Part shown: positions 1 through 5,483 of the stretch, piece after piece
How the letters are laid out: each line of letters opens with the position of its first letter
Numbering within the stretch: position 1 is the stretch's first letter
Assembly (NCBI GenBank): GCA_001796415.1
Contig: MGML01000149.1
Location: 1-5,483 of the forward strand
Length of the DNA: 5,483 nucleotides
Direction: 5' to 3'
From: Chloroflexi bacterium RBG_13_46_14
Lineage (GTDB): Bacteria; Chloroflexota; Dehalococcoidia; Dehalococcoidales; UBA2162
Program-made: the position numbers and the translations under genes
The notes under the pieces: model-generated
The model's input: the letters and a program-made list of their open reading frames with translations, nothing else
What the model was told of the DNA's origin: nothing
Database searches by the model: none

Positions 1-799
1 CAAAGAAGCTATAGATGCCGGATTCCTCAACATAGACATCGATTCGTCCACTCTCGTCGTTCTTGAACGACCTACTCTCGACGAGCAGCAGAAAGACAAT
101 TACACCGTAGCCGCCAATATGACGAAGTACATCCGTAGCATCGAACCGGATGGAGTCACAGTATCGATCGGCGGAGAAATCGGCGAGGTCGGCAAAAGCA
201 ATACCACCGTTGAAGAACTCAGAGCATATATGGACGGATACAATAAACTGGTTGGAAAAGATATAAAAGGAATTTCCAAGATAAGCGTCCAGACTGGAAC
301 GACTCACGGTGGACTTGTCCTACCCGACGGTTCAATTGCCGACGTGAAACTTGATTTCAATACGATCAAGGAACTGGGGAAGGTTGCCCGTGAGGAATAT
401 GGTGTTGGAGGAATCGTACAGCATGGAGCATCGACTCTCCCCGATGACATGTTCGACCTGTTCCCGGAAGCCAATACCCTGGAAGTACATCTTGCCACAG
501 GCTATCAGAACACAATATACGACAGCGTTCATTTCCCTGAAGACCTGTTAAACAAGATGCATACCTATATTTCCGAACGATACGGCGATGAAAAGAAAAA
601 CAATGATACCCGGGAACAATTCATTTACAAGACCAGGAAGAAGGGTTTCGGTGGAATTAAGGAAGAAACCTGGCACCTCCCGGAAGAAAATATGGCGGGA
701 ATAATGCAGGAACTCGAAGATCAGTTCACCATGGTATTTAAAAGCCTGAATGCGGTCAATACGGTTGATCTGGTAAACAAATACATCTCCGAACACTAG
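1..799 (+). CDS. Class II fructose-bisphosphate aldolase-like protein (5' end missing)
   Basis: The reading frame is open from base 2 and stops at 797-799, giving about 265 residues. The ATG at 119 is internal, because recognisable family sequence (AIDAGFLNIDIDSSTL) lies upstream of it. Class II aldolases are cytosolic metal-dependent enzymes that cleave or form fructose-1,6-bisphosphate or related ketose bisphosphates in glycolysis and gluconeogenesis. Supporting motifs are GGEIGEVG (170-193), in the place of the glutamate-rich metal/loop segment; TGTTHGG with a candidate metal-ligand histidine at 305-307; and HGAST with a second candidate ligand histidine at 422-424, followed by an LPDDMF-type segment. 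The first histidine pair and catalytic aspartate expected in the N-terminal half would lie before the window. The C-terminal ~100 residues (a charged segment followed by a helical tail) suit the longer aldolase subgroup. Substrate (fructose or tagatose bisphosphate, or another sugar phosphate) cannot be fixed from this part. It is not obviously linked in function to the downstream genes. Confidence 0.75.
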   Translation, partial: KEAIDAGFLNIDIDSSTLVVLERPTLDEQQKDNYTVAANMTKYIRSIEPDGVTVSIGGEIGEVGKSNTTVEELRAYMDGYNKLVGKDIKGISKISVQTGTTHGGLVLPDGSIADVKLDFNTIKELGKVAREEYGVGGIVQHGASTLPDDMFDLFPEANTLEVHLATGYQNTIYDSVHFPEDLLNKMHTYISERYGDEKKNNDTREQFIYKTRKKGFGGIKEETWHLPEENMAGIMQELEDQFTMVFKSLNAVNTVDLVNKYISEH

Positions 800-823
800 A
801 CACTCGATTGTATATTTCTTAAT

Positions 824-851
824 AAAGGCTTCTTACCAATAAGGAGCCTTT
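824..851 (+). terminator. 12-bp hairpin after the aldolase gene, candidate terminator
   Basis: Left arm AAAGGCTTCTTA (824-835) pairs with right arm TAAGGAGCCTTT (840-851) through 12 pairs with one T-G wobble, closing a CCAA tetraloop. It starts 24 bases after the aldolase stop. The A-run before the stem and the TTT ending it fit an intrinsic terminator, but no long T-run follows (next bases GCATATTCC), so efficiency is uncertain. No converging gene is present. Confidence 0.55.
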
Positions 852-903
852 GCATATTCCAGGCGATAAACACCAGCAGTAAAATTATGTTATTCACTAT
901 GTA

Positions 904-932
904 TTTTTATAGATATTCTTTAGATATATAAT
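904..932 (+). promoter_or_regulatory. Candidate sigma70-type promoter for the MFS gene
   Basis: A perfect TATAAT lies at 927-932 in very AT-rich DNA, 31 bases before the ATG at 964. The best -35 at 17-bp spacing is TTTTTA (904-909), only 3 of 6 matches, so the promoter is weak or activator-dependent by this reading. Transcription would begin near 939, giving a leader of about 25 bases. Confidence 0.4.
910..927 (+). repeat. Direct repeat TAGATAT, 11-base period, upstream of -10
   Basis: TAGATAT occurs at 910-916 and again at 921-927, exactly one helical turn apart, and the second copy runs into the -10 hexamer. This geometry could place a regulator on one face of the DNA, but the AT-rich setting makes chance occurrence quite possible. 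Confidence 0.3.
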
Positions 933-963
933 AGAAAAATGAGGATAGATTAAGCAGCGGATA

Positions 964-3024
964 ATGTTCAAATTTCTCCGACCTAAAGCAACACTCACCG
1001 ATGGTGAGATCAAATCAGGCTTACGCTGGGTTACTATTGAGGGTGCCGTATCGATGGGCTTCTTCAGCATTACCACCAGCGGGATTCTTGTTGCTTATGC
1101 GCTGGCATTGGGGGCTGAAAACTTCCATATAGGTGTACTCGCCGCGATACCCTTCATCATGCAGATTATCCAGATACCGACTATCTGGCTGATCGAATCG
1201 GTCAGGCGGCGAAAAATTATATCCGTCCTTTCATGGTTTTTTGCCCAGTTATGCTGGTTTCCAATCGCATTAATTCCCTTTTTCATGCCGATACCCGGAA
1301 AGGCAGCGATTACCCTGGTTATCGGGATAATGGCTTTCAGGGGTATTCTTAGCGCCATATGCAACGCTTCCTGGAACAGCTGGCAGCGTGACCTGATACC
1401 CCAAAACATACTCGGCAGATTCTTTTCAAGACGCATGGCTTACGCTACTGCCTTCGCTGTAGTTTTCAGCGTTGGTTCTGCTATATTTATCGATTACTGG
1501 AGAAACTCGTCCTTACCGGAGGACACCGCTTTCGGTTACAGCTACGCCATTCTCTTCGGAGCATTATTCCTTGGTCTCGGCAGCGTTTTCTTTATGTCAT
1601 TGATTCCCGAACCACTTATGCAGCCGGTCACCGGTCCCCAACCCTCCATAAAGGAACGTTTAACAGCTCCGCTTCGCGACCCAAACTTCAAGCGCCTGCT
1701 GCAATTTCTGTTTTACTGGAGTTTCGCGTCCAACCTGGCAATCCCTTTTTTCGCAGCTCATATGCTTCAAACGCTGGGGATGCCCGTTGTATGGGTAATC
1801 GGTCTCAGTATCCTGAGTCAGGTTTTCAATATACTGTTTCTTCGTGTATGGGGGCCATTAGCCGACCGTTTCAGCAACAAGGTAGTCCTTTCTATCGGCA
1901 TTTCACTTTATCTCATGGTAATGGGAGGATGGATATTTGTCACCTTACCCGACAGGTACTTTTTAACCATACCCCTGCTGATAATACTGCACATTTTCGC
2001 CGGGATTGCCAGCGCAGCGGTATCGTTCACCGTGGGTACTATCGGTCTGAAACTGTCTCCCAAAGGTGAAGCGACATCATATCTTGCCACCGCTTCTCTC
2101 GCTACCAATATCGGCGCCGGACTTGGTCCGATAGCAGGGGGATTTCTCGCTGATTTCTTCTCCACCCGGCAACTCAATTTTACCTTTACCTGGATCGATC
2201 CTGCCAGCACTATTAACCTGCCGTTTCTCAGCATAATCGGTCGCGATTTTCTTTTCGGGCTGGCTTTCTTACTGGGAATATTAACCCTCGGGATGCTTGC
2301 CAGAATTCGTGAAGAAGGTGACGTCGGGAGAGAAGTAATCCTGGAATCGCTCTACGAGCCTATAAAGGATATTTCCAGGCCGATGAGTACCGTCCCCGGT
2401 TTCACTTTCCTGGCCAATTTTCCTTTCGGTTTTTTCAAGCGCGTACCTCCCGGTCTTGATGTAGCCCTGGGAGTAACGATTTACCAGATAGCAGAAATGG
2501 CCCGGGCTACGGCTTTAGCGGCTACCCGGGGACGAAGTATCACGCAGAGAATGGCCTCAGACCTGGGTAAAAATATTACACGTTACGCCAGTTCACGCAG
2601 GAAAATCAGGGAACACGGTATGGAGATCGTCCAGCACACCGTTCGCGGGGCGATGCATGTTGTCGATGATAATCCGGTAAATGTGGATAAGCTTATAGAA
2701 CAGGTTGTTGAAGGTGTTCTCACTGCTTCGAATGAAGCCGGGATGGACTCCCGTGATTCGCTTATGGGTGCCAGCCAGGGAGTTGTACAGGGCGCAGTGG
2801 AAACCGGAATGGATGTGACTGAAGCGGTAAAGATAACCCTTAAAACCGTAAAGAAAGCATCTGAAGGAATTGGTATGTCCGAAGAAGAGGCAGCCTCTGT
2901 CGTCGGAGAGGGTGTCATTCTTGCAGCAGAACCTCTTGGTTCCGAGGTGGTAGCCGAAGTGGTCGAAGCGATACCGGAGGAAAACCTTCCGCTGGCACCC
3001 GATAAGCCGGATGAAAAGTCTTAG
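964..3024 (+). CDS. MFS-type membrane transporter with long C-terminal repeat extension
   Basis: Encodes 686 residues. About 12 membrane helices can be read, near residues 22-51, 55-80, 84-106, 114-136, 157-178, 194-216, 245-266, 277-296, 308-327, 334-357, 372-397 and 428-448. A long loop after helix 6 (217-243) splits the two six-helix halves. A motif-A-like loop GPLADRF (297-303) follows helix 8, and a glycine-rich LGPIAGG (387-393) lies in helix 11. Both are typical of the major facilitator superfamily of inner-membrane secondary transporters. The substrate cannot be told. Usual family length is about 400-450, so about 235 residues are extra. These comprise a linker (449-500), a helical segment with a basic cluster (SRRKIREHG) and four to five 22-residue repeats from residue 571, ending in an acidic tail. 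The ATG at 964 is chosen because nothing in frame lies usefully upstream. Its Shine-Dalgarno is poor (GAGGA at 941-945 is too far, GCGG at 957-960 too close), suggesting weak or leader-independent initiation. It stands between two gaps and is probably its own transcription unit. Confidence 0.85.
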   Translation: MFKFLRPKATLTDGEIKSGLRWVTIEGAVSMGFFSITTSGILVAYALALGAENFHIGVLAAIPFIMQIIQIPTIWLIESVRRRKIISVLSWFFAQLCWFPIALIPFFMPIPGKAAITLVIGIMAFRGILSAICNASWNSWQRDLIPQNILGRFFSRRMAYATAFAVVFSVGSAIFIDYWRNSSLPEDTAFGYSYAILFGALFLGLGSVFFMSLIPEPLMQPVTGPQPSIKERLTAPLRDPNFKRLLQFLFYWSFASNLAIPFFAAHMLQTLGMPVVWVIGLSILSQVFNILFLRVWGPLADRFSNKVVLSIGISLYLMVMGGWIFVTLPDRYFLTIPLLIILHIFAGIASAAVSFTVGTIGLKLSPKGEATSYLATASLATNIGAGLGPIAGGFLADFFSTRQLNFTFTWIDPASTINLPFLSIIGRDFLFGLAFLLGILTLGMLARIREEGDVGREVILESLYEPIKDISRPMSTVPGFTFLANFPFGFFKRVPPGLDVALGVTIYQIAEMARATALAATRGRSITQRMASDLGKNITRYASSRRKIREHGMEIVQHTVRGAMHVVDDNPVNVDKLIEQVVEGVLTASNEAGMDSRDSLMGASQGVVQGAVETGMDVTEAVKITLKTVKKASEGIGMSEEEAASVVGEGVILAAEPLGSEVVAEVVEAIPEENLPLAPDKPDEKS
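2674..3003 (+). repeat. Tandem 22-residue repeats in the C-terminal tail of the MFS protein
   Basis: The protein repeats with an exact 22-residue pitch. Units begin at P571 (PVN), G593 (GMD), G615 (GMD), G637 (GMS) and G659 (GSE, incomplete). Each holds a stretch with small and branched residues (GVLTA, GVVQGAV, TVKKA, GVILAAE) typical of an amphipathic helix, then a glycine turn. A weaker unit may precede at G552 (GME, 19 residues before P571). The units are divergent in DNA sequence, so the repeat is old and selected at protein level rather than a recent slippage product. Function is unknown; a helical oligomerisation or membrane-surface module is possible. Confidence 0.75.
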
Positions 3025-3093
3025 TAAGATTTAATCAAAGGGTAATACTTTGTTCGTCTGTGTGATCCGCCATCGCCTGCTAACGCTTCCTAA

Positions 3094-3111
3094 ATATGAC
3101 AATAGTCATAT
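3094..3111 (+). promoter_or_regulatory. Perfect inverted repeat, CRP/FNR-type candidate operator
   Basis: ATATGAC-AATA-GTCATAT is a perfect 7-base inverted repeat with a 4-base spacer. It contains TGA-N6-TCA, the half-site core and spacing shared by CRP (TGTGA-N6-TCACA) and FNR (TTGAT-N4-ATCAA) sites. Its centre (3102/3103) lies 41.5 bases upstream of the start predicted from TATAAT at 3132-3137, the position of a class II activator site in this superfamily. It lies 91 bases before tusA. The pattern and spacing are seen directly; the identity of the regulator is inferred. Confidence 0.55.
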
Positions 3112-3137
3112 CCGCAACTCAGTCACGAGCGTATAAT
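3109..3137 (+). promoter_or_regulatory. Candidate promoter of the tusA-dsrE-iscS-iscU operon
   Basis: TATAAT (3132-3137) is a perfect -10 with no recognisable -35 (TATCCG at 17-bp spacing, 3109-3114), as expected for an activator-dependent promoter. Predicted start is about 3144, giving a 58-base leader. A competing reading is TTGCTG (3137-3142), 17 bases, TATTAT (3160-3165), with a start near 3172 and the inverted repeat at about -69.5. The two cannot be separated by eye. Confidence 0.45.
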
Positions 3138-3189
3138 TGCTGTACGGATAGAAAAGGACTATTATATATACCCCGAATTCTCATTTTAT

Positions 3190-3195
3190 GGAGGT
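3190..3195 (+). promoter_or_regulatory. Ribosome binding site of tusA
   Basis: GGAGGT ends six bases before the ATG at 3202, a strong Shine-Dalgarno with normal spacing. It fixes the tusA start and marks the first gene of the operon. Confidence 0.8.
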
Positions 3196-3201
3196 TACCA
3201 G

Positions 3202-3435
3202 ATGACTGAAATAGTAGTTGACTGCACTGGTGAAACATGCCCGGTACCTCTGGTTGAAACGCGAAAAGCCCTGCGAAAAGCCGCTGACGGCGATATTATA
3301 GAGGTTATTGGAACCCATCCGTCCTCAAAGAAAGAAATCCCGATGGCTGTGAAAGCTCTGGGGCTGAAACTCCTGGGTGTCGAAGAATCCGGTGATATAT
3401 GGAAAATCAGGATCAAGAAGGAAAAGGAGAATTAA
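3202..3435 (+). CDS. tusA: TusA/SirA family sulfur carrier protein
   Basis: Encodes 77 residues, matching the usual ~75-80 of this family. TusA-type proteins are small cytosolic two-layer alpha/beta proteins that carry sulfur as a persulfide on the first cysteine of a CPxP motif. They hand it to DsrE/TusD-type proteins or to biosynthetic enzymes. Here the motif is C13-P14-V15-P16, at the N-terminal end of the first helix and preceded by the usual beta strand (EIVVDCTGET). A second cysteine, C8, sits five residues before it, as in some YedF-like members. The later GDIIEV strand and the THPSSKKEIPMA segment correspond to the family's central strand and second helix. It is the first gene of the operon, with only two bases between its stop and the next start. 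In such a context it most likely exchanges sulfur with the DsrE-like neighbour. Whether it receives sulfur from a desulfurase is doubtful given the changed IscS-like protein downstream. Family assignment is firm; the partner is inferred. Confidence 0.9.
   Translation: MTEIVVDCTGETCPVPLVETRKALRKAADGDIIEVIGTHPSSKKEIPMAVKALGLKLLGVEESGDIWKIRIKKEKEN
3424..3429 (+). promoter_or_regulatory. Ribosome binding site that sets the dsrE-like start
   Basis: AAGGAG lies inside the last codons of tusA, eight bases before the ATG at 3438. An earlier in-frame ATG at 3399 lies inside tusA, lacks such a site, and would add 13 charged residues with no family match. The 3438 start is therefore preferred. Confidence 0.75.
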
Positions 3436-3437
3436 AG

Positions 3438-3866
3438 ATGGCTGAGCAGCAGGATAAAGCCACTATTATCGTTCACAGCGGCGATATGGATAAACTCTAC
3501 AGCGCTCTCATCGTCGGAAACGGCGCCCTGGCAATGGGTATGGATGTGTCTCTTTTTTTCACCTTCTGGGGACTCCTGCGACTGAAAAAGGGCGGACTGG
3601 AGAAAGGTCCGCTTTCGAAAATGCACATGTTTGGCCTGGGAAAACTGATGGTAAAGATGAAAATGAAGAAACAGAACGTAGCTTCTCTCGAAAGAATGAT
3701 GCAGGATTTCAAAGAACTTGGAGGGAAGATACTTGCCTGCGATATGACAATGGATATTATGGGTATTAAACCTGAAGATCTTCGTCAGGACCTGATAGGG
3801 GATTACTGTGGAGTGGGGACGTACCTGGACGAAGCGAGAAATTCGAAAATTACCCTCTTTATCTAG
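3438..3866 (+). CDS. DsrE/DsrF-like family protein (DsrE2-type)
   Basis: Encodes 142 residues from the ATG at 3438. It resembles the DsrE2-type branch (PF13686/COG2210-like) of the DsrE/F/H fold. Features in order are a first strand ATIIVHSGDMDKL (8-20), an N-G-A-L-A-M-G-M helix end, the characteristic hydrophobic DVSLFFTFWGLL (36-47), a Met/Lys-rich basic segment (69-78, KLMVKMKMKK), a helix with ELGGKILAC, and the conserved cysteine segment A-C101-D-M-T-M-D-I-M-G-I. A second cysteine, C124, lies in DYCGVGTYL near the C-terminus. C101 is at the place where family members hold the sulfur-binding cysteine. Known relatives bind and transfer sulfur with TusA, often in sulfur-oxidation or tRNA-thiolation settings. 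Old database names call some members 'peroxiredoxin family', which is misleading. It lies between tusA and the iscS-like gene with near-overlapping junctions, implying co-translation and a shared sulfur relay. The hydrophobic stretch is too short and family-typical to claim membrane insertion. Confidence 0.85.
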   Translation: MAEQQDKATIIVHSGDMDKLYSALIVGNGALAMGMDVSLFFTFWGLLRLKKGGLEKGPLSKMHMFGLGKLMVKMKMKKQNVASLERMMQDFKELGGKILACDMTMDIMGIKPEDLRQDLIGDYCGVGTYLDEARNSKITLFI

Positions 3867-3869
3867 ACA

Positions 3870-3875
3870 GGAGGG
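3870..3875 (+). promoter_or_regulatory. Ribosome binding site that chooses between two adjacent ATGs of the iscS-like gene
   Basis: GGAGGG lies before tandem ATGs at 3878 and 3881. Counting from GGAGG (3870-3874), the first ATG is only three bases away and the second six, so 3881 is the better-spaced start. The difference is one methionine. Confidence 0.65.
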
Positions 3876-3880
3876 AAATG

Positions 3881-5050
3881 ATGCCTAATGACAATCAGGT
3901 TTACATGGATAACTCGGCGGCGACCCGGCTCGATGAAAAAGTACTGGACGCGATGAAACCCTACTTTTTCGAGCAGTACGCGGTAGCTACATCCGAGTTT
4001 GCGTACTCACAGGGAATCGAGGTCAGTGAAGCACTTGAAGGCGCCAGGACCGTTCTCGTTGGAAAGCTGGGTGGTACGTCCGAAGAGTTTATATTTACAT
4101 CGGGAAGCACCGAGTCATCGAACATTGCCCTGAAAGGTATGGCAATGACCGTAAAAAAGGGCAAACACCTGATCATATCAAAAATCGAAGACTTCCCGGT
4201 ACTGAACAGCGCCAAAGCCCTGGAAAAACAGGGATTTACAGTCACTTATCTCGACGTAGATGGTGATGGATTCATAGATCTTAAAGCACTGAAAAAGGCC
4301 ATCACGGATGAAACATTCCTTGTTTCTATCCAGCATGCCAACCAGGAGATCGGCACGATACAGGATATCGAAGCAATCGGAAAAATCTGCAAGGAAAAGG
4401 GAGTGACTTTTCATACCGACGCCACCCATACCTTCGGCAGGGTACCTATCGACGTAAAGCAAATACCGGTAGACCTGATAACGGTATCGGCGCATACTAT
4501 TCATGGGCCTAAAGGAATAGGCGGACTGTATATCCGCAAGGGGACGAAGCTGGGAAAATGGATGGATGGCGGATTCCAGGAATTCGACCTTCGTGCCGGA
4601 CTTGAGAATATAACCGGCGCTATCGGCTTCGCCAGGGCTATTGAGCTGATAACGGACGAGGAAACGGCAAAACTGCGGGAGATGCGCGACCATATCATCG
4701 ACCGGATTCTTTCCGAAATACCCGATGTAACATTGAACGGCCACCGCGAAAAAAGGCTGCCGCAGAATGCCAACATCTCATTTCACTATATCGAGGGAGA
4801 ATCGATCACCCTGCACCTCGATATGCACGGTTACGCCGTAAGTACCGGCTCGGCCTGTTTCAGTCGGTCGCTTGAAGGAAGTCACGTAATCTTCGGCATC
4901 GGCGGCGACCACGAGAGAGCGCACGGCTCAATACGGTTCACTTTCGGAAGGTATAATACTATCGATGAAGTAGATGGTATTGTGGACAGGCTGGCTGGGA
5001 TAGTTGACGAGTTAAGAAGTATCAGCCCGCTTGTCCCTGATAAGGACTAA
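3881..5050 (+). CDS. iscS: IscS/NifS-like protein lacking the PLP-binding lysine
   Basis: Encodes 389 residues (390 if the ATG at 3878 is used) and aligns along its whole length with E. coli IscS, recalled from memory, nearly residue for residue. Normal family members are PLP-dependent dimers that take sulfur from cysteine as a persulfide and pass it to IscU or TusA. Retained: YMDNSA near the start, TSGSTES with the phosphate-site T77, D180 (HTDAT), S203 and H205, HGPKGIGGLY, the catalytic-loop cysteine C326 in STGSACFSRSLE, and the C-terminal IRFTFGR. Changed relative to IscS: the PLP lysine K206 is T206 (SAHT, codon ACT at 4496-4498), H104 is D104 (EDF for EHH/EHK), N155 is Q155, Q183 is H183, and T243 (reaching into the other subunit) is L241. 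The frame is intact, so this is not decay by stop or frameshift. Normal desulfurase activity is not expected. A role as an IscU partner, persulfide acceptor or cysteine ligand for a nascent cluster is inference. The next gene, iscU, begins 14 bases after the stop. Family call firm; symbol denotes homology only. Confidence 0.88.
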   Translation: MPNDNQVYMDNSAATRLDEKVLDAMKPYFFEQYAVATSEFAYSQGIEVSEALEGARTVLVGKLGGTSEEFIFTSGSTESSNIALKGMAMTVKKGKHLIISKIEDFPVLNSAKALEKQGFTVTYLDVDGDGFIDLKALKKAITDETFLVSIQHANQEIGTIQDIEAIGKICKEKGVTFHTDATHTFGRVPIDVKQIPVDLITVSAHTIHGPKGIGGLYIRKGTKLGKWMDGGFQEFDLRAGLENITGAIGFARAIELITDEETAKLREMRDHIIDRILSEIPDVTLNGHREKRLPQNANISFHYIEGESITLHLDMHGYAVSTGSACFSRSLEGSHVIFGIGGDHERAHGSIRFTFGRYNTIDEVDGIVDRLAGIVDELRSISPLVPDKD

Positions 5051-5064
5051 TAGGAGGAATAACA

Positions 5065-5483
5065 ATGAAATCACCATACAGTGAAACGGTTCTGGAACAT
5101 TTTCGGCATCCGCATAACGTGGGAAAAATCGAAGACGCCGACGGCAAAGCCCAGGAGGGAAGCCCCGCCTGCGGTGATATGGTAGCAGTATATATAGACG
5201 TAGATGAAAAGACGAAGGTCATTGAGGATATCAAGTTCGAATCATACGGATGCGCCTCGAATATAGCCACGGGTTCGATCATAACCGACCTGGCAAAGGG
5301 AAAGACCATCGATGAAGCAAAGAAAATAACCTGGAAAAACGCGGCGGATGCTCTCGGCGGGCTTCCCAAGATAAAGGCCCACTGCTCGGTGCTGGCCATC
5401 GAGGGATTGCGGTCGGCGATAGAAAACTATGAAGAGCGGCACGGCCTGGTCAAGGACAGGAAACCAACCAACATGGAAACGGT
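5065..5483 (+). CDS. iscU: IscU/NifU N-terminal-type Fe-S cluster assembly scaffold (3' end cut)
   Basis: The frame is open from the ATG at 5065 to the window end, 139 complete codons. AGGAGG at 5052-5057, seven bases upstream, supports the start. IscU-type proteins are cytosolic scaffolds on which [2Fe-2S] clusters are built from sulfur and iron. The three cluster cysteines are present: C36 in GSPACGD (with the conserved D38), C63 in SYGCASNIA, and C107 in AHCSVLA with H106 before it. The N-terminal YSETVLEHFRHPHNVG is typical. The HscA chaperone-binding motif LPPVK of E. coli IscU (99-103) reads LPKIK (100-104), so the standard Hsc chaperone contact may be absent or different, as in many non-proteobacterial scaffolds. 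E. coli IscU has 128 residues. This protein already exceeds that with a charged tail (KDRKPTN), so little is probably missing, although fusion to a further domain as in NifU cannot be excluded. It is the fourth gene of the operon and the natural partner of the IscS-like protein. Confidence 0.9.
   Translation, partial: MKSPYSETVLEHFRHPHNVGKIEDADGKAQEGSPACGDMVAVYIDVDEKTKVIEDIKFESYGCASNIATGSIITDLAKGKTIDEAKKITWKNAADALGGLPKIKAHCSVLAIEGLRSAIENYEERHGLVKDRKPTNMET

Follow-up and report, generated by a model that had tools for sequence, protein, structure and literature searches.

A family of IscS homologues without the PLP-binding lysine, encoded with TusA, DsrE and IscU in bacteria and archaea

The window analysed here, a stretch of 5,483 nucleotides from Chloroflexi bacterium RBG_13_46_14 (contig MGML01000149.1), encodes an IscS/NifS-like protein in which threonine occupies the place of the lysine that binds pyridoxal phosphate (PLP). 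This protein, referred to as IscS*, belongs to a family, here called T-type, that is found in both bacteria and archaea. A strong operon rule ties the loss of the lysine to genes for the sulfur carriers TusA and DsrE, both in the T-type and in a second lysine-less clade, the D-type, to which Archaeoglobus fulgidus IscS2 belongs. The chances are about even that T-type IscS acts as a PLP-free partner of IscU, whose loop cysteine C327 would take persulfide from TusA/DsrE and serve Fe-S assembly on an IscU extended by a PF01883 domain. The genes of the window are as follows.

2-799: incomplete gene at the window start for a protein like class II fructose-bisphosphate aldolase (PF01116, 33.8 bits)
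964-3024: MFS transporter of 686 aa, upstream of tusA, with a long C-terminal extension past the MFS domain
3202..3435, + strand: TusA-like sulfurtransferase of 77 aa with a CPxP cysteine (PF01206, 82.0 bits against a cut-off of 28.6)
3438..3866, + strand: DsrE2-like sulfur carrier (PF13686, 123 bits; PF02635, 32.2 bits)
3878..5050, + strand: T-type IscS (IscS*) of 390 aa, an IscS/NifS fold without the PLP lysine (PF00266, class V aminotransferase fold, 238.7 bits against a cut-off of 21.5)
5065..5483, + strand: IscU scaffold, incomplete at the window end (NifU_N, 143.8 bits)

The order tusA-dsrE-iscS-iscU proposed in the initial annotation is borne out by Pfam profiles, which matched all four genes in the window, and the gaps between them are 2, 11 and 14 bases. 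The dsrE reading frame is open from 3399; its likely start is the ATG at 3438, 2 bases past the tusA stop. Against the NCBIfam model SulfCarrDsrE2 the DsrE2-like protein scores 70.6 bits, below the cut-off of 210. Family alignments show the cysteine of TusA retained in 69/70 members and that of DsrE in 74/75, and an arginine stands eight residues past the TusA cysteine in 70/70, as Arg27 follows Cys19 in E. coli. The nearest genome locus, L001 from a Dehalococcoidia bacterium, has all six genes in identical order and an IscS* that is 92% identical; the MFS transporter at 964-3024 is conserved there. Clustering of the neighbours of 80 T-type loci gave no constant gene beyond the four, the next cluster reaching 14/80. 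A gene of cluster 16, a putative fdhD (formate dehydrogenase sulfurtransferase), lies near the cassette in 4/80 loci, including L027:9912-10700.

Residues 204-213 of the frame at 3878-5050 read SAHTIHGPKG, where S-x-H-K is usual. The two positions on which the analysis turns are as follows.

4496..4498, + strand: codon ACT for T207, which replaces the PLP lysine, Lys206 of E. coli IscS
4856..4858, + strand: codon for C327, the persulfide cysteine in the loop STGSACFS

The initial annotation had numbered these residues T206 and C326, which is correct for a start at the second ATG (3881); with the first ATG as residue 1 they become T207 and C327, as used here. Its main claim, the absence of the PLP lysine at codon ACT, extends to the relatives. 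Among the nearest proteins (best 120 of 7930 matches) the lysine column holds Thr in 119 and Met in one, and in 80 genome loci it holds Thr in 79 and Ala in one. The loci are the best 80 of 124 confirmed stretches and were retrieved with the peptide patterns VATSEFAY and QHANQEIG, the lysine site lying outside both. The catalytic-loop cysteine, also said to be kept, is C in 120/120 of the same best matches and in 80/80 loci. Because nearly all relatives share the threonine, a read error, already discounted in the initial annotation, and a pseudogene are ruled out. Gene decay and an artefact of sequencing or assembly were accordingly rejected and have next to no probability: the same Thr also occurs in named isolates, e.g. 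Anaerobium acetethylicum and Methanolobus, and 188 of the 390 columns are near-invariant (at least 118/120 among the best 120 of 7930 matches), which speaks against a degenerate gene. Either K102 or K212 as a substitute lysine was likewise rejected, both positions varying across the T-type family.

The predicted fold of IscS* matches those of E. coli IscS and A. fulgidus IscS, with a pLDDT of 79.6 overall and poor values at residues 35-45, 231-241 and 325-340. By sequence the closest solved structure is A. fulgidus IscS2 (PDB 4EB5, 4EB7 and 4HVK; D199K mutant 4R5F). IscS* falls below the cut-offs of the NCBIfam equivalogs for NifS (447.5 vs 530.75) and IscS (371.3 vs 643.2), and A. fulgidus IscS2 likewise falls below both.

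Without the lysine no internal aldimine is expected from established PLP enzymology, and T-type IscS, judged by its residues, should no longer desulfurate cysteine. Other positions of the pocket have changed as well. His104, Asn155 and Gln183 of E. coli IscS are presumably residues around the cofactor, and these three and Thr243 are replaced in the window as follows.

4190..4192, + strand: codon for D105, which replaces His104
4343..4345, + strand: codon for Q156, which replaces Asn155
4427..4429, + strand: codon for H184, which replaces Gln183
4601..4603, + strand: codon for L242, which replaces Thr243

The His104 column holds D in 79/80 T-type sequences, against H in 68/68 lysine-bearing and 40/40 D-type sequences. 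The Asn155 column is Q in 80/80 T-type vs N in 68/68 lysine-bearing, and the Gln183 column H in 80/80 vs Q in 68/68. At Thr243, which is T in all 68 lysine-bearing sequences, the T-type is mostly hydrophobic (L in 58/80) and the D-type has T in 36/40 and S in 4/40. As the replacements are mostly invariant (79/80, 80/80 and 80/80 in the first three columns), the pocket has been remodelled rather than left to drift, and by these columns it appears to depart further from the lysine-bearing enzymes than the D-type pocket does. Two further marks set the T-type apart. The residue after the loop cysteine is F in 80/80, S or T being commonest in the lysine-bearing and D-type groups, and the Glu49 column is E in 75/80 T-type, 22/68 lysine-bearing and 7/40 D-type sequences.

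These columns bear on the possibility that PLP is still bound non-covalently and that desulfuration or another PLP reaction persists to some extent, perhaps through a lysine such as K227. K227 is invariant in the T-type (80/80); at this column most of the 68 lysine-bearing homologues have P (38) or S (14). D181 (Asp180) is retained in 80/80 and Thr78 (Thr76) in 75/80, and a published figure of the A. fulgidus structure 4EB5 includes PLP despite Asp in place of lysine (PMC9769115). Against such activity stand the replacement of H104, N155, Q183 and mostly T243, the first and last of which the D-type keeps (H104 in 40/40, T or S at 243), and the report that A. fulgidus IscS is inactive (PMC7585200). 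On balance residual PLP activity seems quite improbable, the least probable of the functional readings weighed here.

In a tree with 38 T-type rows (the window and 37 of the 80 loci), 18 of 120 D-type rows and 35 lysine-bearing rows, the T-type forms one clade (SH-aLRT 100) and the D-type a separate one (SH-aLRT 100). The suggestion of a group distinct from the acidic-residue A. fulgidus type is thus upheld in the free tree; that it would be purely bacterial is not, archaea such as Methanosarcinaceae and Heimdallarchaeota also lying inside the T-type clade. Its bacteria belong to Chloroflexota, Thermodesulfobacteriota, Bacillota, Atribacterota and others, and its archaea to Methanosarcinaceae, Methanofastidiosum (Methanofastidiosia), Heimdallarchaeota, Thermoplasmata and others, lineages which we take to be anaerobic. 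Many hosts are metagenome assemblies; isolates include Anaerobium acetethylicum and several Methanolobus. An identity of the T-type with the A. fulgidus type was rejected, the clades being separate and differing at the lysine and pocket columns. The lysine column of the D-type is D in 39 and E in one of 40 sequences, and among the 120 nearest proteins listed for A. fulgidus IscS2 it is D in 119 and K in one, which is probably the engineered variant in PDB 4r5f. The A. fulgidus precedent cited in the initial annotation therefore stands as a lysine-less IscS with an acidic residue, and fails as a single oddity, since it belongs to a large clade that lies mostly beside TusA and/or DsrE. The free tree places lysine-bearing sequences between the T and D clades. 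A joint T+D tree is not rejected and has a higher likelihood than the free tree (p-AU 0.746), so that one shared lysine loss and two separate ones are both compatible with the trees.

In the genomes sampled the T-type clade is rare. It was found in 5/201 sampled Chloroflexota genomes (the seed included; two of the five have Leu) and in 2/199 sampled Bacillota genomes, both already among the 80 loci. By our own count 63/80 T-type genomes hold a paralogue of the IscS/NifS kind that scores 230 bits or more; 6/80 have only weaker relatives and 11/80 no other match at E 1e-10, where some of the missing paralogues may reflect incomplete assemblies. All 35 paralogues read from T-type genomes keep K. 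At L007, L014 and L027 a lysine-bearing iscS lies a few kb from the T-type cassette. Several Chloroflexota loci have other residues at the lysine column. Two more divergent T-type relatives carry Leu: L237 (ITAHLIHGPKG), with TusA downstream of IscU, and L239 (LSTELVHGPKG), with neither TusA nor DsrE. At L247:1653-2846 (- strand) a Gln copy (SANQFYGPPG) lies close to a lysine-bearing copy, with IscU nearby and neither TusA nor DsrE in the neighbourhood; its branch is long and lies closest to lysine-bearing proteins, and it may represent a further lysine loss.

For the operon rule, the residue at the lysine column was compared with the neighbouring genes in 233, later 273, fetched loci. Each protein was counted once and needed 1.4 kb or more of upstream DNA, a condition that removed 18 proteins of the K, 7 of the T and 3 of the D type; a carrier gene was scored if it shared the strand and lay no more than 3 kb away, or as far as the fetched DNA reached. 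Under this scoring TusA or DsrE accompanies 110/115 lysine-less loci, Archaeoglobus D-type included, and 0/97 lysine-bearing loci. By residue the counts are T 72/74, D 35/36, A 1/1, E 1/1, L 1/2 and Q 0/1, and for loci flanked on each side by 2.5 kb or more they are K 0/83, T 55/57 and D 8/8. IscU adjoins 65/97 lysine-bearing, 72/74 T-type and 36/36 D-type genes; as none of the 65 lysine-bearing loci with IscU has a carrier gene, better-preserved operons alone do not explain the association. Where TusA is present, it lies upstream in 68/71 T-type and 33/33 D-type loci.

The profiles used for TusA and DsrE were rebuilt from matches around lysine-less genes and could therefore favour such loci, for which reason the curated PF01206 was run on 50 whole genomes. 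TusA was found within 20 kb on the contig in 0/46 lysine-bearing loci (checked by eye), 36/46 of the genomes with those loci having TusA elsewhere, and beside the lysine-less locus in 4/4 genomes chosen for such a locus. This control for TusA is free of the training bias, and the DsrE counts rest on the rebuilt profile; in D- and E-type loci 3 TusA and 4 DsrE proteins were confirmed by Pfam. The lysine-bearing set comes from T-type genomes (27), Halobacteriota (34), Chloroflexota (16) and Bacillota (20), and exceptions are therefore possible in other phyla. Since relatives share neighbours, the association counts correspond to between one and three independent comparisons: a 94-row tree gives 1 independent pair on well-supported branches and 3 on all branches.

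Few loci depart from the pattern. The T-type loci L058 and L070 have neither TusA nor DsrE within 3 kb, nor does the D-type locus L171, with 1.4 kb of upstream DNA. DsrE occurs without TusA at D-type L174 and L167 and T-type L034, and TusA without DsrE at T-type L236. At L027 the lysine-bearing iscS is just downstream of the T cassette, with TusA 3.3 kb off and past the 3-kb limit, and L152, the sole lysine-bearing locus with TusA on the opposite strand, is a fragment beside a D-type cassette. The A. fulgidus-type (SSND) genes L144-L175, from Halobacteriota, mostly have TusA and/or DsrE next to them. Two lysine-less copies are present in A. fulgidus itself, one adjoining TusA and the other with DsrE only within 3 kb and TusA about 6 kb upstream.

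The IscU of the T-type cassette is distinctive as well. Its relatives are about 211 aa long (68 aligned), and 3/3 full-length relatives tested consist of NifU_N and a C-terminal PF01883 (FeS_assembly_P, MIP18/DUF59-like). By our own profile the extension is present at 71/74 T-type loci, unlike the D-type (0/36), and at 1/97 lysine-bearing loci, the sole case being the K copy of L027 that adjoins a T cassette. The IscU of L001 carries the domain; the window ends inside IscU, before it. Neither this fusion nor the remodelled pocket had been part of the initial annotation.

Taken together, the observations suggest how IscS* may act. TusA/DsrE carriers from the same operon would load persulfide sulfur onto C327, C327 would pass it to IscU-PF01883 or help to ligate it there, and IscU-PF01883 would build an Fe-S cluster from the relayed sulfur, whose first donor might be sulfide, polysulfide or thiosulfate. 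We infer this path, from TusA/DsrE through IscS* to IscU with an Fe-S cluster as product, together with the loss of all remaining PLP chemistry in IscS*. In the E. coli complex, TusA Cys19 lies about 4 Å from IscS Cys328 (PMC2854127), and that face of IscS can therefore exchange sulfur. The central IscS-TusA salt bridge of E. coli uses IscS Glu49 (PMC2854127); its retention would fit TusA docking in the T-type and does not extend to the D-type. An E. coli IscS dimer can, moreover, carry TusA and IscU together (PMC11302665). Some points count against the relay. Sequence gives no direction of sulfur flow, and Arg353, equivalent to E. coli Arg354 and presumably the position binding the substrate carboxylate, is still R in 80/80 T-type sequences (0/40 in the D-type).

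In the opposite proposal, another donor loads C327 and sulfur leaves through TusA/DsrE for tRNA thiolation, molybdenum-cofactor sulfuration or a similar use. TusA and DsrE homologues make up a thiolation relay in E. coli. The fdhD-like gene lies near 4/80 T-type loci, and E. coli sulfur passes from IscS to TusA (PMC2854127). Without PLP, however, IscS* should not generate persulfide itself, and the constant operon partner is IscU (72/74 T-type), with no other constant neighbour in the clustering. Outward flow is accordingly regarded as unlikely.

The main rival to the relay is a role for C327 as ligand and nothing more. IscS* would dock IscU and provide C327 as the fourth ligand of a nascent [2Fe-2S] cluster, free sulfide would supply the sulfur, and TusA/DsrE would have a different task, or one that runs in parallel. 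A. fulgidus IscS, which also lacks the lysine, is reported to have no desulfurase activity owing to its Lys-to-Asp change, and a ligand role was suggested for it (PMC7585200); C327 is compatible with the same pure ligand role. When A. fulgidus IscS is bound to the IscU variant D35A, its Cys321 is a cluster ligand (PMC9769115), and H2S can supply IscU in E. coli without iscS (PMC13015791). In T-type IscU the cluster ligands and the aspartate are intact (C36, D38, C63 and C107, each in 68/68 aligned). This role leaves unexplained why TusA/DsrE are found at 110/115 lysine-less vs 0/97 lysine-bearing loci, and it is considered possible but clearly less probable than the relay.

Several known systems can be compared with the cassette. 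Methanosarcina acetivorans IscS1 (MA0808), whose partner IscU1 (MA0807) has a mass of 24.2 kDa, lacks the catalytic lysine and has the loop STGSACFS (PMC7585200). It shares this loop with the T-type, the F after the cysteine being a T-type mark, and by this motif very likely belongs to the same family, here in an archaeon, unlike the bacterial operon of the window. In the parts of the source available, iscS1-iscU1 is said to cluster with four genes of no assigned function, neither the residue in place of the lysine nor any connection to TusA/DsrE is named, and expression in E. coli gave inclusion bodies (PMC7585200). Two of these four genes, we infer, are tusA and dsrE. A. fulgidus IscS2 resembles the T-type in lacking the lysine and in belonging to a clade beside IscU and TusA and/or DsrE, and differs from it in having Asp rather than Thr, in keeping His104 and Thr/Ser243 and in losing Arg354. 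E. coli IscS (with TusA in 3LVJ, with IscU in 3LVL) differs in being an active PLP enzyme with Lys206 and an outward sulfur flow, and no tusA was seen beside it in the stretch read, which covers iscS and the genes downstream. Among the minimal Fe-S systems, MIS is described with a cysteine desulfurase and SMS with sulfide as sulfur source (PMC12192291). SMS is minimal like the IscS* cassette, but SufBC-like rather than IscSU.

Lysine loss in A. fulgidus IscS and M. acetivorans IscS1 has thus already been published (PMC7585200). A search of open-licence full-text literature found nothing linking lysine loss to TusA/DsrE and no description of the IscU-PF01883 fusion. As far as that literature shows, the following are new: a T-type family shared by bacteria and archaea, the rebuilding of its pocket, the fusion of PF01883 to IscU and, for both lysine-less clades, the link between lysine loss and TusA/DsrE. 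What had been two scattered archaeal oddities becomes a pattern that reaches bacteria.

The finding touches the question of how Fe-S clusters are supplied with sulfur without cysteine in strict anaerobes living in sulfide. For Methanococcus, the factors steering sulfide to the Fe-S machinery are described as unknown (PMC7585200). A lysine-less IscS tied by its operon to persulfide carriers offers a concrete, testable route of four genes, and suggests that Fe-S clusters in these microbes are built from a sulfur source other than cysteine. More broadly, and with a likelihood put somewhat short of even, anaerobic bacteria and archaea may share a self-contained, cysteine- and PLP-independent Fe-S cassette in which inorganic persulfide sulfur from TusA/DsrE feeds a dead-desulfurase IscS that serves IscU-MIP18/DUF59 as relay and docking hub; the T- and D-types would have come to this design or inherited it, and the missing lysine would mark a reversal of the E. 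coli IscS-TusA flow. Proteins labelled "cysteine desulfurase" in databases may, in such cases, be no such enzyme.
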